Assembly: GCA_002733705.1 (NCBI GenBank)
Contig: NVWP01000001.1
Coordinates: forward strand, 18,639 to 82,638
Direction: 5' to 3'
Source: Henriciella sp.
GTDB lineage: Bacteria; Pseudomonadota; Alphaproteobacteria; Caulobacterales; Hyphomonadaceae
DNA: 64,000 nt
Part shown: in pieces, positions 1-64,000 of the stretch
How positions within the stretch are numbered: position 1 is the first letter of the stretch
Layout of the letters: each line of letters begins with the position of its first letter
Translations under genes and position numbers: made by a program
The notes under the pieces: model-generated
The model's input: the letters and a program-made list of their open reading frames with translations, nothing else
What the model was told of the DNA's origin: nothing
Databases searched by the model: none

Positions 1-361
1 TCACGCCCACGCTGTAGAGGCTGTTTGCAGACTGCTGCGAGGCCTGCCCCGGCACTTTCGGCGCCAGCAGGAAGGTCACGCCCACAGAAATCGCAACCGA
101 GGCCACCACGACAGCCCAGAGCGGGATTTCGAAACCGGACGGCGTCAGTCCGAGATGATAGGTGTCGCCTTCTCCAATCTCGATCCCTTCCCACTCATCG
201 ACAGGAATGATGCGCGCTGGGCCGCCACTGACACGGGAGAGCCGCGAAGATAGCCCGCCCGGTCCTTTCGGAAACTCCCGGTCCAGAATATCCATGAGCG
301 GACCAGCACATTCCACGACGCGCTCAACGCCGGTGTGCCGCTCAATGATCAGCTGTCCCAT
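1..361 (-). CDS. Phage tail tip / host-specificity protein J-like, N-terminal part (cut by window edge)
   Basis: An open frame of 120 codons runs off the left edge without a stop. It begins at an ATG inside the end of the NlpC/P60 gene (MGQLIIERHTG...), overlapping it by 13 bases. The visible part has an N-terminal alpha/beta-looking stretch, then one hydrophobic segment near residues 83-103 (IPLWAVVVASVAISVGVTF), then LLAPKVPGQ. N-terminal membrane-like segments of this kind occur in J-like central fibre proteins of siphoviruses, and the place directly after NlpC/P60 is where lambda-type phages put tail tip genes. The role as tail tip and receptor-binding hub is inferred from position, because the diagnostic domains lie outside the window. 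Confidence 0.7.
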   Translation of the reverse strand, partial: MGQLIIERHTGVERVVECAGPLMDILDREFPKGPGGLSSRLSRVSGGPARIIPVDEWEGIEIGEGDTYHLGLTPSGFEIPLWAVVVASVAISVGVTFLLAPKVPGQASQQSANSLYSVGV

Positions 362-768
362 CGGGCATACTCCACGCGCGCAAAGGGCAGATTGGTGAGC
401 GACAGCCATTCAGGGCCGCCCGGCGAGACGGTTTCGCCGCCAGTGATGACAGGCGCTTGCGTGTGCAGGATGCCGCCCGCAATCACGATGCCGACATGGC
501 GGGCCGCGGCGAATTTCGGGACGAAGGCAACCGCGCCCTCACTGACTGCGCAGCGCTTCCATTCCTCGTCACGCACCTGCTCGTTGAAGATGCGCAGCAA
601 GTCGCGCGGATTATCCCAATGTGGCAGCGGATCGCGGGGAACCGGCCAGCCCATACGGCGGCAGACCTCAACGACCATGCCATAGCAGTCATATGCTTCC
701 GGACCGCGCCCGCACACCTCGTATGTGGTCTCCAGCATGTCGGAGATGATCGCCTGCCTGTCGCTCAT
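349..768 (-). CDS. Tail-associated NlpC/P60 family peptidase
   Basis: 139 residues. The catalytic cysteine sits in AYDCYGMV (about residue 28) and the partner histidine in ARHVGIVI (about residue 92), with a Gly-rich turn after it. This is the usual layout of short phage NlpC/P60 proteins (lambda K-like), which cleave peptidoglycan peptides from the tail tip during DNA entry. The ATG overlaps the TGA of the preceding gene (ATGA), which fixes the start and implies translational coupling. Longer upstream starts would run through the DUF1833-like gene. Neighbours are tail genes on both sides. Confidence 0.88.
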   Translation of the reverse strand: MSDRQAIISDMLETTYEVCGRGPEAYDCYGMVVEVCRRMGWPVPRDPLPHWDNPRDLLRIFNEQVRDEEWKRCAVSEGAVAFVPKFAAARHVGIVIAGGILHTQAPVITGGETVSPGGPEWLSLTNLPFARVEYARWDS

Positions 769-1256
769 CGGCTCAGCCCCGGAAAAAGCACGGGCGTGTA
801 AAGCGTGCGCGGAAAGCCCAGATTGAGGAAATCGAGCCATGTCCCGGTGCAACTGACGCCCCGGCTCATGCCCGCAATCTTGGTTATTTCCAGCGGCCCA
901 AAGGTCATTTCGCTGTCGGTCTCCGCCTCGAAATACTGGTTGAACTCGCACTCGATGGCCTGCGTCCGCGTAACCGTGACCGCGTTGATCTCAGCAATGA
1001 GAGTCTGCGTGCTGAACAGGTTGAGCTGCATCTCGTAGCGCCCGCTCGAAGTGGTCGCTGGACGCTGCAGCTCGAACGGGTGCGGCGTGAACGTGACCTC
1101 TTCCCCGCGCACATTTCCCGCGAAGGGTTCGTGCCAGGTCGTCAGATGCCAGTCCTGAGAAAATCCCGGATGGAAGAGGCTGACCGTCTCGCGCGCGATA
1201 TCCCCTGATGTTGCAGAGGCTCGCCAGCGCTTGGTCCGGTCTGTTGCGTCCGTCAT
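765..1256 (-). CDS. Phage tail protein, DUF1833-like (lambda L/M position)
   Basis: 163 residues, starting MTDATDRTK. The start is chosen because an AGGGGGG Shine-Dalgarno lies 7 bases upstream of this ATG, while the longer frame has none. The sequence shows the beta-rich pattern of DUF1833 proteins (WHEPFAGNVRGEEVTFTP, IECEFNQYF, GTWLDFLNLGFPR). In many alphaproteobacterial phages this family lies between the tape measure gene and NlpC/P60, as here, and is thought to be a tail tip component. Function is inferred from place and family; no catalytic motif is visible. Confidence 0.75.
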   Translation of the reverse strand: MTDATDRTKRWRASATSGDIARETVSLFHPGFSQDWHLTTWHEPFAGNVRGEEVTFTPHPFELQRPATTSSGRYEMQLNLFSTQTLIAEINAVTVTRTQAIECEFNQYFEAETDSEMTFGPLEITKIAGMSRGVSCTGTWLDFLNLGFPRTLYTPVLFPGLSR

Positions 1257-1327
1257 GCGGGCCCCCCTGATATTGACATTTCGAATGGCGCCGACATGAT
1301 GCGCGCCCAATCACCGAAAGGGCGAAC

Positions 1328-1441
1328 ATGATGCGCGCGATACTCAACTGGCTCGAAAGCCTTTTCACCACGAAGCCCTGCGCGAAGTGCTCTGGCGATG
1401 CAATGTGCGCCGACTGCGAATGGCACTGGGCCATCCGCTAG
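1328..1441 (+). CDS. Small Cys4 zinc-ribbon-like ORF, antisense to the tail operon
   Basis: 37 residues on the opposite strand, filling the gap between the tape measure stop and the DUF1833-like gene. It has C-x2-C-x5-C-x2-C (CAKCSGDAMCADC) followed by EWHWAIR, a spacing fit for one structural zinc. A GAAAGGG stretch precedes tandem ATG codons. It overlaps the last 4 bases of the tape measure gene tail to tail. It could be a moron-type gene with its own promoter or a chance frame. The ordered cysteines and precise fit to the gap are the only support. Confidence 0.4.
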   Translation: MMRAILNWLESLFTTKPCAKCSGDAMCADCEWHWAIR

Positions 1442-4400
1442 CGCGCTCCGGCCGCCCGGTTCCAGCCCAGCTTGTTTTCCCCGATTTCGGAGATAGGACC
1501 GCCGCCGCCCGACAGGTCATCAGCAATCGCGGCTACCGCCTGCCGGGTCGCTTCCTCAATAATGAATTTCGGGCTCATTTCTGAACCCTCTTTACGGACC
1601 TGTACGCCGGGTGCGTTGTTGATGATCTGGATTTGCGGAGCCTGCCCACCGCCGCGATTGTCATTGGCCGGCGCCTGCCCCCGGCGCATCGCATCCACAT
1701 TCTGCCAGCCGCCATAGCGGGCGACATCCTGCTGCGACCAGACAACCTCGCCTTTGTGCACGACGCCAGCCGGATCATTGACGCCCCCCGGCCCAGTATA
1801 GCCGCCAACCGCGAAGCTATCCGTCACGGTCTGGATCGAACTCATGATCTGGGCGCCGTAAGCCGTGACCTTCGCCCATTCGGCAAGGTTGAGCGGGAAC
1901 GGAAGGGCCAAGGCCTCAGAGAGGGCCTTGGCGATGTTCAGCGTGGCGGATGCAATCACAAAGCCCTGTTGCGCCGCGATCATCAGCTTGTAGGCAGCGG
2001 ACTGTTCGCCGACGCTATCGCGCATGATGCTGGCGACATCGCCGAATATCTCGGAGTAGGTGCCGAGCATGATATCGCGTTGCGCTCGTAGGTATTGATC
2101 CTCAATGAGTGCGCGGGCCTCTGCGGCCTTCTCGACTTCGTGGGTTTTCAGCGCCTCGTATTCTTCGACGATTTCCAACTGCTGCCGATAGTCGCGTTCC
2201 AGACGCAGCAGCGGGTTATCGATGCCGAGGGTCAGTTCACGGTTGAGGTCATCGAAACTCTCGCGACGGCTTGTCGCTTCGGTTTCGGTAATGCCATTAT
2301 CATTCGCGGCATCGAAATCTTGGGACATGCCGTCATAGGTTCTTTGTAGATCGGCACGCCTATTCACCAGCTCGGTAATGCGTGCAATCTCATCGTCCAT
2401 GCCTTCAAGGCCATTTTTGCGGATGAGGTCTTCCACGGCGATTGCGCGGGAAACTGCATAGTGAGCTTCTTCGCCAAGCCGAAGCGCGCCCGTCAGGCGC
2501 TGAAGCTGGTCAACCTCGATTTCAAGGTCTTCAATCGTGTCGCCGGCGGCCTTGGCCGCTTCGAGTGCCTTTTCCGCCTCAAGCTTTTGGCGCGTCAGGT
2601 CGCGAATTTCACGAGCCGCTGCGCTATTGTCGTTCGCGGCTAGACCTGCCGCCTGAAGGTTCTCCAGAATGGCGCGCTGCGTGTCGTCAGTCTCGCGCGT
2701 CAGGGCCAGTTCCTCGCGCAGCCCGGTGATCGTGTCCTGTACGGCTTCGGCGGCTGCTTCAGCAGCGCGCTCCTGCTCGCGGAAGGTGTCACCTGCCCAG
2801 TCATCCACGTTGATATCCATGAGGCCCGAAACGACAGCCGACCACTTCGACCATGTTGTCGTCAGATCGGCAACAATCTGGTTCTGTGCCTCCAACTCGC
2901 GCGTGACGCGACCTTCCTCCACCGTGTAGCGGACGCGGTTCAGCTCGGCTTCAAGCCGGGCCTGTTCTGCCGTCGCCTCGTTCAGCTGCGTCAGGGCGGC
3001 CTGCTGCTGAATGGTCGCATCGGCCAGTTCACGGGCTTTTGTTTCCTGAGCTTCCGCAAGGGCTGCGCCTTCCATTCCGACAAGCGACTGCTCATCCCGA
3101 ATGTCTTCAAGTATGGTCTTGTAGGGGTCGAGCACCCCAAGCGCGCGGTCGAACATGCCGGCCAGGCTTGCATCAGAGAGCCGGTCAATCGACCCAGCCA
3201 GCATATCTACCAGCCCGGACGCCTCACGCGCCTCATCGCCTGTCTCGCCAATCCTGTCGCGAAACGCTGAGAGCCTGCCCTGTGCTGCACGCGCCGCTTC
3301 CCGCGCCTCGTCAGCCGCTGCGGCATAGCTTTCAAGCTCTGCTGCCCTGCGGTCTGCCTCCCGGCCCTGCTGGACGAGGATTGCCGTCAGGGCGCCCACG
3401 GCTGCGATGCCAAGCCCAACCGGACCAAGCAGCAGCGTGATCCCGGCGCGGAGAGTGGCGACCGAAGCCGTGAAGATTTTCGCGGCTGTCGAGCTTGCCA
3501 TGAAAGATGCAACCATAGGCCCGCCGAACACGACCGCCGAAGCGGCCCCCGCTGTGGTCAGCACGTCCATATTGTCCGACAGGAAGCCGGTAACCTCCAG
3601 CGCGCCTTCCATTGCCGGCACAAGCACGTTGAGCGATGCTTCGCCTGCTGTGAGGGCCATATTGCCGAACTTGGACATGGCGACGTTGAGGCGCTGGTCG
3701 AGAGATGAGGCCATCTTCTCGTAAGCCTCGTTCGCTGCCCCGGCGCGCCCTTCCATCTGGTCAAGGATCTCGTTGAACTTGACGCCGCCCTGACCTGCCA
3801 GTGAGAAGACAGCGCGAAGTGATTCCACCGAGCCGAAGAGTGTTGCGAGCGCTTCCTGGCTACCATCGGTCTTTTCGACAAGGTATTCCATGAACCCGGC
3901 AAGGCCCATCGTCGCCGCTTTCGTGGCGGTGAACTCGATACCAAGCTGGTTTGCCAGTTCCACAGCCTGAGAGGACGGCTTGAGAAGCTGCGTCATGATG
4001 CCAGAGAGGCCCGTGACAGCAAGCTTTGTGTCTTGCCCCTGCGTTGTCAGGGCTGCGGTGGCTGCGACCAGTTCGTGGAACTCGAAACCGACCGCCGTTG
4101 CCTGCGGAATGGCCCGCCCGAGCGAATTGGACAACTCGTCAATGGTCGTCTTACCAGCCTTCATGCCAACGAAGAGCGCATCGGCTGCGTCCTCAGCGCG
4201 AAGCCCGCTTGCTGCATAGGCGTTCTGGGCCGTTGTCAGGACATCGACAGCGGTCGTGACCTGCGTGATACCGCCGATCGCCACCCGGTTTGCAGTGTCC
4301 AGAAGCTCTGCGGAAGCCGCTGCATCACCAGCGCCTGCGGAGATGGCCTGATAGAAGGCCTTGGCCTGAGCCGTGGCAGACCCGCCGTATTGCTCGACCA

Positions 4401-4692
4401 GTGCACGCGAGGAAGCCGTGATGGCATCGATCTCAGACGGAACCGCAGGCAGAAGCGTGGACACTTCCGCAATGGCCGCGTTGAACTCTCTCGCCCGGTC
4501 TGTTGCCGTGCTGAAGCCGATAGAGGCAACGCCGATTGCGACGAATCCCGCAACAGCGCGCGTTGCTGCCTGCCCCAGTCGAGCGGCCGCTGCCTCGGTC
4601 CGGCTCGACTGACGCTCAAAGCGTTCAAGGCTACGCGTGCCTTTATCAACATCCTGAGAGTCGATCCGCAAGCCTAGGCTGGCAATTTCCAT
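1438..4692 (-). CDS. Phage tail tape measure protein
   Basis: About 1,084 residues; the longest structural gene. It starts MEIASLGLRIDSQDVDKG. An AAAGGCGAG Shine-Dalgarno sits before this ATG, and the GT chaperone frame stops 1 base upstream. The first 300 residues carry the TP901-type tape measure core (GGSATAQAKAFYQAISAGAG; ...IPQATAVGFEFHELVAATAAL). Hydrophobic segments follow near residues 380-450. A long Ala/Glu-rich coiled-coil region with many KAxE/QEAxA runs makes up the middle. It sets tail length and probably helps DNA cross the inner membrane. Position after the chaperone frameshift gene is canonical. Confidence 0.93.
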   Translation of the reverse strand: MEIASLGLRIDSQDVDKGTRSLERFERQSSRTEAAAARLGQAATRAVAGFVAIGVASIGFSTATDRAREFNAAIAEVSTLLPAVPSEIDAITASSRALVEQYGGSATAQAKAFYQAISAGAGDAAASAELLDTANRVAIGGITQVTTAVDVLTTAQNAYAASGLRAEDAADALFVGMKAGKTTIDELSNSLGRAIPQATAVGFEFHELVAATAALTTQGQDTKLAVTGLSGIMTQLLKPSSQAVELANQLGIEFTATKAATMGLAGFMEYLVEKTDGSQEALATLFGSVESLRAVFSLAGQGGVKFNEILDQMEGRAGAANEAYEKMASSLDQRLNVAMSKFGNMALTAGEASLNVLVPAMEGALEVTGFLSDNMDVLTTAGAASAVVFGGPMVASFMASSTAAKIFTASVATLRAGITLLLGPVGLGIAAVGALTAILVQQGREADRRAAELESYAAAADEAREAARAAQGRLSAFRDRIGETGDEAREASGLVDMLAGSIDRLSDASLAGMFDRALGVLDPYKTILEDIRDEQSLVGMEGAALAEAQETKARELADATIQQQAALTQLNEATAEQARLEAELNRVRYTVEEGRVTRELEAQNQIVADLTTTWSKWSAVVSGLMDINVDDWAGDTFREQERAAEAAAEAVQDTITGLREELALTRETDDTQRAILENLQAAGLAANDNSAAAREIRDLTRQKLEAEKALEAAKAAGDTIEDLEIEVDQLQRLTGALRLGEEAHYAVSRAIAVEDLIRKNGLEGMDDEIARITELVNRRADLQRTYDGMSQDFDAANDNGITETEATSRRESFDDLNRELTLGIDNPLLRLERDYRQQLEIVEEYEALKTHEVEKAAEARALIEDQYLRAQRDIMLGTYSEIFGDVASIMRDSVGEQSAAYKLMIAAQQGFVIASATLNIAKALSEALALPFPLNLAEWAKVTAYGAQIMSSIQTVTDSFAVGGYTGPGGVNDPAGVVHKGEVVWSQQDVARYGGWQNVDAMRRGQAPANDNRGGGQAPQIQIINNAPGVQVRKEGSEMSPKFIIEEATRQAVAAIADDLSGGGGPISEIGENKLGWNRAAGAR

Positions 4693-4693
4693 A

Positions 4694-5616
4694 TCACTCG
4701 CCTTTCTGGTGTTTGCGGCCAAGCTCTTTCAGCCGGTCCTTGAGGTCCGAGCCGTCCAGCGGCTTGATGTCTTCGGCCATCTTTTTGAGAAACATGTCGT
4801 CGAAATCTTCGAGCAGAGAGAGGTCGATCGGGAGAAGAATGACGCCTGTCATGCGGGCGAAGGCATCGATATCCGGCCACTCGACAGGAGCGTGACCGTT
4901 AGGCCCCGATCCCTTGCGGCGGCGGATGCGCTGCCAGACGGCCCAGGCATGGCCCGCCGCCGTAGGAAATGGCGGGACGACAAGCTGAGCCTCATAAGAG
5001 GCGGCTATATCGTCCCGGCCTTTACGGACCGCACGCTCAAGACGGCTTTCCAGCCTTTCCCGGCGGGTGCGGCCCTCTTCAATGCGGTCCAGTTCAAAGG
5101 TGCGCTCGGCATAGGCGCGGGCGCGATCAGCAAGCGGACTTACTTCTTCCCCGAACGCCCCGAAAAAGAGTCTTCGCTCTTGAAGAACTCTGTCAGCTGG
5201 CGCGTCAGCTCGCCGCCATAATCAGGGTCACGCAGCGCCTTGACGACGCTCTCTTTGGAAAACTTCAGAGTCTCGCCGCTGAGGGTAACGGTGTCCGGCT
5301 TCCAGCCGAGAACGCGCGAGGCCGCAGCCTCGGCATTTTCCCGACGAATATCCTCGCTGGTCTTGTGGGGCGGCTTGTACTTCTTGCCGTTCACCCGAGC
5401 CGCCTCTTTGGCACGGCCTTCCTCAAGCGATTTGTCGAGGATTTCGTCCTCAAGCGCGATGGTGTTCGGATGGCCGGGGCCCGCGATGGTCCATACCCAG
5501 CCAGTCGGCTCGCCGGCGGCGCTGAGCACTTTCATCTCGGCCTTGTCCACTGATTTGAACGGGTCGAGATTGAGGGGCGCGGACACGGCTTCTTCGTTCT
5601 GCTTCTTGTCAGTCAT
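4694..5616 (-). CDS. Tail assembly chaperone GT-like fusion made by programmed -1 frameshift
   Basis: The -1 frame is open from inside the end of the G-like gene to a TGA 1 base before the tape measure ATG. It has no ATG, GTG or TTG that could start it independently before deep into the frame. Its product, about 150 residues after the shift, includes AHAWAVWQRIRRR, WPDIDAFARMTGVILLP and LSLLEDFDDMFL, the pattern of T-type chaperone C-terminal domains. The best slip site is GGGGAAG at 5146-5152 (minus strand), two codons before the G stop. There tRNA-Gly re-pairs perfectly on GGG and tRNA-Lys re-pairs on GAA with one wobble. The fusion would be about 307 residues. Confidence 0.8.
5140..5616 (-). 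CDS. Tail assembly chaperone, G-like
   Basis: 158 residues from MTDKKQNEEAV. This ATG, with an AAAGAGA element upstream, is preferred to the longer frame. The protein is acidic and charged, with a conserved-looking TLSGETLKFSKESVVKALRDPD segment split by short turns and a Gly/Ser-rich end (SFSGRSGKK). It lies between the tail tube and tape measure genes, the invariant place of tail assembly chaperones, which coat the tape measure before the tube polymerises. The unshifted product is the abundant form. The shifted form is described in the overlapping entry. Confidence 0.82.
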   Translation of the reverse strand: MTDKKQNEEAVSAPLNLDPFKSVDKAEMKVLSAAGEPTGWVWTIAGPGHPNTIALEDEILDKSLEEGRAKEAARVNGKKYKPPHKTSEDIRRENAEAAASRVLGWKPDTVTLSGETLKFSKESVVKALRDPDYGGELTRQLTEFFKSEDSFSGRSGKK

Positions 5617-5704
5617 GGGTAAATCTCTTTTCGGAATATCGGGATTGTCGGGTGAGCCGCTGACGCCCGACACGCCAGCGGCTCTATCTCACGCGAGAAT
5701 GGGG

Positions 5705-6217
5705 TTAGGCGCCGGAGGTGTCTTCCGATGGAACTTCATAGGTATCGGTAGTTTTGGCGATATCGAAGTTGCGGCGGTGCACGTTCGACACGTTGCCGAG
5801 ATTGGTTGTCTTGGACGTTACGAGCCCAAGGTAATACTGAACCGACTTGGTGTGATCTGACGTTCGAGCATCTGCAAGCTCTACCTTGAAGGGATAGTTG
5901 AAGTCAGAATCCGCAGCAGCCATTAACTCAATTTGACCCTCATCCAAAGGATCACGCCCAACCACAACGGACTGAGTGCCCCCGTCACGCGGGCCTTTCA
6001 GCTTGCGCACGCGGCGATTACCAACTGCCGTGAAAGTGATCACCTCAGACGTTTCTGTCAAATTGCCAAAATCTTCGACTTCTTCGACTTCAACCCAGTC
6101 GCTGATCGCCTCAAAAGCAGTGATTGCCTCTGAGTTAGTGCCCTCAATGAGGGTATCCGGTTCAATCGGCGTGGGGCTGATATACAGCTTGCTGCCGGCA
6201 TTCGCATTGATGGCCAT
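5705..6217 (-). CDS. Major tail tube protein
   Basis: 170 residues starting MAINANAGSKLYIS. An AGAGGAG Shine-Dalgarno lies before the ATG. The sequence is beta-rich with the usual tail tube pattern: an early IEG/ISDWVEVEEVEDFG region, a charge-rich loop (RRVRKLKGPRDGG), then FNYPFKVELADA and a YYLGLVTSKTTNLG strand near the end. It sits between the tail terminator and the chaperone pair. These subunits stack as hexamers to make the tail tube. A hairpin terminator lies just upstream. Confidence 0.85.
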   Translation of the reverse strand: MAINANAGSKLYISPTPIEPDTLIEGTNSEAITAFEAISDWVEVEEVEDFGNLTETSEVITFTAVGNRRVRKLKGPRDGGTQSVVVGRDPLDEGQIELMAAADSDFNYPFKVELADARTSDHTKSVQYYLGLVTSKTTNLGNVSNVHRRNFDIAKTTDTYEVPSEDTSGA

Positions 6218-6239
6218 GATTTATCTCCTCTTGGCACAT

Positions 6240-6261
6240 GAAAAAGCCCGCCAAAGCGGGC
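6240..6261 (-). terminator. Hairpin with T-run between tail terminator and tail tube genes
   Basis: Read on the minus strand the stem GCCCGC / GCGGGC closes a TTTG loop and is followed by TTTTTC, a classic intrinsic terminator. It lies inside the late operon, so it may act as an attenuator, as a stabilising 3' end, or be read through by an antiterminated polymerase. Confidence 0.75.
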
Positions 6262-6290
6262 AGGTTATCCGGGCTGTGCCGGGATCGGGT

Positions 6291-6743
6291 TTAGACGTAG
6301 CCTCGATATCTGACGGACACCGGCACACGCCAGAACGCCTCATCACGAAGCGGCTGCGCCACATCTGGAGCACGCTCCACGCGGACACGCGCGCCCTGAA
6401 AATCAAGCGCAAGGTCCGCCGGGAAATGCGCGGCAATCTCGCCAGCCTTCTGCGTCAGCACGTCAGGATGTGTCTTGCCCGTCCCGACATCCGATACAGG
6501 CCACATGAGCGAAAGCTGAAGAATGCCCATCCTCTCGTGCGGGTCGCTGCCCTTGATAAACAGCCGCGTGTTGTCGTTAGGTAGGTGTCGGCACTCAACG
6601 TAGGGCAGCGGCTTCCCGCTTGCCGACACGGGCGGATCAAACGGCTCCATAGGATATGACACGGCATAGCCGACAGGCAGTGTGGCCACCCGCGTCTTCA
6701 GGGCTTGCCAGATTTGTGTCTCAGTCGTCGGCACTGTAGTCAT
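6291..6743 (-). CDS. Tail terminator protein, DUF4128-like
   Basis: 150 residues (MTTVPTTETQIWQALK...). The pattern of an early helix, YVECRHLPNDNTR, a GILQLSLMWP strand and a final WRVPVSVRYRGYV strand matches the DUF4128 / lambda U-like tail terminators that cap the growing tail and join it to the head. Its place just before the tail tube gene agrees. It overlaps the end of the preceding small gene by 23 bases. A slightly later start cannot be excluded because no strong Shine-Dalgarno is seen. Confidence 0.75.
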   Translation of the reverse strand: MTTVPTTETQIWQALKTRVATLPVGYAVSYPMEPFDPPVSASGKPLPYVECRHLPNDNTRLFIKGSDPHERMGILQLSLMWPVSDVGTGKTHPDVLTQKAGEIAAHFPADLALDFQGARVRVERAPDVAQPLRDEAFWRVPVSVRYRGYV

Positions 6744-6981
6744 CCACGCTGCCGTCTGCGTACTCGATGCGTCGAACTTCTTTTCCGTCCGGCCCGATCA
6801 TCACGACTTTGCCGTCATATTCCTCTATTTCGACCAAGTGCAATTCGAGATTCGCAACCGGCACGCCGCCAGCTGAGTGAACAAAGCTAACGCCGGTTAT
6901 GTGACTTGAGATGTCGCGCCCGTTCTCATCAACAACGCAGGTGCCGAATTGTGTGCCGTCGCTTTTAATCCGCAGCTTCAT
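6721..6981 (-). CDS. Small conserved phage protein in the head-tail region (unknown)
   Basis: 86 residues from MKLRIKSDGTQFG; GGAAGGG lies 8 bases upstream, which decides the start. The predicted beta-strands (GTCVVDENGRDISSHITGVSF, ANLELHLVEIEEY) and acidic C-terminus resemble small phage proteins found next to neck genes. No domain is recognised. Its place between the gp10-like neck protein and the tail terminator suggests a structural or assembly role, but this is inference only. Confidence 0.6.
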   Translation of the reverse strand: MKLRIKSDGTQFGTCVVDENGRDISSHITGVSFVHSAGGVPVANLELHLVEIEEYDGKVVMIGPDGKEVRRIEYADGSVDDYSADD

Positions 6982-6997
6982 GGAATAGACCCTTCCG

Positions 6998-7174
6998 GTG
7001 ACAGACAAACCCCCGCTCACAGATGAACAGGTCGAGGCCCGCTTAGGCGTGGCGCTCAATTCGATTGGCTATGACAGCCGGGGCGAAACAGAACTTGGCA
7101 ACAATTCACTGAGAGCGGCGCGGCAGGTGCTGCTTGCCCTCAAGCTCGCCTTGCTCAAGAAGTTGGACGAATAG
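6998..7174 (+). CDS. Small antisense ORF between neck genes
   Basis: 58 codons on the plus strand starting at GTG (no ATG is possible, an in-frame TAG lies just upstream). The product has an acidic N-terminal half (PPLTDEQVEARLGVAL) and an amphipathic helix at the end (RAARQVLLALKLALLKKLDE). It fills a 173-base gap between two minus-strand genes and overlaps the end of the gp10-like gene by 20 bases. No good Shine-Dalgarno is visible. Possible moron gene or a chance frame. Confidence 0.35.
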   Translation: MTDKPPLTDEQVEARLGVALNSIGYDSRGETELGNNSLRAARQVLLALKLALLKKLDE

Positions 7175-7565
7175 ACCGGGCCTTTGCTTCCCGGGCGGCC
7201 TGACCCACGATGCCAGGCCATTGCTGAGCCGCCAGCCGGACCATGCCGTCCTCATACTCACGCGGCCGCGCGTAGCTTGCGACGAAACCCATGTAGATCG
7301 TGTCGGTTGGCGCCGATCCCGCGATCACAAGCTCGATCTGCGCATCATCTGAATAGGTGCGGCCCTCTGCAGGCTTGGCGTTGCGATCAATGAGCGGCAT
7401 GGCGCTTGTCGATCCCATGAAGCTCGCCCGCAAAAAGCCGGTGTCGACCCTCGTTCTATCGCGAACCTCCCGTGCGACCCGTTGCGCGCTTTCCTTTCGG
7501 ACCGCCTCAACCCGCCTCTGACTGGCGTTCACCCAATCCGAAACCTGAGCGGAAAAGCTGGTCAT
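7155..7565 (-). CDS. Neck protein, HK97 gp10-like
   Basis: 136 residues. The ATG overlaps the TGA of the upstream MuF-like gene (TGATG). The sequence has an N-terminal helix with VRKESAQRVAREVRDRTRVDTGFLRASF, the signature of HK97 gp10 / head-tail completion proteins (VDTGxLRxS), then IYMGFVASYARPREYEDG. In siphoviruses this family forms part of the head-to-tail interface. Gene order (connectors, this gene, tail terminator, tail tube) fits. Confidence 0.85.
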   Translation of the reverse strand: MTSFSAQVSDWVNASQRRVEAVRKESAQRVAREVRDRTRVDTGFLRASFMGSTSAMPLIDRNAKPAEGRTYSDDAQIELVIAGSAPTDTIYMGFVASYARPREYEDGMVRLAAQQWPGIVGQAAREAKARSIRPTS

Positions 7566-8599
7566 CACTCAATCCCTGCGAGGTAATCCACGACGTGCTC
7601 ATAGGTGCAGCGGCAATTCACGACTTCTTCGGCGGGCGCACCGGGGGCGTGCGGATAAAGGAGTCCGTTCGAGAATGGCTGGTCAAGGGCGACCATATCG
7701 CCGTCTATCGCGGCATGGCTGTCTCGCGTCCGATTATCCTTTGTCGCTACCCAGCGCTTCTTGACCTGCTGTGCCTGCACCGCGCCGGTGTCGACCAGCT
7801 GGCGAAACGCCTCATCTTTCGATCGGGCAAGCGCGCCTAGCGTCTCAGTCCGTGCAATCGTTTCGCCGCGAAGAGCCAGGAGCCGATCAGAGTATCGGCC
7901 CGTGATCCTCGCCACCGTGTCCCGGTCCAGTCCTTTGCCTTCACGGATCGCCTTTGCCACCGTCCGGTCAAATCTCTTGTCCCGGCGTGTCAGGCCGAGA
8001 TAGGCGCGCATGGCGTCAGGATCTCCAGAAAGCAGCCCTGAGCGCGCGTTCTCGACTGCCCTTGCCTGCGGACCAGAAAGCCCCAGAATACCGCCTGTGC
8101 GCCTGTTGCTGCCCCTCTGGACCCTGCCGACGATGTTCAGCGCGGTTCGCTTCGGATTGGCGCCTTCCATCATGCCGCGCTGAAGCACCAGGCGGATGCT
8201 CTCGCGCTGCTCATCAATGATCCGCGTGACCAGTGACGAGGAATGCTCTCTCAGATACCGCTCCACACGCGGCGCGCGCATGTCGAAACGGACAACCAGC
8301 CGTCCGCCGTTCGGATCTCGCAGCGCTGGCATACCGCTTACCGCGGCAACGCCCCCTGCCCCATAAGCGGCCCTGAAGGCCTCCTCAAGAGTCCTGAAAG
8401 CGGCCGGGTCCAAATGAACCGCATCCAGCGCGCCTTGAATGTCTCCCCGTTCCAGGCGCTCGACCATGCGGCCGATCTCTGCCCGGTTGGCAATGTCTGT
8501 TACCGCTTCGATGAAGGCGTCCAGAAGCTGCTTCTCGTACTGGTCAGCCAGTGTCTCGAATTGCCTGCGGACTTCAGCGCGGGTCGGGCGGCGGGCCAT
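7565..8599 (-). CDS. Minor head protein, SPP1 gp7 / Mu F-like
   Basis: 344 residues. The C-terminal third has the MuF signature: ALARSKDEAFRQLVDTG, KKRWVATKDNRTRDSHAAIDG and the closing EEVVNCRCTYEH with paired cysteines. The N-terminal part is helical and charged. MuF proteins bind portal and DNA and are often packaged in the capsid. The gene is unusual in sitting after the connector genes rather than directly after the portal gene. No extra toxin domain is fused at the C-terminus. Confidence 0.85.
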   Translation of the reverse strand: MARRPTRAEVRRQFETLADQYEKQLLDAFIEAVTDIANRAEIGRMVERLERGDIQGALDAVHLDPAAFRTLEEAFRAAYGAGGVAAVSGMPALRDPNGGRLVVRFDMRAPRVERYLREHSSSLVTRIIDEQRESIRLVLQRGMMEGANPKRTALNIVGRVQRGSNRRTGGILGLSGPQARAVENARSGLLSGDPDAMRAYLGLTRRDKRFDRTVAKAIREGKGLDRDTVARITGRYSDRLLALRGETIARTETLGALARSKDEAFRQLVDTGAVQAQQVKKRWVATKDNRTRDSHAAIDGDMVALDQPFSNGLLYPHAPGAPAEEVVNCRCTYEHVVDYLAGIE

Positions 8600-8980
8600 C
8601 TATCCCTTCGCCCTGATTTCCAGAGTGGCTTTGGCCGGGTCTTCGCTGATGTCGATAATGGTGTAGGTTTGACCTCGGGCTTTTATCACGTCAGACTTGA
8701 GCGGCCTGAAAGGCATCTCGCTCTGGATAAGGACGATCTTCACATCGTCGGCATCGACGACGCCCTTCCCGACAAGGAAGTCGCTGTAGGTGTCCACGAA
8801 GCCCAGGAACTCGTGCTCGGTCGTTTCCTCTTCTGGCTCCCACGTCTCCCACGTTGGAAGGTCTGGTGGGCGTTCACTGGTCGCTTCAGTGCGCGGAATA
8901 ATCAGCGTATAGGGCAATTTCGACTTCACCAGCGCATTGCCGATGATGCTTGCGAGGCGGCCCTCCAGAAGCGAAGTCAT
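8600..8980 (-). CDS. Head-tail connector / head closure protein (probable)
   Basis: 126 residues. The start ATG overlaps the previous stop as TGATG. The sequence has an N-terminal helix, a Pro/Glu-rich middle (PDLPTWETWEPEEETTEH) and C-terminal strands ending in ARGQTYTIIDISEDPAKATLEIRAKG, a pattern common in head closure proteins, where the last strands describe a small beta barrel. No single domain is certain. Place between adaptor and neck genes supports the call. Confidence 0.6.
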   Translation of the reverse strand: MTSLLEGRLASIIGNALVKSKLPYTLIIPRTEATSERPPDLPTWETWEPEEETTEHEFLGFVDTYSDFLVGKGVVDADDVKIVLIQSEMPFRPLKSDVIKARGQTYTIIDISEDPAKATLEIRAKG

Positions 8981-9387
8981 CAGCCGATTGTCCTCAAGCC
9001 GAAGCGCCTGCTTTTAGCAACGCAATCTTCAAACATGGAATCTATCGCCGACACGACAGGCACTGCCCCTGCAATTGGATCGACCCCGTCCCGAAACTTC
9101 ACGCGAGCACTACCGGCGCCGACTTCCGCAATGGCCTCATTGGGCACGATGTTGGCAGAGAAAAATCCAGGCGTTGCAAGCTCAAGCGAGGCCGCAATAT
9201 AAGCCGCCCTCGCCACAAGCGGCATATCGGCCGTGCACGGCAGCACGAAATGGCGAACGTAGTGAAATTCGATATAGTCACTGGCTCGGACAAGCGCTGC
9301 TGACGCTGCTGCGTCGGTTGCTTCCGACGGGGCACTGTCGCCCCGCTCGGTCGCATACGTCCGCCAGTCTTCCACCGTGCCATACAT
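8980..9387 (-). CDS. Head-tail adaptor, gp6/DnaT-like-domain phage protein
   Basis: 135 residues, mostly helical. The start MYGTVEDWRTYATERG and the segments AALVRASDYIEFHY and ARAAYIAASLELA, followed by a VKFRDGVDPI turn, match the phage family often labelled 'DnaT-like ssDNA-binding'. In structural clusters this family is really the adaptor that docks on the portal ring. It follows the small capsid-adjacent gene after a 2-base gap. A role in replication is unlikely in this context. Confidence 0.68.
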   Translation of the reverse strand: MYGTVEDWRTYATERGDSAPSEATDAAASAALVRASDYIEFHYVRHFVLPCTADMPLVARAAYIAASLELATPGFFSANIVPNEAIAEVGAGSARVKFRDGVDPIAGAVPVVSAIDSMFEDCVAKSRRFGLRTIG

Positions 9388-9389
9388 GG

Positions 9390-9704
9390 CTATTCCGCGC
9401 TCCAGAGAGCATCACGCTCTGCGCTGGTGAACTTCTTCTCGCCATCCTCCAGCAGGGCATTGATGCAGCGAAGGTCCGGCGAACCGTCATTGGTGAAATC
9501 GTCGTCAGACAGACCCTCGGCCAGCTCTTTCAGACGGGCTTTGCGGTCGGGATTCGTAACGAAGGTCTTGCCCTCGGTCTCCCCGATAATCTCATAGCGG
9601 CCAGCCCAGCCTGTTGGCTCGCTGCTGACGGTCATCTCGCGTCCGACCGGAATTTCAGCGCCGTGTCCGTCATAGATGCCGGGTGCTGTGATCTTGATAC
9701 GCAT
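9390..9704 (-). CDS. Small capsid-region phage protein (unknown)
   Basis: 104 residues from MRIKITAPGIYDGHG; GAAAGGA lies upstream and rules out the longer frame, which would cross the hairpin after the capsid gene. The N-terminal half looks like a small SH3-type barrel (IPVGREMTVSSEPTGWAGRYEIIGE). The C-terminal half is a charged helical tail (LKELAEGLSDDDF, EKKFTSAERDALW). Similar two-part proteins sit between capsid and adaptor genes in other phages. Function is not known. Confidence 0.6.
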   Translation of the reverse strand: MRIKITAPGIYDGHGAEIPVGREMTVSSEPTGWAGRYEIIGETEGKTFVTNPDRKARLKELAEGLSDDDFTNDGSPDLRCINALLEDGEKKFTSAERDALWSAE

Positions 9705-9728
9705 GGCTGGTCCTTTCAGGTGAGGAAA

Positions 9729-9750
9729 GGCCCCGACCGAAGCCGGGGCC
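9729..9750 (-). terminator. GC-rich hairpin after the major capsid gene
   Basis: On the minus strand GGCCCCG / CGGGGCC (7 bp) closes an 8-base loop and is followed by TTTCC. It is an intrinsic terminator or 3'-stabilising hairpin just after the capsid stop. Partial termination here would help keep capsid message higher than that of the connector genes. Confidence 0.6.
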
Positions 9751-9758
9751 AATCACGT

Positions 9759-10811
9759 TTAGGAGTCGATATCGGTCGAGTAGAACACGCCGGTCTTGCC
9801 GCTGAAGTCCGCGCGCACTTCCAGGCCCATCGCACCCATGACGAGGAACTGGTAGTTATCCGTCGGGTTCATGCGGGTCTTGGCGGTCGTGTTCACGGCC
9901 ATGCCGACAAGCGGGCGGATATACTCGGCACTCGGCACGAAGCCGAACAGCTCGTTGCCCGTCAGCTCGTAAGTCACCGCGATCTTGTTGATGCGACGGT
10001 TGCTTTCGAGGTACTGCCAGAGCTTGCCTTCTTTCTGGCCGGACGCACCGGAGTACGAACGGTCGAAGTTGCGGCCGATCTCAGGCGAGATGTACAGGTT
10101 GACGGCGCCAGTGATGTTGTTCGCATCGAGCATTGCACCAAGCGTCTGCGTGATGAAACCGTCGATGGCATCAGAGGTGGTCGAGGTCGAGGTGAGGTCG
10201 ATATTCGCACCGCTATTGGCCGTGCCAAGGTTGATCACCTTGGAGAGCGGGTTGGTGCGAATGCCGGTCGCCGTATAGCCCTGGAACACGATGCTGGAAT
10301 CGCCGTCGAGGACATATTGCGCCATATCCTGACGCAGGGCGGCGGTAATCGCCTCCTGATCGTCAGCCAGAGCGTCGAAGTTCTCGGACTGCAGGGTGTT
10401 CCATTCCCGCCACTCGCGGCCATAGCCGGACGAGAAGATCGGAACTGGCGTGCCGCGGTAGTCATACGTCACCTTGTCGAGGGTGTTGGGCACCTGACCC
10501 GACAGGGAACGGTTGACCGTGCCGGCATCGGAAGCAACGCGGTTCAGGTGAACCAGCTTGCCGATGTTGACCGCCTTTGCCAGCGGCAGGAGGTCGGTCA
10601 TGTAAGCCTGGCCTTCATCGTTCCGCATGACGCGGCGGGTGATACCGTCCAGATCAAGCCACGCATCACGCGGCAGAACCGAGGCAGCATTGCCCACGGC
10701 TGCGAGGTTGTCTTCCGTATGGTGAAACCATTCACGGTTGACTTTTACATCTTCCCACCAAGCCGCGTGAGGGCGGGAGTTGGCGACAAGCTGTTCGTCA
10801 AAGTAGCGCAT
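9759..10811 (-). CDS. Major capsid protein
   Basis: 350 residues with an AAGGAG Shine-Dalgarno before the ATG. Near residues 110-160 it has VTYDYRGTPVPIFSSGYGREWREW. The middle has VNLYISPEIGRNFDRSYSG, the C-terminal part ELFGFVPSAEYIRPLVGM, and the end MGLEVRADFSGKTGVFY. These are the strand and domain patterns of HK97-fold coat proteins of the linocin/DUF6260-like group. There is no delta-domain in the protein, which agrees with a separate scaffold encoded within the upstream protease gene. Gene order (decoration protein before, hairpin after) supports the call. Confidence 0.88.
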   Translation of the reverse strand: MRYFDEQLVANSRPHAAWWEDVKVNREWFHHTEDNLAAVGNAASVLPRDAWLDLDGITRRVMRNDEGQAYMTDLLPLAKAVNIGKLVHLNRVASDAGTVNRSLSGQVPNTLDKVTYDYRGTPVPIFSSGYGREWREWNTLQSENFDALADDQEAITAALRQDMAQYVLDGDSSIVFQGYTATGIRTNPLSKVINLGTANSGANIDLTSTSTTSDAIDGFITQTLGAMLDANNITGAVNLYISPEIGRNFDRSYSGASGQKEGKLWQYLESNRRINKIAVTYELTGNELFGFVPSAEYIRPLVGMAVNTTAKTRMNPTDNYQFLVMGAMGLEVRADFSGKTGVFYSTDIDS

Positions 10812-10823
10812 GTCAGTTACTCC

Positions 10824-11282
10824 TTATGCGGCTGCGGTGAGGTAGCCCTGGCTCGCACGGAACGCGATCAGCTGTTCCGAGCCAGAGGTGTTGTTGTAGG
10901 CCTCGGTGGAGTAGCCGATCACCTTGTCTTCCGTAGAAGCAATGGCGAGAAGGCCGCCCGCAGCCGGGGTCAGGGGAGTGCCGATGGCTGAAATGTTCAC
11001 GCCGTCAGCAATGCGGCCGGCGTAAATCTGCTCGTCAAGCAGCTCCATGCCGATCACGGTGTCGCCATCAGCATAGTCATCATCGACCGTCTTCATGGCG
11101 AGATAGTTGTCCTGGCAAATCCAGACCTTGCCGACCGTATCGGCGGCAGCATTGTCGAACTCACCAGAAGAGATGACCAGCAGGTTGCCCGGCGAAAGAT
11201 CGCCGTCTGCTGCGGTCAGCTCAAGAACCTGCGGCTTGGCCTCGGAGACCGGGCCGAGGTAAATCTTGTTATAGCGTGCCAT
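10824..11282 (-). CDS. Capsid decoration / stabilisation protein (probable)
   Basis: 152 residues starting MARYNKIYLGPVSE, with GGAGG shortly before the ATG. It is beta-rich, Ala/Gly-rich and acidic, with a head-decoration-like TPLTPAAGGLLAIAS turn and a ...GYSTEAYNNTSGSEQLIAFRA end. Proteins of this look and place (between protease/scaffold and capsid) are usually decoration proteins that sit at capsid symmetry axes, like lambda D or its larger analogues. Confidence 0.65.
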   Translation of the reverse strand: MARYNKIYLGPVSEAKPQVLELTAADGDLSPGNLLVISSGEFDNAAADTVGKVWICQDNYLAMKTVDDDYADGDTVIGMELLDEQIYAGRIADGVNISAIGTPLTPAAGGLLAIASTEDKVIGYSTEAYNNTSGSEQLIAFRASQGYLTAAA

Positions 11283-11285
11283 GTG

Positions 11286-11642
11286 TTATGCCTCCGCTTT
11301 CGGCAGTTGGAAGGTCGGCTTGCCGTTGTTAGCGGCGAAGGCCGGATTAAGGGGCGCAGCCTTGCCCGGCTTGGCCTTCTCTGCGAGCGAACGGGCGGCA
11401 TTGAGGGTCAGCTCATTGGCCTCGTCTTCGGTGAGGAGGTTTGCCTTGACGATAGTTTCGACATAGCCTTTCAGCTCTGCCTCGTCTTTCGCCTTCTGAG
11501 CATTCTGAAGGGCTTCCAGATTATCGGTCAGGGGCTTCACAGCTTCCTTGACCGCGTTCGCCAGAGTCTCTGGCTTGATGGCCTCCGAGAGGGTATCAAC
11601 CTTCGCGGAAAGCGCGTCGAACTGTTCTTTCGATACAGTCAT
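11286..11642 (-). CDS. Nested in-frame scaffold protein (internal start)
   Basis: An in-frame ATG (MTVSKEQFDALSAK) is preceded by AAAGGA at 7-base spacing, as good as any other ribosome site in this operon, and falls exactly at the border between protease and coiled-coil regions. The product of 118 residues would be the free scaffolding protein, co-terminal with the protease fusion, as Nu3 is with lambda C. Inferred from sequence only. Confidence 0.6.
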   Translation of the reverse strand: MTVSKEQFDALSAKVDTLSEAIKPETLANAVKEAVKPLTDNLEALQNAQKAKDEAELKGYVETIVKANLLTEDEANELTLNAARSLAEKAKPGKAAPLNPAFAANNGKPTFQLPKAEA

Positions 11643-12401
11643 GTCTGCTTCCTTTCGATTTGCAGAGGGTTCCCGCTCGGAAGATGTGAACATCTCCAGA
11701 ATAGCGGACTTGATGCGCTCCTTGAGGGGAGCCTTTTCGCGCTGTTCAAGCGCTCGGACCATCGAGTCGACAGCCCAATCCAGTTCGGTATCAGCCCGCT
11801 CGAAAGCAGAGTTGATCACCTCGACTTGTTCCTGTTCGCCCTTCGAGTTGACAAACATACCGACGCCCTGTTCAGGCGTTGCCGCTCCGTCCTCGCCTAT
11901 GAGGATCGCGTCATGGTCAAACATGATGTTGCGGGCGATGAATTTGTGGTCTTCGCTGCCGTCGCAATTCTCCAACTCGCACAGGAGCCCCGTGCTGGTA
12001 TGGATCGGCTCGCCCTTGTCCACGGCGTTCAGGACGGTGCGCCCGCCCTCTAGTTGCTTGGCGAACTCAATGTCGATCACCTTGTCGAGAAAGACCCGGC
12101 CATTTTCACGACGGACGTTCTCATTCCAGGCCCCAACCCAGCTTGCATTGATGCCTTCAGGCTCGCGGGCACTGACAAACACGCCGTCCACCATCGGGTG
12201 GCCGAAAGGCGCAGGGGTCCGGTTCAGCGTCTTGTAGGAGCGCTCGATCTCGTCGGCAGGGTACTTGATGCCGTTCATCACCACGTTGTCCGGCAGCGTT
12301 GCCGACGGAATGATCAGAAGGTCGCGGCCATTGCGCTTTACACGTTGCGCAGCCTTAGTGTTTGCGAGCGAACGGACGTTCACCCGGACATGCTTGTTCA
12401 T
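11286..12401 (-). CDS. Prohead protease (DUF2213-like) fused to a scaffold domain
   Basis: 371 residues. The N-terminal 200 have the DUF2213 protease pattern: TLPDNVVMNGIKYPADEIERS, FGHPMVDGVFVSA, and INASWVGAWNENVRRENGR. From about residue 255 the sequence turns into a charged coiled coil (FDALSAKVDTLSEAIKPE, LEALQNAQKAKDEAELKG), typical of scaffolding proteins. This is the lambda C/Nu3 plan: a protease followed by a scaffold also made from an internal start (separate entry). An AAGGAA Shine-Dalgarno precedes the main ATG. Confidence 0.82.
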   Translation of the reverse strand: MNKHVRVNVRSLANTKAAQRVKRNGRDLLIIPSATLPDNVVMNGIKYPADEIERSYKTLNRTPAPFGHPMVDGVFVSAREPEGINASWVGAWNENVRRENGRVFLDKVIDIEFAKQLEGGRTVLNAVDKGEPIHTSTGLLCELENCDGSEDHKFIARNIMFDHDAILIGEDGAATPEQGVGMFVNSKGEQEQVEVINSAFERADTELDWAVDSMVRALEQREKAPLKERIKSAILEMFTSSEREPSANRKEADMTVSKEQFDALSAKVDTLSEAIKPETLANAVKEAVKPLTDNLEALQNAQKAKDEAELKGYVETIVKANLLTEDEANELTLNAARSLAEKAKPGKAAPLNPAFAANNGKPTFQLPKAEA

Positions 12402-12412
12402 TGTCAGGTTCC

Positions 12413-13801
12413 TTAGTCTTCGTCTGGCTCTATCGGCTCAGGGTCGAGGCCAAGCGCCGCCGCTGCCTCATCGTCATCAGGCTCACCGCGAAACGCCTCT
12501 TCCGGCGACAGCGGCTCAAAGCCGACCCGCGCGCGGATTTCCTCTTGAAGGAAAGCCAGCTCACCCGTTGGTGACAGCTTGGCGTTGATCTCTGCCATCT
12601 TCATGGCGAGGTCAAACTTCTCGGCCATGCTGGCCTCGGTCAGGTCTGCCCAATCCAGCGACCAGTCGCGCTCCGGCAGGATACCAAACGCTTCCAGTCG
12701 GTTCACCAGCGCCATGATGTTCGGGATGGTCTGCCCCTCGCGACGGGACATGCAGGTTTGCGCCCATTCGTTTGCGTCTTCAGTGCTAGCTCGCTCGCCA
12801 GTCTGAGAGCCGACAAGGATTTTCAACGGAATGCCGAACGAGGCCGCGAAAGATTGAAGTGCCACAGCCACGAAATGCTCAGGGATAGGCAGGCTCACCT
12901 GAAGCGACTTGGCCTGCATCCCTTGCAGCCAGAGAAGCGCGTCAAAGCCTTTTTGCCAGTCCTCAACCTGATCGCTCATCGTCTCGTGCAGGTCTTCTGC
13001 CGAGACGCCCATGCCCTTCGCCATATCAGCGAGGTCGATTTCCTTATCCGTCTCCAGTACAGGCGCCGCTTTGGCGTTCTTCCAGAAGCCCTCGCCACCT
13101 GCCCCGATGACCTTTTCCAGCGTCATCAGGTCATTAAAGCCCGGCTCAAGCATGGAGCGGTTGTGAACCGTGCCATCGCGTGACCAGATAATGACACGAT
13201 CAGGATGCAACTCGAACGATCGGTTCTTCTGGTTGGTGCTGCCCTTGTCGCTGTCCACCGCATATTCAGTGAAGTTGAACATGAGCGGCTGACCGTAGGT
13301 CTCCGACGTTTCGTCAGAGTCCCATTGACTGACCGTGAGCTGGCCTTCCCATGCGGGAATAACTTCGACCAGGCCCATCAGACCACCCGGCACGCGATCA
13401 ACCGGCTGGTTGAATTTCTTGCTGTCCGCCAGCCGCAGGATCAGGCCAGAATAACCACCGACCATTGACCGGAGGTCCGCCTCCTTGACCTTCTGCCACA
13501 AGCGCAGATCATCAAAGCGCTGACGTATATCGCCTTCGGCCCGGCTCTCTGCATCCTTTTCTTCGCCCTCCATAAGAAACGGAAAGCTCTGCCACGTCTT
13601 GCCTGCCGTCTTTTCAACTGCGGCGCATGCAATGCCGTTGCGGGCATACATCGCATGGAACTGGTCAAACGTTATCGTTTCGGGAAAGCCGAAGTCCCGG
13701 TAATGGTTGTGCTTCGCATTGGCGAAATAGCCCGGAAACATAGCCTGAAGCGAGCGCGCCCGATTGGCGATCATCGTCAGGGAACGCTGCGCGATGCCCA
13801 T
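12413..13801 (-). CDS. Portal protein, DUF1073-like
   Basis: 462 residues. The start overlaps the terminase stop as TAATG. Visible portal features are a helical N-terminal part with FDQFHAMYARNGIACAAVEKTAGK, the clip/stem region (LHPDRVIIWSRDG...LEPGFNDLMTLEKVIGAG), a long crown helix, and the downstream FGIPLKILVGSQTGERASTEDANEWAQ motif of DUF1073 portals. The C-terminus is acidic. It forms the dodecameric ring through which DNA is packaged. Some pipelines label this family as the anti-CBASS protein Acb1, which does not apply here. Confidence 0.88.
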   Translation of the reverse strand: MGIAQRSLTMIANRARSLQAMFPGYFANAKHNHYRDFGFPETITFDQFHAMYARNGIACAAVEKTAGKTWQSFPFLMEGEEKDAESRAEGDIRQRFDDLRLWQKVKEADLRSMVGGYSGLILRLADSKKFNQPVDRVPGGLMGLVEVIPAWEGQLTVSQWDSDETSETYGQPLMFNFTEYAVDSDKGSTNQKNRSFELHPDRVIIWSRDGTVHNRSMLEPGFNDLMTLEKVIGAGGEGFWKNAKAAPVLETDKEIDLADMAKGMGVSAEDLHETMSDQVEDWQKGFDALLWLQGMQAKSLQVSLPIPEHFVAVALQSFAASFGIPLKILVGSQTGERASTEDANEWAQTCMSRREGQTIPNIMALVNRLEAFGILPERDWSLDWADLTEASMAEKFDLAMKMAEINAKLSPTGELAFLQEEIRARVGFEPLSPEEAFRGEPDDDEAAAALGLDPEPIEPDED

Positions 13802-15111
13802 TAGCGATGCCTCTTGGACAGGATCATGCCTGCGCGCGGCGCCTGCTCACCCAGCATCAGATCGCTCAGCGCCCACACCGCAGCGTCCAGCCTGTCCGGC
13901 GACCCATCGCCCATATAGCCATCAGAGGTCATGCTCACCATTTGATCCTCCAACTCGCTCAATCCGCCGACATGGCGCACACGGCCCTGCTCATAGAGCG
14001 CGGCAACCGGCTCAGCCCTTACGGCCTTGCCCCTCGATGCGACCACTTCCTTATAGCTCACCGACTTATCTACGGTGCGGATGACGTGCTCGACCATCGC
14101 CCCGCCATAGTTACGCTCTGCAACGATCCGGTCGGCGCTGTATTTCCGGTACGCCTCGACAGCGCGCCGCCCCCAGCCCGCCGGGGAAAGATCACACGTC
14201 CAATCCGACAGGACATAGGCCAGTCCATCGACACCCAGACCGGCAACCACAATGCCGATGCTGTCCGCCGTCTCTTCATCACCGCCGCCCGCGCCTGATG
14301 GGTCAACCGCGACCACGACACGCCGCATGTCCGGCAGGTCGCCGCGCCACAGAGCGTCCTCGACCATTTGCCGGGTCCAGAGCGCGCCTGGTATGTCGTC
14401 CAGTATCTCGGCTTCAAGCTCTTGCCGGCCAAGCCGTGTGCCTTCGTACCTCGATAGAACCGCCTGCCGGAACGCCGGGGCGAGGTTCATCAGATTGTCG
14501 TGCGTCCGCCCCCGCGTGACGTGCGTTGTTTCAGAGCGCACCAGCTCCCGTATCAAGGGCAAAGGCCGGGGCGTCGTGGTTGCACAGACCTTCGGACGCT
14601 CGCCAAGGCGAAGCCCGAACATGGCCATGTCCCATGCTTCCTGCATGTACTTCCATGCCGCCAATTCATCGCACCAGAGTGCCGCGTGCTGGGGGCCGCG
14701 AAGACGATCCGGCTCATCTGCCGAATACAGCGTGGCGATCGTTCCGTTGTCCCACGTCAGCCGACGCTTGGACGGCTCATACACTGGACGGTCCCATGGC
14801 GGGGAAATTGCGAGGATTCCGCTTTCCCCCTCGACCATCACGTCTCGGGCGTCAGAGGCCGTTGGAGCAATCAGGCCAATCCGCCCAACCGTGTCCTTGA
14901 TCTGCCGGACCCATTCGGCACCAGTGCGGGTCTTGCCCCATCCACGGCCAGCGAGTGCCAGCCATACCGTCCAATCGCCCTCAGGCTCCAGCTGGTCGGG
15001 ACGTGCCCAGAAGCTCCAGCGGTAATTCAGCGCCGCCTTTTCGTCAGGCGTCAGATTCTTCAGGAGCGCCTTCGCCTGTATCGGCGTCAGCGTATTTGCT
15101 GAGCTTGGCAT
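13801..15111 (-). CDS. Terminase large subunit
   Basis: 436 residues. Walker A is AGRGWGKTR (about residue 54), Walker B LWCDELAAW with the catalytic Glu, coupling region CATTTPRPLPLI, and the nuclease begins with VVVAVDPSGAGGG, followed by a RIVAERNYGG segment and SPDRLDAAVWAL with the last acidic residue. It is the ATP-driven packaging motor with a C-terminal RNase H-fold nuclease. It overlaps the small subunit gene by 68 bases. Confidence 0.96.
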   Translation of the reverse strand: MPSSANTLTPIQAKALLKNLTPDEKAALNYRWSFWARPDQLEPEGDWTVWLALAGRGWGKTRTGAEWVRQIKDTVGRIGLIAPTASDARDVMVEGESGILAISPPWDRPVYEPSKRRLTWDNGTIATLYSADEPDRLRGPQHAALWCDELAAWKYMQEAWDMAMFGLRLGERPKVCATTTPRPLPLIRELVRSETTHVTRGRTHDNLMNLAPAFRQAVLSRYEGTRLGRQELEAEILDDIPGALWTRQMVEDALWRGDLPDMRRVVVAVDPSGAGGGDEETADSIGIVVAGLGVDGLAYVLSDWTCDLSPAGWGRRAVEAYRKYSADRIVAERNYGGAMVEHVIRTVDKSVSYKEVVASRGKAVRAEPVAALYEQGRVRHVGGLSELEDQMVSMTSDGYMGDGSPDRLDAAVWALSDLMLGEQAPRAGMILSKRHR

Positions 15112-15487
15112 CCAGGCTCCTTGCGGCGTCCTTTACCGTGACGCTAGCATCCGTCTCTGTGCGGGCGGTGGTCCAATTGTGATTGCTTGCCAGATCCATC
15201 GCGAGGCCGGGCGTATACTTCTCCCGATCAATGAGGCGTTCGGAACGGTCTTGCTCAATTCTCAGGCGCGCGCGTGTGGCGGCGTAAGAAAATTCTTTCT
15301 TCTGCTCGTAGTCCCAGAGGCTCTGACGCGAAGCAAAGCCCATATGGTAGGCCAGCCCCGCAACAGTCGGGATGCGCTTGTCAGTTTCGCACTGGTCGAA
15401 GTATTGATCGATGCAGTTTTCGAAGTGCAGGGGGTCACTGTATTTAGGGTGCCTGCCTGCTTTGGCGTCATCTTCAGCCATGATCAT
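15044..15487 (-). CDS. Terminase small subunit, P22 gp3-like
   Basis: 147 residues. The pattern HPKYSDPLHFENCIDQYFDQC, IPTVAGLAYHMGFASRQSLWDY and EFSYAATRARLRIEQDRSERLI is that of small terminases of the gp3 type, with an HTH that reads the packaging site. Two close starts (ATG ATC ATG) are possible. It lies directly before the large subunit, overlapping it. Confidence 0.87.
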   Translation of the reverse strand: MIMAEDDAKAGRHPKYSDPLHFENCIDQYFDQCETDKRIPTVAGLAYHMGFASRQSLWDYEQKKEFSYAATRARLRIEQDRSERLIDREKYTPGLAMDLASNHNWTTARTETDASVTVKDAARSLDAKLSKYADADTGEGAPEESDA

Positions 15488-15562
15488 TATCGAGAAACGC
15501 TAAGGTTTCGCCCTTTGGTGCAGGTTTCGGTTTATCTGGCCGGTGGGACATGCAGCCACAGG

Positions 15563-15685
15563 TTAATCCCGCGCCTCTTCAGCCAGCGCTTCCCGCGCTT
15601 TCACGGCCTCGCGGTCAGCGGCCAGTTCGTGCTCTGTGAGGCCGTACCGGTTGGTGTCGGCTTGGTGTTCATGGTCAGTGAGCAT
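15563..15685 (-). CDS. Short ORF under the structured leader (40 aa)
   Basis: MLTDHEHQADTNRYGL..., 40 residues, acidic and helical. GAAAGGA lies just before the chosen ATG; an in-frame ATG 18 bases further up would place that site inside the gene. It lies between the structured RNA candidate and the terminase genes. In P1/P4-type antisense control systems a small gene of this kind sits directly under the RNA and is its translational target. That parallel is hypothesis here. Protein function unknown. Confidence 0.5.
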   Translation of the reverse strand: MLTDHEHQADTNRYGLTEHELAADREAVKAREALAEEARD

Positions 15686-15779
15686 GGCGCTTCCTTTCGA
15701 CATGAGTAATCCCCGCCGCGAGCTTGCTCGGGACGCTGGTGTATGGCTCTGGGCTTATGGGTGAGTGTTCCGGTTAGGG

Positions 15780-15965
15780 CCGGACGGGGAAAGGGTATCT
15801 GCGGGCCGCCGATCCTCGCGGCTCACGTGACGGTGCGCATGGTTCCCGTAGAACGCGCCCTTTTACTGGCATACGGGCATCACGCCGCAGAATCACAAAG
15901 GGGAGCGCGTTAGCCGCAACTCCCCTTATTCCTTTTGCTGGCTTCTCACGCTTCGCGTGACCTGT
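15780..15965 (-). ncRNA. Structured RNA candidate in the late-operon leader (C4/CI-type antisense RNA?)
   Basis: The minus strand folds strongly. AAGGGGAG / CTCCCCTT flank a 14-base loop (15897-15927). GCGC-GTTC / GAAC-GCGC forms a tight hairpin at 15835-15858. GCGGC-GTGA and TCAC...GCCGC close it from outside (15880-15888 with 15818-15830). TCACGCTTCGCGTGA (15946-15960) makes a hairpin just after the upstream stop codon. An 8-base stretch (15815-15822) is complementary to 15715-15722, about 20 bases before the Shine-Dalgarno of the next short ORF. From memory, this nucleotide stretch recurs in unrelated prophages, near C4/CI RNAs; that recollection is unverified. Confidence 0.45.
15897..15927 (-). 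terminator. Hairpin downstream of the basic late-region protein
   Basis: An 8-bp perfect stem of GGGGAG/CTCCCC type without a strong T-run; TTTGTG follows on the minus strand. It may be a terminator or the 5' arm of the structured RNA. It would be a natural target for an antiterminator. Confidence 0.4.
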
Positions 15966-16552
15966 CAAGCGGCCTCGCCAAATTTCTGCGTGAACCTCTC
16001 TGGCCAGAAGTGCCGGGCAAGGCGTCTGGCCGGATGCTGCAGGATCTCGCAGGTGTGAGGCGTGAAATACCGGCCCCATTCTGCCACCACCATCTGCAGC
16101 CGCTCGCGCTCGGCTATCCTGCACCCGACAAGGCAATCTTCCATCGCGCCATGAATGCCCTTCAATCGGATCAGGGCTTCCTCTGTAGTGATCTTTTCAC
16201 CTCTACGGGGCTGCAGGGTGCCGAGAATGTCCGGCGCCTCTCTAGGAGCCTGTATGCTCGCCCTGTAGGCTTCCGTGATCTGGCGATAGCGGTGCAGGGC
16301 TTCGTGTTGATCATCGGTGAGCAGACCCTGTGTCTTCGCGACCAGCAGCGGATCATCGGGCGTGCCGGATGATCCTTTGAGAAGATCGAGGCGAAGCTGT
16401 TGCGCACGGCTGGGCTTCTGCTTGCGGGCGGCGATGTTGCCCGGCTTGGACTTCACCCGGCCGGACGGCTCACGCTCGCGAGGGCCGCTCACCTGGAACT
16501 CTGGACGGAGCTTCTGCTTACGCTTCCTGCGTGACTGTTTCGTTCTTGCCAT
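15965..16552 (-). CDS. Basic phage protein upstream of the terminase module (unknown; possible late regulator)
   Basis: 195 residues. The first 50 are very basic (MARTKQSRRKRKQKLRPEF...), then a helical middle (LTDDQHEALHRYRQITEAYR) and a C-terminal EWGRYFTPHTCEILQHPARRLARHFW. No known domain is recognised. Its place, last gene before the leader of the late operon and on the same strand, matches that of late-gene antiterminators or activators. The Arg/Lys-rich N-terminus could bind RNA. This is inference from position and composition. Confidence 0.55.
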   Translation of the reverse strand: MARTKQSRRKRKQKLRPEFQVSGPREREPSGRVKSKPGNIAARKQKPSRAQQLRLDLLKGSSGTPDDPLLVAKTQGLLTDDQHEALHRYRQITEAYRASIQAPREAPDILGTLQPRRGEKITTEEALIRLKGIHGAMEDCLVGCRIAERERLQMVVAEWGRYFTPHTCEILQHPARRLARHFWPERFTQKFGEAA

Positions 16553-16574
16553 GTGTCAGAACCCCTCTGTGTGG

Positions 16575-17984
16575 CTATCGGGATGGGCGGGAAAGGCGGA
16601 GAGCGACGGTCTGTATCCGCGTGCCGCTCGCCTTGAAGCTCTCGGGTGGCAGATCAGTGAACAGCCGCTCAAAGCGTGGCGCCCGCTTCTCAGCCCATGC
16701 TCGAAACTTCTGGTGCCTAGCGCTTTCGCCAATCTCGGCGGTGGCCGGCAGAATTGCGACCAGGCGTCCGCCGGGCTTCAGCCAGTCGAAGGCATGCAGC
16801 ACGTGGTCCATCCAGTGCGTGCCGTAGAAAGGCGGGTTCATGATGACCCAATCAAACTCGGGACGGGCCTTCATGTCGAGAAAGTTGGCGCGGTAGACGA
16901 TGACGCCGGGCCAATTCTGGATACATGCGGCGCGCTCCGCATTGACCTCAACAGCTGTGATACGCGATGCGCCCCGGCTCTTGAGCTCACGGACGATTGC
17001 CCCCGTCCCGGCGCTGGGCTCCAGGACATTCATGCCGGTGAAGTCATGGTCGCGCAGAAGCCGTTCGATGACCTCAACCGGCGTCGGATAGAACTGCAAA
17101 TCCTTGGCGACCGCCGTGCCAGGCTTCAATTCCTCGCCGCGCTCGGCCGCGTCGGGAATGACCTCGCCATAGTAGGCCGCGAGTTCCTGATTGACCTTTT
17201 CGACCAGATCCTTGCGGGTGAACCAGAGATGCGCGTTGCCGTTCATGAATGTGCGGACGCGGAAGTATCGGGTTTCGACATAGCCCTGTTTGCGGCCCCA
17301 GCCGCCCTTCCCTGCGCGTTCCTCTCGGATGGCTTCGCGCAAGGCGTCAGGCTCTGGCGGTTCACCGTCCAGTGTCGCAAAGGCGCGCTCAATGTCGACA
17401 AGCGTGTCGTAGGAGCGAGAGCCGTAGGAAATATGGCCCATATCGCCTATGAAGTTGGTGATGATGATCCGCGCATCGAACCTGAACACGTCGTGGGATT
17501 TGAACCGGCGGTCGAGGCTGGAGAAGGTGCGCGCAAGTCCGCGCTGGAAGATCAGCCTGGAATCAGACAGCAGGCCCGCGAGCGTCGCCTCAATATTCTC
17601 TTCGGTAATTTCGGGCGCCGACTCTTCCAGCGATGAGCGCCACGCCTCTTTGTCGTCCGCATCCATCAAATTCAGGAAGTTCAGCCGGTCTGCCAGCCCA
17701 TCCCAAATGCTGGCGTCCAGTTCCTGCCGGAACGCATCAAGCGCCTTTTCACGATCATAGCCGTATGGCAGCTCGAATGCCTTGAGCTGCCGCGTGCGGT
17801 CGTCTCTGCGGTCATGGTGGCGTCGCCCGAACGAGGCGCGCGCTAGCGTGTCAGACGCTGCCTGCCGGGCCTCTTGAGCGCCCTGTAACAAATCGGCCGC
17901 CTCGGTAAACTTCACCAACGCCGCATTGCGGTCGCGCACGATGCTTTCGATTGGCAGCTGAAGGTCAGGAAGCATTTCCCCCAT
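16575..17984 (-). CDS. DUF4942 - class I DNA methyltransferase
   Basis: 469 residues from the ATG that overlaps the stop of the tiny membrane ORF (TGATG). The N-terminal half resembles DUF4942 (LPYGYDREKALDAFRQELD, IIITNFIGDMGHISYGSRSYD). The C-terminal half is a Rossmann methyltransferase: YPTPVEVIERLL, motif I NVLEPSAGTGAIVREL, motif IV VIMNPPFYGTHW, and a LKPGGRLVAILPA motif. NPPF is typical of N6-adenine or N4-cytosine enzymes. Such solitary phage methylases modify phage DNA against host restriction. A second ATG 9 bases downstream has GGGGGA before it and could be the true start. Confidence 0.83.
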   Translation of the reverse strand: MGEMLPDLQLPIESIVRDRNAALVKFTEAADLLQGAQEARQAASDTLARASFGRRHHDRRDDRTRQLKAFELPYGYDREKALDAFRQELDASIWDGLADRLNFLNLMDADDKEAWRSSLEESAPEITEENIEATLAGLLSDSRLIFQRGLARTFSSLDRRFKSHDVFRFDARIIITNFIGDMGHISYGSRSYDTLVDIERAFATLDGEPPEPDALREAIREERAGKGGWGRKQGYVETRYFRVRTFMNGNAHLWFTRKDLVEKVNQELAAYYGEVIPDAAERGEELKPGTAVAKDLQFYPTPVEVIERLLRDHDFTGMNVLEPSAGTGAIVRELKSRGASRITAVEVNAERAACIQNWPGVIVYRANFLDMKARPEFDWVIMNPPFYGTHWMDHVLHAFDWLKPGGRLVAILPATAEIGESARHQKFRAWAEKRAPRFERLFTDLPPESFKASGTRIQTVALRLSRPSR

Positions 17985-18073
17985 CACGCCACCCCCGGCC
18001 ATGCAATGAACCAGAGCGCCAAGGCGAGAAGGCATAGAAGGTTCAGGTTTGTGTGGTATCTGGAACGGGTCAT
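17984..18073 (-). CDS. 29-residue single-pass membrane peptide
   Basis: MTRSRYHTN then a hydrophobic helix (LNLLCLLALALWFIAWPGVA) to the stop. AAAGGAG lies 6 bases before the ATG, a near-perfect ribosome site. Its ATG overlaps the previous gene's TGA (ATGA) and its TGA overlaps the next ATG (TGATG). Coupling at both ends on the coding strand argues for a real gene. Basic residues at the N-terminus predict a cytoplasmic N-terminus. Role unknown. Confidence 0.65.
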   Translation of the reverse strand: MTRSRYHTNLNLLCLLALALWFIAWPGVA

Positions 18074-18936
18074 GCGGCACTCCTTTGCGGGATTTTCGGG
18101 GCGGCCGGATCATCTGCAAGCAGGCGACGGATGCGGTTCAGGATTTCGTCGGGTGCGCGGCAGGTCGAGTAATGTGGAGGATCGCCAAGATAGGCCGGCC
18201 ATGTGTTGCCGCAGCTGTCCACGTAGTTGCGGGCCGCAGTCTTCCAGTCCTCTATCGAGGTCTCGACAATGCGCGGCTTCGCCTCTCGCAACACATCGGC
18301 GTATCGTTCATCCTTCAGCCAGCGGAACATGTCAGGCAGTGGCGGGATGAAATCTTTCGGAGCTCGTCGGGCCTCCACGGCTAGGCGGATGGCTTTCAGG
18401 ATTTCTTGCGGGTCAGCCTTCCTGACCGACCTACCCCACTGGTCTCGGGCTTTCTTCTTCGTCTGTCCAGAGGCTTTCAGGGAACAAGACTGGTAGAGCT
18501 TCCACGCTTCCTCGAAAATCGAGAAATCAACTTTACTCTTTCCGGTTCCTTCCGGTTCTTCCTTATAGGGGACCGCACCATTCTGCGGGTCCATTGACAT
18601 ATTTTTGCGGGCGCATTCTTTTGCGGGCGCATTCTTTTGCGGGCCCAATACGGCTCCAGTGATGCCGATTTTTAGATGGAATTGCCCCACTGAGGAGCCG
18701 CGACCGCGACCGTGATATTGGTATTCGCGCTCAATTAGGCCGGCCGCTTCAAGGGCCTTCATGTGATTTTGAAGGGCGCGCTCACCGAGACCGGAACGCT
18801 CTTCCAGCCAATCCATTGACGGGTTGCACTGTCCTGTACTGCCATTGTGACAGTCAGCCAGAAGCATCAGGATCGCCTTCGTATTGATGGGCAGACCGCG
18901 AACCTCGATTGCCCATGACATCGCCTTGTTGCTCAT
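18070..18936 (-). CDS. Winged-helix phage replication protein (replisome organiser-like)
   Basis: 288 residues. The N-terminal 85 form an HTH_36-type winged helix (SWAIEVRGLPINTKAILMLLADCHN, GLGERALQNHMKALEAAGLIER). A linker rich in charged residues follows, then a helical C-terminal domain (FEEAWKLYQSCSLKASGQTKKKARDQW, ILKAIRLAVEARR). This two-domain plan, coupled by ATGA to a DnaB-type helicase gene, is that of phage replication initiators or helicase loaders (lambda O/P position). The phage origin may lie within this gene, but no iterons stand out to the eye. Confidence 0.72.
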   Translation of the reverse strand: MSNKAMSWAIEVRGLPINTKAILMLLADCHNGSTGQCNPSMDWLEERSGLGERALQNHMKALEAAGLIEREYQYHGRGRGSSVGQFHLKIGITGAVLGPQKNAPAKECARKNMSMDPQNGAVPYKEEPEGTGKSKVDFSIFEEAWKLYQSCSLKASGQTKKKARDQWGRSVRKADPQEILKAIRLAVEARRAPKDFIPPLPDMFRWLKDERYADVLREAKPRIVETSIEDWKTAARNYVDSCGNTWPAYLGDPPHYSTCRAPDEILNRIRRLLADDPAAPKIPQRSAA

Positions 18937-20318
18937 GCTGCCCTCTCCACGTTCCCGCGCTCGCGGATCACGTTGTTGTCCATTGAGTGCGTGAACAGCT
19001 CAGTCCCGACCGGGCCGTTGCGGTTCTTCGCAATGATGATTTCAGCCTGCCCACGCACGGCGGTAAGCTTGCGCGAGGCGTCGGCCTGCTCTTCCGGCGT
19101 TCCCTCGCTCTGGGCACGCTCCAGGTAGTAATCTTCGCGGTGTAGGAAGATGACGCTATGCGCGTCCTCCTCGATCTCACCAGAGTTGCGCAGGTCATGC
19201 AGCAGCGGCTTGCGCTTCTCGGCCTGCGAGGCACGGTTGAGCTGCACCATGACAACGACAGCCAGATCAAAGCGCTTGGCAATTTCCAGAAGGGCCTTCG
19301 ACACATTGCCGGTATCTTCGTATCGATTGCGGCGCCCTTCGTCGGGCTTGAGGTGGCCGATGTGGTCCACAAAGATGACTTGCAGGGGGCCATGTCCGGC
19401 GCGCTTGGAACGCATATTCATGGAGCGTATCGCTGCTGCCATCTGCTGCGGACAAAGGCCCATGCGATCATCGATCATGAAGCGCTTTGCTGACAGCGCA
19501 TCGACGCCGCCTGCCAGAAACTCCAGATCTTCGGGGCGCGCTTGATTTTGCTCAACGTCGAAATAGCGAATGCGCCGCCCGCGCTTCCATGCTTCATAGC
19601 AGGCCTTGCGCGTGGCGAGGGATTCTCTCGGCATTTCTAGCGAAAAGAATCCGACAGGCGCGCCCGCTTCGGCCATCTCGTGGCCGATCACCGTTGCAAG
19701 CGTTGTCTTGCCCATAGAGGGCCGCGCAGCCAGCACGTGGATGGCGCCCTTCATGAGCCCGCCGAGCTTGCGATCCAGTGACGGCAGGCCCATCTTCACA
19801 AAGCGTGAGGCGCGATCCTTCTGGCTCTCAAGCGCCATCAGAAGCGAAGCGCCGGCGTCATGGGTCTCGACAACCGCGCCGCTGTGCTTCTGCAGCTCCT
19901 CAAGCGCTGCCTCGTGTTCACCGAGGAGCTTGTCCGGGTCGCCGCTATTCATCGCGGCCTTGCTTAGCTCACCACCAAGAGACGCCAGAGACCGGCGCTT
20001 CCACAGGCTGGCAACCATGCCCGCATAGTCGATGATTTCTGGGCCAAAGGCGCATTGGTCCAAAAGGTCGCCAAGATAGGCGGCCCCGCCAATTTCCTTC
20101 AGCCTGGACTCGCCCTCAAACCATTCGCGAAGGGTGACGCCATCAGCAACTCGGCCCTCTCGAATATGCGTTTCTATGGCTTCCCATACGGCGCGGTGCG
20201 CGAGCGAATAGAAGCACTCACCGTGAAGAACATCGCGCACGCGGTAGAATGCGGCATTATCGTACAGGATGGCGCCAAGGACGCCCGCTTCAGCAGAAAG
20301 GTTATGAGGCGCTTCCAT
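18933..20318 (-). CDS. Replicative DNA helicase, DnaB-like (phage)
   Basis: 461 residues. The N-terminal DnaB domain begins APHNLSAEAGVLGAILYD. Walker A is ARPSMGKTTLA (about residue 200), Walker B VIFVDHIGHL, and the sensor region VVVMVQLNRASQ ... LRNSGEIEEDAHSVIFLHR is diagnostic of DnaB. GGGGAGGAC precedes the ATG. It unwinds DNA at the phage fork and probably replaces or recruits the host helicase. Confidence 0.94.
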   Translation of the reverse strand: MEAPHNLSAEAGVLGAILYDNAAFYRVRDVLHGECFYSLAHRAVWEAIETHIREGRVADGVTLREWFEGESRLKEIGGAAYLGDLLDQCAFGPEIIDYAGMVASLWKRRSLASLGGELSKAAMNSGDPDKLLGEHEAALEELQKHSGAVVETHDAGASLLMALESQKDRASRFVKMGLPSLDRKLGGLMKGAIHVLAARPSMGKTTLATVIGHEMAEAGAPVGFFSLEMPRESLATRKACYEAWKRGRRIRYFDVEQNQARPEDLEFLAGGVDALSAKRFMIDDRMGLCPQQMAAAIRSMNMRSKRAGHGPLQVIFVDHIGHLKPDEGRRNRYEDTGNVSKALLEIAKRFDLAVVVMVQLNRASQAEKRKPLLHDLRNSGEIEEDAHSVIFLHREDYYLERAQSEGTPEEQADASRKLTAVRGQAEIIIAKNRNGPVGTELFTHSMDNNVIRERGNVERAA

Positions 20319-20553
20319 CGTCCTCCCCTTTCTCTTTCTGGCGTTCCTCCAGCGTTTTCAGGACAGGCAGGAAGGATTCCACGACCGTCTTGAACTCGTC
20401 GGGATATTCGCGCGGTTCGCGGAGGTTGTCGGAGCGAAGCGCCGGAATGTTTTCGGTGCCGAACTGCTCAAACTTACTCCCCACTGGCGCGCATGAGGCG
20501 CACCAAAGTTTCTTCGTGCAATGCTCTGGGTTTTGTTCTCCACACTCAGTCAT
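20302..20553 (-). CDS. Small Cys-rich phage protein (putative zinc binding)
   Basis: 83 residues from MTECGEQNPEHCTKKLWCASC; C-x7-C-x5-C-x2-C could hold one zinc. The rest is charged and helical (EFKTVVESFLPVLKTLEERQKEK). It overlaps the HTH gene before it by 8 bases and the helicase gene after it by 17. No family recognised. Confidence 0.6.
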   Translation of the reverse strand: MTECGEQNPEHCTKKLWCASCAPVGSKFEQFGTENIPALRSDNLREPREYPDEFKTVVESFLPVLKTLEERQKEKGEDDGSAS

Positions 20554-20821
20554 CCGCCAGCGCTCCCGTGAGGAACTGGCGCACATGCCTCACGGCCACG
20601 TCCAGCTTGTCGCTGATCTCACGGGCGGACAGCCCTTGATCATTGAGCCTCAAAATCTCAAGGTCTCTATCCTCATTGCGAAGGGTGGTGAGATACCTCT
20701 TTTTCAGGCCAGCGACGGCCGAGCCAGTGCGCCCCATCCTGACGCCTGCCTCTTTCTGAGAAAGCCCCTCCTTAGTCATGAGGTCATGAGCTTCGTGCGC
20801 GGGCGTTTTCTTGTAGTTCAT
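20546..20821 (-). CDS. Double helix-turn-helix regulator
   Basis: 91 residues from MNYKKTPAHEAHDL; TGGAGGA lies 7 bases upstream and decides the start. Two HTH motifs are visible: LSQKEAGVRMGRTGSAVAGLKKRY and LSAREISDKLDVAVRHVRQFL. It is coupled to the preceding gene by ATGA. DNA-binding is likely; the target is unknown. Confidence 0.7.
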   Translation of the reverse strand: MNYKKTPAHEAHDLMTKEGLSQKEAGVRMGRTGSAVAGLKKRYLTTLRNEDRDLEILRLNDQGLSAREISDKLDVAVRHVRQFLTGALADD

Positions 20822-21189
20822 ACCGAAATCCTCCAATGATCCTCGTAATCTTCGAGCAGGCTCTGAGGTCCGTCCGGCGCGTTGCGATTGAGCCACTGCG
20901 TCAATGCAGGCCGGGAGAGGCCAAGGGCCCTCGCGACGGACGAGATAGACGTTTTTCTATTGGCTATTGCTCGGCAGCGGCGCACTGCCTCACTTGGCGA
21001 CGTCGCGTTCTTGTGCGGGCGATCCAGAATACGCGAGTAAAGGTCTGGCCAGCGACGCCTTGTTTCTCTGTAGGCGTAGATGCGGCTGGTGCCCCACTCT
21101 TCGCCAATCTTCTCAAATCCGCCGCCACGGTCGCAAACATCTTCTGCGACCTTTTTGCGCTCTACCCAGGTCTTTGCGGAGTGAGTCAT
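20818..21189 (-). CDS. Small helix-turn-helix phage protein
   Basis: 123 residues. The N-terminal part (GFEKIGEEWGTSRIYAYRETRRRW) and the C-terminal part (KTSISSVARALGLSRPALTQWLNRN) each look like an HTH. It overlaps its neighbours by ATGA at both ends. Probably binds DNA in early regulation or replication. Not assigned to a family. Confidence 0.65.
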   Translation of the reverse strand: MTHSAKTWVERKKVAEDVCDRGGGFEKIGEEWGTSRIYAYRETRRRWPDLYSRILDRPHKNATSPSEAVRRCRAIANRKTSISSVARALGLSRPALTQWLNRNAPDGPQSLLEDYEDHWRISV

Positions 21190-21656
21190 GCCGCCACCTG
21201 CCCCGCGACAGCTTCGCGTCCGGCCTGTGTGGCACCATAGACGTGCGCACTGTTGCCCATCCTTGTTTTGGCGGTGCGGGGTCCTTTGTAGGCGAGGCCC
21301 ATTTCTTTCAGTTCGGAGAGGCGCGGGCTGACAATATCGGCGTCGATACCGATAGATGCAGCAACGTCCTCTGCGCCCTTCTGACCGTGCGTGACGATGT
21401 GCGAGAGAACCTTGAGCCGGATCGTGCCGACCTCACCCGACAGCTTCGCAGCCATCTCAGCAGAAGCGCCGCCGCCCTTGGAGCCGACCTCGCCTTTATA
21501 GGGGTGCTCACCAAAGATGTGCGGCACTGACACCGCCCACTGATCCAGATGATTACGGCAACCAGTTGCGATATGCCCATCAGGGAACTTGAAGGTTCCG
21601 ACGGCCGGGACATTTTGCGGGCCGTGGAGGGCGCATCCTTCGCAGTGTTTAGTCAT
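21186..21656 (-). CDS. Winged-helix protein with N-terminal Cys/His cluster
   Basis: 156 residues. The N-terminus has MTKHCEGCALHG and a later GCRNHLDQW, a possible metal site. From about residue 80 a winged helix is visible (LKVLSHIVTHGQKGAEDVAASIGIDADIVSPRLSELKEMGLAYK), with a GNSAHVYGATQAGREAV wing. Similar phage proteins occur in replication and early regions. Coupled by ATGA to the next gene. Confidence 0.65.
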   Translation of the reverse strand: MTKHCEGCALHGPQNVPAVGTFKFPDGHIATGCRNHLDQWAVSVPHIFGEHPYKGEVGSKGGGASAEMAAKLSGEVGTIRLKVLSHIVTHGQKGAEDVAASIGIDADIVSPRLSELKEMGLAYKGPRTAKTRMGNSAHVYGATQAGREAVAGQVAA

Positions 21657-22597
21657 CGCGCGCCCCCATTCGGGCAGGGAGCGAAACTCGACCGCGCGGG
21701 CCCTTCAAAAAAATCTTCACGGACCCGCTCGTGAGCGAGCACCTTTTCGCCCGCTTCGGCTGCCTGCTTAAGGATGCTCCGAAGATTGCGGATCTCCTGC
21801 TCAAGGTCTTGAACGATGCCCTGCTCAGATAGCAAATGAATGATGTTACGGCGCTTGTATCGAAGCTGCCTCCAGTCGCTGTCACGCGGCAATCCGAGAG
21901 CCAAAGCCGCCTCTACACGAAGGCCCTCTATCTCCCGCAGAACTGCCTGCTTTGCCTGCTCGGCCTTTTCTCTGGCTTCAAGCTTTGCATCGCGCAGAAC
22001 ACAAGCCGCTTCATCGCGCATCTTGGCGGCTTCGGTGCGCTGGTACTCGACGTGGTCTTTCAAGCCGCGCACATCTCGTAGGATGCGGGCAACATCCTCG
22101 CCGCAGTCTTTCCGAACGCTTTCCGAAATAGTCCAGAGGTCGTGGCGCCGTGGACTAGCCTCCCTTTTCTCTCGAACGCGGTCGACGCCATCGATCAGCA
22201 TTTTCATCATGGCCGTGAAGTCCGGTCGACCAGTGCCGGGGCGCTCTCGCTTTAGCGTCTTCCAGCCCGCGTCGCTGCGGACGATAAGCCCACACTCCTG
22301 CGGCACGTCGTTCTTCGTGATAAGCCCTTTGGGCACGGCGAAAATGACGCCGCCGGAGAACTTCAGATAGCTCTGCCACTTGGCGCTAGTCACGTCCGAC
22401 AGAAAATCGGACCGGCTGATCTTGATCTCGTAGCTAACCGGGCGCGGATTAGCGAAAGACTTTTGCATGGTGTACACGTCCGGGCGAGGGTTGCCGCTCG
22501 GTCCCATCTGCATATCCGTCCAAATCATGCGGTTTGGCGCGCTGAGGTGATCGGCCAAATCGCGGGCTAGATCGTCGTGCTTCCAGTTCTCACTCAT
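21653..22597 (-). CDS. PD-(D/E)XK nuclease-like protein with coiled-coil tail
   Basis: 314 residues. Near the N-terminus RPDVYTMQKSF...PVSYEIKISRSDFLSD gives a D-x(n)-E-x-K active-site pattern, followed by WQSYLKFSGGVIFAVPKGLI, as in MmcB/DUF1061-type nuclease folds. From about residue 165 to 290 it is a long charged coiled coil (DEAACVLRDAKLEAREKAEQAKQ). The C-terminus is short and basic. A role in DNA processing or defence against foreign DNA is possible; the fold is inferred from motif only. Confidence 0.6.
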   Translation of the reverse strand: MSENWKHDDLARDLADHLSAPNRMIWTDMQMGPSGNPRPDVYTMQKSFANPRPVSYEIKISRSDFLSDVTSAKWQSYLKFSGGVIFAVPKGLITKNDVPQECGLIVRSDAGWKTLKRERPGTGRPDFTAMMKMLIDGVDRVREKREASPRRHDLWTISESVRKDCGEDVARILRDVRGLKDHVEYQRTEAAKMRDEAACVLRDAKLEAREKAEQAKQAVLREIEGLRVEAALALGLPRDSDWRQLRYKRRNIIHLLSEQGIVQDLEQEIRNLRSILKQAAEAGEKVLAHERVREDFFEGPARSSFAPCPNGGAR

Positions 22598-22770
22598 TCC
22601 CCCTGCCCTCCCTTGTCGGAGAGGCGACGGCGTAGCGCCCAGCGCTCCATATTGAAGCCTGCCTCGTAGGTGCCCCAGCCTAGCTTGCGGAGGCTGCTAC
22701 CAGTCAGCTGTATGGCAATCAGGAACGGGGCTGCGATTGGCCCGGCGAAGTTCCTCAAGTTCACGCTCAT
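22594..22770 (-). CDS. 58-residue ORF overlapping two neighbours (unknown)
   Basis: MSVNLRNFAGPIAAPFLIAIQLTG... with a weakly hydrophobic N-terminal stretch and a basic C-terminal half (MERWALRRRLSDKGG). It ends with TGA overlapping the nuclease-like ATG. It overlaps the preceding gene by 74 bases, which lowers confidence; AGAGG lies about 10 bases before the ATG. It fills what would otherwise be a 99-base gap. Confidence 0.4.
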   Translation of the reverse strand: MSVNLRNFAGPIAAPFLIAIQLTGSSLRKLGWGTYEAGFNMERWALRRRLSDKGGQGE

Positions 22771-23080
22771 GCTGCATGACCTCTCTTTTCTTATCGTTGA
22801 GTTCGGCTTCGAGAGCCGCGATGCCCCCGGCTTGGATGAAGGGCTCGAACACCCTTTGAAGGCTCGGCCAGTAGCCCGCGTTGATCATCGAAATGACGAT
22901 CAGGAGTGCGGGCAGATGCCCTTGCCGATAGTTCTCGGCGGTGCGCTCTGAGATGATGACGTTGCGCGACTCCAGGTCGGCGCGCATGGCTGCGGCGCTC
23001 GGCCAATGGTTCTGGCAAAAGCGCGTCCAGCGGCGTTCTGCGACGGACCGCAAGAAGTTGCGGTTTTCCTGAATATTCAT
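22697..23080 (-). CDS. HTH-like phage protein with C-terminal coiled coil
   Basis: 127 residues from MNIQENRNFLRSVAERRW, with GGAGATGAGA before the ATG. The middle (RNVIISERTAENYRQGHLPALLIVISMINAGYW) resembles a helix-turn-helix of a Cro/C1-type fold. The C-terminal third is a coiled coil (ALEAELNDKKREVMQHERELEELRR). Function unknown; probably regulatory. Confidence 0.6.
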   Translation of the reverse strand: MNIQENRNFLRSVAERRWTRFCQNHWPSAAAMRADLESRNVIISERTAENYRQGHLPALLIVISMINAGYWPSLQRVFEPFIQAGGIAALEAELNDKKREVMQHERELEELRRANRSPVPDCHTADW

Positions 23081-23139
23081 TCTCATCTCCATGGGTAGAT
23101 TGCTCTCCATGGAGACGGACGGCACACAAAGGAGCGCCT

Positions 23140-23346
23140 ATGACGACAGATGCGAGAGCCAGACGCCAAATGAGCGAGGGTCTGGGTCTCATTGTGGAAG
23201 GTTTCAGAAAGCTGCGCCTCGCCGTGGAAATCGAGCGCACGCTTAAGGATACGAGCGAGCCGGACGGGACCGGGGACGATGGCCCCGCCCGGCTCTCGCC
23301 ATGCGCTCAGGGCGTGGTGGGAACGCAGCGCAATGGCATTCAGTGA
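23140..23346 (+). CDS. Small plus-strand ORF inside the minus-strand early operon
   Basis: 68 residues, helical in the first half (MSEGLGLIVEGFRKLRLAVEIERTL). AAAGGAG lies 5 bases before the ATG. It runs against the operon that surrounds it. A competing minus-strand frame of 119 codons (23083-23442) covers the same DNA and overlaps its neighbours by ATGA at its start, but its composition (His/Ser/Pro/Arg-rich, no helical pattern) looks like a shadow. The plus-strand reading is preferred. Confidence 0.5.
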   Translation: MTTDARARRQMSEGLGLIVEGFRKLRLAVEIERTLKDTSEPDGTGDDGPARLSPCAQGVVGTQRNGIQ

Positions 23347-23438
23347 AGAAGAAGCCCCGGGAAGCGCGAACACCTCCCGGGGAGTGCCTGCCACAGGGAG
23401 GAGGTTCGCCAGAGGGACGAGATGGCAGGGATTGGAGA

Positions 23439-23594
23439 TCATGCGAGCCCCGCAAACTTAGCGAGGTCGATGACCAGCCACGCCAAACCAAGACCGATAA
23501 ACAGGCAACCAAAGCGACCGGGCCAGCGATCTTTGTCGGAAAAGCTGAAGCCAAGCAAAATGACGATGAGGTCGAAAACGATCATCCAGATCAT
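23439..23594 (-). CDS. Small two-helix membrane protein (51 aa)
   Basis: MIWMIVFDLIVILLGFSF, a short charged turn (SDKDRWPGR), then FGCLFIGLGLAWLVIDLA: two transmembrane helices. GGAGG lies 5 bases before the ATG, and ATGA couples it to the membrane gene before it. Could be a superinfection-exclusion or lysis-control protein, but nothing proves a role. Confidence 0.65.
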   Translation of the reverse strand: MIWMIVFDLIVILLGFSFSDKDRWPGRFGCLFIGLGLAWLVIDLAKFAGLA

Positions 23595-23764
23595 CCGCGC
23601 CTCCACGGATTAGCCGCGAGCGCGTCGTGCAACCGATTGCCTTGAGGCTCAGTGTACGGAAGCCAGCCCCGCCAGTTCAGGCAGCGATAGGTGAGCCAGC
23701 CAGCGATGGGCAGAACCACAATCACCAGAAACAGAATGATCCAGAAGGCGAGCGAGGCTGACAT
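23591..23764 (-). CDS. Small single-pass membrane protein (57 aa)
   Basis: MSASLAFWIILFLVIVVLPIAGW is one transmembrane helix; a 30-residue tail (NWRGWLPYTEPQGNRLHDA...) follows. Its ATG comes directly after the TGA of the GIY-YIG/HTH gene, and its stop overlaps the next ATG. With the two-helix gene it forms a coupled membrane pair. Function unknown. Confidence 0.65.
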   Translation of the reverse strand: MSASLAFWIILFLVIVVLPIAGWLTYRCLNWRGWLPYTEPQGNRLHDALAANPWRRG

Positions 23765-24256
23765 TCAGGCGGCCTCGCTTTGTGCTTTCGACTCTACAAG
23801 TTGGGCCAGAGTCACGGCGTTGCCAGTGGCGTCCGAAACCGCCTTAAGCGTCGCCGTGGAGTGCTCACCCTTGCCCGACATAATCCGCCAAAGCGTCGTG
23901 CGAGAAATGCCCGCGCGCTCTGAAAGCTCTTCACGGGACAGGCCGGACGCCTTGAGATATTTGGAGACCGGATGACCGAGCCGAGGATCAACCCACCGAT
24001 AAAGCGCGATCACCTCAGCCACTTCCGGCGTGCAGTCGAACCATTCCGCGCGCAGATGCGACGCTGCAAAATGCTTGTGCCAGAACCTCTCAGTTTCGGC
24101 CGTTACGCCAAGTTGGGCGGCGACAATACTAAGCTGCCTAGGGTTGCCAGTCTGGAGCGCAGCAAGGCGAACGGTCGGAGCACCTGCCGTCCAGCCAATT
24201 TTGACCGGACCCGCTTCACACTCTTGGATGAAATATACCGTACCAAGGACGCTCAT
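23765..24256 (-). CDS. GIY-YIG (MUG113/T5orf172-like) domain fused to XRE-type HTH
   Basis: 163 residues. The first 90 read VYFIQECEAGPVKIGWTA, RLAALQTGNPRQLSI, HKHFAASHLRAEWFDC: the compact GIY-YIG-like T5orf172/MUG113 fold. The last 65 are an HTH (GLSREELSERAGISRTTLWRIMSGKGEHSTATLKAVSDA). The N-terminal GIY is replaced by VYF/VKIG, as usual in this family. It follows the Cro-like gene by ATGA. It may be a DNA-binding nuclease or a regulator that has kept an inactive nuclease fold. Confidence 0.72.
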   Translation of the reverse strand: MSVLGTVYFIQECEAGPVKIGWTAGAPTVRLAALQTGNPRQLSIVAAQLGVTAETERFWHKHFAASHLRAEWFDCTPEVAEVIALYRWVDPRLGHPVSKYLKASGLSREELSERAGISRTTLWRIMSGKGEHSTATLKAVSDATGNAVTLAQLVESKAQSEAA

Positions 24257-24489
24257 GCTGCGGCCTCGCTTTGTGCGCCTTGCCGTTGCTCTCTGAGCGT
24301 ATCGACCAGCGTCGAAACAGACACATCGTCATCAGTGGCGGCGGCTATCTCGATCAGGGTATCGACCGAAAACGTGCCTTCACCCTTCAGCAGCTTGTAC
24401 ACAGTCGGATAGGAGAACGGACGCCCTTCGCAGAACGCTGTCACGCTGATATCGCGCGACTTCAGCCAAGCTCTTAGTGGGTGCTTCAT
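24253..24489 (-). CDS. Cro-like XRE family regulator
   Basis: 78 residues from MKHPLRAWLKSRD; GGGTGG is 4-6 bases upstream, so this ATG is favoured over one 9 bases earlier. The HTH is SVTAFCEGRPFSYPTVYKLLKGEGTFSVDTLIEIA. It is the first gene of the leftward early operon, divergent from the CI-like repressor, with three operator repeats in between. It should act as Cro does, shutting off the opposing promoter. Confidence 0.8.
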   Translation of the reverse strand: MKHPLRAWLKSRDISVTAFCEGRPFSYPTVYKLLKGEGTFSVDTLIEIAAATDDDVSVSTLVDTLREQRQGAQSEAAA

Positions 24490-24494
24490 GCCAC

Positions 24495-24540
24495 CCATTT
24501 AAGCTAGACTAAAATTTAAGACAAGCGAAAATTTAAGTTA
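24495..24540. promoter_or_regulatory. Operator array 1 (three AAATTTAAG sites, 17-bp period)
   Basis: The element AAATTTAAG occurs ending at 24503 (as ATTTAAG), 24520 and 24537, exactly 17 bp apart. The middle site sits in a near-perfect 12-bp palindrome, CTAAAATTTAAG. The array lies between the divergent cro-like and repressor genes and overlaps the start of the cro-like transcript. The second array, in opposite orientation, lies beyond the repressor gene. Binding by the CI-like and Cro-like proteins is inferred. Confidence 0.8.
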
Positions 24541-24570
24541 TGGCACAAATACACTGTCTGCGCATGGCTG

Positions 24571-24585
24571 TAGAATTTCAGCACC
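24571..24585 (+). promoter_or_regulatory. Possible -10 element of the repressor gene (leaderless transcript)
   Basis: TAGAAT lies 9 bases before the repressor ATG, and no Shine-Dalgarno is visible before that ATG. A start within a few bases of the ATG would give a leaderless message, as from lambda PRM. No good -35 is seen, which would fit an activated promoter. Low certainty. Confidence 0.3.
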
Positions 24586-24897
24586 ATGCAAGAGCACTAC
24601 ATCAAACAATGGCGGAAGAAACGGGGGCTGTCTCAAAAGCAGCTCGCCGAACGCATGGAGTCCGAGCCCGGCGAGCCGTTGATGTCCCACGTCACCATCA
24701 GCAACATCGAGCGCGGCGCTCAGAGCCCCACGCTGGAGCAACTACACGCATTTGCGAACGCGCTGGACGTATCTGTCTCCATGCTCGTTGAGAATAATCC
24801 TACCATTGATAGCGAGGTCCTGGACCTCGTTGGTCGCCTGAATGAAGGGAATCGCGGAACGGTTCTCGCAATGCTGAAAGCAGCTGTCGGCGAATAA
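24586..24897 (+). CDS. CI-like XRE repressor, short form
   Basis: 103 residues. The HTH is GLSQKQLAERMESEPGEPLMSHVTISNIERGAQSPTLEQLHAFANAL; the rest is a short dimerisation tail (DSEVLDLVGRLNEGNRGTVLAMLKAAVGE). There is no LexA/S24 peptidase domain, so RecA-driven self-cleavage is not expected. Operators on both sides show it controls the leftward early operon, the rightward operon and probably itself. No ribosome site before the ATG. Confidence 0.85.
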   Translation: MQEHYIKQWRKKRGLSQKQLAERMESEPGEPLMSHVTISNIERGAQSPTLEQLHAFANALDVSVSMLVENNPTIDSEVLDLVGRLNEGNRGTVLAMLKAAVGE

Positions 24898-24952
24898 ATT
24901 TCAATTGTACTTAAATTTTAGCTTGCCTTAAATTTCATTGTGTCTTAAATCT
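24893..24952. promoter_or_regulatory. Operator array 2 (CTTAAATTT sites, 17-bp period)
   Basis: CTTAAATTT starts at 24910 and 24927, and CTTAAATCT at 24944: again exactly 17 bp apart. A degenerate fourth site (AATAAATTT) lies in phase at 24893 across the repressor stop codon. Orientation is opposite to array 1. It lies before the first gene of the rightward operon, so it should place that operon under the same repressor, as oR/oL do in lambda. Confidence 0.8.
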
Positions 24953-24982
24953 CTTCTCAGCTAACCACTGAGGAGCACAGAC

Positions 24983-25525
24983 ATGGCATTCGAACTCGAC
25001 ACTGATGAACTGATGCGGATGGCGGCAACAAAAGCCGCAGACACCGTCATCGACGAAGACGATCTCTTCAAACAGGTACGCGAGACCGTCGACGCCCGTA
25101 TCGACAAGCTGTTCAGCGAGAAATTCGACGCGGTGATTAACGACCAGATTGAAGCCGCCATGAAGGACGGCTTCGACCGCGAGTTTCACGAAATCGACAG
25201 CTTCGGACGCCCGCAGGGCGAACCAACGACGATCAGCAAGAAGCTGGCGGCCATGGTTCAGAACTACTGGCAGGAGACGGTCGACCGGAACGGCAAGCCC
25301 ACCCCCAAGATCTCATACGGCGACAACACTACCCGTGCCGAACACACGCTGCTCAAGCTGTGCGGCCAAGACTTCCACAAAGAGCTGCATCAGCAAACCC
25401 TCAACGCCGCAGGCGCTCTGAAAGACGGGCTTCGCGCGGAGCTTCGCGGCTGGGTCGACAAGTCTCTTGGCGAGATTTTCCACGTCCGCAGCGCAGACGA
25501 CCAAGCCGAAAAGCGCAACCGCTAA
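24983..25525 (+). CDS. First gene of the rightward phage operon (unknown)
   Basis: 180 residues, acidic and helical at the N-terminus (MAFELDTDELMRMAATKAADTV, DLFKQVRETVDARIDKLFSEKF), then FDREFHEIDSFGRPQGEPTTI and a C-terminal helical part. No family recognised with certainty. It has the GAGGAGCACAGACATG start cassette shared with the next two genes. As the first gene under repressor control it is probably expressed immediately on induction. Confidence 0.6.
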   Translation: MAFELDTDELMRMAATKAADTVIDEDDLFKQVRETVDARIDKLFSEKFDAVINDQIEAAMKDGFDREFHEIDSFGRPQGEPTTISKKLAAMVQNYWQETVDRNGKPTPKISYGDNTTRAEHTLLKLCGQDFHKELHQQTLNAAGALKDGLRAELRGWVDKSLGEIFHVRSADDQAEKRNR

Positions 25526-25549
25526 GCGCACACAAAGAGGAGCACAGAC

Positions 25550-26011
25550 ATGCCATTCGGCCTCACCCACAAACAGCTCAAGGCGCTTGACCCTTGCGAG
25601 GAAGAGTTTCGCGCGGTCACGAAAGTGCTCGGCGGTCCCCGCAAATGGAACGGCAAGCTGATCACGGCCCAACAGGCGCGAGACGCTGGCGTCAGCTTCG
25701 ACAATATCGTCTGGGCCGCCTCTTCCGTGGCCCGCTCTGACAAGCAAGTTGAGCGCCGCCTCCGCCATTGGATGGCAGATTGTGCCGCCCGCGTGCTTCA
25801 CATTTTTGAGAAAGAATGCCCCGGCGATGACCGCCCACGCAAGGCTATTGAGGCTGCGCGCCTGTATGCCGATGGGAAGATAGGGGTCGCCGCATGGGAC
25901 GCCGCAGGGGACGCCGAAGAGGCATGGCAATTTGACAGGCTTTGCGAATGGCTCAGCGACACGCCGCCGGAACCCCTCGCGCTTCCCGCGATCCAGAAAC
26001 AAGCCGCTTAA
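25550..26011 (+). CDS. Imm-5-like domain protein (phage)
   Basis: 153 residues. The core WMADCAARVLHIFEKECPGDDRPRKAIEAARLYADGKI, read in parts (CAARVLHIFEKECPGDDRP; RKAIEAARLYADGKI), matches the conserved pattern of Imm-5-type immunity proteins, followed by a short alanine-rich part and a FDRLCEWLSD end. In polymorphic toxin systems Imm-5 neutralises a toxin. In phages the domain occurs alone; its role here is not known. It shares the repeated start cassette. Confidence 0.65.
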   Translation: MPFGLTHKQLKALDPCEEEFRAVTKVLGGPRKWNGKLITAQQARDAGVSFDNIVWAASSVARSDKQVERRLRHWMADCAARVLHIFEKECPGDDRPRKAIEAARLYADGKIGVAAWDAAGDAEEAWQFDRLCEWLSDTPPEPLALPAIQKQAA

Positions 26012-26024
26012 GAGGAGCACAGAC

Positions 26025-26342
26025 ATGGCAACCGCCACCGACCCCCGCGAACACTTCCGCAACCTCAGCGAAGGTTTCGTCACCGCCCGTCAATGGAATG
26101 TCTCCCGCGCCATGGAGTGCGCAGAGATCGCCTTTGCGACCGAGACAGCCATGCGCAACGCCCCCGAGCCTTGGACCGAAGAAGCAATTCAACACGCCTC
26201 CGAAGCTCTCTGCGACCACTTCCATGACGTTGAAGACTGGAAAGACGACAACGGCGCTACGGACAAGTCGAAGATCATGGCGGATTGCCTGAACCTCCTG
26301 CGTGCCCGCGCCGCCCGTGCTTCCATGAAGGGGGCTGCGTGA
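26025..26342 (+). CDS. Small phage early protein (unknown)
   Basis: 105 residues from MATATDPREHFRNLSEG, the ATG at the end of the third copy of the start cassette. Helical throughout (WTEEAIQHASEALCDHFHDVEDW, MADCLNLLRARAARASMKGA). It ends TGATG into the pentapeptide gene. No family recognised. Confidence 0.6.
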   Translation: MATATDPREHFRNLSEGFVTARQWNVSRAMECAEIAFATETAMRNAPEPWTEEAIQHASEALCDHFHDVEDWKDDNGATDKSKIMADCLNLLRARAARASMKGAA

Positions 26343-26905
26343 TGATCAGCCTCGATATCCTCAACCGCTTTTCCGGTACCGTCCAATTCACCGCAGAGAT
26401 TGATTGCGATGAGAATGCCAGCCGCAGCATCAAGATCGGCCTTGCCGTAAAGTGGGCCATCAAGACAGGCGCGGACCTCGGAGGCGCGTACCTCGGAGGC
26501 GCGTACCTCGGAGGCGCGTACCTCGGAGGCGCGTACCTCGGAGGCGCGGACCTCAGAGGCGCGTACCTCAGAGGCGCGGACCTCAGAGGCGCGTACCTCG
26601 GAGGCGCGGACCTCAGAGGCGCGTACCTCGGAGGCGGCGTCAAGATCAAGTCGCTACTAGCCAGCGCCGTTCGCCTCAACGACCAGTACCAGTTCTTTCT
26701 CTGGGAAACCGAGTGCGGCCACGTCATCACGGCGGGCTGTCGCCAGATGACGATTGCGGACTACCGCGCGCACATCGCGGCGGAATACCCCGGCGCAGCC
26801 AAGGGCGACGAGACAAGCGACATTCTCGACTATTTCGAGGCACGGCTGAAGCGCACCGACCCCGCCCGTGCCGTGCGGGCCGAACTCCGGAAGGGGGTGG
26901 CGTGA
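26342..26905 (+). CDS. Pentapeptide-repeat protein
   Basis: 187 residues. The N-terminal strands (MISLDILNRFSGTVQFTAEI) lead to eleven uninterrupted A(D/Y)L(G/R)G units from about residue 44 to 98, a right-handed quadrilateral beta-helix. The C-terminal domain (QYQFFLWETECGHVITAG, IADYRAHIAAEYPG) is a region often seen after pentapeptide repeats in phage proteins. Some pentapeptide proteins mimic DNA and bind gyrase, but the function here is unknown. It overlaps both neighbours. Confidence 0.8.
   Translation: MISLDILNRFSGTVQFTAEIDCDENASRSIKIGLAVKWAIKTGADLGGAYLGGAYLGGAYLGGAYLGGADLRGAYLRGADLRGAYLGGADLRGAYLGGGVKIKSLLASAVRLNDQYQFFLWETECGHVITAGCRQMTIADYRAHIAAEYPGAAKGDETSDILDYFEARLKRTDPARAVRAELRKGVA
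26471..26635 (+). repeat. 15-bp tandem repeat, 11 copies (pentapeptide coding)
   Basis: Eleven in-register 15-bp units, GCGTACCTCGGAGGC and close variants (GAC for TAC, AGA for GGA). Units 2-5 are identical, which points to recent expansion by slippage or recombination. Copy number changes would keep the frame. Confidence 0.95.
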
Positions 26906-27390
26906 TGTTCCGCAAGCTGACACAATTCATTATTGACCGCCAATTTGAGCACTTCCCGGCTCCTCTTACCGATTGGCCTGCCATCATCCCGGTTGAGCAT
27001 CAGGAACGTCTCAGAGAGGCGAGCGCCTTCATCTGGCCTGTCGGTTCTCAAACAATTGAGGGGGCAGCGCACGCCGAAAGTGACCATGACTTCCTCGTTG
27101 TGTCTGGTGAGCGCTTGCCTGACATCTTCGATATGCTTGGCTGCGCGCTACTCACCGGCGGCGGGCATTATGATCCGTCCGAGGGCGACTTTAACAGCTG
27201 GCGTGTCGGAGACCTGAACTACGTTGCGACTGACGACATTCAGTTCGCCAAGCGCTTCCTGGTCGCAAACGAACTGGCGCGCCGGTTCCGCCTCACAGAC
27301 AAAGGCGACCGCATCGCCTTGTTTCAGGGCGTCCTGTACGGGCGCATCGACGCTGCGCGCGTCGCTCTTGGAAGGGTGGTGGCACCATGA
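26905..27390 (+). CDS. Nucleotidyltransferase-like phage protein
   Basis: 161 residues. IWPVGSQTIEGAAHAESDHDFLVV shows the GS-x(n)-D-x-D pattern of the polymerase-beta nucleotidyltransferase fold (GSQ near residue 46; SDHDFLV near residue 58). A third acidic position could be in SWRVGDLNYVATDD. The rest is helical (FAKRFLVANELARRFRLTDKG). ATG overlaps the previous stop. Substrate unknown: tRNA, nucleotides or protein are all possible. Confidence 0.6.
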   Translation: MFRKLTQFIIDRQFEHFPAPLTDWPAIIPVEHQERLREASAFIWPVGSQTIEGAAHAESDHDFLVVSGERLPDIFDMLGCALLTGGGHYDPSEGDFNSWRVGDLNYVATDDIQFAKRFLVANELARRFRLTDKGDRIALFQGVLYGRIDAARVALGRVVAP

Positions 27391-27779
27391 CCGCCCCCCT
27401 CACCCTCCCCGCCCACGAACGCGCCCAGACGCTTAAGGTTGTAGACCGGCTGGAAGATCGGGCTGACCTTTATGATCAGCACGTAAAAGCCATCGGCAAG
27501 CGGATTGACGCCATCAACAGCCAGATCGCGAAGCTGCAAGCCGACCGCCGCGCGGAGCGTGGGTACCTTCAGGACTACATGGACTGGGCGGAAAACATAC
27601 GCCACGCCGTCGAGATGCTTTCTGCTGAACTGGAAGGCGACACAGACAGCACATGGCGCGCTCAATTCCCAGACGCCGCAAAGGCAGAAGAGCACGCCCA
27701 CGCCTCCATCGAGAAACAGGACACACAAGCCTTCAGGGAAGCCCTTTGCCTGCGGGATGAGACAGGAGTGAGCCCATGA
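27387..27779 (+). CDS. Coiled-coil phage protein (unknown)
   Basis: 130 residues. A long helical region (RAQTLKVVDRLEDRADLYDQH; DAINSQIAKLQADRRAERGYL) suggests a coiled coil. The C-terminus has ALCLRDE, coded by a 19-bp repeat that recurs at the end of the next gene. ATGA overlaps at both ends. No family recognised. Confidence 0.6.
   Translation: MTAPLTLPAHERAQTLKVVDRLEDRADLYDQHVKAIGKRIDAINSQIAKLQADRRAERGYLQDYMDWAENIRHAVEMLSAELEGDTDSTWRAQFPDAAKAEEHAHASIEKQDTQAFREALCLRDETGVSP
27742..27760 (+). repeat. 19-bp direct repeat, copy 1
   Basis: CCCTTTGCCTGCGGGATGA occurs here and at 28062-28080, each near the 3' end of a small gene and in the same frame (LCLRDE). 320 bp separate the copies. Confidence 0.9.
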
Positions 27780-28096
27780 GCCGATATGGAGTAATCACCG
27801 GCGCTCATCTGGCTATGGCTGGTATGGCTATCGTCTCACAGCGCGCCGCAGAACGAGTGGCGCGTGAGCGGGAAGCCGTGAGCAAAGAGCAGCCGCAAGA
27901 CCACGACGAACTTGAGCGCCTAAGCCAAGAGTCGGTGGCAAGGGCAGAAAAGGCCAAGCGTGCCGAAATGAAGGCTCTGCTTGGCTATGTGCCTGAAGAG
28001 CCTCTGACCCGTCAACAGCGCCGCCAACTTGAGCGCGCAAAAGCCAAGTCTCGCAGACACTCCCTTTGCCTGCGGGATGAAGGGAGGACGGGATGA
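27776..28096 (+). CDS. Small charged phage protein (unknown)
   Basis: 106 residues. A hydrophobic N-terminal stretch (GVITGAHLAMAGMAIVS) is followed by a charged helix (QRAAERVAREREAVSKEQPQ, LTRQQRRQLERAKAKSRR) and a C-terminal LCLRDE repeat end. It could be a membrane-anchored coiled-coil protein. Coupled by ATGA to both neighbours. Confidence 0.55.
   Translation: MSRYGVITGAHLAMAGMAIVSQRAAERVAREREAVSKEQPQDHDELERLSQESVARAEKAKRAEMKALLGYVPEEPLTRQQRRQLERAKAKSRRHSLCLRDEGRTG
28062..28080 (+). repeat. 19-bp direct repeat, copy 2
   Basis: Exact second copy of the 19-bp repeat at 27742-27760, 16 bases before the stop codon end of its gene. Confidence 0.9.
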
Positions 28097-28293
28097 GCGT
28101 CTACGCACGCACTGGTTCGCCGTCACGCCCCGGCCCCTATTGGGTCACGGCCATCAAGGATGGCGAGCCTCACAGCCTGACCGGCAAGCGGATCAGTCTC
28201 GGCACGTACTCAAAAAAGCGAGACGCGATCGCCGCTAGGAAGCGCGCGGAGCGCGAACACAACTTTCATCCAAATCACGGGAGGGCGGCATGA
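28093..28293 (+). CDS. Small basic phage protein (unknown)
   Basis: 66 residues, MSVYARTGSPSRPGPYWVTAIKDGEPHS..., with SLGTYSKKRDAIAARKRAEREHN. The pattern of short strands followed by a basic helix, with an LGTYSKKRDAIAAR-type line, resembles AP2/integrase-arm DNA-binding domains, but the match is loose. ATGA overlaps at both ends. Confidence 0.55.
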   Translation: MSVYARTGSPSRPGPYWVTAIKDGEPHSLTGKRISLGTYSKKRDAIAARKRAEREHNFHPNHGRAA

Positions 28294-28682
28294 GTAATCT
28301 GTCCGATCAACTTTTGTCCGAGCTTTACTGGAAGTGCCAGCCGCACGGGCCTGAAACCAACCACCTTGCCTTGGAAATCTGGCAGCTACTCCGCGACCGC
28401 TCCGGCTCCCTCATCCCAGCAGATCAGGGACGGGTGGAGGAGCTGGAGGCTGAGAATGCGCGGCTGAAAGAGGCGCTAAGACCATTCGCCGAAACCCTTG
28501 TTGCGCAGGTCGATGTTGATCTTCCGCAGCAAGATTGGCGCGACGAAGACTACGACACCGTTGTCAGGATTCGCACAAGCCATGCGCGGAGAGGTCTGCC
28601 GGATTTGTCTGAGGATATGACGCTTGCCGTTGGAGATTTCCGCAATGCCCGCGCCACCCTCTCACGGAAAGGGGAGGGCTGA
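28290..28682 (+). CDS. Small phage protein with LKEALRPFAE motif (unknown)
   Basis: 130 residues. A short coiled coil (RVEELEAENARLKEALRPFAETL) and an end with FRNARATLSRKGEG. The next gene has the same plan (VEALEPFARL ... DRARTTLETL), so the two are likely distant paralogs. Such small proteins are common in early regions of alphaproteobacterial phages. Function unknown. Confidence 0.55.
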   Translation: MSNLSDQLLSELYWKCQPHGPETNHLALEIWQLLRDRSGSLIPADQGRVEELEAENARLKEALRPFAETLVAQVDVDLPQQDWRDEDYDTVVRIRTSHARRGLPDLSEDMTLAVGDFRNARATLSRKGEG

Positions 28683-28685
28683 GCC

Positions 28686-28901
28686 ATGAGCGACAGAGAA
28701 GAGCTGATCAAGAGACTAGTGGAAGCGCTGGAGCCTTTTGCGCGCCTGACGCCGATGTCAGTTGAGCTTAGCGAAGATGGTTCGCTGATCTGCGCTTTCC
28801 GCATGAAAGACCCGGCTGGCGTCACTTTTTCGGCACCACTGAGCTGGTGCGACCGCGCCCGCACCACCCTCGAAACACTGAAGCAGAAGGATGAAGGCTG
28901 A
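28686..28901 (+). CDS. Small phage protein, paralog of the preceding gene (unknown)
   Basis: 71 residues. LIKRLVEALEPFARLTPMSVELSEDG and WCDRARTTLETLKQKDEG parallel the C-terminal plan of the gene before it. TGATG joins it to the ERF gene. No known function. Confidence 0.55.
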   Translation: MSDREELIKRLVEALEPFARLTPMSVELSEDGSLICAFRMKDPAGVTFSAPLSWCDRARTTLETLKQKDEG

Positions 28902-29698
28902 TGGCCGAACTCGCAACTACAGAACGCCGCCAGGAATTGGCTGCTCAGGAAGATCATCAGCCCATGGAGCTGATGCAGGTCATCGCACAGGCCGCCCGCG
29001 ATCCGCAGGTGGACGTGAACAAGATGCAGGCCCTCCTGCAGATGAAGCGTGAGGAAGAGGACCGGGACGCACAGCGCCTATTCAATCGCGCGTTCGTCGC
29101 CTGCAAGAAAGAGGTCCGGCCCGTCTATCGCAACAAGTACAACGAGCAAACCAAGTCGAAATATGCAGATGGCACCGCAGTTGCGGACGTGATTGATCCG
29201 GTCCAGGAGGAGCACGGTTTCTCTATCTCTTACAGCACCGCGCAAAGCGCCCGCGACGGCTATTACAAAATCATCGGCAAGCTCATCCACGAGGAAGGCC
29301 ACACCGAGCTTTATGAGGCCGATATTCCTGAGGACAAGACGGGAATAAAAGGCACCGCCAACAAGACGGACACGCACGCCTTTGGGTCATCCATGACCTA
29401 CGGTCGACGTTACCTCAAGCTGCTGATCTGGGATTTGGTCGTTAAGGACGATGACGGTCAGCGCGCAGGTATGGAGTCGCAAGGCACCATGACGACGCAG
29501 CAGGTCCAGCATCTCAAAAAGCTGATCAAGGAAGCGGGCGGGACCGAAGAGGCGTTCATCAAGTTTCTCAACACCCAGAAGGTGCCGGGCGACACGCTGG
29601 AGGAAATGCCTTTCGAGGCTTACGAGAGCGCCCGCCGTTCGCTCCAACGCCGCATTGAGAATGCCGCCACCACATCGAACAAGGAGAAGCTGCAATGA
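28901..29698 (+). CDS. ERF-family single-strand annealing protein
   Basis: 265 residues. The ERF core runs from about residue 50 to 200: LFNRAFVACKKEVRPVYRN, DGTAVADVIDPVQEEHGFSISY, KIIGKLIHEEGHTELYEADIP, and GSSMTYGRRYLKLLIWDLVVKDDDGQ. The C-terminal part (TTQQVQHLKKLIKEAGGTEEAF) is a small helical domain common in phage ERFs. It pairs DNA single strands with the exonuclease and SSB that follow, in lambda Red-like recombination. ATGA couples it to the exonuclease. Confidence 0.93.
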   Translation: MAELATTERRQELAAQEDHQPMELMQVIAQAARDPQVDVNKMQALLQMKREEEDRDAQRLFNRAFVACKKEVRPVYRNKYNEQTKSKYADGTAVADVIDPVQEEHGFSISYSTAQSARDGYYKIIGKLIHEEGHTELYEADIPEDKTGIKGTANKTDTHAFGSSMTYGRRYLKLLIWDLVVKDDDGQRAGMESQGTMTTQQVQHLKKLIKEAGGTEEAFIKFLNTQKVPGDTLEEMPFEAYESARRSLQRRIENAATTSNKEKLQ

Positions 29699-30321
29699 TC
29701 GAACAGGGTTCGCGCGCTTGGTTCGCGCAACGCTGCGGCAAGGTCACGGCCTCGCGTGTTGCTGACATCATCGCCAAGACGAAATCCGGCCCGGCCGCCA
29801 GCCGCAAGAACTATCTTGCCCAGCTGGTTGCCGAGCGCCTGACTGGAAACGTCGAAGAGACATTCACCAGCGCCGCGATGCAACACGGTATCGACACAGA
29901 GCCGCAAGCGAGGGCCGCCTATGCGTTCCTGTACGGCGTCGAGGTCGAGGAAGCTGGCTTCGTCCAGCACCCCTCTATCGAGGCCGCTGGCGCGTCTCCT
30001 GACGGCTTTGTGGGTGCGGCTGGGCTGCTTGAAATCAAATGCCCCAACACGGCAACCCATATCGACACCCTGACAGGCCAGAGCGTGCCGTCTCGATACC
30101 TCACACAGATCTACTGGCAGCTGGCCTGCACGGGGCGCGCATGGTGCGATTTCGTCAGCTTTGACCCGCGCATGCCAGTGGAGCTGCAGTTGTTCGTGAA
30201 GCGGGTCCGCCGCGACGACGAGCGCATTGCCGAGCTGGAGGCCGAAGTGAAGGCCTTCCTCTCCGAAGTTGAGGCCAAGGTGGCCGAACTCGAAACCCTG
30301 AAAATGAAGGATGCCGCATAA
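29695..30321 (+). CDS. YqaJ-family recombination exonuclease
   Basis: 208 residues. The lambda-exonuclease-like active site is visible: WFAQRCGKVTASRVADI at the start, QHGIDTEPQARAAY (Glu), GASPDGFVG (Asp) and LLEIKCPNTATH (E-x-K), then YLTQIYWQLACTGRAWCDFVSFDPR. It degrades one strand from double-strand ends to load the ERF annealase. The C-terminus is a short coiled coil. Confidence 0.93.
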   Translation: MIEQGSRAWFAQRCGKVTASRVADIIAKTKSGPAASRKNYLAQLVAERLTGNVEETFTSAAMQHGIDTEPQARAAYAFLYGVEVEEAGFVQHPSIEAAGASPDGFVGAAGLLEIKCPNTATHIDTLTGQSVPSRYLTQIYWQLACTGRAWCDFVSFDPRMPVELQLFVKRVRRDDERIAELEAEVKAFLSEVEAKVAELETLKMKDAA

Positions 30322-30764
30322 TGCTGAACAGATGTGAGTTTATCGGCTTTTTGGGCGGTGACCCGACCGTCAACCAGACCCAATCCGGCACCCGTGTCGC
30401 CAACTTCTCTCTGGCTGTCAGTGAGAAATGGAAAGACAAAAATGGCGAACGCCAAGAGCGCACCACATGGGTTCCCGTGGTCGCATGGGCTGGGCTTGCC
30501 GACATTGCCGGGCGCTATCTGAAGAAGGGTAGCAAGGTCTATGTGGCCGGTAAGTTCTCGGTCCGCAAATGGTCCGACCAACAGGGCAATGACCGCTACT
30601 CCACCGAAGTCGTCCTGCAAGGCTTCGACGGAACGCTTGTGATGCTGGACGGCGCCGGTGGCGGGTCAGGCAACAACCGCACGGGCGACTATTCCCACGA
30701 CCAGAGCCGCCCGGAAACGCCGCAGGACTTCAACCAAGATTTTGAAGACGAGATTCCTTTCTAG
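30321..30764 (+). CDS. ssb: Single-stranded DNA-binding protein (phage SSB)
   Basis: 147 residues. An OB fold starts MLNRCEFIGFLGGDPTVNQTQSGTRVANFSLAVSEKW in the usual SSB order, then TTWVPVVAWAGLADIAGRYLKKGSKVYVAGK. A glycine-rich linker and an acidic DFEDEIPF tail complete it; the tail recruits repair and replication partners. It follows the exonuclease with a TAATG overlap. Confidence 0.95.
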   Translation: MLNRCEFIGFLGGDPTVNQTQSGTRVANFSLAVSEKWKDKNGERQERTTWVPVVAWAGLADIAGRYLKKGSKVYVAGKFSVRKWSDQQGNDRYSTEVVLQGFDGTLVMLDGAGGGSGNNRTGDYSHDQSRPETPQDFNQDFEDEIPF

Positions 30765-30774
30765 GAGATGATCC

Positions 30775-31107
30775 ATGCCGATCACCGACCGACAGCTTGA
30801 ATGGGCGATGGAAATTCTCATCGACCGTGAGAACGAAGCCGCCAAGGCACGCGCTGGTCATGAGCACATGGCAGATCTTGATAAGGTCGTGCTGGCAAAA
30901 CTCATGGGTCAGAGCAACGAGAAATCGGCCGCCGCAAAAGAGGCATGGGCACGCGCTCACCCAGACTACGAAGCCCACCTAGAGCAGAAGAAGATGCTCG
31001 CAGAAATGGACTACGCAAAGCGAGACAGAAGGTCCGCCGCTAGTGCCGTGATTGAGATGTGGCGCACCGAGCAGAGCAATGCACGCGCCGCAGGACAGAT
31101 GCGCTAA
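30775..31107 (+). CDS. Helical phage protein next to ssb (unknown)
   Basis: 110 residues, nearly all helix: LEWAMEILIDRENEAAKARAGHEHM, DLDKVVLAKLMGQSNEKSAAAKEAWARAHPDYEAHL. Genes of this type regularly follow ssb in phages of this kind, and may act with recombination, but no function is known. A coil-forming motif is likely. Confidence 0.65.
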   Translation: MPITDRQLEWAMEILIDRENEAAKARAGHEHMADLDKVVLAKLMGQSNEKSAAAKEAWARAHPDYEAHLEQKKMLAEMDYAKRDRRSAASAVIEMWRTEQSNARAAGQMR

Positions 31108-31136
31108 CCCGCCGCAGCATGAAGGATGAGAGAGAG

Positions 31137-31382
31137 ATGGGAAAACAAAAAGACCTTGCGAAGATCATTCGGGATAATCCCGGCTGTGTGGCCGTTATCG
31201 ATAACGATTGCTGGTGGCTGTACGCAGCTGGCTATGAGGACGAGGACGATCCTGCGCCACTTGCCCGCGATGGCGAGGTAAAGCCATTGGGCGACGGCGG
31301 ATATGGCTCCGGCTGCGCATATGGCGGAGACATCCTTCAGGCGCTTGCCGTCATCGTCGGGGTCAAGGTCGAAAGCGTCTAA
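31137..31382 (+). CDS. Small acidic phage protein (unknown)
   Basis: 81 residues from MGKQKDLAKIIRDNPG; AAGGATGAGAGAG before this ATG favours it over one 18 bases earlier. It has CVAVIDNDCWWLY, an acidic loop (EDEDDP) and a GYGSGCAYGGDILQALAVIVGV end. No family recognised. Confidence 0.5.
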   Translation: MGKQKDLAKIIRDNPGCVAVIDNDCWWLYAAGYEDEDDPAPLARDGEVKPLGDGGYGSGCAYGGDILQALAVIVGVKVESV

Positions 31383-31384
31383 CC

Positions 31385-31873
31385 ATGACCCCAGACCGCA
31401 CCCCAGAGAAGCGCAAGCCCCTGACATGGGCCGAAGTCCCAGACGCTGAGAAGGCCCGCCTGCGTGACAGAGAGGCGGCTCAGAGACGCGAGACGAAGAA
31501 GCGGGGGCTTCCTGCCCTGCCTGTCTCCGTCGAAGGGCTATGGCTTGTGCAGCGCGGCATGTGCACGTGCAACGAGTGCCGGGGTGAAGTGCCTCTGGTC
31601 GTAGGAAAGATCGTCATAGCGCACCCGCACTTTCGGGCGGGCAAAGGCTCGCCAGGTCACGTCCCAACAAATGTAAGCCTCTGGCTGGAGCAGTGCAACA
31701 AACGCGAAGCCGGGCCGGAAACCTCCGCCATGTGGAAGGGCCGCAGGTTCGAGCCGGACCTGACCCGCACTAAGGCGAAGGCAAAGCCGAAAGGCAGCTT
31801 CCGCAAGCCACCCAAGGGATATGTCAGCCCGCTTTCAAAAGATCACCCACGATACCGGAAAGGTAAAATGTAA
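31385..31873 (+). CDS. HNH-like zinc-ribbon protein
   Basis: 162 residues. A basic N-terminus leads to RGMCTCNECRGEVPL (paired Cys) and, 40 residues later, AHPHFRAGKGSPGHVPTNVSLWLEQCNKREAG, which resembles the H-x(n)-N/H part of HNH folds. The tail is very basic. A DNA-cleaving or DNA-binding role, as in NinB/NinG-type recombination proteins, is plausible. The ATGA-like overlap couples it to the next gene. Confidence 0.55.
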   Translation: MTPDRTPEKRKPLTWAEVPDAEKARLRDREAAQRRETKKRGLPALPVSVEGLWLVQRGMCTCNECRGEVPLVVGKIVIAHPHFRAGKGSPGHVPTNVSLWLEQCNKREAGPETSAMWKGRRFEPDLTRTKAKAKPKGSFRKPPKGYVSPLSKDHPRYRKGKM

Positions 31874-32148
31874 TGAGCTATATCGTCGTCAACGCAGTGA
31901 ACGGGCCAGCCGCACGCCCCCGTGTCCATGGCTCTCTGGAGAGTGCGCAGAAAGAAGCCCAGAGGCTTGCACTGCAGCAACCCAACGTGAAATTCTACGT
32001 ACTCCAGACGCTGGGCTATGTCATCTCGAACCGGGTCGAGTGGAATAGCCTGAACGAATGGGATCCGGCTCCGAACCATCTCCACGATACTGACGTGCTT
32101 TCCAGCAACCACATTATCCGTGGAGATTGGGAAAGCACGCCGTTTTGA
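31873..32148 (+). CDS. Small phage protein (unknown)
   Basis: 91 residues (MSYIVVNAVNGPAARPRVHGSLESAQKEAQRLA...). The pattern of two strands, a helix and a strand (QQPNVKFYVLQTLGYVIS) resembles small phage alpha/beta proteins. Function unknown. Gene-spacing of 46 bases follows it. Confidence 0.55.
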   Translation: MSYIVVNAVNGPAARPRVHGSLESAQKEAQRLALQQPNVKFYVLQTLGYVISNRVEWNSLNEWDPAPNHLHDTDVLSSNHIIRGDWESTPF

Positions 32149-32194
32149 CCCGTAAACTCCAGTCCCGTCCATTCGGGAAGAAAGGTTAAGTGAG

Positions 32195-32440
32195 ATGATT
32201 TGCTTATGGACCGACTACCCGATTGTCGAATTGGGTGACGAACCGGGCAAGCGAGCGCCTGTCAGGCGGATCGATGCTTTGCATGAATACGACGGAGACA
32301 GATACGTCAAACTGACTGTCGGTGGTGTGACGAAAGAGATCAAAAGCGGTTACATTTACACAAAGCCGGGCCGCTTGGGCGAGGTTCCCTCTGTGTCGCG
32401 CCTAACCCTTGCCACCCTCACCCCGAAAGGCGGTGAGTGA
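32195..32440 (+). CDS. Small phage protein (unknown)
   Basis: 81 residues, beta-rich (RVKLTV-like strand RYVKLTVGGVTKEIKSGYIYTK). GAAAGGTTAAGTGAG precedes the ATG. The stop overlaps the next ATG. No family recognised. Confidence 0.55.
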   Translation: MICLWTDYPIVELGDEPGKRAPVRRIDALHEYDGDRYVKLTVGGVTKEIKSGYIYTKPGRLGEVPSVSRLTLATLTPKGGE

Positions 32441-32661
32441 TGCTGAGAGAGAAGCTGCCAGCTATCACAAGCAACTTTGCCATCCTCGATGTCGAGAAAC
32501 ACCGGCTGACGCTTGAGCGGCACATCAAGAAAAACGGCCCCGTCAGGCTCACCGTTGAACTGGAAGTCACCGGCCCATTCGGCAGCAATGACGGCACCAG
32601 CATAGAGTTCAATTGCAACGTGCTTTCCATCGCCCAATCCCTGAAAGGCAACCCCCAATGA
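32440..32661 (+). CDS. Small phage protein (unknown)
   Basis: 73 residues starting MLREKLPAITSNFAILDVEKH. It continues with a strand-rich pattern (PVRLTVELEVTGPFG, TSIEFNCNVLSIAQS). The ATG overlaps the previous stop (TGATG) and its stop overlaps the next start (ATGA). No known function. Confidence 0.55.
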   Translation: MLREKLPAITSNFAILDVEKHRLTLERHIKKNGPVRLTVELEVTGPFGSNDGTSIEFNCNVLSIAQSLKGNPQ

Positions 32662-33062
32662 CTCAACTGAACGATATTATTGAGAGACTGGAGAAAGCGA
32701 CGGAGGGGAGCTGGGAGCTCGATGCTCGCGTTTACGCCGAAGCCGTTGGCTCCGATGAAGTTTTTAACGGCTGTACCCTGCCGGAGGCTATAGAGCAGTT
32801 TCCAAACCACTGCGGCGGCATCTGTGGGGTTTGGGGAATACCCAACCTCACTACCGACCTCAACGCAGCCCTAGCGCTTGTTGAGGAGAGGCTGGGCTCT
32901 TTGCATGATCTTCGATTTGGGCTGACCGTCATATCAAGCGGATGGGGCACGGCGATTGATTTGAACGCGTCCACATTTGTCACCGGCGAGGCAAAAACCC
33001 CCGCCCTCGCAGTCTGCATCGCCCTACTCAAAGCTCTAGCGGAGGAAAAGAATGATGGCTGA
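32658..33062 (+). CDS. Small phage protein, DUF551/'EAxxGSxELD'-like pattern (unknown)
   Basis: 134 residues. MTQLNDIIERLEKATEGSWELDARVYAEAVG, read in parts (IIERLEKATEGSWELDA), is a start seen in many small phage proteins, as is the closing TPALAVCIALLKALAEE. It is coupled by ATGA to the gene before it. The function of these proteins is unknown. Confidence 0.6.
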   Translation: MTQLNDIIERLEKATEGSWELDARVYAEAVGSDEVFNGCTLPEAIEQFPNHCGGICGVWGIPNLTTDLNAALALVEERLGSLHDLRFGLTVISSGWGTAIDLNASTFVTGEAKTPALAVCIALLKALAEEKNDG

Positions 33063-33348
33063 TAATGTTGAGAAACTAAATGAAGCATTGGAGAACATTG
33101 CCGGACAGGGCGATTGGCGGCTTGGCGCGAGCGAGATTCGCGCCGCCCTTTCTGCGGCCGGGCTAGAGGTGAACAAGGTCGGGACGCGGGAGGCGCTGAC
33201 GAAGTTCGGTCACCTGCACTGCAAGGGCAACGCTCATTGGCCAGACGACGCAATTCTCACAGTCCAAGCCAGAGGATGCACCGAGCCATTCGGATTATTC
33301 GAGTTCGGCAGTCTCCGCACCGCAGCCGCTCTCACAAAGGAGGGCTAG
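33052..33348 (+). CDS. Small phage protein (unknown)
   Basis: 98 residues with GGAGG before tandem ATGs. It has NVEKLNEALENIAGQGDWRLGASEIRAALSAAGLEV then a short C-terminal part (FGLFEFGSLRTAAALTKEG). Overlaps the preceding gene by 11 bases. No family recognised. Confidence 0.55.
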   Translation: MMADNVEKLNEALENIAGQGDWRLGASEIRAALSAAGLEVNKVGTREALTKFGHLHCKGNAHWPDDAILTVQARGCTEPFGLFEFGSLRTAAALTKEG

Positions 33349-33351
33349 GGG

Positions 33352-33504
33352 ATGGCGTTCAGCTTGGCCGAGCTTTTGGTTGTTGGGGTGGTCTGCACAG
33401 CAGGTGCCGGGATTATTGGTTTCTTTGTCGGCTCAATTGTTGCCGTCAAACTCTGCGCGCGGATCATGACAAATGTTCGCGAGATTTTCGGACCCGCCGA
33501 CTGA
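33352..33504 (+). CDS. Small membrane protein (50 aa)
   Basis: MAFSLAELLVVGVVCTAGAG then IIGFFVGSIVAVKLCARIM: one long or two short transmembrane helices with glycine-rich faces. GGAGG lies 8-9 bases before the ATG. Its TGA overlaps the next ATG (TGATG). Position just before the excisionase-like gene. Function unknown. Confidence 0.65.
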   Translation: MAFSLAELLVVGVVCTAGAGIIGFFVGSIVAVKLCARIMTNVREIFGPAD

Positions 33505-33770
33505 TGACCGCGCGCTCTGCCTCTGCACGTTGGCCGCGAGCCCTTCGCGCCCCATTGGCGGCGCAGTACGTTGGCGCGTCCGAATCCACATTCAGGGAAT
33601 GGGTGAGCCGGGGCCTTATGCCTACGCCTCATCGCCCGCCTGATCCGCGCTCCAACATGGTCGTGTGGTTCATCGAAGAGCTTGATGATTACCTCGACCG
33701 CTTCACGAAAGACGGAGCGCCGGCCAATGACGACTGGAAAGATGACAAGGGGGAACCCGTCGCGCTATGA
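33504..33770 (+). CDS. Excisionase / AlpA-like HTH protein
   Basis: 88 residues. APLAAQYVGASESTFREWVSRGLMPTPHRPPDPRSNMVVWFIEELDDYL, read in parts (QYVGASESTFREWVSRGLMP; VVWFIEELDDYLDRF), is the MerR-like winged helix of AlpA/Xis proteins. It ends ATGA into the integrase, so the two are made together. It should steer the integrase towards excision, or control its expression. Confidence 0.75.
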   Translation: MTARSASARWPRALRAPLAAQYVGASESTFREWVSRGLMPTPHRPPDPRSNMVVWFIEELDDYLDRFTKDGAPANDDWKDDKGEPVAL

Positions 33771-34876
33771 CCGAAGGTATGGCGAAGATCCGGTATAACT
33801 ACCTTGTGAGGGACGTGACCCGCCACGGGCAAGTGCGCTGGTATGTCCGCAGGCCGGGTCAGAACAAAGTGCGCCTCAAGCTGACACCAGAAGACGAGGG
33901 CTTCACGAAGGAATACAAGGACGCCCTGAAAACCAAGAGCGCGAAGCCGGGCACTATTCGGGTGCAGCCCTATTCGCTCGGCTGGCTCATCAACCAGTAT
34001 TTCGCCAGCGCGCACTTTGCCGGGCTCGCCAAGGCCACGCAGGTGCAGCAGCGATCGATCCTCGGACGGGTCGCCCGCGAGAATGGCGACAAGGACGCCC
34101 GCACGCTCACCAGCGCCGCCGTTAAGGCTGGACGCGACAAGAGGGCCCAGACCCCCGGCGCCGCAAACAATTTCCTGAAATCGGTGAAGGCGCTCTATGT
34201 CTGGGGCATTGAGGCCGGACATGTGAAGCAGAACCCGGCGATAGGCGTGAAGCGCGCCAAGATGGGCAAGAGCACGTGGCTCCCGTGGACGCCAGAGCAG
34301 CGCGAACAGTTCTGCCGGGCCCACCCTATCGGGACCATGCCGCGCCTCGTCTATGCGCTCGCCTATGAGGCCGCGTTCCGCCGTTCCGACATCGTGACAG
34401 TCGGCAGGCAGCACATCAAAGACGGCTTCATTCTCAAGACGCAGGAGAAAACTGACGAGCCCGTATGGGTGCCAATCTCACCAGAGCTCCAAGCGTGCAT
34501 CGACGCTATGCCGAAGACGGGCCTGCACCTCGTCACCACCGCCTATGGCAAACCGTTCAGCGTGAAGGGGATTGGCGGGGCCATGCAACGCTGGCTGAAG
34601 CAGGCCGGGCTAGAGAAGGCCGGACTATCTCTGCACGGGCTCAGGAAGGCCGCTGGCGCCGATATGGCGGAAGGCGGGGCGACACAGGAAGAGATTGCCG
34701 CCGCCCTCGGACACAGCGGCACGAAGACCGCAAGCATCTACACCAAATCGGCTGACAAGAAACGCCTCGCACGGCAGGCTCAAGCGAAGCGGCAGGGAAC
34801 ATCTGCAACACAAAGTGTCCCACCTGAATCGTCCCACTCGGGGCCGGTGGGACAAAAGCGGAGAAAATCGCAATGA
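33767..34876 (+). CDS. Tyrosine recombinase / phage integrase
   Basis: 369 residues. The N-terminal arm domain (YLVRDVTRHGQVRWYVRRPGQ) and a SAM-like core-binding domain lead to the catalytic domain. The Arg is in YEAAFRRSDIVTV, the H-x-x-R in LHGLRKAAGA, the second His in ALGHSGTKT and the nucleophile in ASIYTKSA. The C-terminal 50 residues are basic and not conserved. It lies 22 bp from the tRNA 3' end, in the standard place of a tRNA-targeting integrase. Confidence 0.95.
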   Translation: MTEGMAKIRYNYLVRDVTRHGQVRWYVRRPGQNKVRLKLTPEDEGFTKEYKDALKTKSAKPGTIRVQPYSLGWLINQYFASAHFAGLAKATQVQQRSILGRVARENGDKDARTLTSAAVKAGRDKRAQTPGAANNFLKSVKALYVWGIEAGHVKQNPAIGVKRAKMGKSTWLPWTPEQREQFCRAHPIGTMPRLVYALAYEAAFRRSDIVTVGRQHIKDGFILKTQEKTDEPVWVPISPELQACIDAMPKTGLHLVTTAYGKPFSVKGIGGAMQRWLKQAGLEKAGLSLHGLRKAAGADMAEGGATQEEIAAALGHSGTKTASIYTKSADKKRLARQAQAKRQGTSATQSVPPESSHSGPVGQKRRKSQ

Positions 34877-34940
34877 TTACAGTGCCGCTTTTGAGGGGTG
34901 GTGGGCCCGGAGGGACTTGAACCCCCGACCAGACCGTTAT
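34877..34940. other. Probable phage attachment site (attL/attR side) in the tRNA 3' half
   Basis: The integrase stop is followed by 22 bases and then the CCA end of the tRNA gene. Phages with such integrases use the 3' half of a tRNA as attB and restore the gene from phage DNA. The second copy of the core lies left of the window, so its exact limits cannot be drawn here. Confidence 0.6.
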
Positions 34941-34975
34941 GAGCGGTCCGCTCTAACCAACTGAGCTACAGGCCC
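34899..34975 (-). tRNA. tRNA-Ile2 (CAU anticodon; lysidine type)
   Basis: A 77-base cloverleaf with encoded CCA. Acceptor GGGCCTG/CGGGCCC has one G-T pair, the anticodon stem is GACCG/CGGTC around CTCATAA, and the anticodon is at 34939-34941. The acceptor and anticodon stems match the Ile2 isoacceptor, in which C34 becomes lysidine, and differ from elongator and initiator tRNA-Met. Its 3' end faces the integrase. Confidence 0.9.
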
Positions 34976-35086
34976 TTTGCCGCGAGAAGCGCGCTTTTCC
35001 AACATGCCGCTGTCACGATGGTGCCGCAATGGCCTAATTGAATGGTGACTGCAAGTCCGGATCTGCCCGGACGCAAAAGGAGACAG

Positions 35087-35875
35087 ATGACCATGAAAAT
35101 CCCTGCACCCCGCACCCTACTGGCAAGCGGCGCAATGATCGGCCTGGTCGCCGGCGGCGCGGCTATCGCCCAGCAATCGGCCCAGCCTGCACAGATGCCG
35201 GGCGAGCACCCCGTCCCGTCAGACCACGCCAATTCGATCCAGCCGGAAACGACGCTGTCGGTCTCAGCCAGCGGAGAGGTTTCGCGCGCGCCGGACATCG
35301 CGACGATCACAGCCGGCGTGCAGACCGATGCCGACACGGCCTCTGCCGCCATGAGCCAGAATGCCTCTGCCATGGACGGTGTCTACAACGCGCTGGAAGA
35401 GGCCGGTGTGGCGGCGCGCGACATGCAGACCTCCAACCTCTCCCTGCAGCCGCGCTATGACTATTCCAACAATGATGGCCAGCCGCCGCGCGTCACCGGC
35501 TACACCGCCAGCAACCAGCTGAGCGTTACCGTTCGCGACCTCGACAATCTTGGCCGGACCATGGACGCCATCGTCCAGCAGGGCGGCAATACGATTTCGG
35601 GGCTGCAGTTCAGCCTGGATGATCCGAGCGAGGCACGTAACGAGGCCCGCCGTCAGGCCATCCAGACGGCGGTGAAGCGCGCCAATCTCTATGCGCAGGA
35701 GACCGGCTACCGGGTCGCCCGCATCGTCACCATCAATGAGCAGAGCGGCGGCTATCAGGGCCCCCAACCCATGATGATGGCGCGGGCTGAATCGGCAGAC
35801 ACCTCCACGCGCGTTTCCAGCGGTGAAGTGAATTACTCCGTCACCGTCGATGTGACGTTCGAGCTGCGCAAATAG
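35087..35875 (+). CDS. SIMPL-domain (DUF541) periplasmic protein
   Basis: 262 residues; AAAGGAG lies just before this ATG. A signal peptide (TLLASGAMIGLVAGGAAIAQQ) is followed by the SIMPL domain: LSVSASGEVSRAPDIATITAGVQT, TSNLSLQPRYDY, TGYTASNQLSVTVRDLDNLG, ISGLQFSLDDP, EARRQAIQTAVKRANLYA, and a last V-S-V-T-V-DVTFEL strand. These proteins form ring-like oligomers in the envelope; their role in stress resistance is poorly known. It is followed by an intrinsic terminator. Confidence 0.88.
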   Translation: MTMKIPAPRTLLASGAMIGLVAGGAAIAQQSAQPAQMPGEHPVPSDHANSIQPETTLSVSASGEVSRAPDIATITAGVQTDADTASAAMSQNASAMDGVYNALEEAGVAARDMQTSNLSLQPRYDYSNNDGQPPRVTGYTASNQLSVTVRDLDNLGRTMDAIVQQGGNTISGLQFSLDDPSEARNEARRQAIQTAVKRANLYAQETGYRVARIVTINEQSGGYQGPQPMMMARAESADTSTRVSSGEVNYSVTVDVTFELRK

Positions 35876-35906
35876 GGCGGCCCGTCCGCCGCGAGGCAAC
35901 ATGTGA

Positions 35907-35946
35907 AAAGGGCGGATCCGGGTAACCGGGTCCGCCCTTTCTTATT
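35907..35946. terminator. Bidirectional terminator between the SIMPL gene and panD
   Basis: GGGCGGATCCGGG / CCGGGTCCGCCC with a TAA loop and TTTC on one side, AAAA on the other. The genes on both sides converge on it. Confidence 0.9.
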
Positions 35947-35966
35947 TTCTGGTGGAGGCGCGCCGG

Positions 35967-36332
35967 TTAGTAGGCTGCGCTTGGCGTCTTCTGTTCATTG
36001 GCGTCATCCAGCAGCACAACCGTCGGGGCATGCTGACGGGCCTTTTCCGCGTCAATCGAGGCGAAGGCCGCAATGATCACCTTGTCGCCGACCGAGAAGT
36101 GACGCGCCGCCGCGCCGTTCACACCGATCGTGCGCGAGCCGCGCGGCGCTTCGATGGCATAGGTCTGAATGCGGGCGCCATTGGTGACGTTCCAGATATC
36201 CACACGCTCATTCGGCAGGATGCCGGAAGCGTCCAGCAGCGCCTGATCGATGGAGACAGAGCCTTCATAATGAAGGTCGCACTGCGTCACCGTTCCGGAA
36301 TGCAGTTTTGCTTTCAGCATGTTGAGAAGCAT
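35967..36332 (-). CDS. panD: Aspartate 1-decarboxylase
   Basis: 121 residues, makes beta-alanine from aspartate for pantothenate and CoA. The pro-enzyme cleavage site is intact: [10 protein letters not shown], with Gly24-Ser25 when MLLNMLKAK is the start, so Ser25 becomes the pyruvoyl group. Other conserved parts are [19 protein letters not shown] and [15 protein letters not shown] before the ATG supports the start. Confidence 0.96.
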
Positions 36333-36593
36333 GTTCGGTCTCCAATCGCTCTCTACATTTTGCCCTGCACTGATATGGGAATTCCTTCCCCGGCGTAAAG
36401 GCAGATGATGCGCCTCAATAATCAGCGCCTTAAAGCATAATGGGTGAAGGCCGTGAAGGGTTTCACGAAAGGGACTTATGAAAATGTGGATGAATACGCT
36501 GTAAGTTTGCCACATTCAGCATAGATGATCGAAGCTCGCGTGGCGCATGAGAGGCATGGCCAGCCGCCCGCAGATGTGACCCCTGGAGCTTCA

Positions 36594-38357
36594 ATGATTT
36601 CCGCCTACTCCGAATGGATTGCCATCGCGATCATCCTGGTAATGTTCGTCAGCTTCCTGCTGGAACGCCTGCCGCCGGCAGCGACAGCCATTGCCGGCGC
36701 GGGCGCATTCCTGCTGCTCGGCATCGTCGGAGAGGAAGGCGCACTTGGCGCGTTTGCCAATAGCGCGCCGATCACCATTGGCGCCATGTTCATTCTGGCC
36801 GCAGCCCTGCAGCGCACAGGCGTGCTTGAACATCTCGCCTCACGCATCCTGTCTGTGGCCGACACCTCCCGTATCGGAGCGATCCTGCTCATCGCGGTTG
36901 TCGCCATTATCGGCTCTGCCTTCGTCAACAATACGGCCGTGGTCGTCATTCTGGTGCCGGTCGTCATGGCCCTTGCGCAGAAACTGTCGCTCTCAAAGAA
37001 GCAGGTGCTCATTCCGCTGTCCTATATCTCTATCCTCGGCGGGACGCTAACGCTCATCGGCACCTCGACCAACCTCATCGTGGCCGGGGTCGCCTATTCC
37101 AGGGGGCTGGAGCGGTTCACCATCTTCGAGATCACGGGGATTGGCCTGGTGACGCTGGTTATCGGCCTTCTTCTTCTACTTCTGCTGGGGCGCTGGCTTC
37201 TGCCGTCAGACAAGCCCGATGAGGAAGCCGAAGCGCAGCCCCAGACCTTCCTCACCGACGTCTTCCCCAATGAAGGGACAAAGGCGATTGGCGTGACGCC
37301 GGATGATCTGCCGGCGCTCAAGGTGAAGGGGGTGCGGCTTGTCTCACAGCGGCGCGGCAACCGGATCCTCTCGCCGGGCGATGAGGACCGCGCCCTTGCC
37401 GCCGGAGACCGCCTGACGATCCGGGCGACGCTGGAGGAATTGCTGACCTTTGCCCATAGCGAAGCCTTCAAGACAGGCCTTCGCCTTCGCCGCCACCAAG
37501 AGGATGAGCCCAGGGAAGCGCAGGCAACGATCACGCCGACCGATTCCAATATCGGCCGCCCGCTGTCCCAGCTCTCTTACCTGTCGGACTATCAGATCAC
37601 GGTGCGCGGCCTGGCGCGGCCCGGAAACCAGCCCGGCCCGACACTTGCCAGCTGCCGCATTCGCGCTGGCGACCGGCTTCTTATCGAGGGAAGCGAGGGC
37701 ACGCTGCGCTCACTTGCCAACTCAACCCCGCTTGTCGTCGAACATGAGGTCGATGCCGTTCCCTTCCGGCGCGGTCATGCCCCCATTGCCATCGGCACAC
37801 TGGCCAGCGTCATCCTGGCGAGTGCGTTCTTCAGCTTCCCCATTGTGCTCTCGGCCCTGATCGGCGTGGGCGTCGTTTTGGCGACCGGGTGTATCACCGC
37901 CAATGATGCATGGCGCTCGCTACAGGCCAATGTGCTGGCCCTGATCGTCGCCATGCTGATTGTCGGACAGGGGCTGGAACAGGCAGGCGCGGTCGACCTT
38001 ATCGTCTCTGCAGTTTCCCCGCTTCTGATGGCCGCCTCGCCCTTTCTGGTCCTGCTGCTGATCTATGCGCTGACCTCGGTGCTGACGGAGCTGGTCACGA
38101 ATGCCGCTGTCGCGGTGATCATGACCCCGCTTGTGATCGGGCTTGCCGGCAGCCTCGGCATGGAGCCGCGCGCGCTGGTTCTGGCCGTCATGTTCGGCGC
38201 AAGCGCCAGCTTCGCCTCGCCCATCGGCTATCAGACCAACACGATTGTCTACACCGCAGGCGGCTACAAGTTCGCTGACTTCCTGAAGGTCGGCCTGCCG
38301 ATGAATATCGTGGCAGGCATCGCGTCCTGTACGGCGATCTGGATGTTCTTCCTGTAG
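36594..38357 (+). CDS. SLC13/DASS-type permease with two RCK_C domains
   Basis: 587 residues from MISAYSEWIAIAIILVMF; TGGAG precedes this ATG. About 10 membrane segments in two halves carry the family motifs ILGGTLTLIGTSTNLIV and, in the second half, VTNAAVAVIMTPLVIGLAG and SASFASPIGYQTNTIVY. Between them two TrkA_C/RCK_C domains (LVSQRRGNRILSPGDEDRAL; GRPLSQLSYLSDYQITVRG) may bind a ligand and gate transport. Substrate unknown; anions such as sulfate or dicarboxylates are usual. Confidence 0.87.
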   Translation: MISAYSEWIAIAIILVMFVSFLLERLPPAATAIAGAGAFLLLGIVGEEGALGAFANSAPITIGAMFILAAALQRTGVLEHLASRILSVADTSRIGAILLIAVVAIIGSAFVNNTAVVVILVPVVMALAQKLSLSKKQVLIPLSYISILGGTLTLIGTSTNLIVAGVAYSRGLERFTIFEITGIGLVTLVIGLLLLLLLGRWLLPSDKPDEEAEAQPQTFLTDVFPNEGTKAIGVTPDDLPALKVKGVRLVSQRRGNRILSPGDEDRALAAGDRLTIRATLEELLTFAHSEAFKTGLRLRRHQEDEPREAQATITPTDSNIGRPLSQLSYLSDYQITVRGLARPGNQPGPTLASCRIRAGDRLLIEGSEGTLRSLANSTPLVVEHEVDAVPFRRGHAPIAIGTLASVILASAFFSFPIVLSALIGVGVVLATGCITANDAWRSLQANVLALIVAMLIVGQGLEQAGAVDLIVSAVSPLLMAASPFLVLLLIYALTSVLTELVTNAAVAVIMTPLVIGLAGSLGMEPRALVLAVMFGASASFASPIGYQTNTIVYTAGGYKFADFLKVGLPMNIVAGIASCTAIWMFFL

Positions 38358-38389
38358 CGAAGGCGGCCGGCGAACCGTCAGCTAACCGG

Positions 38390-39397
38390 CTACCACTCGC
38401 AGACGATCTTGCCAAAATGGTCACCGTTCTGCTGGTGACGGAAAGCGTCGCCCAGCGCATCGAGACCGAAGCTGCTGTCGATAACGGGCTCCATACCGCC
38501 ATGCTCGATAGCGCGGATGAAATCTTCCTGATCGGCGCGCGAGCCCACAATGAGCCCTTCGACGCGCGCCTGCTTCTGCATGAGAAGCGCTGTCGGCACA
38601 TCCCCGCTGACACCCGTCAGGACGCCGATCAGGGCGATATGGCCCCCGATGCCGACCGCCTTGATCGACTGCGACAGCGTGCCCGCGCCGCCAACCTCGA
38701 CCACGATATCAGCGCCGCGCCCACCTGTGAGCTTTGTGACCGTCGAGCCCCATTTCTCGTCGCTCTTGTAGTTGATCACATGGTCGGCGCCGAGCTTCTT
38801 CACATGTTCGAGCTTCTCATCGGAGGATGAGGTCGAGATGACTTCAGCGCCCATCATCTTGGCGATCTGGACAGCAAAGATGGAGACACCGCCGGTGCCG
38901 AGCGTGAGGACGGTGTCCCCCGCCTTGAGGCCGCCATCCACAACAAGCGCGCGCCATGCGGTCAGGCCTGCTGTTGTGATGGTCGCCGCCTGTGCATGGC
39001 TCCAGCCCTTTGGCGCCCGGGTAAAGCTTGTTGCCTTTGCCACCACGGCCTCCCGCGCATAGCCGTCGATGCCGTCGCCGGGCGTGCCGGAAAAGTCCGA
39101 GACGCGCGCCGGTCCGGCGAGCCAATCCGGGAAGAAGGTAGAGACCACATGGTCGCCTTCCTTGAATTCGTTCACACCTTCGCCAACCGCTTCGATGACG
39201 CCTGCCCCGTCGGACATGGGAATACGGCCATCGGCCGGCTTGCTCTGGCCCGAGCAGACAATCAGGTCGTGAAAGTTGAGGGAGGTCGCATGCAGGCGGA
39301 CACGGATTTCGCCCGCGCCCGGCTGGCCCGGGTCGTTGATGTCAACGAGGTTGAGTTTGTCGAACCCGCCGGGGGCGGCAATCTTGACGGCTTTCAT
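38390..39397 (-). CDS. Zinc-independent medium-chain alcohol dehydrogenase / quinone oxidoreductase
   Basis: 335 residues. MDR fold: substrate domain (LHATSLNFHDLIVCSGQSK), then the NAD(P)-binding motif VLTLGTGGVSIFAVQIAKMMG. The Cys/His zinc ligands of classical ADHs are missing, so it is closer to the NADPH:quinone-type branch (VEGLIVGSRADQEDFIRAIE). GGGAG before the ATG. Substrate unknown. Confidence 0.85.
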   Translation of the reverse strand: MKAVKIAAPGGFDKLNLVDINDPGQPGAGEIRVRLHATSLNFHDLIVCSGQSKPADGRIPMSDGAGVIEAVGEGVNEFKEGDHVVSTFFPDWLAGPARVSDFSGTPGDGIDGYAREAVVAKATSFTRAPKGWSHAQAATITTAGLTAWRALVVDGGLKAGDTVLTLGTGGVSIFAVQIAKMMGAEVISTSSSDEKLEHVKKLGADHVINYKSDEKWGSTVTKLTGGRGADIVVEVGGAGTLSQSIKAVGIGGHIALIGVLTGVSGDVPTALLMQKQARVEGLIVGSRADQEDFIRAIEHGGMEPVIDSSFGLDALGDAFRHQQNGDHFGKIVCEW

Positions 39398-39472
39398 GGC
39401 ATGTCTCCCTTGGAAAAGGTCTTCGTCCCAGGGAGGTTGGGCCGCGCAGCGGGTGCGACAAGCCCCTGCCCC

Positions 39473-39868
39473 TCAGTTTTCCTGGATGCGCCAGGGTGGA
39501 AAGCGCCGGTTTACCCCTGCTTGATAAAGGCAGATGCGATTGCCCGCCGGATCCTTGAGATAGGCCTCGCGCCAGTTCCAGCTCTGGTCCTGCGGCGCGC
39601 TTTTGAACACCAGCCCCGCATTGCGCAAGCGTTCAAACTCGCTGTCGAGGTCCTCCACCTCGAAATAGATCAGAGGCTCGTCACAGCCGCTCCAGCCCTC
39701 GACATGATGCAGCGAGAAGGTCGCCGGTTCGCCTCCGTCGCCTGCCGGGCATTCGAACCGGGCATAGCGCGGCGGACTGTCGACAATCTGGATAAGGCCG
39801 AGCGCCTTGTAGAAGGCGACACTTCCCGCATAGTCGATGCAGGGAACCGTCACCTGATTGAGACGCAT
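39473..39868 (-). CDS. VOC-superfamily (glyoxalase/bleomycin-resistance fold) protein
   Basis: 131 residues. MRLNQVTVPCIDYAGSVAFYKALGLIQIVDS opens the first beta-alpha-beta-beta-beta unit, and YFEVEDLDSEFERLRNAGLVF plus YLKDPAGNRICLYQAG form the second. The closing D-P-x-G-N and a Glu-like ligand set are consistent with metal binding. Reaction unknown. Two genes in the same direction (this one and the dehydrogenase) may be co-transcribed. Confidence 0.85.
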   Translation of the reverse strand: MRLNQVTVPCIDYAGSVAFYKALGLIQIVDSPPRYARFECPAGDGGEPATFSLHHVEGWSGCDEPLIYFEVEDLDSEFERLRNAGLVFKSAPQDQSWNWREAYLKDPAGNRICLYQAGVNRRFPPWRIQEN

Positions 39869-39873
39869 GAGTT

Positions 39874-40293
39874 TCAGTCTCCTATATGCAACACGACCTG
39901 CCGCCGGTGCGGGCGGTCGCGATGTTCGAACAGGTAGAGCCCCTGCCAGGTGCCGAGCATCATGCGTCCATCCTGCACCGGGATGGAAAGTGATGTCTGG
40001 CTCAGCGCGGCCTTGATATGGGCGGGCATGTCGTCCGGGCCTTCGGTCCGGTGACGTATCCAGTCCATCGACGGGTCGTCACTATGCGGGACAAGGCGGC
40101 GAAAAAAAGCCTGCAGGTCAGCCAGCACATCCGGGTCGGCATTTTCCTGTATAAGCAACGAGCAGGAGGTGTGGCGGACGAAGAGCGTAAGCAGGCCTTC
40201 GGCGACGCCGGCCTGCGCAACGAAATCGCGCGCGGCATCGGTGAACTCAAACAGGCCGGGGCCCGTACTCTCGAGGGTCAGGGTCTTGATCAT
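39874..40293 (-). CDS. YjbQ-family protein (UPF0047; thiamin-phosphate-synthase-like)
   Basis: 139 residues. The signature runs VRHTSCSLLIQENADPDVLADL and GRMMLGTWQGLYLFEHRD...RRQVVLHI. It forms a small trimeric beta-barrel with a likely metal site; weak thiamin phosphate synthase activity has been reported for relatives. Divergent from the sulfhydrylase gene. Confidence 0.88.
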   Translation of the reverse strand: MIKTLTLESTGPGLFEFTDAARDFVAQAGVAEGLLTLFVRHTSCSLLIQENADPDVLADLQAFFRRLVPHSDDPSMDWIRHRTEGPDDMPAHIKAALSQTSLSIPVQDGRMMLGTWQGLYLFEHRDRPHRRQVVLHIGD

Positions 40294-40463
40294 TCACTTA
40301 CAAGGATAGGTGTTGCAGGCGCCTCTGTCAGCCACAGCGTTTTTATCTCTTCAGCAGGTGGCCCCGCGAGATCCCCCCAGAAAGCATTGGACATTGCCGC
40401 CTCCAGTGCAGAAAACGGCCGCGAGGCGCGAAGATGCCGCCATGCAACAGAGGGAACGCCAAG

Positions 40464-41753
40464 ATGACCGACACACCGATGAATGACTTCGAGACGCTGC
40501 AGATCCATGCCGGCACTGAGCCGGACCCGGCAACCGGCGCGGTGCAGACACCGATCTACCAGACGACCTCCTATGTCTTCCGCGATGCCGACCATGCCGC
40601 CAAACTCTTCGGCCTGCAGGAAGTCGGCTATATCTATTCGCGTCTCACCAATCCGACGGTTGGCGCGCTGCAGAACCGTATGGCAGCGCTCGAAGGCGGC
40701 GCTGGCGCAGTTTGCTGTTCGTCCGGTCACGCCGCCCAGATCATGGCGCTCTTCCCGCTCATGATGCCTGGCTGCAACGTGGTCGTGTCCACCCGGCTCT
40801 ATGGCGGCACGATCACCCAGTTCAGCCAGACCTTCAAACGGTTCGGCTGGTCAGCCCGTTTTGTCGATTTTGACGATACCGACGCGATCAAGGCCGCCAT
40901 CGACGAGGATACGCGCGCGATCTTCTGTGAGACGATTGCCAATCCCGGCGGCTATGTCACAGACCTCGACGCCATTGCGGAGATTGCCGATGAGGCCGGC
41001 CTCCCCCTGATTGTCGACAACACCACGGCCACTGCCTATCTCTGCCGCCCGATTGAGCATGGGGCGACGCTGGTGGTCAGCTCCATGACGAAATACCTGA
41101 CCGGCAACGGGACCGTCACCGGCGGCGTAGTTGTCGATAGTGGCAAGTTCGACTGGTCGGCCTCTGACAAGTTCCCCTCCCTCTCGCAGCCGGAGCCGGC
41201 CTATCACGGCCTGAACTTCCATGAGACCTTCGGGCCGGCAGCCTTCATGTTCCACGGCATTGCGGTCGGTCTTCGCGACCTCGGCATGACACTCAACCCG
41301 CAGGCTGCGCATTATACGCTGCTCGGCATCGAGACGCTCTCGCTGCGCATGGCAAAACACGTCGAGAATGCGCAGACCATCGCCGAATGGCTTGAGAAAC
41401 ACCCGGCTGTCGCCGCCGTCACTTATCCGGGCCTCGACTCCTCGCCCTATAAGGAACGTGGGAAACGCATCTGCCCAAAGGGCGCAGGCGCGCTGTTCAC
41501 GATCAAGCTCAAGGGCGGTTACGAGTCCTGCGTAAAATTCGTCGAGAGCCTGAAGCTTTTCAGCCATGTTGCCAATCTCGGCGATGCGCGGTCGCTGGTC
41601 ATCCACTCGGCCTCCACCACGCACCGCCAGTTGACAGAGGAGCAGCAGGTCGCCGCTGGCGCCGCGCCGGACGTGGTGCGCCTGTCCATCGGCATCGAAG
41701 GCGCGAGCGACCTCATTGCCGACCTCGACCGGGCGCTGAACGCCGCGAGCTGA
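40464..41753 (+). CDS. metY: O-acetylhomoserine sulfhydrylase (Cys/Met metabolism PLP enzyme)
   Basis: 429 residues from MTDTPMNDFETLQIHAGTEPD. Key features: YSRLTNPTVGALQNRMAALEGG at the substrate site, IADEAGLPLIVDNTTATAYLCRP, PLP lysine in SSMTKYLTGNGT, and LFSHVANLGDARSLVIHSASTTHRQL near the C-terminus. These are the marks of O-acetylhomoserine aminocarboxypropyltransferases, which make homocysteine from O-acetylhomoserine and sulfide. No SAM riboswitch is visible upstream. Confidence 0.92.
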   Translation: MTDTPMNDFETLQIHAGTEPDPATGAVQTPIYQTTSYVFRDADHAAKLFGLQEVGYIYSRLTNPTVGALQNRMAALEGGAGAVCCSSGHAAQIMALFPLMMPGCNVVVSTRLYGGTITQFSQTFKRFGWSARFVDFDDTDAIKAAIDEDTRAIFCETIANPGGYVTDLDAIAEIADEAGLPLIVDNTTATAYLCRPIEHGATLVVSSMTKYLTGNGTVTGGVVVDSGKFDWSASDKFPSLSQPEPAYHGLNFHETFGPAAFMFHGIAVGLRDLGMTLNPQAAHYTLLGIETLSLRMAKHVENAQTIAEWLEKHPAVAAVTYPGLDSSPYKERGKRICPKGAGALFTIKLKGGYESCVKFVESLKLFSHVANLGDARSLVIHSASTTHRQLTEEQQVAAGAAPDVVRLSIGIEGASDLIADLDRALNAAS

Positions 41754-41800
41754 GGCGTCAGTCCAACGCCGCGACTGACGCCGCCCTTCAGAATTGAAGG
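41754..41800. terminator. Two hairpins after metY
   Basis: GGCGTCAGTC/GACTGACGCC (10-bp stem) directly after the stop, then CCTTCA-GAAT-TGAAGG. There is no good T-run, so a factor-independent role is uncertain. Confidence 0.5.
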
Positions 41801-41896
41801 ATGACGATTGGCGCGGCCGGGTCTAGAGTTTCCGTCGCAACAGCAACAGATACTCAGCCCGGTCCTTTTTGCAGGCGCGGCTAAAAGGAGATCGGC

Positions 41897-42742
41897 ATGA
41901 AGTGGAAAGGTGGGCGCCGCGGCGGCAGGGTTGAGGACAGGCGTGGCATGAAGTCGGCGGCCGCTGGCGGGGGGCTTGGCGTGATCGTTCTCGCCCTTGC
42001 CGGATATTTCTTCTTCGGCATCGACCCGCAGACCACCCAGCAGATCGCCAGCCAGTTCGGCGGAGCCGGCACGCAAGAGCGCGGCGACGTTGGGACGCCG
42101 GAAGATGAGGCGGGCCTGTTCGTGGATGTCGTCGGCTCGAACATCAATGATGTGTGGTCGGGCCTCATGGACGGCTACACGCCGCCGAACACGGTGCTCT
42201 ACACACAGGGTACCAATACAGGCTGCGGCTATGGTCAGGCCGCCATGGGGCCTTTCTACTGCCCCTCAGACCAGACCGTCTATCTGGACCTCTCCTTCTG
42301 GCGCCAGATGGAGACAGAGCTTGGCGCCTCAGGCGCGGACTTCGCCAAGGCCTATGTGATCGGCCACGAATTTGGCCACCATGTGCAGACCCTCACCGGC
42401 GCCTCACAAAAAGTGCGGGATGCCCAGCAACGCGCCGGCAGCCAGGCTGAAGCCAATGAATACACCGTGGCGCTGGAACTTCAGGCGGACTGTTATGCCG
42501 GTGTCTGGGCCGCCAATGCCTCTGCCGCTTCCGGCGGCAGGGTGGCGCTTGAGGAAGGCGACATCGAGGAAGGCCTGCGCACCGCCAGCGCCATTGGCGA
42601 CGATGCCCTTCAGCGCCGGGCCGGGCGTAACGTGAACCCGGAGAGCTTCACCCACGGCTCCTCTGCCCAGCGCAAAGAATGGCTGCTGCGCGGCTACCAG
42701 ACAGGAAATCCCAATAGCTGCGATACGTTCGCCAGCCTGTGA
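41897..42742 (+). CDS. Neutral zinc metallopeptidase, YpfJ family
   Basis: 281 residues. After a short basic region there is one transmembrane segment (GVIVLALAGYFFFGI). The zinc motif is HEFGHHVQ, with the third ligand from LQADCYAGVWA further on, and GCGYGQAAMGPFYCPSDQTVYLDL in between. AAAAGGAG precedes the ATG. Membrane-anchored, active site periplasmic. Substrates unknown. Confidence 0.92.
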   Translation: MKWKGGRRGGRVEDRRGMKSAAAGGGLGVIVLALAGYFFFGIDPQTTQQIASQFGGAGTQERGDVGTPEDEAGLFVDVVGSNINDVWSGLMDGYTPPNTVLYTQGTNTGCGYGQAAMGPFYCPSDQTVYLDLSFWRQMETELGASGADFAKAYVIGHEFGHHVQTLTGASQKVRDAQQRAGSQAEANEYTVALELQADCYAGVWAANASAASGGRVALEEGDIEEGLRTASAIGDDALQRRAGRNVNPESFTHGSSAQRKEWLLRGYQTGNPNSCDTFASL

Positions 42743-42761
42743 AAGGCGGCCGCTTCGCGGC

Positions 42762-43145
42762 TCAGTTCGGCGTGAAGAGGCCCTGAATACCGACAATGAT
42801 GGCGATGACGCCGAAGATGGCGACAAATGTCTGGAACGCGCTGGCGCCTTTGCCGACCGGGTCTGACGTGTCGCGTCCGGCATTCACCCGGTCCATGAGG
42901 AGCAGGATGCCCGTGATGAGGCCGACCACCTCATAGTGGAACAGGCGCGGTCCGCTGGTCAGGTGAACGAGGATGAAATAGCCCGCGCAGACAAGCGCAG
43001 CGACTGCGACAAGCCAGCCAAAGGGCGCGATTTTAGCCGCACCTTTTGCGAGGCTGCCGCCCGCATCGGGTATTTTGACGAGAAGGCCAATGGCGAGCAG
43101 GAAACCGCCAATGATGTTTGCAAGGTCCAGAAGAAGGCTGATCAT
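42762..43145 (-). CDS. Four-helix membrane protein (unknown)
   Basis: 127 residues. Membrane segments near LLLDLANIIGGFLLAIGLLV, APFGWLVAVAALVCAGYFIL, VVGLITGILLLMD and FVAIFGVIAIIVGIQG. AAAGGA before the ATG supports the start MISLLLDL. No known family; small proteins of this size with this pattern are common in Alphaproteobacteria. Confidence 0.75.
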   Translation of the reverse strand: MISLLLDLANIIGGFLLAIGLLVKIPDAGGSLAKGAAKIAPFGWLVAVAALVCAGYFILVHLTSGPRLFHYEVVGLITGILLLMDRVNAGRDTSDPVGKGASAFQTFVAIFGVIAIIVGIQGLFTPN

Positions 43146-43213
43146 GGGCGCTATCCTTTCAGCATGAGCTGGAAGGAAAACCACTCAAACCGCGCCAGTG
43201 TTCCGGGCCTTCT

Positions 43214-44011
43214 TTAGGCGGCGTACTCGACCGCTTTCTCGTCCCTGGCCGAAACCGACTGGCTAATGAGCTCGGCCTCTCCAAAAATGGTCATGAAACT
43301 GATGTCAGCGGCGTCGCGGCCGCAGATGATACGCACCAGTTTTTCCGGCGGCGCCATGCCTGTCGGATCGACAATATGCCAGTCACCATCGAGCCACACA
43401 TCCACGACCGCGTGGAAATCCGGCGGGTTGAGGCCCGGTGCATAAGCCGACACCATGCGCGCAGGAATACCGACGGCGCGGCAGAAGCTGATCAGGACAT
43501 GAGAATAGTCGCGGCAGACGCCAGCGCGCGAGGCGAAGGTGTCGGCGGCAGTCGTCTTGGCATTGCTGGCCCCCGGCGCATAGGTGAAGGCGTTACGGAT
43601 CCAGTCGATCATCGCAACGACCTGATCGCCGCCATGCAGATGACCGAACTGCGACCAGGCGAAATTCTCAAGCGCGGCCCCGGCCGAATAGTGGCTGGGC
43701 ATGAGGTAGCCGATCACGCTGGCCGGCAGCCGCGGGCGGCGCGGCACGGAGCGCCCATGCAGCGCGAGTGGTGCGCGGCTGACCTCCACGCTGGCCGTAT
43801 AGCGGATCGAGACCTCTCCCTCGGCCACCATCCAGTTGCGCCGGTCATTCTGAGTGGCATAGCGCACGTCAAGCAGACGGCTTTGCCCCGTCGAGGAGAG
43901 ACGCTCTTCTGCCACATACTGGTCGCTGCCCGGTCTTGCGCGCAGCGCGAGCAACACGTCGCATTCCCGCGGGAAGCGGTAGTCGAGTTGAGCGTCGATC
44001 GTCACGCGCAT
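43214..44011 (-). CDS. Transglutaminase-like cysteine protease family protein
   Basis: 265 residues from MRVTIDAQLDYRFP; AAAGGGAG precedes this ATG. The N-terminal half is a beta-sandwich. The catalytic triad is in RAGVCRDYSHVLISFCRAVG (Cys), NPPDFHAVVDVWLDG (His) and HIVDPTGMAPP (Asp). It belongs to the bacterial transglutaminase-like superfamily often seen in peptide metabolism or tail-like operons. No signal peptide; cytoplasmic. Confidence 0.9.
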   Translation of the reverse strand: MRVTIDAQLDYRFPRECDVLLALRARPGSDQYVAEERLSSTGQSRLLDVRYATQNDRRNWMVAEGEVSIRYTASVEVSRAPLALHGRSVPRRPRLPASVIGYLMPSHYSAGAALENFAWSQFGHLHGGDQVVAMIDWIRNAFTYAPGASNAKTTAADTFASRAGVCRDYSHVLISFCRAVGIPARMVSAYAPGLNPPDFHAVVDVWLDGDWHIVDPTGMAPPEKLVRIICGRDAADISFMTIFGEAELISQSVSARDEKAVEYAA

Positions 44012-44116
44012 GGGAAAGCTCCCTTTCATTGTCGGATGGCCGCTGGCGGCGCGCTGATATATCTTCTGATAACGCAGCTCAACCCCTTAGGGTTTCGACA
44101 ACTGTACGCAATTGGC

Positions 44117-44170
44117 TTGACGAAATAAAGTCCGCTTCCTTTATATGTTGTGCACAATTTAATTGCGCAC
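44117..44170 (+). promoter_or_regulatory. ohr promoter with OhrR-type operator
   Basis: TTGACG (44117-44122), a 17-base spacer and TTTATA (44140-44145) form a promoter. Directly downstream TTGTGCACAA is a 10-bp palindrome and GCACAATTTAATTGCGC holds CAATTTAATTG (44155-44165), the AT-rich palindrome type bound by OhrR. Binding would block transcription until the sensor cysteine is oxidised. Confidence 0.75.
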
Positions 44171-44186
44171 CATAAAGGAGACGACA

Positions 44187-44612
44187 ATGAGTGAACTTTA
44201 TTCAACGAAAGTAACGGCCACTGGCGGACGCCAGGGCGAAGTGCGGTCCGAAGACGGTATTCTGTCGCTGGATCTGGCTCCGCCGCAGGGACTTGGCGGC
44301 CCTGGCGGCAAGACCAATCCCGAGCAGATGTTTGCCGGCGGCTTTGCGGCATGTTTCGGCAATGCCGTCATCCATGCCGCCCGCGCCCAGAAGCTGTCTG
44401 TGAAGGACCGTGATGTCGAGGTGATCGGCAAGGTCGGCATCGGGCCGAATGCGTCCGGCGGCTTTGGCCTGTCGGTTGCGCTGGAGACGACGATTGCCGG
44501 CCTCTCGCAGAGCGAGGCGGAAGACCTCGTCGAGGCAGCAGAGAAGGTCTGCCCATACTCGAACGCCGTGCGCGGGAATATCAATGTTGCCTATACGGTC
44601 AAGACACGGTGA
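44187..44612 (+). CDS. ohr: Organic hydroperoxide resistance protein
   Basis: 141 residues from MSELYSTKVTATGG; AAAGGAG before this ATG. The two active-site cysteines are in FAACFGNAVIHAA and EKVCPYSNAVRGN. Ohr reduces organic peroxides to alcohols with a lipoyl-type reductant. It shares a transcript with the ohrR gene that follows. Confidence 0.97.
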   Translation: MSELYSTKVTATGGRQGEVRSEDGILSLDLAPPQGLGGPGGKTNPEQMFAGGFAACFGNAVIHAARAQKLSVKDRDVEVIGKVGIGPNASGGFGLSVALETTIAGLSQSEAEDLVEAAEKVCPYSNAVRGNINVAYTVKTR

Positions 44613-44625
44613 TATCGCGACCATC

Positions 44626-45090
44626 ATGACCGACTCACAGCACCCGGACGATCCGCTTCGCCTCGACCGTCAGATCTGTTTTCCGCTCTATGCGGCCTCC
44701 AATCTGATCAACAGGCTGTATCGTCCGGTGCTGTCGAAGCTCGGCCTGACCTATCCGCAATATCTCGTCATGCTGGCGCTCTGGGAAAAAGCCCCGCGTA
44801 CAGTCGGGGCCCTTGGGGAGGCGCTCTATCTCGACAGCGGGACACTGACGCCGCTGCTTAAACGTATGGAACAGGCCGGCCTTATCACCCGTGCCCGCGA
44901 CCCGGAGGATGAGCGCCGGGTGCAGGTGGAGCTGACGAAAAAAGGCCGCAACCTCAAAGCTGACGCCCTGACAGTCCCTGAGACCCTGACAGAAGGTTTT
45001 GAGGGTAACCCAGCTGAGGTGGAGAATTTGCGCGAGAGTGTGCAGGCCCTGGTGGCCACGCTTGCCCGTCACGGCAAGGAGCGCGGCTAG
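44626..45090 (+). CDS. ohrR: MarR-family peroxide sensor/repressor
   Basis: 154 residues. The reactive Cys is in DRQICFPLYAASNLI near residue 18, as in OhrR. The winged helix has PRTVGALGEALYLDSGTLTPLLKRMEQAGLI and DPEDERRVQVELT. It lies 13 bases after ohr. It represses ohr until it is oxidised by organic peroxides. Confidence 0.95.
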   Translation: MTDSQHPDDPLRLDRQICFPLYAASNLINRLYRPVLSKLGLTYPQYLVMLALWEKAPRTVGALGEALYLDSGTLTPLLKRMEQAGLITRARDPEDERRVQVELTKKGRNLKADALTVPETLTEGFEGNPAEVENLRESVQALVATLARHGKERG

Positions 45091-45843
45091 TTAGTCATCC
45101 GGCCGGCCTGTGCGCTTGATCAGCTCCAGTGCGGCGAGCGGATCGCGCGCCTTCGCGCCCGAAATGAAGAAGGCATAGACCTCGCGCGACTTTGCCCAGT
45201 CCTTCAGCGTGTCGGCCCACTCATCGAGAGCGGAGGGCGCATAACCGGCCTTGTAGGTCTCGCGGCTGTCCTGGAGGCGCGCATAAGCAAAATCCGCCGT
45301 CTCCACATCCGGCATCGGCCAGTCCTCGGCGTCGGAATAGACAAGCGCGCAGCCATGCCCCCGCAGCATGTCGGTGAATTCTTCCGTCTTGAACGTGTCA
45401 TTGCGCACTTCGATGGCGTGGCGCAGGCCCAGCCCATCCTGCTCTTGCGGCAGCGCGGAGAGAAAGGCGGAAAAATAATCGGGATCGAATGTGCGGCTTT
45501 CGGGAAACTGCCAGTTGATCGCGCCAAGCCGGTCGCCAAGCTTGGTAACGCCGCCAGAGATAAACCAGTCGACGGCCTCCTTCATGTCATCAGCCGTTTT
45601 GCGCGATGTGGTGAAGCGCTGGGCCTTCACCGTAAACTTGAAGCCGTCCGGGGTTTGCTCGGCCCAGTTCTCAAAGACATGCGGCTTCTGGTTGCGATAG
45701 AAAGTGGAGTTGATCTCGATCGCCGTCAGCTGGCGCGAGGCATATTCAAGCTGGCGTTTCTTGGCGAGATCATCCGGATAGAAGGTCTCTTCCCACGGCT
45801 CATAATTCCAGCCGCCAATACCTATGCGTATGGGGTGGGTCAT
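45091..45843 (-). CDS. DUF72 family protein
   Basis: 250 residues. The TIM-barrel start RIGIGGWNYEPWEETFYPDD is diagnostic for DUF72, followed by EINSTFYRNQKP, FKFTVKAQRFTTSR and AYARLQDSRE. These proteins resemble phosphosugar/barrel enzymes; reaction unknown. Its stop is back to back with that of ohrR. Confidence 0.9.
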   Translation of the reverse strand: MTHPIRIGIGGWNYEPWEETFYPDDLAKKRQLEYASRQLTAIEINSTFYRNQKPHVFENWAEQTPDGFKFTVKAQRFTTSRKTADDMKEAVDWFISGGVTKLGDRLGAINWQFPESRTFDPDYFSAFLSALPQEQDGLGLRHAIEVRNDTFKTEEFTDMLRGHGCALVYSDAEDWPMPDVETADFAYARLQDSRETYKAGYAPSALDEWADTLKDWAKSREVYAFFISGAKARDPLAALELIKRTGRPDD

Positions 45844-45961
45844 TGGGCGCTCCGCGATCTCCTGAAGATGAGGCTATCGCAGGACGCCGATGCCGGCGAC
45901 CTGTTTCTTGCGGTGATTTATTCCTCGAACCAGTCCTCGCGCCCGTGACGGATACTGACAT

Positions 45962-45990
45962 AAAAAAGGCGGCCCGTGAGGCCGCCTTTT
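45962..45990 (-). terminator. Terminator of rpoD
   Basis: AAAAGGCGGCC with GGCCGCCTTTTTT on the minus strand just after the rpoD stop: a strong stem with a T-run. Confidence 0.93.
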
Positions 45991-45995
45991 CAAAC

Positions 45996-47960
45996 TTAAG
46001 TATCCAGGAAGCTCCGCAGCTTCCGGCTTCTGCTCGGGTGCTTCAGCTTGCGCAGCGCCTTTGCCTCGATCTGACGGATGCGTTCGCGGGTCACGCTGAA
46101 CTGCTGGCCGACTTCTTCGAGTGTGTGGTCGGTGTTCATGCCGATGCCGAAGCGCATGCGCAGGACACGTTCCTCACGCGGGGTGAGCGAGGCGAGCACA
46201 CGGGTCGTCGTTTCGCGGAGGTTGGACTGGATCGCGCTGTCGACCGGCAGCAGCGCCATCTTGTCCTCGATGAAGTCGCCGAGGTTGGAGTCCTCGTCGT
46301 CGCCAATCGGCGTTTCGAGCGAGATCGGCTCCTTGGCAATTTTCAGCACCTTGCGGATCTTTTCCAGCGGCAGGCCGAGCTTCTCGGACAGCTCTTCCGG
46401 CGTCGGCTCACGGCCGATTTCGTGCAGCATCTGGCGCTGGCTGCGGACGATCTTGTTGATCGTCTCGATCATGTGCACCGGAATACGGATCGTGCGGGCC
46501 TGGTCAGCGATAGACCGGGTAATGGCCTGGCGAATCCACCAGGTGGCATAGGTCGAGAATTTGTAGCCGCGGCGGTATTCGAACTTATCGACCGCCTTCA
46601 TCAGGCCGATATTGCCCTCCTGGATGAGATCCAGGAATTGCAGGCCGCGATTGGTGTACTTCTTCGCGATGGAAATCACGAGGCGAAGGTTTGCCTCGAC
46701 CATTTCCTTCTTGGCGACGCGGGCTTCGCGCTCGCCTTTCTGGACGCGCTGAACGATCAGGCGGAAATCATCGATCGGGATACCGATTTCCTGCGAGACG
46801 GCGGTGATCTCCTCGCGGATTTCTTCGATCTGCTCGGCCTGGCTTTCGAAGAAGCTTTCCCACTTCTTCTTGGACTTCGACCGGTCGAGCGTCTCTTCCT
46901 TCCAGTTCGGATTGAGCTCGTTGCCGAAATAGCTTTCCAGGAATTCCTTGCGCGGCACACCCTTGGCATCGGCGAGACGCATGAGCTTGCCTTCAAGGCC
47001 CATCAGCTTCTTGTTGATCGCGTAAAGCTGTTCAACCAGTGCCTCGATACGGGCATTGTTGATGTGCATCGTCTTGAGATTATCGACGATGGACTGGCTG
47101 AGCGCGTCATATTCCTCACGCGCCTTTTCGGTGAGCGCCTTGCCTTCAAGGCGGCGCTCGACCAGCCTTTCCTGCAGCTTGCGGTACTGGCCGAAAGCGA
47201 GCGCGATTTCATCGAGCTTGCCAAGCACGCCGTCACGAAGTTCAGCCTCCATGGCCGACATGGACATGGCCTGGCCTTCTTCCTCATCCTCGCGCTCTTC
47301 GCGGGCAAGGCGTTCCTCGGTCGTTTCGTTCTCGCGCTCTCTGGCCTCGGCTTCTTTTTCTTCCTCGGTCTTCTCGCGCGGTTCCGGCGTCGGGTTTTCC
47401 GCGCCATAGGTTGTCTCAAGGTCGATGAGGTCGCGCAGGAGGATGCGCTCATTCATGAGCTCATCGCGCCAGACCATCATGGCCTCGAATGTCAGCGGGC
47501 TTTCACAGAGGCCGCGGATCATTGCATCGCGGCCAGCCTCGATACGCTTGGCGATGGCGATCTCGCCCTCACGCGAGAGAAGCTCGACGGCCCCCATTTC
47601 GCGCAGATACATGCGGACCGGATCGTCGGTGCGGTCAGAGCCGCGCGCATTGCCCTTCTTGGCAACGGCGCCAGAGCCGGTCTTGGTGACGGCCGTGCTC
47701 TTGGACGAGGACTCGACCTCATCCTCATTTTCCACGACCTGGATGCCCATCTCGGACAGGGCCGACATCGTGTCCTCAATCTGGTCGGAGGTCAGCTCAT
47801 CCGACGGAAGGACATTGTTGAGTTCCTCATGCGTGACATAGCCTTTCGACTTTGCCTGCTTGATGAATTTCTTGATGTTGGAGTCATTGAGATCGAGAAC
47901 CGGGCGGTCCTCGGTCTCGACTTCACCGCCCTGATTGTCACGCTTCTGGGCTTTCGCCAT
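45996..47960 (-). CDS. rpoD: RNA polymerase primary sigma factor (sigma-70)
   Basis: 654 residues. All regions are visible: region 1.1 ([22 protein letters not shown]), region 1.2 ([23 protein letters not shown]), the long acidic insert, region 2 ([58 protein letters not shown]), region 3 ([16 protein letters not shown]) and region 4.2 ([32 protein letters not shown]). It follows dnaG in the same direction, the usual macromolecular-synthesis pair. Confidence 0.99.
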
Positions 47961-48020
47961 CTAAATCTCCCGCCTGTCGCAGCTCGCCCTCTGCAACATT
48001 CAAACCATTTCTACGGCCGA

Positions 48021-49838
48021 TCAATCCTGATCGGTTTGTTCTGCCGCCTCATTGAGACGCGCCACCCGTGCCTCTCGTTCCGCTACCTCATGGCGCCGGC
48101 GACGCCAGTTTTCAGGTGAAGCGGTAACTTCATCCCTTGCCCCCGTAATCTGGGCGCCAGGGTCGTCGCGGGCCACATATTGCTCCAGGGCGACAAGCCA
48201 TTCCCGTTCCTCTGCTCCATCTGGAGCAATTACAGCTGTTGCGGGATAAGAATTGAGCAAGTCAGCAGCGCGCATTTTTCCTAGCTCATGTAAATGGGTC
48301 GCGATCACGCTGCGGTCAACACCTGCGCCTGCGTCAGGCCAGGAAATGATCACGTCCCGCAGCGTTGCCACATCCTCATCGAGAAAGACCGCCATGGAAA
48401 GCGTCTCAAACCCGACATCGATCAAGTGGGGAGAGTCGATGGCGCGCACAAGAAGGCCAAGGCCGCGCGTCTTTGCGGGCGCGCTGGTCTGATGGGCGCC
48501 CTTTGTGGGCATGTCCGGCCGTCCCGCGCCGCCCCGCGCGCGGCGGCGCATCTGCCAGAGATGGTCATTCTTGCGCGATTTCAGCTCTCGCTCATAGGCC
48601 GCGCGCACGCCGGCATGCTGGATCGTGGCAGCCGCCTGCATCAGGCGCGCCTCAAGCCCGGCCTGACGCTCAGGCGTGTCCAGGGGCTCGGCATCGCGCT
48701 CACGCCGCCAGAGCACCTCGATAAGCGGCACGGAATTGGCGAGGGCCTGTTTCATGGCTTCGGGGCCGGACTGGCGGATGAGGTCGTCCGGATCCATGCC
48801 GCCAGAGAGGAGGCAGAAGAACAGCGTGCGTTCCGGCTGTAGATGCGGGAGCGCCCGCTCAATGGAGCGGTAAGCGGCGCGAAGACCGGCCGCGTCGCCA
48901 TCAAAGCAGAGGACAGGCTCCGGCCCCGCACGCCAGAGAAGACCGAGCTGGTCTTCGGTGAGCGCCGTGCCCAGCGGGGCAACGGCATGACCGATCCCGG
49001 CTTCGGCCATGGCGATGGCATCCATATAACCTTCAGTGACGATCAGCCCGCCCTCATCGGTGCTGCCAAAGGCTTCGCGCGCATCCTTGTAGCGATAGAG
49101 GACGCGCCCCTTGTGGAAAAGTTCGGTGTCATTGGAATTGAGATATTTGGGCTTCGCATCCGGCTGCAGACCCCTGCCCCCGAAGGCGATGACCTGGCCG
49201 CGCACATCTGTGATCGGGAAGATGACGCGTCCCCGGAAGCGGTCATATGGGTCGCCCCCGCCTTCTTTCACGACGGCAAGACCCGCATCGATGATTTCCT
49301 GCATGCCGAAGCTTTCGGCTTTCAGGTGGTCGATGGTCTTGCGCCAGTCATCGGGCGCATAACCCAGGCGGTGGCGTGCCCACGCCGCGGCGCCGAGACC
49401 GCGCCCTTCCAGATAGTCGCGCGCCTCTGCCCCCTCGCTGGCCCGCAGGCGGGCTTCAAAGAAGGCGCAGGCCGCCTCACAGCAGGCATAGAGCCGCTTG
49501 CGCCGGTCATAGGTCTCTTCGTCCTGCGGCGTGGCCTTTGGCAGCTGCATGCCCGCCTCGTCGGCCAGCTTTTCAACCGCCTCCATGAAGGACAGCCGCT
49601 CTGTCTCCATGACAAAGGCGATGACATCGCCGCCAATGCCGGAGGAGAAATCCTTGAAGATACGTTTCTGGTCGTTGACGTAGAAGCTTGGGCTTTTCTC
49701 ATTGGTGAAAGGTGAGAGGCCCACCCATTCCTTGCCCTGCTTCTTCAGCTTCACCTTGCGCCCGATCACGTCCGAAGGCCGGACACGGGCCTTCAGCTCC
49801 TCGACAAAGCCATCGGGTATGCGAATGGATGCTGGCAT
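48021..49838 (-). CDS. dnaG: DNA primase without zinc-ligand cysteines
   Basis: 605 residues from MPASIRIPDGFVEELKARV. It synthesises RNA primers at the fork. The zinc-binding region reads GLSPFTNEKSPSFYVNDQ and KDFSSGIGGDVIAF: the Cys/His ligands of CHC2 (CPFH ... CFGC) are replaced by Ser, Thr and Asp/Ser. The TOPRIM core is intact (VTEGYMDAIAMAEAG, PVLCFDGDAAGLRA). The C-terminal part should bind DnaB. The change may be shared across this lineage. Confidence 0.96.
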   Translation of the reverse strand: MPASIRIPDGFVEELKARVRPSDVIGRKVKLKKQGKEWVGLSPFTNEKSPSFYVNDQKRIFKDFSSGIGGDVIAFVMETERLSFMEAVEKLADEAGMQLPKATPQDEETYDRRKRLYACCEAACAFFEARLRASEGAEARDYLEGRGLGAAAWARHRLGYAPDDWRKTIDHLKAESFGMQEIIDAGLAVVKEGGGDPYDRFRGRVIFPITDVRGQVIAFGGRGLQPDAKPKYLNSNDTELFHKGRVLYRYKDAREAFGSTDEGGLIVTEGYMDAIAMAEAGIGHAVAPLGTALTEDQLGLLWRAGPEPVLCFDGDAAGLRAAYRSIERALPHLQPERTLFFCLLSGGMDPDDLIRQSGPEAMKQALANSVPLIEVLWRRERDAEPLDTPERQAGLEARLMQAAATIQHAGVRAAYERELKSRKNDHLWQMRRRARGGAGRPDMPTKGAHQTSAPAKTRGLGLLVRAIDSPHLIDVGFETLSMAVFLDEDVATLRDVIISWPDAGAGVDRSVIATHLHELGKMRAADLLNSYPATAVIAPDGAEEREWLVALEQYVARDDPGAQITGARDEVTASPENWRRRRHEVAEREARVARLNEAAEQTDQD

Positions 49839-49944
49839 GAACCAACCATTGTAGCGCTTTTTACCATGGCTGTGCGAGTCACGAGTGAGACCATGCACAG
49901 ATGACTGGCAGCCTGTGGAATTCTAAAATGTGGTTTGGCCCGAC

Positions 49945-50433
49945 CTAGCAGAGAGCGCGGCGGACGGCCTTGCCGGCGGGGCCCGTCTCGATACGGCCTG
50001 GATAGCGGTTCTGCAGCTCTGCCATGCAGCGGCCCATATCCTTGAGCTTGGTCGCCTCAAGATCGTTGACCACGGCGTCTACAGCGTCCTCAAGCGCGTC
50101 GCCTTCAAGCGGCTGAGGCAGGAAGGACTGGAGAATTTCCATCTCCTCACGCTCACGCTCGGCATCGGAGATACGGCCCGATTCGTCATATTCGCGCGCC
50201 GAAACCTCGCGCTGCGCCACCATGACCTCAAGCAGCTTGCGCACTTCTGCATCCTCGCAGCCGGCACAATTGCCCTGACCGCGGGCTGTCACGTCACGGT
50301 CGCGCATGGCACAGGCAACCAGGCGCAGCGTCCGGGCGCGGATACCTTCCGCATCATCGGATTCAGCTGTCTGGAGAGCGGCCAGTATGCGCTCGCGGAT
50401 CGTGGTAACTGGAGAAACGTCTGTCTGTCCCAT
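49945..50433 (-). CDS. GatB/YqeY domain protein
   Basis: 162 residues. Pattern IRERILAALQTAESDDAEG, TLRLVACAMRDRD, EILQSFLPQPL and MGRCMAELQNRYPGRIETGPAGKAVRRAL is typical. The insert CAGCEDAEV with two cysteines is unusual. The family relates to the tRNA-amidotransferase tail; its exact role is not known. It lies before the dnaG gene in the same direction and is divergent from carA. Confidence 0.92.
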   Translation of the reverse strand: MGQTDVSPVTTIRERILAALQTAESDDAEGIRARTLRLVACAMRDRDVTARGQGNCAGCEDAEVRKLLEVMVAQREVSAREYDESGRISDAEREREEMEILQSFLPQPLEGDALEDAVDAVVNDLEATKLKDMGRCMAELQNRYPGRIETGPAGKAVRRALC

Positions 50434-50565
50434 ACCTGCATCTTTTTACATGGACCTCGAACTTGACGCTCGGGTCGCTGCACGCCTATCTCACGCCGTC
50501 GAGGATGAGGTCAGTTGGTGACCGAAATCCTAATGGCGCCCGACAGGACGCGAGGAGATACGCCC

Positions 50566-51738
50566 ATGGCTACCGGAAATCAACCTGAATCACCAGCAAC
50601 CGGAGCGATCGCGCTGGCAGATGGAACGGTCTTCCTCGGTCACGGTTCCGGCGCTGTGGGCATCGCGGTTGGCGAACTCTGCTTCAACACATCGATTACC
50701 GGCTATCAGGAAATCCTGACCGACCCGTCCTATGCAGGCCAGGTCGTGCTGTTCACATTTCCGCATATCGGCAATGTCGGCGCGAACCCGGATGACCACG
50801 AGGAGTCCTCGCTGGAGGGCGCGAAAGCCGCGACTGGCGCAGTCTTCCGCGAGCCGATCTCGCCGCCCTCCAACTGGCGCTCGCGCGATCATTTCGATGC
50901 ATGGCTTGCAAAGAAGAACATCACGGCGGTGTCCAATGTCGACACCCGCGCCCTCACCCGCATCATCCGCGAGGGCGGCATGCCCAAATGCGCCGTCGCC
51001 TATGCCCCGGATGGTAATATCGATGTCGATGCGCTGATCGAAGCGGCCCGTGCATGGGAAGGGCTGGAGGCGGCCGACCTCGCCCTCAATGTCGTCAGCG
51101 ATGCGGCCTATGACAATTCAGAGCGGCTGTGGGACCTCGCCACCGGTTTCACCAATAATGACGCGACCGAGTTTCATGTCGTGGTGCTCGACTATGGCGT
51201 GAAGAAGAACATCCTGCGCAATCTCGCCCAAGTGAATGCGCGCGCAACCATTGTGCGCGGCGACACGCCCTTCGACGAGATCATGAAACTCAAGCCCGAC
51301 GGGGTCGTCCTCTCCAACGGCCCGGGCGACCCGGCCGCCACGATCAATCGGTGCGGTGACACGATCCGCCAGCTCATCGACAGCGGCATCCCGCTGCTCG
51401 GCATCTGTCTTGGCCACCAGCTTCTTGCGCTGGCGCTCGGCGCGAAGACGCAGAAGATGCCGCAAGGCCATCATGGGGCGAACCACCCGGTCAAGGATTT
51501 CGAGACCGGCAAGGTCGAGATCGTCTCTATGAACCACGGCTTCACGGTGGATACAGCGACGCTGCCCGATGGTGTCGAGGAAAGCCACAGATCCCTGTTT
51601 GACGGTACAAATGCAGGGCTTCGTGTGAACGGCAAGCCGATCATCTCGGTTCAGCACCACCCCGAAGCAAGCCCCGGCCCGCAGGACAGTTTCTATCTGT
51701 TCGACCGCTTCGCCAGCTTCATGCGTGGCAACACCTAG
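50566..51738 (+). CDS. carA: Carbamoyl-phosphate synthase small chain
   Basis: 390 residues from [26 protein letters not shown] upstream decides the start. The glutaminase Cys is in [16 protein letters not shown]; the His-Glu pair in [14 protein letters not shown]. It feeds ammonia from glutamine to CarB for arginine and pyrimidine synthesis. carB is 8.5 kb downstream, not adjacent. Confidence 0.98.
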
Positions 51739-51756
51739 ACCGCGTATGCGCGCTGG

Positions 51757-52509
51757 ATGATTCAAGCCTGGCTGGTCTTTCTTGGCGCCTGCGCCCTAAT
51801 TGCCCATCAGATCTGGCGTGACCGGCGCACCTTTCCGGCTTTCGAAGCGCTGAGAGATACAGCCAGCCGTCAGCGCGCCTTCCGCAAATGGACGCTCACC
51901 TCCTTCATCCGCTACGGCGTGCTTGGGGTCGCAGGGTTGATGCTCATGGATGCGACGCCCGCGCTCTGGCAGTTGCCTGCCAATATGGAAGCAAGCCTTG
52001 TCGGCCTGTGCGACGCAACCGGGATCAGCCGTCGCGACATTACCCTCTTCGGGCTTTCCGTGGCCGGGGTCGTAACCCTCGGCATTTTTGCCGGCGGGGC
52101 GGCCGGGTTCTTTCTGAAGGCCGGCGACATCCCCCAGCACGGCGTGGGCGCGCTGCTTGCGCGAAACCGGCAGGAAGCCTGGTCGGCCTCGCTCATCTCC
52201 ATAAATGCCGGCCTGGTTGAGGAAATCTTCTTCCGCGCCATGCTGTTTGTCGCGATCTATCATATTACAGGCAGCGTGCTCACAGGCATGCTCGGCTCGA
52301 CGGCGCTCTTTGCCGTCGCCCATGCCTATCAGGGCCTGGCGGGCATTCTGTCATCGGGGCTTATCGGCGCCCTCTTCATGGTGATATATGCCGCCACGGG
52401 CGCGCTCTGGCTGGTTATCCTGCTGCATGCGCTGCTCGATCTTCGCGGGCTGGTCTTCCTGCCCTGGTCTCTTGGCTGGTTATCGCCTGAGAAGGAAACA
52501 CTGAGCTGA
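51757..52509 (+). CDS. CPBP-family intramembrane metalloprotease
   Basis: 250 residues with about 7 membrane segments. The family motifs are LVEEIFFRAML (EExxxR), FAVAHAYQGLAG (His) and ILLHALLDLRG (His-x3-Asp). Probably cleaves membrane or lipid-linked substrates; substrates unknown. It starts 18 bases after carA. Confidence 0.9.
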   Translation: MIQAWLVFLGACALIAHQIWRDRRTFPAFEALRDTASRQRAFRKWTLTSFIRYGVLGVAGLMLMDATPALWQLPANMEASLVGLCDATGISRRDITLFGLSVAGVVTLGIFAGGAAGFFLKAGDIPQHGVGALLARNRQEAWSASLISINAGLVEEIFFRAMLFVAIYHITGSVLTGMLGSTALFAVAHAYQGLAGILSSGLIGALFMVIYAATGALWLVILLHALLDLRGLVFLPWSLGWLSPEKETLS

Positions 52510-52541
52510 ACGCCACCTCTCCTGTTCTGGACGCGCCTTCC

Positions 52542-53183
52542 ATGGGCGACAACCGTCTGGGCGCCATCGCCGACGATCTTGCCACCCAAGGTTGGAGCTG
52601 GCAGCCAGCCCTCATGCCGGAGGCGTTGACCCGTGCCCTGCGCGAGGAACTTGTCGCCCGTGAGGCAGCCGCCGCCCTGGAAGCGGCCGGAATTGGCCGC
52701 GAGAGCGACTACCAGGTCGACCGCACCATCCGGCGCACGCGCATCACCTGGTTCGACGGCTCGACACCGGCTCAGCAGGACTTCCAGATGTGGACCGAAG
52801 CGCTGCGTGCCTCACTCAATCGCGAGCTGATGCTTGGCCTGTTCGAGATGGAAGTCTGCTTCGCGGTATATCCGCCGGGCGGCTTCTATGAGCGCCACCT
52901 CGACAGTTTCGCAGGCGCGCGCAACCGCGTCGTCTCGCTGGTCGCCTATCTCAATGAGGATTGGGACGAGGCCCGCGGCGGCGCGCTCGCCGTCTGGAAT
53001 GAAGGCGCGGCTGACGGTGCTGACCCGGCGGCGCGGATCGTCCCGCAGCCGGGCGGCGTGATGCTGATGCTGTCGGAAGCGATCCCGCACGAGGTCGAGG
53101 TCACCCACGAGACCCGCTATGGCCTGGCCGGCTGGTGGCGCGTCAACCAGTCCGGCATGGACCGTATCGATCCGCTGAGTTAG
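52542..53183 (+). CDS. 2-oxoglutarate/Fe(II)-dependent oxygenase (P4H-like)
   Basis: 213 residues. The metal triad is in FYERHLDSFAGAR (H-x-D) and AIPHEVEVTHETRYGLAGWWR (His, then Arg for 2-oxoglutarate). The jelly-roll fold is complete: VVSLVAYLNEDWDEARGGAL. Related to prolyl-hydroxylase-type enzymes; target unknown. Confidence 0.88.
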   Translation: MGDNRLGAIADDLATQGWSWQPALMPEALTRALREELVAREAAAALEAAGIGRESDYQVDRTIRRTRITWFDGSTPAQQDFQMWTEALRASLNRELMLGLFEMEVCFAVYPPGGFYERHLDSFAGARNRVVSLVAYLNEDWDEARGGALAVWNEGAADGADPAARIVPQPGGVMLMLSEAIPHEVEVTHETRYGLAGWWRVNQSGMDRIDPLS

Positions 53184-53214
53184 AGCGCCAGTCTGCTACT
53201 TATGCGAGGCGAAG

Positions 53215-54120
53215 CTATCCCAGGGGCCCGCAATTGGCCTCGTATTTCTCGATATATTCCGGCATCCAGTCGCGAAAATTCTGGGCGCGGGTTTCAGAAG
53301 CCGGGTGGGTGGAGAGCCATTCAGGCGGACGCTGACCGCCGCCAAGGCGGCCCATCCGTTCCCAGAGCTCCGGCGCTTCGCGCGGATCGTAGCAGGCGCG
53401 CACCAGCAGCTCGAGACCGATCCGGTCGGCTTCGGTCTCATGCTGGCGCGAGAAAGCCATGAGGCCGCCCTGCGCGGCAACGCCCATCGCGCCCAGGACG
53501 AGCTGGCGCTGGCCAGGGTCCATGTCCCCGACGCCAGCGCTCGCAGCAACCAGACCAAGCTGCGCAAGCTGGCTCTGACTCATCCGCTTGGCGCCGTGAT
53601 GAGCCATGGCGTGGCCGATCTCATGGCCCATGACCACGGCCAGCTTGTCGGGGTCCTCAAGGTCGGCCAGCGTGACTTTTCCGTCGAAATTGCCGGTCAC
53701 ATCCATGATGCCGGTATAGACCGCCACATAGCCGCCCGGCAGGCAGAAGGCATTGGGCTGGTCCGACTGGATGACATTATAGGTCCAGGCGAAATCTTCT
53801 GAGACCGGTGTAAACTCCCAGCCCTCCTCCAGAAGGTCGCGCTCATACTCTATCGCGGCGCGTTGAAGCCGCTCTCCGATGGCGCGCACCTCGCTGACAA
53901 TTTCGCGGGCGGCCGCATCCTCGCAATTGTCGAGGCAGAGCACGTTCGCGCGTTCCTGCTGCAGGATCTGCGCATAGGACTGCGCGCCAAGCTCGCTCGC
54001 CTGTTCGATGGAGATCGCATTGAATTCGCGCTCTCCGGAGAAGGGATTCACCTCCTGATTGGTGAAGTAGTAGAAGGCGAGCCCCAGAAGGCCCAGCAGG
54101 ATAATGATGATGCGTCCCAA
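53215..54120 (-). CDS. M48-family metalloprotease, LoiP/YcaL type
   Basis: 301 residues. An N-terminal membrane anchor (RIIIILLGLLGLAFYYF) is followed by the protease domain with VVMGHEIGHAMAHHGAKRMSQ and the Glu in RQHETEADRIGLELLVRA. The final STHPASETRAQNFRDWMPEYIE is a usual end. A single membrane anchor (no lipobox is visible) should face the periplasm. Probably cleaves envelope proteins. Confidence 0.93.
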   Translation of the reverse strand: MGRIIIILLGLLGLAFYYFTNQEVNPFSGEREFNAISIEQASELGAQSYAQILQQERANVLCLDNCEDAAAREIVSEVRAIGERLQRAAIEYERDLLEEGWEFTPVSEDFAWTYNVIQSDQPNAFCLPGGYVAVYTGIMDVTGNFDGKVTLADLEDPDKLAVVMGHEIGHAMAHHGAKRMSQSQLAQLGLVAASAGVGDMDPGQRQLVLGAMGVAAQGGLMAFSRQHETEADRIGLELLVRACYDPREAPELWERMGRLGGGQRPPEWLSTHPASETRAQNFRDWMPEYIEKYEANCGPLG

Positions 54121-54280
54121 ATGCCTGCCCCGAATTTCTTTGTCGTCCAGTTAGGGTGAACCTAGTTCCAAACCCCCGGCCTTGGAAGCGTCGTCATTTT
54201 TGTCGCAAGACGAGCTGGCGGGCAGGCCCAGGCTCGGCTACAGGACTGCCAGGAATGGAGCCGGACAGGAAGCAGACACC

Positions 54281-54748
54281 ATGAAAGACCCCGCCCTCCC
54301 CTTGCAGGGTAGCTGCCGCTGCGGCGCTGTGCAGTTTCGCGTCACGGCTCCGCCGATCGCGACCATGGCCTGCCATTGCACCGGCTGCCAGAAAATGTCT
54401 GCCAGCGCCTATTCGCTGAGCGCCGCCTTCCCGGTCGAGAGCTTCGAGCTTCTGAGCGGCGAGCCGGTCCTCGGCGGCCTCAAGGGTGAGGAGATCCATC
54501 ACTATTTCTGCCCGTCCTGCATGAGCTGGATGTATACGCGGCCGGACGCCCTGCCCTATATGGTCAACATTCGCGCCACCATGTTCGATCAGACCGGCTG
54601 GTATGCGCCCTTCATCGAGACCTTCACCCGCGAGAAGCTGTCCTTTGCCGAAACCGGCGCGCCGCACAGCTTCGATGAGTTTCCGACAGTGGAAGACATT
54701 GAGCGGCTGACGCCTGCCTTTGAGAAGGAAATGGGCCGGTCGGCCTGA
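54281..54748 (+). CDS. GFA-family zinc protein
   Basis: 155 residues. Cys ligands: GSCRCGAVQF, MACHCTGCQKMSAS and YFCPSCMSWMYTR. This is the two-zinc fold of GFA (glutathione-dependent formaldehyde-activating-like) proteins; most are not formaldehyde enzymes. GGAAGCAGACACC precedes the ATG. Divergent from the M48 gene. Confidence 0.9.
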   Translation: MKDPALPLQGSCRCGAVQFRVTAPPIATMACHCTGCQKMSASAYSLSAAFPVESFELLSGEPVLGGLKGEEIHHYFCPSCMSWMYTRPDALPYMVNIRATMFDQTGWYAPFIETFTREKLSFAETGAPHSFDEFPTVEDIERLTPAFEKEMGRSA

Positions 54749-54818
54749 TCCGGCCCTCGCACCCGTCTCACCTTTGCGGCGTTGACAGGCGGTGATTGTC
54801 TGCCAAACCTCGCGGGCA

Positions 54819-55346
54819 ATGACCGACACCACACATCATCAGGCACGCCGCAAGCTGAGCCGTTCGCCGCTGCCCAGCAAGATACTCGACGTCCTCGCCG
54901 AATGGGCGCTGTACGCGTCTACCGCGCTCATCATCATGGGCATCTCACAGCCCTCCATCATGAAGCCCAACTATGTGGGCCTGATGATCGAGTACAATCT
55001 CTGGGGCCTGGTTGAGACGCTGATCGAGCTCGATCTCTTCTTTCTCGGCATGGTGGTGGTGTTCTTCTCCGGCGTCTTTCCGCTCACCAAGACATTGGTC
55101 GCCGCGATAATCTTCCGGCGCGGCGCGCCGCCAAGCCCGAAACTTGCCTGGTGGCTCAACGTGCTCGGCAAATGGTCTATGCTGGATGTCTTCCTCGCCG
55201 CGCTCCTCATCGGCCTCTCCCAGACCATGGCCTATGTGGGCTTTCATCCACGCATCGGGCTCTATTATTTCGCCGCCGGTGTGATCCTCAACAACATCTC
55301 GACCATGCGCCTGTCCTTTTCACGCTGGAAGCCAGTCGCTACATAG
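54819..55346 (+). CDS. PqiA-like inner membrane protein
   Basis: 175 residues from MTDTTHHQARRKLSR. Four membrane segments, with the PqiA signature between them: FFSGVFPLTKTLVAAIIF, LGKWSMLDVFLAALLIGLSQ and GLYYFAAGVILNNIST. It lacks the cysteine pairs of full PqiA, so it is a short one-domain form. Role in envelope lipid or stress biology is inferred from the family. Confidence 0.85.
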   Translation: MTDTTHHQARRKLSRSPLPSKILDVLAEWALYASTALIIMGISQPSIMKPNYVGLMIEYNLWGLVETLIELDLFFLGMVVVFFSGVFPLTKTLVAAIIFRRGAPPSPKLAWWLNVLGKWSMLDVFLAALLIGLSQTMAYVGFHPRIGLYYFAAGVILNNISTMRLSFSRWKPVAT

Positions 55347-55352
55347 AGACCC

Positions 55353-56090
55353 ATGACAGACCAAGCCCAGAACAAGCCCAAGCTCGAAATCCGCGTCATC
55401 CCGACGACGCCGCTGCAGCAGAACACCTCTCTCATCTGGTCGATCGAGAGCAAGGAAGGTGTCTTCGTGGATCCGGGCGGCGATATCGACAAGCTGATGG
55501 GCGCGGCAGAGGAGTTCGGCGTGAAGATCGTCGGCGTCTGGCTGACCCATGGCCATATGGACCATGCCGGCGCGGCCGCCGCCGTGAAGGAGCGCACCGG
55601 CTGTGAGATCATCGGCCCGCACAAGGATGACCAGTGGCTGCTCGACATGATCGAGGAGTCCGGCAAGCGCTATGGCATCGCCGACGGCAAGAACGTCACG
55701 CCGGACCGCTATCTCGATGATGGCGATGTACTGGAGCTTGACGGCGTGAAATTCGGCGTGGCCCATACACCGGGTCACACGCCGGGCCATGTCGTGATCT
55801 ATAATGAAAGCGGCGCCCTCGCCTTTGTGGGCGATGTGCTGTTCCGCGGCTCGATTGGGCGGACGGATTTTCCGCGCGGCAACCATACGCAGCTGATCGA
55901 TTCGATCACCTCAAAGCTATGGCCGCTCGGCCCGGAAATCCGCTTCATCCCCGGCCACGGCCCGATGAGCACCTTCGGCCAGGAGCGCCAGGACAATCCC
56001 TTCGTCGCGGACTCCCTGACAGGCTATGCCGGCGCGGAAAAACAGGCTGCGAGCGAAATCGACCAGAAACTGTCGAAGCGCTACAGCTAG
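55353..56090 (+). CDS. MBL-fold metallo-hydrolase (glyoxalase II-like)
   Basis: 245 residues. Metal motifs are WLTHGHMDHAG, HTPGHTPGHVVIY (with Gly-His) and FIPGHGPMSTFGQERQDNPF. The GDVLFRGSIGRTDFPRGN stretch is typical of this glyoxalase-like subgroup (YcbL type). Thioester hydrolysis is likely. It starts 6 bases after the PqiA-like gene. Confidence 0.92.
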   Translation: MTDQAQNKPKLEIRVIPTTPLQQNTSLIWSIESKEGVFVDPGGDIDKLMGAAEEFGVKIVGVWLTHGHMDHAGAAAAVKERTGCEIIGPHKDDQWLLDMIEESGKRYGIADGKNVTPDRYLDDGDVLELDGVKFGVAHTPGHTPGHVVIYNESGALAFVGDVLFRGSIGRTDFPRGNHTQLIDSITSKLWPLGPEIRFIPGHGPMSTFGQERQDNPFVADSLTGYAGAEKQAASEIDQKLSKRYS

Positions 56091-56567
56091 CTAGTCCTCA
56101 GCTGGCAGCAGAACGAGCGGGACCGGATGTTCGGCTGGCACTTTCATGCCGCTCGGATCATCTTCCTGAAAGATCAGCGTCGCCTCTGTCGGTTCCGTCA
56201 CCTCAAACCTGATCTCGCCTTTGAAGGGCACCTGTTCTTCCGTCATCCAGTCCGATTGAGAGGCGGCATAGGATTCAGCGATCACCGTCCCTGTGCCATC
56301 GACAAGGCGGACCGGAAAATCCCCTTCGAAATACCACAGCCCTGACGCGCTGCCGGAAAAGCTGAGCGGCGAGGTGACCTCTGCTCCAGGTTCCAGCTCG
56401 TCCAGCGTCAGCTCCATTGAGACATCGCCGCTGGAATCTGCATTGCCACCCGCTTCATCGGGGGGCTGCGGCGCGGTCAATTCACCATCGGAGGCGGCCT
56501 GATCCTGCTGGTCTGGCATGTTCGGGGAACAGCCAGCGAGCGCCAATGCAATGAGGTAGCGTTTCAT
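56091..56567 (-). CDS. Lipoprotein with Gmad2-type Ig-like domain
   Basis: 158 residues. LIALALAGCSPN is a lipobox. A disordered acidic linker is followed by LEPGAEVTSPLSFSGSASGLWYFEGDFPVRLVDGTGT and ATLIFQEDDPSG, the beta-sandwich of Gmad2. It should be attached to a membrane by lipid and face the periplasm. Stop-to-stop with the MBL gene. Confidence 0.82.
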   Translation of the reverse strand: MKRYLIALALAGCSPNMPDQQDQAASDGELTAPQPPDEAGGNADSSGDVSMELTLDELEPGAEVTSPLSFSGSASGLWYFEGDFPVRLVDGTGTVIAESYAASQSDWMTEEQVPFKGEIRFEVTEPTEATLIFQEDDPSGMKVPAEHPVPLVLLPAED

Positions 56568-56693
56568 GGTGGACTCTTTCGCTTCCTGATCTGCTTTGGC
56601 TCAGCCTTAACACAGCAAAGGGGCAGTCTCCCAGCCTCCTCTGACCTTGGGTCATGGCTGACGCTCGTGCCTGTCTCGTCTATCCTTTCCGGT

Positions 56694-57893
56694 ATGGACC
56701 TCAAGACAGACCCCAAGCTTGAAGATTTCCGCGCAGAGGTGCGTGCTTTCTTCGAGAACGAATTTCCCAAGGACATTCTCGCCAAGACGGCGAAGGGCGC
56801 CTCCCTTACCACCGAAGAGGTCCGAAAATCGGAACAGGCCCTGGGCGAGAAGGGCTGGCTCGCCGCTGGCTGGCCTGCTGAACATGGTGGCCCCGGCTGG
56901 TCTCTTGAGGAGCAATATGTCTTCGATGAGGAGCTGGAGCGCGCAGGTGTGCCGACGGTGACGCCTATGGGCGTCGTCTATGTCGGCCCCATCATCTACA
57001 CTTTCGGCACCGAGGAGCAGAAGCAGCGCTGGCTGCCCGGCATCCGTGAGGGCCGCGAAGGCTGGGCACAGGGCTATTCAGAGCCTGAAGCGGGCTCCGA
57101 CCTCGCCTCGCTGCAATTCTCGGCTGTCAAAGAGGGCAACGAATACGTCCTCAACGGCACCAAGATCTGGACCTCAGCGGCCCAGCACGCCGACTGGATC
57201 TTCTGCCTCGCCCGCACCGACAATTCCGGCAAGAAGCAGGAAGGCATCAGCTTCATCATCGCGGAGATGGACCGGCCAGGCATCACGGTGACGCCGATCA
57301 TCACCATTGATGGCAAACATGCCCTCAACCAGGTCCATTTCGACAATGTGCGCGTCCCGGCCGATTATCTCATCGGTGAGGAGGGCAAGGGCTGGACCTA
57401 TAGCCAGTATCTGCTCGGCCATGAGCGCACCTCCTATGCCCGCATCGGCGGCAAGCGCAAACAGCTCGCCCATATCCGCAAGATCGCCTCTTCGGTGCCC
57501 GATGGCGGCAATCATCGTCTCATCGATGACCCTGCCTTTGCCCGCAAGCTGGCCGAAGCCGACCTCGCCGTGGATGGCCTCGAAATGACTGTGCTTCGGG
57601 TGCTGTCCGCGGTGAAGGATGGCGGCGCGCCCGGCAAGGAGGCGTCCATCGTGAAGATCCTCGCGACCGAAACGGCCCAGCAGATCACGACGCTCTATCT
57701 TGATACGGCAGGCTTCAATGCAGAGCGCGGCTTTACCGATTCGGTCAGCCCGGACTGGCTGGATGGCGGCCTCGCAACCGCCCACGCCGCGCCCGGTGTC
57801 TCCACCTATTTCGGCACCCGCGCCCAGTCGATCTATGGCGGGACGAACGAAATCCAGCACAACATCATCGCCAAGCGGGTGCTTGGACTTTAA
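56694..57893 (+). CDS. Acyl-CoA dehydrogenase
   Basis: 399 residues from MDLKTDPKLEDFRAEVRAFF. The FAD/substrate region is visible: GYSEPEAGSDLASLQFSAVKEGNEYVLNGTKIWTSAAQHAD, in parts SEPEAGSDLASL and VLNGTKIWTSAAQ. The base region and the closing SIYGGTNEIQHNIIAKRVLGL are typical. It oxidises an acyl-CoA at the alpha-beta bond and passes electrons to ETF. Substrate length unknown. Confidence 0.93.
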   Translation: MDLKTDPKLEDFRAEVRAFFENEFPKDILAKTAKGASLTTEEVRKSEQALGEKGWLAAGWPAEHGGPGWSLEEQYVFDEELERAGVPTVTPMGVVYVGPIIYTFGTEEQKQRWLPGIREGREGWAQGYSEPEAGSDLASLQFSAVKEGNEYVLNGTKIWTSAAQHADWIFCLARTDNSGKKQEGISFIIAEMDRPGITVTPIITIDGKHALNQVHFDNVRVPADYLIGEEGKGWTYSQYLLGHERTSYARIGGKRKQLAHIRKIASSVPDGGNHRLIDDPAFARKLAEADLAVDGLEMTVLRVLSAVKDGGAPGKEASIVKILATETAQQITTLYLDTAGFNAERGFTDSVSPDWLDGGLATAHAAPGVSTYFGTRAQSIYGGTNEIQHNIIAKRVLGL

Positions 57894-57973
57894 CTTAAAT
57901 CAATGCGGCAAGATTGATTCAATTTATCTATTTCCGGTAGCGTCGTTTTTAGAGGCCTGTGTGATAAAACAGT

Positions 57974-59521
57974 ATGTACGCAAAGTGCCGACTGTTTTCC
58001 CGCAGATTCTGTGCTGCCCGTTCTGGCAGCACAATGCCGGTATTTGCCATCTCCATAATGGCCATCCTGTCGCTTGTCGGCGCCACGCTCGCGCTCGGCA
58101 TGGACTCCCGTTCGGGCCACCAGGTCCAGCAAGCCGCCGATGCGGCCGCGCTCGGCGGCGCGACAGCCTTTCTCAACACGCAGTCGCCGCGCGCCCAGGA
58201 TCGGCTTGAAGCTGCCCGCATACAGGCAAAGGCGCTTGCGGCCCGCAATTCGAATTATGAGCTTGCCGATCTCGTTGTGGATGCGGTCTCCGAAGATGCC
58301 TTCGGCCAGCATACCCGTCTCGCGGTGGAGCTGCAATTTGAGCCGGTGAACTTCTTCTCCCGCTTTACCGGCAATGCCACCACGGCGCCGATCCGCCGCC
58401 GTGCCGTTGCCAGCTCCACCTGGGGCTTTCCGCTTTGCATGCTTGCACTCAATGCCGACAGGGAAAGCGGGCTGGCCATCAAACATATGGCACGGCTCGT
58501 CGCCGATGGGTGTATTGTATGGTCCAACGCCGCCGGCAGCGAATCCATGCAGTTCCTGGGCGGCTGGTCCAAAGCCAAGAGTTTCTGCGCAACCGGAACG
58601 GCCGACCGTTCCCATCTTGCAAACGTCTCTCCCCTGCCAGACCAGAATTGCAATCCCCTGCCCGATCCGCTCGCAGACTGGACGCCGCCCCGCCCGGATA
58701 CATGCCAGCCCGATCCGGATTTCGATCCGCCGCTAAGCATAAGACGGTCCGCCGACCGGATTCTCGCAGGCCTCGCGCGGGAGTCCCGCCCAAGCTTCCG
58801 GAGAGGCGAGGATGAGGATGAAGGCGCAGGCCCGTTTGGCCATGCCGGAAAGGCAGCCCCTTGCGATACACCTGCCGGCCGTTCGAACCCGCACTGCCCG
58901 GCAAACTCCGCCACGGGCGCGGGTCTTCCGGATTTCGACCTTCTCGCCCTGACCGATAATCTGCTTGATGTCCTCTACGCCATGGACCGGCGCTACGACC
59001 TTCCGACCGAGAAGCTGACGCCAGGCACCTATTGTGGCCTCGACATCGCCTACGGGCACGTCGAGATGACTCCAGGCACCTATTTCATCAAGGGCGCGCC
59101 CATGCAGGTGACGCGCAAGGCCACGGTCACGGCTGAAGGCGTTACACTCATCTTCACCGGACCGGGCGCCTATCTGCGTGTCAGTGACGAGGCCCGCATG
59201 ACGCTCAAGGCACCGACAGAAGGTGACCTCGCCGGCATCGCGGTCGCCGAACGGCGCAATACGCGCACCAATGGGTTGCCCGTTGCCTCCCGCCTTACCG
59301 GAACCGGAAAGCTGAGCATTATCGGCCTCATCTATCTGCCGACGCAGAACTTCTTCATAAGCGGGTCCGGGGCGGGCGATCAGTCCTCTCCCCTGCTCCA
59401 GATTGTGGCCAACCGGATCGCGATTCGCGATACCGGACGCCTGCGGATTGACTTCGAGCCGGGCAAGACCGATGTGCCCGTCGCCATCAAACCGGCAAGA
59501 ATTGCCCGGCTTGTAGAATGA
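57974..59521 (+). CDS. TadG-like protein with Tad/TadE-type N-terminus
   Basis: 515 residues. A basic start and one transmembrane segment (PVFAISIMAILSLVGATLALGM) are followed by the TadG pattern SRSGHQVQQAADAAALGGA. The C-terminal half is a beta-helix-like part (VEMTPGTYFIKGAPMQVTRKATVTAEGVTL; ISDEARMTLK-type strands). TadG anchors Flp/Tad pili. No other tad genes are near, so it is an orphan copy. Confidence 0.85.
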   Translation: MYAKCRLFSRRFCAARSGSTMPVFAISIMAILSLVGATLALGMDSRSGHQVQQAADAAALGGATAFLNTQSPRAQDRLEAARIQAKALAARNSNYELADLVVDAVSEDAFGQHTRLAVELQFEPVNFFSRFTGNATTAPIRRRAVASSTWGFPLCMLALNADRESGLAIKHMARLVADGCIVWSNAAGSESMQFLGGWSKAKSFCATGTADRSHLANVSPLPDQNCNPLPDPLADWTPPRPDTCQPDPDFDPPLSIRRSADRILAGLARESRPSFRRGEDEDEGAGPFGHAGKAAPCDTPAGRSNPHCPANSATGAGLPDFDLLALTDNLLDVLYAMDRRYDLPTEKLTPGTYCGLDIAYGHVEMTPGTYFIKGAPMQVTRKATVTAEGVTLIFTGPGAYLRVSDEARMTLKAPTEGDLAGIAVAERRNTRTNGLPVASRLTGTGKLSIIGLIYLPTQNFFISGSGAGDQSSPLLQIVANRIAIRDTGRLRIDFEPGKTDVPVAIKPARIARLVE

Positions 59522-59660
59522 AGACTTACACAACTCTTTGTTGTGCTCTGTTCATCTAAAACAATTTTAACGCAAATACCGTTTTTTCTCGCTTGCGCGC
59601 AGGGAACCCCGGGATTTTAACTTCGTTTGAGTTGCCTCAATACAAGAAAAGGGGATTCCC

Positions 59661-59999
59661 ATGAAGACGCTTCTGAAGACCACCGCACTTGCCGCCACCG
59701 GCCTCCTGATGGCCGCCTGCACCCAGTCCGGCTATACCGAACGCAACGCCGCTGTTGGCGCAGGTCTGGGTGCCGTTGCAGGCGCCGTTGTGGGTAACAA
59801 TGTCGGCGACGGCGATGCAGGACGCGGCGCCCTGATCGGCGGCGCACTCGGCGGCGCCGCTGGCGCAGCCAAGGGCTGTACCGAAGCGGGCGACTGCGAC
59901 ATGCCGGGCGTGCGCGACCAGTCCGACGAACAGGACTATGACGGCGACGGCTATGCCGATGCCTATGACCGCTACCCGACCGATCCGCGCCGCTGGTAG
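59661..59999 (+). CDS. Glycine-zipper lipoprotein with Ca-binding end
   Basis: 112 residues. LLMAACTQSG is a lipobox. A glycine-zipper region (AAVGAGLGAVAGAVVGNNVG; GALIGGALGGAAGAAKG) precedes two cysteines and DYDGDGYADAYDRYPTD, an EF-hand-like DxDGD calcium motif. Probably outer-membrane. AAGGGG precedes the ATG; a terminator follows. Confidence 0.85.
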   Translation: MKTLLKTTALAATGLLMAACTQSGYTERNAAVGAGLGAVAGAVVGNNVGDGDAGRGALIGGALGGAAGAAKGCTEAGDCDMPGVRDQSDEQDYDGDGYADAYDRYPTDPRRW

Positions 60000-60029
60000 T
60001 CGCCAGTGGCCCTGATACAGGCTTGAATC

Positions 60030-60064
60030 AAAAGGCCCCCTGTTCGCAGGGGGCCTTTTTTCTT
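60030..60064 (+). terminator. Terminator after the lipoprotein gene
   Basis: AAAAGGCCCCCTG / CAGGGGGCCTTTTTT: a long stem, TTCG-type loop and T-run. A very strong intrinsic terminator. Confidence 0.95.
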
Positions 60065-60225
60065 GGCCGATAAACCTCCGCCGCAGTTCGTTGAAAGTTC
60101 CCCTCCGGGGACTTCACCGGACCGTGATAAACAGTTTTGTCGGATTGCGGTCTTGCCCCCTCCCCTCAAGCGCCGCTATAGCGCACCCGTTTGACCAATG
60201 GTCATGAAGAAGACGAGGAACCGAG

Positions 60226-63200
60226 ATGCCAAAACGCACCGATCTGAAATCCATCCTCGTTATAGGTGCTGGCCCCATCATTATCGGTCAGGCTTGCGAG
60301 TTCGACTATTCCGGTGTCCAGGCGATCAAGGCCCTCAAGGATGAAGGCTACCGGGTCATCCTGGTGAACTCGAACCCCGCCACAATCATGACCGACCCGG
60401 ACATGGCGGATGCGACCTATGTCGAACCGATCACGCCCTACTTCGTCGAAAAGATCATCGAGCGCGAGAAACCCGACGCGATCCTGCCCACAATGGGCGG
60501 CCAGACCGCGCTGAACTGCGCGCTCGACCTCTACAAGGACGGCATCCTTGAGAAATATGGTGTGGAACTTATCGGGGCGCGCGCCGACGCCATCGAGATG
60601 GCTGAGGACCGCCGCCTCTTCCGTGAGGCGATGGACCGGATCGGCCTCGAAAACCCGCGCGCCGCCATCGTCGCCGCGCCAGAGATCAAGAACGAGGCCG
60701 GCAAGGTCATCGGCTATGACCGGATCGGCGGTCTGCAGCAGGCCATGGACGTGCTTGAGGAAGTGGGCCTGCCAGCCATTATCCGGCCCGCCTATACGCT
60801 CGGCGGGACAGGCGGCGGTGTCGCCTATAATATTGAGGAATATGAAGAGATCGTTCGCTCCGGCCTTGCCGCCTCTCCGGTCGCGCAGGTCCTGATCGAC
60901 GAGAGCCTTCTCGGCTGGAAAGAATTCGAGATGGAGGTTGTCCGCGACAAGGCCGACAACTGCATCATCATCTGCTCGATTGAGAATATCGATCCGATGG
61001 GCGTCCACACCGGCGATTCGATCACGGTGGCCCCGGCCCTGACGCTGACCGACAAGGAATACCAGCATATGCGCAACGCCTCGATTGCGGTGCTGCGCGA
61101 GATCGGGGTGGAGACGGGCGGCTCCAACGTTCAGTTCGCCGTCAATCCCGACAATGGCCGCCTCGTCGTGATCGAGATGAACCCGCGCGTCTCGCGCTCA
61201 TCCGCCCTTGCTTCCAAGGCGACAGGCTTTCCCATCGCCAAGATCGCGGCCAAGCTCGCCGTCGGCTATACGCTGGATGAGCTCGACAATGACATTACGG
61301 GCGTCACGCCCGCCTCCTTCGAGCCGACCATCGACTATGTGGTCACCAAGATCCCGCGCTTTGCCTTTGAGAAATATCGCGGCTCTGAACCTTTCCTGAC
61401 GACCGCCATGAAGTCGGTCGGTGAGGCCATGGCCATCGGCCGCAACTTCCAGGAAAGCGTCCAGAAAGCGCTCTGCTCGCTGGAGACAGGCCTCAGCGGC
61501 TTTGACGAGCCTGAGGTGACCGGAACCGAAGCGCTTCATTCAGCCCTCGCCCGCCCGACGCCGGACCGTCTGCTGCACGTCGCACAGGCCTTGCGCGAAG
61601 GCTTCACTGTTGAAGACATCTACCGCATCACAGGTATCGACCGCTGGTTCCTGCGCCAGATCGCGGCCATCATAGAGACCGAAGCCCACCTTCGCCGCGA
61701 CGGCCTGCCTGAGGACCGCTACAGCCTGACAGAGCTGAAATCCTCGGGCTTCTCCGATGCGCGGCTTGCAAAGCTCACTGGCCGCTCTGAGGCAGCCGTC
61801 CGCACCGCCCGCCATCAGGCCGGCGTGCGCCCTGTCTACAAGCGGATCGACACCTGCGCGGCCGAATTTGCGGCGAAGACGCCCTATCTCTATTCGACCT
61901 ATGAACACCCGCCCTTTGGCAAGACAGAGGCCGATGACGAGGCGAATGTCTCTGATCGCAACAAGGCCATCATCCTCGGCGGCGGCCCGAACCGTATCGG
62001 CCAGGGCATCGAGTTCGACTATTGCTGCTGTCACGCGGCGTTCGCCATGGAAGAGATTGGCATCGAGTCGATCATGGTGAACTGCAACCCGGAAACCGTC
62101 TCGACGGACTATGACACATCCGACCGGCTCTATTTCGAACCGCTGACCGAAGAACACGTCACAGAGATCATTGCCAAGGAACAGGGCAAGGGAAAGCTGG
62201 AAGGCGTCATTGTCCAGTTCGGCGGTCAGACACCGTTGAAACTCGCGACCCCGCTGCACGACGCTGGTGTCCCGATCCTGGGCACCAGCCCGGTCTCCAT
62301 CGACCTTGCCGAAGACCGCGAGCGCTTCGCCGCCCTTCTGGACCGGCTCGACATCAAGCAGGCCCCGTCCGCCACCGTGCGGTCAGAAGAAGAAGCCCTC
62401 GAAGTGGCCGGCAAGCTCGGCTATCCGATCATGCTGCGCCCCTCTTTCGTGCTGGGCGGGCGCGCGATGGAAATCTGCCGCGACGACGCAGACGTCAAAG
62501 CCTTCGCAAAGGAAGCGATGAAGGTCTCTGGCGACCAGTCGCTCTTCCTCGACCGCTACCTTTCCGACGCCATTGAAGTCGACGTAGACGCGCTCTGCGA
62601 CGAGACGAACGTCCACGTCGCGGGCATCATGGAACATATCGAGGAAGCCGGTGTGCATTCGGGCGACAGCGCCTGCGCCCTGCCCCCCTACACGCTTTCG
62701 CAGGATGTCATCCAGCGCCTCTCGGACTCTGCCGCAGCGCTGGCGAGAGAGCTGAAAGTCCGCGGCCTCATCAATATCCAGTTTGCGGTCAAGGATGATG
62801 AGATCTTCGTCCTGGAAGCCAACCCCCGCGCCTCGCGGACGGTGCCTTTCGTCGCAAAGGCCGTCGGCGCACCGATTGCCAAGATCGCGGCAAAGGTCAT
62901 GGCGGGGGCTTCCCTCACTGATTTCGATCTCAGCAAGGCCAAGCCACGCCGCGTGGCGGTCAAGGAAGCGGTCTTCCCGTTCGCCCGCTTCCCGGGTGTG
63001 GACCCGGCGCTCGGGCCGGAAATGCGCTCGACCGGCGAAGTCATGGGCTGGGACGACGATTTCGGCGCGGCCTTCCTGAAGTCGCAGATCGCCGTCGATG
63101 TCTATCTGCCGCGCGAAGGCTCGGTCTTCATCTCGGTCAAGGACAGCGACAAGCCACTTGTGCTTGAGCCAGCCCGCGAGCTGATCGAAATGGGCTTCAA

Positions 63201-63504
63201 GCTGATCGCGACCAGCGGCACCGCGACCTATCTCGAAGGTCAGGGCCTGCCGGTGGAACGCATCAACAAGGTGATCGAGGGCCAGCCCCATGTTGTCGAC
63301 CGTATGATCAACGGGCAGGTCCAGCTCGTCTTCAACACGACCGAAGGCGCCCAGTCGCTGAAGGACTCCGCCTCGATCCGCCGCACAGCCCTGACGCGAA
63401 AAATCCCGTACTTCACGACACTTGCTGCCTCACGCGCCTCGGTCCAGGGTATTCGCACCCTTCGTGAACGCGAGCTTGATGTCCGCCCCTTGCAGCAGGC
63501 CTGA
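60226..63504 (+). CDS. carB: Carbamoyl-phosphate synthase large chain
   Basis: 1,092 residues. Two homologous halves: first with [21 protein letters not shown] and [14 protein letters not shown], second with [20 protein letters not shown] and [13 protein letters not shown], each a grasp-type ATP site. The last 150 residues are the allosteric MGS-like domain ([24 protein letters not shown]). It makes carbamoyl phosphate with CarA. No leader-peptide attenuator is visible; only a short hairpin around 60095-60114. Confidence 0.99.
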
Positions 63505-63573
63505 TACATCCCTACTTGACGAAAAACGCGTTTGGACAGACGCTGACACGTTAAACAGACGGTTATCCAGAAC

Positions 63574-64000
63574 ATGCAAAGAACACCCATGACCGCCGAA
63601 GGCCATGCAGCCCTCGACGCAGAACTCAAGCATTTGAAGTCGGTCGAACGCCCGGCCGTGATCGCTGCCATCTCAGAAGCGCGCGAGCATGGCGACCTGT
63701 CGGAGAATGCCGAATACCATGCTGCCAAGGAAAAGCAGAGCTTCATCGAAGGCCGCGTGGCTGAGCTTGAAGACAAGCTCGCGCGTGCCGAAGTGATCGA
63801 TGTGACCAAGCTGAAAGGCGACAAGGTCGTCTTTGGCGCGACCGTCACACTGATCGATGCAGACACCGAGAAGGAAGTCACCTACCGCATCGTCGGTGAG
63901 GATGAGGCTGATATCTCGAAGGGCAAGGTCTCTGTCGGCTCCCCTATCGCGCGCGCGCTCATTGGCAAATCTGTCGGTGACGAGGCCGAAGTCGCCGCCC
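63574..64000 (+). CDS. greA: Transcription elongation factor GreA (N-terminal part; cut by window edge)
   Basis: 142 codons are visible and the frame runs off the right edge. [32 protein letters not shown], the coiled-coil ([27 protein letters not shown]) with its acidic tip D-x-S-E-N-A, and the C-terminal barrel ([28 protein letters not shown]) fit GreA. It rescues backtracked RNA polymerase by transcript cleavage. carB followed by greA is common in Alphaproteobacteria. Confidence 0.97.

Follow-up and report, generated by a model that had tools for sequence, protein, structure and literature searches.

The stretch of DNA analysed here (hereafter the window, 64,000 nucleotides in length) belongs to a Henriciella-like host, and within it an integrase gene (33767-34876) adjoins a tRNA-Met gene. 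A block of genes on the minus strand runs from replication genes (a DnaB-like helicase and a replication initiator) through a DUF4942/methyltransferase gene to the gene for a 195-aa protein (15965-16552), an open reading frame (ORF) of 46 codons (15563-15703) and the genes for the terminase small subunit (TerS, 15044-15487), the terminase large subunit (TerL, 13801-15111) and the portal protein (12413-13801). TerS was assigned to GP3_package (Pfam PF16677, E 4.3e-16; phrog_606), TerL to Terminase_6N (Pfam, E 2.3e-23) and the portal protein to phrog_146 (E 4.2e-87). The region under study, which separates the 195-aa gene from the late genes, is the late-operon leader of a prophage. An earlier note on this DNA had called it gene-free on the minus strand, and this was borne out: the interval from the stop codon of the 195-aa gene, at 15965, to the 46-codon ORF, the putative first gene of the late transcript, holds no ORF that we judged to be a gene. 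The ORFs predicted in between, such as 15774-16136, run in another frame through the 195-aa gene or lie on the opposite strand. Apparently the same phage is present in a metagenome viral contig (IMGVR_UViG_3300006654_000663, L003), whose TerS and 195-aa protein show 100% identity to those of the window. Elsewhere in the window (26467-26636), a 15-bp unit is repeated 11.3 times (92% match) and reads in frame as arginine-proline-rich repeats.

The leader begins with a series of promoter- and terminator-like elements, all on the minus strand. A -35-like TTGACA (15963-15968) overlaps the stop codon of the 195-aa gene (15967-15965), and TTGAC[AG] recurs in relatives. It is followed after 14 nt by a weak -10-like element, TGAGAA (15943-15948), at the same spacing as in a prophage of a second genome of the genus (G008); the counterpart in genomes G018 and G019 is TAGAGAA. 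The -35/-10 region of the window is filled by a perfect inverted repeat, TCACGC-GAA-GCGTGA (15946-15960), a possible loading site, whose perfect 6-bp arms were equalled in 1 of 5000 shuffles; no significant inverted repeat was found in the -35/-10 spacers of five other loci tested. Next comes a block (15888-15933) comprising the predicted start of the late transcript and a bulged 12-bp hairpin (15898-15927), terminator-like, with arms AAGGGGAG and CTCCCCTT, loop GCUAA and a short T tract (15897-15899) of three bases in the window, four in G008 and four to five in other loci. The 42 nt of the AAGGGGAG hairpin fold at -20.1 kcal/mol (z -3.43), and two of 200 dinucleotide shuffles fold as well; equally strong folds occur in 258 of 21,320 sampled 42-nt stretches of the window. 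A consensus scan called neither a promoter nor a terminator at this unit, which has a poor -10 and, in the window alone, a T tract of only three bases; by the stated limits of the scan the bulged stem would be missed.

The earlier note had proposed that several nested hairpins in this leader form a C4/CI-type antisense RNA. The AAGGGGAG/CTCCCCTT hairpin is indeed present, at 15927-15898 (given as 15897-15927 in that note), as is GCGC-GTTC/GAAC-GCGC, and only the former folds better than shuffled sequence. The latter (15835-15858) is at chance (z -1.3, 23 of 200 shuffles as good), and so are the 15780-15890 domain (z +0.7, 147/200), the leader below the hairpin (z +1.24, 180/200) and the 281-nt leader as a whole (z -0.62, 51/200). 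Two 8-base segments complementary to each other, one near the short ORF, lie where they had been described, a position in the leader that would suit such an RNA; with one pair observed and at least one found in 192 of 500 shuffles, this complementarity is what chance would give, and the segments fall outside the part of the leader shared with G008. No match to C4 (RF01695, the accession given in the earlier note) was obtained in Rfam at the gathering score over the 64 kb or up to E 5 over 15450-16050, where the sole row falls below the leader; C4 is likewise absent from 15760-15900 up to E 10. As regards P4-type CI RNA, the leader was matched by no Rfam family at the first two settings. Both P1 C4 and P4 CI share with the window a leader RNA linked to termination; they differ in that the window leader has no covariance-model match and no pairing beyond chance. 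We therefore abandon the antisense reading as highly improbable. The suggestion that terminase and head genes are under the control of this late-operon leader is supported as probable, and the control would act through transcription termination.

When 398 genomes of the order were searched with a profile (A3) built from the 195-aa protein and its relatives, seven gave a match. Six of these are the window's genome (G000), G008, G018, G019, G116 and G115; the seventh, G155, is a weak match (E 2.9e-4) and was left out of the comparison of layouts. The gene in viral contig L029 is 97% identical to its G115 counterpart. The proteins of G008 and G018 are linked at BLASTP level (E 8e-6), and it is through the N-terminal half that the pair formed by the window and G008 is connected with the G116 group (hhalign 87%, E 3.9e-6; BLASTP E 0.002). 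A match in G309 was dropped because the opposite strand carries an ORF of 577 aa at that place.

The hairpin block itself has been found in very few places. It is identical in the window and in G008 but for one T over 47 bp. Twenty-base patterns of the block occur in one viral contig, that of the same phage, and in one genome record, the Henriciella prophage of G008; a search for the 26-base hairpin in 105 genomes of the family, allowing up to three mismatches, found it in two, again the window's genome and G008. The claim that this stretch recurs in unrelated prophages thus holds for the hairpin block in one other prophage, G008, whose terminases are unrelated; the FVILRRDARMPVKGR stretch named in that claim was not refound. 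A mobile and widely shared RNA is not what we see: besides the G008 prophage, the window's own genome and the same phage in the viral contig, the BLAST rows are at chance level, and among 50,697 phage records there were no matches beyond two of 36 and 21 bases, as expected by chance. In two related phage contigs (L016, L017) the pattern GGGGAG..CTCCCCTTT..GTGATTC was matched with another loop and beside unrelated genes, and we regard these matches as terminators that fit by chance. In viral contigs, 47 stretches were matched by the arms TCTGCGGC..GCCCGCAGAT, among which only that of L003 is this leader; the other 46 were judged unrelated by eye.

The layout recurs where the sequence does not. 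The loci examined for the 195-aa gene and its relatives number seven (window, G008, G018, G019, G116, G115 and viral contig L029) and represent about three lineages; all of them show TTGAC[AG], then after 41-54 nt a hairpin of 28-30 nt, then three to five T. The seven hairpins fold at -17.8 to -21.9 kcal/mol with a small bulge in each predicted structure; in G018, G019, G116 and G115 their sequences differ while stem and T tract stay. A scan of 72 of 93 other loci (1.22 Mb of strand), a control that is circular in its limits since these were set after seeing the seven loci, gave three matches, each of them a copy of the site in G008 or in the window; of the 21 loci not scanned, 18 overlap loci that were. 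The layout is rare. It is also no general mark of this type of TerS, whose relatives were found in 18 viral loci, in 5 of 398 genomes of the order and in 2 of 385 genomes of the class (window, G690): among the 18 viral loci it is present in two, L029 and L023 (the same phage), and the remaining 16, some of them with little upstream DNA, gave no match. In G019, two identical copies of a 3.5 kb prophage stretch lie on different contigs (L097, C13; L099, C36).

A hairpin with a T tract soon after a stop codon could simply be the ordinary terminator of the upstream operon, with late transcription arising elsewhere and the 46/47 identity reflecting a recent exchange between Henriciella prophages. 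The weak -10, the missing promoter call and the restriction of the block to two genomes fit such a reading. Against it, TTGAC lies 41-54 nt upstream of the hairpin in seven of seven loci, with a common spacer/-10 pattern, and over 60 kb around the G008 prophage no other stretch is as similar to the window as the block, the other four BLASTN matches being 70-89% identical. In addition, the 4-nt overlap between the end of the 195-aa gene and TTGAC is particular to the window: TTGAC lies 282-1,265 nt below the protein gene in the five other loci measured, and about 1.2 kb below it in L029, so the unit is not merely the end of that gene. In G008 (L002:821-1438), a 205-aa ORF with no convincing family match lies between the candidate antiterminator gene and the promoter. 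We regard the ordinary-terminator reading as rather unlikely.

We then asked with which gene the leader travels. The window and G018 have the most similar terminases (TerL 84% and TerS 66% identical) and do not share the hairpin sequence. The window and G008, by contrast, share the 195-aa protein (48% identity) and the 46/47 bp block, and have unrelated terminases. Protein matches between these two at E <= 1e-5 comprise the 195-aa protein and the products of a few genes on its right side, and neither terminase nor portal is among them. Below the block, their leaders give no further BLASTN match. A short ORF with a start similar to that of the 46-codon ORF follows the block in G008. Between G018 and G019, identity is 81% for the protein, 74% for the leader, 52% for the portal and, over 227 aa, 92% for one more head gene, with no TerS or TerL match, which indicates that there the terminase alone was exchanged. 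Among 15 pairs of leaders, the three highest identities belong to window-G008 (78.7%), G018-G019 (74.0%) and G116-G115 (85.9%), which are the closest proteins of the 195-aa family within each lineage; elsewhere identity is 51.0-63.2%. Window-G018, despite the most similar terminases, stands at 61.0%, and shuffles reach 43-47%. Leader similarity therefore tracks the 195-aa protein and not the terminase, so that the leader belongs with the protein. This argues for a target of that protein and against a DNA packaging site (cos or pac), a reading suggested by the position before terS, the inverted repeat and the strict conservation. A packaging site is also hard to reconcile with a block shared with a phage of unrelated terminase and missing from G018 despite the 84% identity of TerL, and we consider it very improbable. 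The contrasts among the window, G008, G018 and G019 indicate that the switch is exchanged independently of the terminase genes.

Below the hairpin, the remaining leader (15798-15891) is bounded by the arms TCTGCGG (15891-15885) and CCGCAGA (15804-15798). These outer arms, with a variable interior, are also present in G018 (L019), G019 (L099) and G116 (L020); they were not found in G008 (L002) or L029, and the G115 stretch examined ends before the second arm. The late leader of G018 contains a full-length DUF3800-IX RNA (RF02968; L019:676-746, plus strand; 44.7 bits, gathering score 36.8, E 9.1e-7) between the promoter-proximal hairpin and terS, so a structured RNA is likely in that slot in a relative. 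In the window itself, Rfam gave two noise rows only for 15760-15900 up to E 10, that is, no recognisable structured RNA in this slot. A tRNA-Met (anticodon CAT) lies inside the late leader, 3' of the hairpin, in three related phages (L020:803-879, L096:3388-3464 and L029:2785-2861).

The 195-aa protein is our candidate antiterminator ("Q-like"), its relatives lying upstream of the promoter-hairpin layout in the seven loci. The libraries that we searched offer no family of known function for it. In Pfam and NCBIfam the window protein had no row at all up to E 10, and no antiterminator family was found in Pfam for the window, G008, G018 and G116 members or in NCBIfam for those of the window and G008; PHROGs returned only unnamed families at E about 0.1 and no antiterminator. 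A sub-threshold HEPN row was obtained in Pfam for the G018 protein (E 0.046). The N-terminus is very basic, MARTKQSRRKRKQK, with 18 K/R in the first 50 residues of the window protein and 15-18 across six family members. AlphaFold modelling of the window protein from two sequences (pLDDT 48) was too poor to use; the G116 member, modelled from six sequences, reached a mean pLDDT of 67.9, with residues 61-90 and 121-177 well predicted and helical. None of the 27 matches of this model in a PDB fold search had E <= 0.001. Of 94 matches in BFVD (Foldseek), the three that reach E 0.001 are uncharacterised phage proteins; the best 50 of the 94 include two phage DUF6456 rows, with probabilities of 1.00 (E 4e-3) and 0.80 (E 0.55), and ECF and sigma-70 region 4 proteins are found among the weaker rows.

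DUF6456 is of interest here through GafZ of Caulobacter, which is reported to be an antiterminator with a predicted sigma-like helix-turn-helix that binds a palindrome between -35 and -10 and to resemble the C-terminal part of GafA (PMC11150451); GafA relatives are annotated as DUF6456 (PMC9638019; PMC9765227). Direct searches did not connect the families: Pfam DUF6456 (PF20057) gave no hmmscan row up to E 10 for the window, G008, G018 and G116 proteins, and a six-frame search through the 105 genomes of the family found DUF6456 in 17, which do not include G000, G008, G018, G019, G116 or G115. An hhalign comparison of six members with 16 DUF6456 proteins gave a probability of 13.6%, E 0.002 and a score of 25.9, which none of 100 column shuffles reached (best 19.85); subsets of four and two members do not stand out. 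The DUF6456 profile was made from 16 of 18 matches in this bacterial family, without L116, which stops inside, and L117, which is below the cut-off. The structural link of the 195-aa family to DUF6456/GafZ, which comes from predicted models, is only suggestive and serves as a lead. In G003 (L100), a genome of the same genus, a DUF6456 gene follows an apparent ORF of DnaA-type helix-turn-helix, resembling by eye the gafY-gafZ pair.

Taken from the DNA alone, the order of the parts, the layout in seven loci and the pairing of the leader with the protein and not with the terminase are what the comparisons establish. The unit probably serves the prophage as its switch for late genes: a late promoter and, close behind it, a terminator that would be opened by an antiterminator encoded upstream. 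The promoter (TTGACA at 15968) would start RNA just downstream of the 195-aa gene, and about 45 nt past the predicted start the transcript would form the intrinsic-terminator hairpin and stop. Once made, the 195-aa protein may load on RNA polymerase at or near the promoter, and the modified polymerase would pass the hairpin and later terminators, so that the terminase, portal and head genes are transcribed. Antitermination is suggested by the gene before the promoter, by the spacing, by terminases that were exchanged while the switch before them was conserved, and by a prophage of G050, in which a NusG paralogue (L092:3169-3720) lies about 1 kb upstream of a GP3-type TerS. The paralogue matches phrog_6386 (transcription antiterminator, E 2e-11) and Pfam NusG (E 6.5e-11); the layout scan of the G050 locus found no copy of the layout.

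We read the switch as one that may work like that of lambda Q or Caulobacter GafZ. The likeness to lambda pR'-tR' and Q lies in a candidate antiterminator gene just upstream of a late promoter and terminator, with the late genes beyond; the 195-aa protein differs in having no sequence match to a Q family. In lambda, tR' is farther from the promoter than hairpins of the window type, which start 41-54 nt after the -35. GafZ, in turn, is an alphaproteobacterial antiterminator of phage-type genes, those of a gene transfer agent (GTA) cluster, and the inverted repeat of the window promoter sits between -35 and -10 as the GafZ-binding element ZBE does (PMC11150451). In contrast, the inverted repeat of the window is not conserved among relatives, and terGTA follows the first gene (PMC11150451) whereas the window hairpin is at the predicted 5' end of the RNA.

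The identity of the loop and flanks between the window and G008 exceeds what a plain terminator needs, which points either to a recent exchange or to a sequence-specific reading of the RNA, or of the DNA at the start site. The hairpin could then be a nascent-RNA signal like put or nut/boxB, read by an arginine-rich tail or acting on the polymerase itself. The block is kept through loop and flanks while the promoter spacer and the remaining leader have diverged, a small bulge recurs in each of the seven predicted hairpins, and the 18 K/R within the 50 N-terminal residues would suit an RNA-binding tail; the loop GCUAA also resembles the GNRA-like pentaloop of P22 boxB. Yet this subtype consists of two sequences only, the hairpins of the G018/G116 subtypes vary and end in T4-5 like terminators, no boxA was seen by eye, and a recent exchange of a short segment would look alike. 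HK022 put and the N-nut systems of lambda and P22 likewise combine a fixed hairpin at the transcript start with an arginine-rich protein tail; the window differs in that no boxA was seen, that a T tract follows the hairpin and that late genes, not early ones, lie beyond. Antitermination signalled by the RNA is a doubtful reading. Equally tentative is the broader proposal of a new late-antiterminator family of Hyphomonadaceae, in which the arginine-rich tail would read the hairpin, the 47-nt RNA would combine a terminator with the signal that cancels it, and the cassette would be placed before unrelated terminases. Our verdict, drawn from sequence comparison, favours a switch of what would be a known kind, whose protein is unrecognised and whose hairpin is unusually fixed.

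To our knowledge, late-gene control of temperate phages outside enterobacteria is poorly known. In one open-access library, the only study of alphaproteobacterial antitermination that we recognised concerns a gene transfer agent, and antitermination, late promoter, prophage and Alphaproteobacteria were not found together. The locus offers a small testable unit of one gene and about 90 bp. Should the 195-aa protein prove to be an antiterminator, a further family, with no recognised relatives, would be added, and it may show the origin of GafZ-type regulators.
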